Position numbers and translations under genes: made by a program. The notes under the pieces were generated by a model that was given only the letters and a program-made list of their open reading frames with translations, was not told where the DNA came from and ran no database searches. From SAR202 cluster bacterium AC-647-N09_OGT_505m (GTDB lineage Bacteria > Chloroflexota > Dehalococcoidia > UBA2985): a stretch of 6,214 bases of DNA. The stretch covers positions 1 to 6,214 of the forward strand of contig VEXC01000031.1 in assembly GCA_009391225.1 (NCBI GenBank), read 5' to 3'. Below are positions 1-6,214 of this stretch, piece by piece (within the stretch, counting starts at the first letter, position 1; every line of letters starts with the position of its first letter).

Positions 1-49
1 CATCATTCCCCGTATGAATACGTCTATCGACTGGGCCTGTTAACCCAGG

Positions 50-754
50 CTAAGGTATCTCAATACCCCACACGAGTCTAGATGCACTAAACATATCCGG
101 CTTAAAGAGCAAGTAATGCATGCCAGATTTGGTGGGGACCTCGTACGTTAGGTAGCCACTGACCTGTCCCCCAGACACCATAGCACCAGGCATCAACTCT
201 GGCTTCTTACCCAACCAAGAGGGCTCAAGCACTTGACCATTGGGGGTTACAAGACGGAATGCAGAACCAAACATATTTTGTCCCAATAGGTTGGCCGATC
301 CGTCACCTGTCCGCTTAACAGTGGTATCGAATACCACAAAGCGGCTCCCTGCCTCTGCATTTTCGTACGCACCCAATGAACTAGCCGTCTCCTCGAACTC
401 AACGACTACTGCCCACCCCTTAAGGATACCTGCCTCACCGACCGCTATCTCGATATCCTTATCTTGTGAGTCTGGCCTGCCTGGATACAGCATAGGGGCG
501 TCTTCGGCCACGCTGCCATTTTCCTGTCCTCCAGATGAAGCGAGGACACCAACAACCATTAAGAACACGAATATTCCGATGATTGAGAGACACCCGATCT
601 TAAGCTTAGAACTCTTTTTCTTTTCTGATGTTGCCGCAGGCGGTTCTTTTATTCGCACCCCACATTTTGGACATATCTCTGCTGCCTTCTTGATGACTTC
701 CCCGCAGGATGAGCAGAACTGTTCATCAGGACCTAGTGGTTGCTTCTCTGCCAT
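50..754 (-). CDS. Zinc-ribbon, single-pass membrane protein with extracellular DUF4352-like domain
   Basis: A 234-residue protein. Residues 14-32 form a short zinc ribbon (C14-x2-C17 ... C28-P-x-C31-G), followed by a Lys/Ser-rich stretch (45-52), one hydrophobic membrane segment (about 53-72) and a C-terminal half (about 100-234) that looks beta-rich and resembles the immunoglobulin/telokin-like DUF4352 class by layout ('GSRFVVFDTTVKR', 'YLTYEVP'). In such proteins the zinc ribbon is cytoplasmic and the beta domain is outside; the function is usually unknown. The ATG start is supported by GAGGG at 762-766 (minus strand), 7 bases upstream. A TATAAT on the same strand at 827-832, inside repeat copy 1, could drive it (73 bases from the start). 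It points the same way as the lipoprotein gene upstream but is separated from it by about 280 bp, so the two probably have separate promoters. No catalytic motif is seen. The gene is confident; the domain name is moderate. Confidence 0.85.
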   Translation of the reverse strand: MAEKQPLGPDEQFCSSCGEVIKKAAEICPKCGVRIKEPPAATSEKKKSSKLKIGCLSIIGIFVFLMVVGVLASSGGQENGSVAEDAPMLYPGRPDSQDKDIEIAVGEAGILKGWAVVVEFEETASSLGAYENAEAGSRFVVFDTTVKRTGDGSANLLGQNMFGSAFRLVTPNGQVLEPSWLGKKPELMPGAMVSGGQVSGYLTYEVPTKSGMHYLLFKPDMFSASRLVWGIEIP

Positions 755-770
755 ACTACGACCCTCGCTT

Positions 771-950
771 CCCTCTGCTGTACTTAATTTCCCCCGGGAC
801 CCTTAGGCGTTAGGAACCCTCCACCCATTATAACCCGTCGGGGGGATATCGCAGAGCAGGGGGGAGCAGTGACCTCAGGAGTAGGCATGCAGATACGAGG
901 ATGATATTCGGTGTTATAGGGCTGCTGTGAGATGAGGTATGCCTTCCTGA
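771..950 (-). repeat. Dispersed intergenic repeat, copy 1 (promoter-bearing)
   Basis: About 180 bp shared with 2206-2400 and 5456-5590. Module A (771-805) contains 'GTAC(T/C)TAAT' followed by a CCCGGG-like core and CTTAGG. Module B (811-950) contains the near-invariant 'CCATTATAACCCGTC', then 'GCAGAGCAGGGG', 'CGAGGATG', 'TTATAGGGCT' and 'TATGCC'. Order on the plus strand is A then B. Read on the minus strand, B carries TATAAT and A becomes the leader of the zinc-ribbon gene. Boundaries are by eye. It fills most of the 280-bp gap between the two minus-strand genes. Confidence 0.75.
827..832 (-). promoter_or_regulatory. Candidate -10 box TATAAT for the zinc-ribbon gene
   Basis: The minus strand reads CGGGTTATAATGGGTGG, a perfect bacterial -10 hexamer 73 bases before the ATG at 754. 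About 17 bases upstream the conserved sequence is CTGCTCTGCG, which is not a good -35 box, so an activator or another sigma factor would be needed. The box lies in the most conserved part of the dispersed repeat, so its conservation may reflect the repeat rather than promoter function. Confidence 0.4.
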
Positions 951-951
951 C

Positions 952-987
952 CAGTGTGTCACTGCTATCTAGGTGGCTTCCCCCTAG
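952..987 (-). terminator. Pair of hairpins downstream of the lipoprotein gene
   Basis: Two adjacent inverted repeats: CAGTG-TGT-CACTG (952-964, perfect, 3-base loop) and CTAGGTGG-CTT-CCCCCTAG (969-987, seven of eight pairs, 3-base loop). They lie 49-84 bases past the stop codon of the minus-strand lipoprotein gene and just before repeat copy 1. Neither is followed by a run of T on the minus strand, so factor-independent termination is doubtful. They could instead be mRNA-stabilising hairpins or repeat-end structures. Confidence 0.3.
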
Positions 988-1035
988 CTATTCTTGGTGC
1001 CATTGGTCTCGTCGAATGATACTGTACGAGTGCCA

Positions 1036-2205
1036 TCATATCCTGGTCCATGTGCCACAGCGCCAAGTAGAGAAACCAGCATCACCCTCGCTAATCTCTA
1101 TGACGGTCGGGTTGTTACCGTTTGCGATAATGCCCCCAAGCTCCTGGCTGAAGTCTGACAGGCGTCCCCAGTAGCATATGCCGTCGCCGTCTGCCCTATA
1201 TGTGCCTGGCTCGATGTGTACACCGACCTTATATGTGCCGTCACCAAACACAGTGGCTGGGTTATCCGGTGCTGTTTCTTGCAAAGGAACCCAACTTCCG
1301 CACCCTTGCGTCTCAAATCCAACGTCGGCTGATCCAATGGTGACTATCGCAGGCGTGTTGTTACCGTTTGCGATAATGTCATTGAGTTGGCCCCCAAATC
1401 CACTGAGGCGCGCCCAGTAACATATAGTGTTCCCCGTTGAACGGTAGGTACCAGGCTCTATGTCTACACCAACGACATGAGTGCCATTCCCAAATGCAGT
1501 TTGGAGGGCTACATCATAACTAGGAGTGGGTGTTGGGGCCGCAGCAGTAGCAGGTGATGGAGTATCAAGAGATGTTTCTAGCACACCGACTATCCAATAA
1601 GAAACCTGAGTAGCTAATATTTGCAAATAAAAGCGGCCGGTCAGTTCAAAGACTACCTCCGTAAACCCTTCCTCAAAGCTTGGACTCACATTGGCAATGA
1701 TTACACCTTCCTGCCAGACATTGACCATCACTCTAGAGGCTTCTGGGTAAGACCCTTTCGCCCTATAGAACAGTGTGAGTTTCCAAGGCGCCTGAGAAAT
1801 GGTGAAATACTCGGTCTGAAGCATTGGTGTGCCAACAGTGCTCTCCCAGCTATACAGTGGGTCGAATGTGATAGGCATGGCAGTTGGCACGGGACTAGGT
1901 AAAAGAGTCGCAGTTGGCACGGGACTTGGTAAAAGAGTCGCAGTTGGCATCGGTATGGTAGGTATGGGTGTGAGTGTAGGTGTCGGTGATGGAGTAGCTG
2001 TAGATGGAACTTGAGTGGGTGTGGAAGTAGGCGTAGCAGTAACCACAATTTCCTTAATAGTGACTTGAGGGGTTTGCGTTGGTAATGGCGTATATGTGGG
2101 TAGGGGTGTATACGTAGGCAGTGGCTCAGCACCCCCACCACAACCTCCCAGCACCAGCATAAGTACTGGCATTAGCAACAGTAGCGGTATGGCCTTCAGC
2201 TTCAT
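1036..2205 (-). CDS. Secreted lipoprotein with Pro/Thr linkers and two tandem C-terminal domains
   Basis: A 389-residue protein when started at the ATG at 2205. This start gives a textbook lipoprotein signal (MKLKA, hydrophobic run, LGGC lipobox with Cys22) and an AGGGGG site 7 bases upstream (2213-2218). A longer GTG start at 2229 would add eight residues before the signal and is less likely. Next come Pro/Thr-rich repeats (about 28-113: TYTPLP units, then PTATLLPSPV units), probably a cell-wall spacer. A beta-rich domain follows (about 114-212, 'ISQAPWKLTLFYRAKG ... FYLQILATQVSYWIVGV'), then a second short linker and two homologous domains (about 233-307 and 313-389). Each carries 'FG(N/D)GT--VGV-IEPGTYR', 'CYW-RLS-F' and 'IIANGNN', and ends with a second Cys (GCGSW, RCGTW), suggesting one disulfide each. 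Such domains occur in Chloroflexota and actinobacterial surface proteins; a binding role is plausible but unproven. Confidence 0.87.
   Translation of the reverse strand: MKLKAIPLLLLMPVLMLVLGGCGGGAEPLPTYTPLPTYTPLPTQTPQVTIKEIVVTATPTSTPTQVPSTATPSPTPTLTPIPTIPMPTATLLPSPVPTATLLPSPVPTAMPITFDPLYSWESTVGTPMLQTEYFTISQAPWKLTLFYRAKGSYPEASRVMVNVWQEGVIIANVSPSFEEGFTEVVFELTGRFYLQILATQVSYWIVGVLETSLDTPSPATAAAPTPTPSYDVALQTAFGNGTHVVGVDIEPGTYRSTGNTICYWARLSGFGGQLNDIIANGNNTPAIVTIGSADVGFETQGCGSWVPLQETAPDNPATVFGDGTYKVGVHIEPGTYRADGDGICYWGRLSDFSQELGGIIANGNNPTVIEISEGDAGFSTWRCGTWTRI
1880..1949 (-). repeat. 30-bp tandem repeat, 2.3 units, in the lipoprotein linker
   Basis: Two full units (1880-1909, 1910-1939) differ at one base, and a partial third unit follows (1940-1949). 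They encode the ten-residue unit PTATLLPSPV in the Pro/Thr spacer. Because the units are nearly identical and in frame, slippage could change spacer length without breaking the gene. Confidence 0.9.
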
Positions 2206-2400
2206 CTCTATGCCCCCTAGAACCCTCACCCCATTATAACTCGTCAGGGGTATGCCGCAGAGCAGGGGTGGTTGTGGAGGCGTGGGGTGTGGAAGCTGCG
2301 AGGATGCTATTGGGGCTTATAAGGCTATTGTGAGGTCGGTGGTGGGATATACCTCTATGCCCTCCGTTGTACCTAATTCTCCTTAGGGCTCCTAGCCTCG
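2206..2400 (-). repeat. Dispersed intergenic repeat, copy 2, with an extra module A
   Basis: Module B runs from about 2220 to 2351: 'ACCCTCACCCCATTATAAC', 'GCAGAGCAGGGG', 'GCTGCGAGGATGCTATTGG', 'TTATAAGGCTATTGTGAGG'. Directly after it, at 2359-2395, comes a module A ('GTTGTACCTAATTCTCC ... CTCCTAGC') matching 774-806 and 5460-5492, as though a second unit began there. The B part is flanked by CTCTATGCCC on both sides (2206-2215 and 2353-2362). On the minus strand the left end forms the lipoprotein gene's promoter region and ribosome site; the right-hand module A faces no start codon. Confidence 0.72.
2233..2238 (-). promoter_or_regulatory. Candidate -10 box TATAAT for the lipoprotein gene
   Basis: The minus strand reads GAGTTATAATGGGGTGAGGG, with the hexamer 28 bases before the ATG at 2205. 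That leaves a short leader containing the AGGGGG ribosome site. As in copies 1 and 3 there is no recognisable -35 box; the upstream conserved string is CTGCTCTGCGGCAT. The spacing to the gene is very plausible for a real promoter. Confidence 0.45.
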
Positions 2401-2566
2401 GGGAGTCGTTTTGATGGGTCATACCTGCTCCTGCCATACCCCTCTACCACACATCAACTTACCCTTGGTCCATACCTGAATACTGCCTTACACCATACAT
2501 TCTACTTGACGACATAAACCCATTATGACACGATTGAGCCGTCGAGTGAGCGAACGACGCAATCTT

Positions 2567-2570
2567 GGAG
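2567..2570 (+). promoter_or_regulatory. GGAG ribosome site deciding the TTG start of the PLD nuclease
   Basis: GGAG followed by six bases and TTG at 2577. The only other in-frame candidate is a TTG at 2565, which has no purine-rich site in front of it, and an in-frame stop at 2547-2549 closes the frame further upstream. The site therefore favours 2577. Confidence 0.6.
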
Positions 2571-2576
2571 AACAGC

Positions 2577-3401
2577 TTGAACACAGTATTCAAGGACGAG
2601 GAAGTTTCACACCGGATCCTCTCTATTCTTGGTGACGCCAAAGAATACGCCGTAATTGTAAGTCCCTACATTGCTCTCTGGGGACATGCCAAAAACGCAG
2701 TTCAATTGGCTGTACAACATCGGGTAAAGGTGATGTTCTTGGTTCGGAATGACACTAACGTTGTCCAGAGCGCAGACATGCAATGGCTTGTGGATAACCA
2801 AGTGGAAGTGTATGCACTAGACAGACTGCACGCAAAGATATATTTCAACGAGTCTAACGTCATAACCAGTTCCATGAACCTCACCCAATCTTCAAGTACA
2901 GATTCCTTTGAAATCGGCACCCTAGTCAACGACCCTGGAGAGGCCAAGGAAATCAGAAATTATGTCATTTCAATACTGTTCCCACTAGCGAACCCTCTGG
3001 GCAAGCAGCTTCAGGCATCAGCTCCTACAGCCAAAGCTAGGAAAATACCTCTCAACCACTCTGGCAAGGCCAAGGAAATCAGAAATGATGTCACTTCAAG
3101 ACTGGTAAACGCTGGTCGGCTCGCTCTTGGCGGCAAACCAAGCAAACCAGCCCCTTCCCGTACCAAGTCCCAAAGTGGGTTTTGCATAAGATGTGAGGAA
3201 CGGGTATCCATAGACTTGGCCAAACCGCTGTGCGATAAGTGCTACCAGATTTGGGCTCGATTTGGGGATGAAGATTATGAGGAGGAAGTGTGCCACTCCT
3301 GTGGAAAAGAGGCAGATGTTAGCTATGCCAAGCCTATGTGCTTAACTTGCTACAGGAGACAAGCTAAGGGCATCGGTGGCAACGCCGGTCTTCGATGGTA
3401 A
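2577..3401 (+). CDS. Phospholipase-D-fold nuclease with two C-terminal zinc ribbons
   Basis: 274 residues from the TTG at 2577 (278 if TTG 2565 is used). The N-terminal domain (about 1-130) has one HKD-type motif: H85-A-K87 ... T97-S-S-M-N101-L-T, then 'SFEIGTLV'. Single-HKD proteins of this fold usually work as dimers and cut nucleic acids or, less often, lipids. The usual Asp five residues after the Lys is Glu here (E92). A linker (about 124-195) includes a duplicated segment (AKEIRN-V-S). The C-terminus has two similar four-Cys zinc ribbons: C203-x2-C206 ... C219-x2-C222 and C239-x2-C242 ... C255-x2-C258, each ending KP(L/M)C--CY. Similar PLD-plus-ribbon proteins occur in archaea and environmental bacteria. 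The ribbons probably bind DNA or RNA. The gene stands alone; no partner is adjacent. A role in defence or DNA handling is inference. Confidence 0.85.
   Translation: MNTVFKDEEVSHRILSILGDAKEYAVIVSPYIALWGHAKNAVQLAVQHRVKVMFLVRNDTNVVQSADMQWLVDNQVEVYALDRLHAKIYFNESNVITSSMNLTQSSSTDSFEIGTLVNDPGEAKEIRNYVISILFPLANPLGKQLQASAPTAKARKIPLNHSGKAKEIRNDVTSRLVNAGRLALGGKPSKPAPSRTKSQSGFCIRCEERVSIDLAKPLCDKCYQIWARFGDEDYEEEVCHSCGKEADVSYAKPMCLTCYRRQAKGIGGNAGLRW
2928..3104 (+). repeat. In-frame 51-bp duplication inside the PLD nuclease gene
   Basis: 2928-2978 and 3054-3104 match at 44 of 51 positions by hand alignment, with the core 'GGCCAAGGAAATCAGAAAT' identical. The copies are 126 bases apart, exactly 42 codons, so both are read in the same frame (GEAKEIRNYVISIL and GKAKEIRNDVTSRL). 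This looks like a fairly recent partial duplication that lengthened the linker between nuclease and zinc ribbons. Confidence 0.85.
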
Positions 3402-3405
3402 AGAC

Positions 3406-3438
3406 AAAGCCAACCTACGCCATGCCGCTGGGCTTTTT
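3406..3438 (+). terminator. Possible factor-independent terminator after the PLD nuclease gene
   Basis: AAAGCC (3406-3411) can pair with GGCTTT (3431-3436), followed by further T bases (TTTTT at 3434-3438), starting 5 bases after the stop codon. The loop is long (19 bases), which weakens it, but position and T-run suit a terminator for the plus-strand gene. Confidence 0.45.
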
Positions 3439-3451
3439 CGTGCCTAACCAA

Positions 3452-3505
3452 TGGTGGGCGATACTGGACTCGAACCAGTGACCTCTTGCGTGTAAATCAA
3501 GAGGC
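3452..3505 (-). pseudogene. tRNA-Val(UAC) 3' half, tRNA remnant with encoded CCA
   Basis: Read on the minus strand: GCCTCTTGA, anticodon loop TTTACAC (anticodon UAC), 3' stem GCAAG, variable AGGTC, a perfect T arm ACTGG-TTCGAGT-CCAGT, acceptor 3' strand ATCGCCC, discriminator A and genomic CCA (3452-3454). No acceptor 5' strand (GGGCGAT expected) or D arm is found upstream, so similarity stops near tRNA position 25. One pair closing the anticodon loop is mismatched (A-G). A fragment running from the anticodon arm to the 3' end is what site-specific integration into a tRNA gene leaves at the far end of an island. It is not expected to yield a functional tRNA. Confidence 0.75.
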
Positions 3506-3582
3506 AGTTTGTTCCCACGTGTCAGCCCCTGTAACTCCATGAGGTTATTTATGCCTGAACAGTATCCCCGTGTAAATCAGTG

Positions 3583-3687
3583 TCATATGGCGTTGCAGTA
3601 AAAACTGCAGTAAGAATCTTCCAACAACCGCTTCTTTCTACGAAGCTCTGCAAGCATCTCTTCTAGTTCTTCAATGGACGCCCTCAT
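3583..3687 (-). CDS. Small coiled-coil ORF, 34 residues, doubtful
   Basis: From the ATG at 3687 it encodes 34 residues: a strongly charged heptad-like helix (MRASIEELEEMLAELRRKKRLLED) and a Cys/Tyr-rich tail, then TGA at 3583-3585. The frame is open back to a stop near 3735 with no better start. There is no clear ribosome site upstream. The helix composition is more protein-like than random sequence, so it may be a tiny real gene or, more likely, the C-terminal scrap of a larger decayed gene. It contains the 15-bp sequence that recurs at 5435-5449. No family recognised. Confidence 0.25.
   Translation of the reverse strand: MRASIEELEEMLAELRRKKRLLEDSYCSFYCNAI
3621..3635 (+). repeat. 15-bp direct repeat, left copy, flanking the nuclease gene
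   Basis: CCAACAACCGCTTCT, identical to 5435-5449. The two copies are in the same orientation and bracket the 520-residue nuclease gene, 1814 bp apart. Confidence 0.8.
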
Positions 3688-3775
3688 TAGAGGAGAAGAA
3701 GTTCGATAGAAATCAAGAGGGATATTTTGGGCCTAGGGCCACTCAATCAAACACCTAAAGCCATAGCCTCGAGGT

Positions 3776-3810
3776 TAGATGTAATCTATACTTCCGAGCA
3801 TCTAGATGCT
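3776..3810 (+). promoter_or_regulatory. Promoter/operator region of the nuclease gene: two nested inverted repeats
   Basis: TAGAT-GTA-ATCTA (3776-3788) and the perfect 14-base palindrome AGCATCTAGATGCT (3797-3810) share the half-site ATCTA/TAGAT. A good -10 box, TATACT (3787-3792), overlaps the end of the first; the second falls where transcription would begin, just before the ribosome site. No good -35 is seen. The layout suits a repressor or self-regulatory site that keeps a toxic nuclease low, but no regulator gene is visible nearby. The DNA inverted repeats are certain; the role is inferred. Confidence 0.4.
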
Positions 3811-3824
3811 ACCTAGGAGAGGTC

Positions 3825-5387
3825 ATGAAATTTGATGATGTAGTTCAAGCCATATCTCGAGTGAATGAGTTGCGCAGAATCTCAGGGGCGCATGTGGTAG
3901 ACCACAGGCAATTATCCAATGATGAACTTAAGGCAGCTATAACTAAAGCAAAACCACAGTATCTTCACCAAGAGACTGTGCATAACAACCTTGAAGCCGC
4001 TCTCTACAAGGAGCCACGAAACGATTTCCGGGTAGTCTCTCGTTTGATACTTATCGATGTGCTACTCAATCAATACGGCTTCGAAATACCATCCAGTCAA
4101 ATGGAAGAGAGAGTAATTGCAATAGAACAATCTATAGTGAATAGGTCCAATGAAATTGACCTAGTTGACCTGGGATGTACCAATCGCGAATCTGCCCACT
4201 ACAAGAATGTAGAGTTATATGACTTTGTTCTCAAGGTTGCATGGGAAAACGAGAACACTAAAAGTCCTGATGAAGTGAATCTACTTAGAAAACTTCGCGG
4301 CAGGCTAAATGTAACTGAATCAGATCACAGGCTCATAGAGGCCAAGTTAGGCAACTATCCAAAACCATCGAATGAATTACACTCACGAACTGAGATACAT
4401 GAGGTACGGAGATACCTGCAAGGAATGGGGCTACTCTTCGCCATAAGACATGATGATGACCAAGATGACGTGGATATAATTCCAGCCGAACTCGCCAACA
4501 TCATTAGAGAGATTTTAGGGCTGGAGCTAAGAGCAGATAGTTACCGTGCTCTAATGGACCACAAGCCTCTTCGCCGAAGAACTCATCTTATAGAGGTTCT
4601 AGAAAGATCCGAGATAGAAATTGTGAGAGGCGATACGGTGGACACATTAGTTGAACGCGTATTGGATTATGTTCGCCCGTCTAAGGCTATCACAAGCACG
4701 TCGCCAAGATACGGACTAAGTAACGATCAGCTCGCTCAATGGTGCCGCAACTTAAATGAGCCAGTTTCTGGAACAATGGACGATCGCCTCCAGCGCATTA
4801 TCTCGCATTACGATCAGTTAAGACCTCGCGTCGAACAAGAAATAGACGAAAGAGCATCTTGGTACGATTTCTATGCCGAATTGGCTTCGCGAAGCCATGA
4901 CGTATTGAGATTGCAACATATAATCGAAAAGGATCTAGAAATAGAAGCCAAGTTTGAAAATGCAACGGAGTACCTTTTCGCCGAAAAACTCAACCATAGA
5001 CCCCTGCGTCAACCCGGCAGTAATAACCCGGATGGATTAATAAGTTTGGGTAATAATTATGTAATGTGGGATAATAAATCCAAAGAAAGCCCCGTTAATT
5101 TGAGGGACCACCTCCGCCAATTCGATGAATACATGGATCAGGCGGATAAACCTGTCCCTATATTCCTGGTTATAGGCCCAAGGTTCAGCCCTGAATCAGA
5201 AGCGGAATCCATAAGATATCATGCTCGTCACTTCGATAGAAATATTGCCCTAATTACTGCAAATGAACTTAAGGATCTTGCAGAGGAATGGTCATCCACC
5301 TCAAATAATAATCGGGATGAGCCTTTCCCATTGGGCCTCTTAGCTGCAACCGGCAGGTTCGATAGAGCCCGCTTGGGTAAGCTATAG
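3825..5387 (+). CDS. Solitary restriction-endonuclease-like protein (TerB-like, SAP-like, PD-(D/E)XK)
   Basis: 520 residues; the ATG is preceded by AGGAG (3815-3819) at 5 bases. The N-terminal region (1-145) is helical and unrecognised. Residues 147-179 (SPDEVNLLRKLRGRLNVTES followed by DHRLIEAKLG) resemble a TerB-like helical module. Two SAP-like DNA-binding motifs follow: about 246-284 (HLIEVLERSEIEIVRGD then LVERVLDY) and 296-330 (LSNDQLAQWCRNL then VSGTMDDRLQRIISHY). The C-terminal 355-490 fits a PD-(D/E)XK nuclease: a Glu-bearing helix (F377-E378 ... E382), P402-D403, strand YVMW with D416-N-K418, then a helix with Q432, and an alternating 'PIFLVIGPRF ... IALITANELKDLAEEW' tail. These residues are the expected metal-binding and catalytic set. 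DNA cleavage is therefore likely; target and specificity are unknown. No methyltransferase is next to it, so it could recognise modified or foreign DNA, or act in repair. Base composition seems lower than the left genes (21/60 G+C at 4081-4140 against 31/60 at 1261-1320), which fits transfer. Confidence 0.82.
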   Translation: MKFDDVVQAISRVNELRRISGAHVVDHRQLSNDELKAAITKAKPQYLHQETVHNNLEAALYKEPRNDFRVVSRLILIDVLLNQYGFEIPSSQMEERVIAIEQSIVNRSNEIDLVDLGCTNRESAHYKNVELYDFVLKVAWENENTKSPDEVNLLRKLRGRLNVTESDHRLIEAKLGNYPKPSNELHSRTEIHEVRRYLQGMGLLFAIRHDDDQDDVDIIPAELANIIREILGLELRADSYRALMDHKPLRRRTHLIEVLERSEIEIVRGDTVDTLVERVLDYVRPSKAITSTSPRYGLSNDQLAQWCRNLNEPVSGTMDDRLQRIISHYDQLRPRVEQEIDERASWYDFYAELASRSHDVLRLQHIIEKDLEIEAKFENATEYLFAEKLNHRPLRQPGSNNPDGLISLGNNYVMWDNKSKESPVNLRDHLRQFDEYMDQADKPVPIFLVIGPRFSPESEAESIRYHARHFDRNIALITANELKDLAEEWSSTSNNNRDEPFPLGLLAATGRFDRARLGKL

Positions 5388-5434
5388 TTCGCAATCCCTG
5401 CCAATGCTGCATCACAAAGCTATGTCCGATCCCC

Positions 5435-5449
5435 CCAACAACCGCTTCT
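5435..5449 (+). repeat. 15-bp direct repeat, right copy, flanking the nuclease gene
   Basis: CCAACAACCGCTTCT, identical to 3621-3635. It lies 47 bases past the nuclease stop codon and directly before module A of repeat copy 3. Confidence 0.8.
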
Positions 5450-5455
5450 GCTTGG

Positions 5456-5590
5456 CCCCAGCTGTACCTAATACCCCATGGGACTCCTAGCCCTGTGTAC
5501 CCCTCACCCCATTATAACCCGTCAGGAGGATGCCGTAGAGCAGGGGCGGTTGTGGGGGGAGTGGGCGTGAATGCTGCGAGGATACTGAGG
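5456..5590 (-). repeat. Dispersed intergenic repeat, copy 3 (no downstream gene)
   Basis: Module A (5456-5492, 'GCTGTACCTAAT', CCCATGGG, 'CTCCTAGCC') and module B (5499-5584, 'CCCTCACCCCATTATAACCC', 'GTAGAGCAGGGG', 'GTTGTGG', 'GCTGCGAGGAT'). TATAAT on the minus strand is at 5511-5516. Similarity to copies 1 and 2 ends at the tRNA-Ala remnant. The minus-strand promoter, if active, would fire toward the end of the nuclease gene with no ORF in between. The short stretch 5388-5434 before it holds nothing I can identify. Confidence 0.72.
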
Positions 5591-5624
5591 GGATTCGAAC
5601 CACTGACCCCCTGCTTGCAAAGCC
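5584..5624 (-). pseudogene. tRNA-Ala(UGC) 3' part, tRNA remnant
   Basis: Minus strand: loop TTTGCAA (anticodon UGC), 3' anticodon stem GCAGG, variable GGGTC, T arm AGTGG-TTCGAAT-CCCCT with one mismatched pair, then CAGTA. The 5' anticodon stem is lost (expected CCTGC, here TTGGC), as are the D arm and acceptor 5' strand. The 3' end dissolves into the repeat sequence with no CCA. The 5' side starts 2 bases after the protease stop codon. It cannot be a working tRNA; it reads as an integration or recombination scar. Confidence 0.65.
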
Positions 5625-5626
5625 AA

Positions 5627-6214
5627 TCACTCTTGGGTCGGCAATATCGCTAATTGTTGGTCAAGAGGAAAATCGAGGAATGCTAAAAATTCAGTATGAA
5701 ATTCTGCGCCTGCTATTCCATATGCCTTGACGAATGCTCCCTCCCAACCTAGTTCCTCAACGTTAGGGTAAAACACGTCTAGAAAGACCTCATGCCCGAA
5801 CTTGTGAGCCAGCAATGCATAAAACCAGACATATGGACGGTAACCCGGGATGTAATCCGGGAGTTCCAATAACTCTTCCATGGTCGCTTCAAAACTATAA
5901 GGTGTGCTTCCCACGTCTAGGTCGCCAGAACGATGGGCTTGACTCAGTGCGGTGAAAGCCATGTAATCAGCACTCGCTTCTATATGGAAACGCGGGCCTC
6001 GTAATCTGGTACTAGCCCGCTCGTCATAATCTTTGGTTTGTAGATGTGCGTGCTGGACTGCATGAAAATACTCGTGAAATACTAATTTCTGAGCACTCCA
6101 CCCAATTCCAGGTAACGATGTAATGAAATAATGGATGCCCCAATCCCGATTCCCGTTACGTCCTGCTTCCCGGGTACGGTTTTCTACCTCTCCAGCGCTA
6201 ACTGCGCGGTAGTA
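5627..6214 (-). CDS. HExxH zinc metalloprotease, C-terminal part (runs off the window)
   Basis: The reading frame is open from the right edge to the TGA at 5627-5629, giving 195 visible residues; the N-terminus lies beyond the window. The internal ATG at 5962 is not the real start, because the coding signature continues upstream of it. Visible residues 43-51 carry the zinc motif in 'KLVFHEYFH' (H47, E48, H51), and 28 residues later 'IEASADYM' offers the third ligand Glu79 with the usual nearby Asp83, the gluzincin layout. The C-terminal half ('YRPYVWFYALLAHKFGHEVFLDVF' in two pieces, 'GWEGAFVKAYGI', 'FHTEFLAFLDFPLDQQLAILP') is the helical tail common in such peptidases of Chloroflexota. It is probably secreted, but the signal peptide would be outside the window. 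The substrate is unknown. Confidence 0.82.
   Translation of the reverse strand, partial: YYRAVSAGEVENRTREAGRNGNRDWGIHYFITSLPGIGWSAQKLVFHEYFHAVQHAHLQTKDYDERASTRLRGPRFHIEASADYMAFTALSQAHRSGDLDVGSTPYSFEATMEELLELPDYIPGYRPYVWFYALLAHKFGHEVFLDVFYPNVEELGWEGAFVKAYGIAGAEFHTEFLAFLDFPLDQQLAILPTQE

What the first reader, a model, noticed from the sequence alone, without database searches (positions are those of the whole stretch)
3825..5387. Stand-alone TerB-like/SAP/PD-(D/E)XK nuclease, a candidate undescribed defence enzyme
The C-terminal P402-D403 ... D416-x-K418 pattern with surrounding strands is typical of restriction-like nucleases (seen). It is fused to two SAP-like DNA-binding motifs and a TerB-like helical module, and there is no methyltransferase, helicase or specificity subunit in the window. 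A toxic nuclease without a protective methylase implies either control, modified-DNA targeting, or a partner outside the window (inference).
Basis: partly seen in the sequence, partly recalled or inferred. Interest (0 to 1): 0.75.

Follow-up and report, generated by a model that had tools for sequence, protein, structure and literature searches.

The report
Lone, mobile FokI-type DNA-cutting enzyme
This gene probably encodes a DNA-cutting enzyme whose cutting half resembles that of the restriction enzyme FokI, but it stands alone without the usual protective partner and, in some relatives, appears to have moved as a single gene, so it may be an undescribed, accessory defence-like nuclease.

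The parts
3825..5387 (+). Complete CDS, 520 aa (P0001)
   Evidence: family of mostly full-length homologues
3825..3968 (+). Residues 1-48, N-terminal helices, nearly as conserved as the nuclease (mean pairwise identity 56%)
3969..4529 (+). Residues 49-235, winged-helix-like region with a helical insertion (about 83-187)
4248..4334 (+). Residues 142-170, TerB-like helix-hairpin half-motif
   Evidence: hhalign, 26-29 columns
4533..4691 (+). Residues 237-289, possible first SAP-like helical stretch (by eye)
   Evidence: alignment only; no library match
4713..4820 (+). Residues 297-332, SAP motif
   Evidence: homologue P0121 above Pfam cut-off; weak profile matches, E 0.07-0.3, to DEK, a putative DNA-binding protein and MKL1
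4842..5384 (+). Residues 340-520, FokI-type cleavage domain
4944..4958 (+). E374...E378, invariant acidic residues of the nuclease helix
5028..5033 (+). P402-D403 of the PD-(D/E)XK site
5070..5078 (+). D416-N417-K418 of the PD-(D/E)XK site
3452..3501 (-). 3' part of a tRNA-Val gene (about anticodon loop to CCA) without its 5' part; possible attachment-site remnant
   Evidence: no complete tRNA in window
5579..5620 (-). Second, degenerate tRNA-like 3' fragment (T-loop motif 5591-5601); extent and identity by eye, not established
3621..3635 (+). Left copy of an exact 15-nt direct repeat flanking the gene
5435..5449 (+). Right copy of the exact 15-nt direct repeat flanking the gene

Best explanation
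A solitary, horizontally spread restriction-type nuclease. Shown by computation: a C-terminal domain with the FokI-type PD-(D/E)XK cleavage fold and an intact active site, a SAP motif, and a winged-helix-like N-terminal region with a helical insertion; a patchy, single-copy gene without a conserved partner, which in some relatives is the only thing shared between otherwise different loci. Inferred: SAP and winged helix hold DNA; the strongly conserved N-terminal half recognises one common feature (a base modification, a DNA structure or an infection-linked state) rather than a varying short sequence; recognition frees the cleavage domains, which pair as in FokI and cut both strands of the offending DNA. 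That would be a type IV-like (methylase-free) immune enzyme, carried from genome to genome partly through tRNA-linked integration sites and proviruses.
Against: Defence-island signal is weak: many neighbours look like ordinary chromosomal genes. Of 61 PADLOC families matched by 101 neighbours, 36 come from three proteins: a large helicase beside L006 (29), a Fic-like protein beside L021 (5), a NYN/LabA-like protein beside L024 (2); the other 25 were not assigned. No match of the protein itself in PADLOC, NCBIfam or PHROGs. Three SAR202 relatives keep it at the same place, which would also suit a useful host gene. The Natrinema sister gene has an annotated N-6 DNA methylase about 5.4 kb away. 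Every PF09254 score printed is under the cut-off. Activity, target and dimerisation are untested.
Confidence: 0.45

Rival explanations
1. Ordinary type IIS restriction enzyme whose protective methyltransferase is encoded elsewhere in the genome.
For: Cleavage domain is of FokI type. Type IIS enzymes are usually accompanied by two methyltransferases (PMC4081073, passages); the Natrinema sister gene has an annotated N-6 DNA methylase about 5.4 kb away.
Against: No methyltransferase motif in 274 ORFs within up to 10 kb of 26 loci; a recognition half conserved across phyla does not fit a specificity that diversifies (established view, recalled). Methyltransferases elsewhere in the genomes were not searched.
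Confidence: 0.1
2. A selfish single-gene element: the nuclease helps its own gene to spread (homing-like, or using tRNA 3' ends), with no service to the host.
For: Relatives with 83-95% DNA identity share only the gene and a short leader: L011, L013, L023, L024 (downstream side testable for L011/L013 only) and L015/L016; tRNA fragments at the edges in the window and L023; exact direct repeats of 15 nt or more on both sides in 3 of 23 loci vs 11 of 756 control windows (nominal one-sided p 0.007, overlapping controls).
Against: Homing would give the same flanks, but the flanks differ; no mobility enzyme inside the unit; the SAR202 trio keeps its flanks; a tRNA T-loop motif lies within 2 kb in only 5 of 32 loci, window included.
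Confidence: 0.17
3. An accessory DNA repair or recombination nuclease (for example acting on branched or damaged DNA).
For: SAP motifs occur in repair proteins (recalled); Foldseek's lower rows include a Holliday junction resolving enzyme (E 0.6).
Against: Very patchy; no conserved neighbour of any kind.
Confidence: 0.13
4. A two-gene system with a membrane ion channel as second effector, at least in some lineages.
For: An Ion_trans (PF00520) gene lies downstream, same strand, in L007, L008 and L020 (5-bp gap in L020); these are 3 of the 10 over-cut-off Ion_trans places in 27 genomes. The Humcor1 provirus has an Ion_trans gene two genes away, opposite strand.
Against: Seen in 3 of the 23 loci with downstream sequence, and not in the window; L007 and L008 are relatives (79.5% identical proteins), their channel frames look interrupted and L007's runs to the contig end.
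Confidence: 0.07

Closest known systems
FokI (type IIS restriction endonuclease), cleavage domain PF09254
   Same: C-terminal PD-(D/E)XK cleavage domain with the same fold and the same PD...DXK order; winged-helix-like modules in the DNA-binding half (FokI's recalled)
   Different: 13-17% identity; the FokI VIA row spans two domains at 12.8 A rmsd, so only the cleavage domain is matched well; SAP motif; different and strongly conserved N-terminal half; no linked methyltransferase seen; Pfam score under cut-off (16.5 vs 25 bits as isolated domain)
N.BspD6I / R.BspD6I nicking-restriction enzyme
   Different: No separate small nuclease subunit was noticed next to the gene (not searched for specifically); recognition domain not matched by sequence
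Haloarchaeal 546-aa proteins, some named 'Restriction endonuclease' in UniRef, one in provirus Humcor1
   Same: Homologous over the last two thirds (24% over 385 columns, E 4e-15) with the same active site; 120 of 120 listed members carry precomputed PF09254.19
   Different: 26 residues longer, about 20% identical overall; the local Pfam copy PF09254.17 does not match the two tested at E<=0.1
Type IV (modification-dependent) restriction enzymes
   Same: Lone nuclease without linked methyltransferase (works-like comparison)
   Different: No known modification-reading domain identified; dependence on modification untested

Membership tests
FokI cleavage-domain superfamily (PF09254) | PD-(D/E)XK fold like FokI cleavage domain | tested here: met
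FokI cleavage-domain superfamily (PF09254) | Score above Pfam gathering cut-off | tested here: not met
   window protein 14.3 bits and 16.5 bits as a domain, cut-off 25; 0 of 15 carrier genomes over cut-off. So it is not filed as a Pfam member here, only as a structural relative; a later version, PF09254.19, is listed for 8 of 120 homologues
FokI cleavage-domain superfamily (PF09254) | Conserved catalytic Asp, Asp and Lys | tested here: met
   24 of 24, 13 of 13
Type IIS restriction-modification system | Linked methyltransferase(s) | tested here: not met
   0 of 274 neighbouring ORFs with methyltransferase motifs (motif search only, motifs recalled, no positive control)
Type IIS restriction-modification system | Cuts at a fixed distance from a short sequence | not testable with these tools
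   needs biochemistry
Type IV (modification-dependent) restriction | Lone nuclease without linked methyltransferase | tested here: met
   (26 loci)
Type IV (modification-dependent) restriction | Cleaves modified DNA only | not testable with these tools
   needs biochemistry
TerB (PF05099) | Full TerB domain match | tested here: not met
   not among the families shown at E<=1 or E<=10 (25 of 26 families shown); 26-29-column half-motif only
SAP domain (PF02037) | Score above cut-off | tested here: inconclusive
   no SAP match shown for the window protein; homologue P0121 passes
Known defence system in PADLOC-DB 2.0.0 | Profile match | tested here: not met
   0 families at E<=1

The most novel reading that the evidence does not exclude
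The gene is a minimal mobile immune unit: one gene plus its promoter region that relocates on its own between chromosomal sites, some of them at tRNA 3' ends, and whose conserved sensor half gates a FokI-type cleavage domain against one universal mark of foreign DNA in bacteria and haloarchaea.
Probability: 0.15. Interest if true: 0.8.

Novelty: new variant of a known kind. Interest (0 to 1): 0.52.

Why it matters
If right, FokI-type cleavage domains are used by methylase-free, single-gene enzymes in bacteria and archaea. The conserved sensor half would point to a common mark of foreign or abnormal DNA, and a naturally gated FokI-type domain would interest nuclease engineers. The gene-only sharing between loci also gives a simple case for asking how lone accessory genes spread without their own recombinase.

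Tried and rejected
Rejected: a full TerB domain. Rejected: linked R-M pair at the 26 loci and housekeeping gene. Rejected as evidence of mobility: pair L005/L010 (94.9% identical DNA), because the match begins 14 bp from the start of L005's contig and L010 has transposase-like ORFs (by eye) right behind the match. Rejected as partner: the PLD-like ORF at 2565-3401; none of four window ORFs has a blastp match at 1e-3 among the 393 ORFs of the 26 loci. Led nowhere: first genome-contig scan (0 relatives of 32 stretches), viral scan with A1 (0 of 18), sequence searches of the PDB with the single protein and with whole-protein, nuclease and N-terminal alignments (no meaningful hit), Rfam on the window (only a chance-level match), search for an empty site using a neighbouring protein (best other genome 57% identical, judged likely paralogous and not followed). 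Absence rows: TerB did not appear among the VIA rows shown, which excludes nothing.

Paper searches for a description of this family: judged from the listings (titles and starts of abstracts; two searches listed 15 of 14,133 and 12 of 16); some searches returned zero papers; nothing listed describes it. The library holds open PMC papers only. One search looked for Humcor1 only.

Ion channel neighbour: kept as a rival, not adopted.

Rows dropped: L024 and L025 were left out altogether; L023 was in it but ends before the nuclease domain, and was left out of the comparison. 101 of 123 listed near-neighbour ORFs went into the PADLOC scan; 22 that looked spurious or were syntenic duplicates were left out; only 25 of 61 PADLOC families were displayed there. 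15 of 27 TerB places were used. In one search two of seven pairs gave no dS; two of the five values have dS above 1.4. Genome completeness was not given by the search tool, so the patchy counts may miss copies in incomplete genomes.

Full report
What is there. The ORF at 3825-5387 (+) is complete, 520 aa. A search gave 206 proteins at E<=1e-3, query included, among the 7997 candidates scored; of the 120 listed most are 513-524 aa and the homologues are 52-89% identical. An alignment query found 26 loci in the one-genome-per-species collection, in records labelled Chloroflexi/SAR202, Armatimonadetes, Myxococcales/Polyangiaceae, Firmicutes-type, Aegiribacteria and Fermentibacteraceae-type, Kiritimatiellae, Opitutales, one Thorarchaeota and some unnamed bacteria. 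The Thorarchaeota copy (L011) is 92.6% identical to L013 from Aegiribacteria, so that label may be a binning error. Each of 18 carrier genomes searched has a single copy.

Is it under selection as a nuclease? E374, E378, D403, D416, N417 and K418 are identical in 24 of 24 rows. dN/dS is 0.055-0.14 in the five of seven close pairs that gave a value; two of those have dS above 1.4.

Partners. Clustering 393 ORFs (the family's own included) of 26 loci gives no neighbour family beyond three loci; five of the six three-locus groups are the syntenic SAR202 trio L001/L003/L004. Of 274 neighbouring ORFs of at least 120 aa none holds the N6/N4 or C5 methyltransferase motifs used (motif test without positive control). 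The Pfam check of ten near neighbours shows DUF6119, DUF3800, Ion_trans (three times), a metallophosphatase with a sub-cut-off STAND match, ordinary enzymes, and one protein without match. Of 61 PADLOC families among 101 neighbours, 36 trace to three proteins: a large helicase (L006), a Fic-like protein (L021) and a NYN/LabA-like protein (L024); 25 families were not traced. So a conserved partner is not seen, and a defence-island signal is at best weak; no control neighbourhoods were run. Outside the 26 loci, the Natrinema sister gene has an annotated N-6 DNA methylase about 5.4 kb away.

Distribution. Matches in 2 of 400 genomes of the phylum of G001, 3 of 197 of its order, 3 of 177 of the order of G011, 2 of 71 of the order of G607, 1 of 288 of the class of G010, 3 of 97 of the class of G018. 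These counts include the handle genomes and other genomes already known to carry it; the last class contains the G607 order; one match is distant (7e-63) and one match covers residues 1-112 only. Completeness of the genomes was not given. This is an accessory gene.

Mobility. Blastn between loci shows that L011, L013, L023 and L024 share the gene at 83-95% identity with about 86-147 bp upstream, and the shared stretch ends at the stop codon in L011/L013 (L023 and L024 end inside the gene); L015 and L016 share it at 89% with 70 bp upstream. No flank match was found at E<=1e-6 in these pairs, with up to 10 kb of flank on the longer contigs (L011, L015 and L023 are contigs of about 5 kb). By contrast the SAR202 trio also shares the flanks, and L007/L008 share a downstream piece of the ion-channel gene. 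In L023 the edge of the shared stretch is a 20-nt exact copy of the 3' end of the neighbouring tRNA-Arg (3918-3937 and 4038-4057), and L011 has a degenerate version there (by eye). In L009 an integrase-like ORF (by eye) and a tRNA cluster follow the gene. In the window, the stretch around 3450-3501 (-) matches places in 106 of 118 genomes of the G001 order, the best rows at 88-94% over about 50 bases; ARAGORN finds a complete tRNA-Val at the matched place in 11 of the 12 loci fetched (5 TAC, 1 GAC, 5 CAC anticodons). By my alignment with one of these the window keeps only the part from about the anticodon loop to CCA. A second tRNA-like fragment lies at about 5579-5620 (by eye). Exact direct repeats of 15 nt or more flank the gene in 3 of 23 loci (window 15 nt, L004 30 nt, L014 24 nt), against 11 of 756 overlapping control windows (nominal one-sided Fisher p 0.007). 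The L004 repeat has inverted symmetry and may be a dispersed hairpin. T-loop motifs within 2 kb occur in only 5 of 32 loci; their density near the gene (12 in 108,850 bases) exceeds that further off (11 in 282,405) mainly through the tRNA clusters of L009 and L023. So tRNA linkage is not general.

Wider family. A haloarchaeal sister family (546 aa, 24% identity over 385 columns, E 4e-15) is found in many haloarchaea, on a Natrinema megaplasmid about 2.9 kb from an integrase gene, and in Humcor1, which its authors describe as an induced provirus of Halorubrum coriense (PMC7911831, abstract and passages; this gene does not appear in the passages I saw). Viral-contig scans gave one contig, L033 (0 relatives of 18 stretches, 1 of 8).

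Mechanism. FokI's cleavage domain has one catalytic site, is held back by the DNA-binding half and is thought to pair to cut both strands (PMC4081073, passages). By analogy the domain here is probably gated too. The N-terminal part is almost as conserved between phyla as the nuclease (56% and 48% versus 58%), whereas the SAP stretch is at 37%. I infer a shared target rather than a diversifying sequence specificity, which together with the missing methyltransferase favours a type IV-like enzyme. This step is inference, and the alternatives (selfish gene, repair nuclease, R-M with a distant methylase, two-gene system) are kept with their odds.

Novelty. The searches named under Tried and rejected listed no description of a FokI-type/SAP lone nuclease family in open papers; subscription papers and preprints were not searchable. 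I rate it a new variant of a known kind.

Noticed in passing
window 2565-3401 (+): PLD-like protein (PLDc_2 5e-9) with C-terminal zinc-ribbon-like cysteines, weakly similar to DrmC/DpdK; lies beyond the tRNA-Val fragment from the nuclease gene
   Followed up: partly
window 1036-2229 (-): ORF with a Pro/Thr-rich stretch and two matches of the Rv1352/Rv1906c domain (NF053833, 1.9e-46)
   Followed up: no
window 50-754 (-): Zinc-ribbon plus DUF4352 protein
   Followed up: no
L007:5940-6341, L008:6407-6994, L020:11544-12344: Ion_trans channel gene downstream of the nuclease gene, same strand; frames look interrupted in L007 and L008
   Followed up: partly
L010:4505-5788: DNA match to L005 stops near residue 500 of the nuclease, followed by transposase-like ORFs (by eye) on the other strand; looks like an insertion-sequence disruption
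   Followed up: partly
L021:8523-9494 and 11542-14553: Fic-like PDC-S72 match upstream and a large metallophosphatase protein with a sub-cut-off STAND match 24 bp downstream: one locus that does look defence-like
   Followed up: partly
L005:1945-3573: DUF6119 protein (2.5e-129) starting 4 bp after the nuclease gene; no PADLOC match
   Followed up: partly
L011: Contig labelled Thorarchaeota (coverage 0.33 in its name) whose nuclease is 92.6% identical to an Aegiribacteria copy; possible misbinning
   Followed up: partly
L031 (Natrinema pNVE500): Sister nuclease about 2.9 kb from a site-specific integrase, with an N-6 DNA methylase annotated about 5.4 kb upstream
   Followed up: no
window 3489-3499 and 3569-3579: 11-nt exact direct repeat CGTGTAAATCA, one copy in the tRNA-Val anticodon-loop part, the other 80 bp on (0 of 200 shuffles had two matches)
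   Followed up: no
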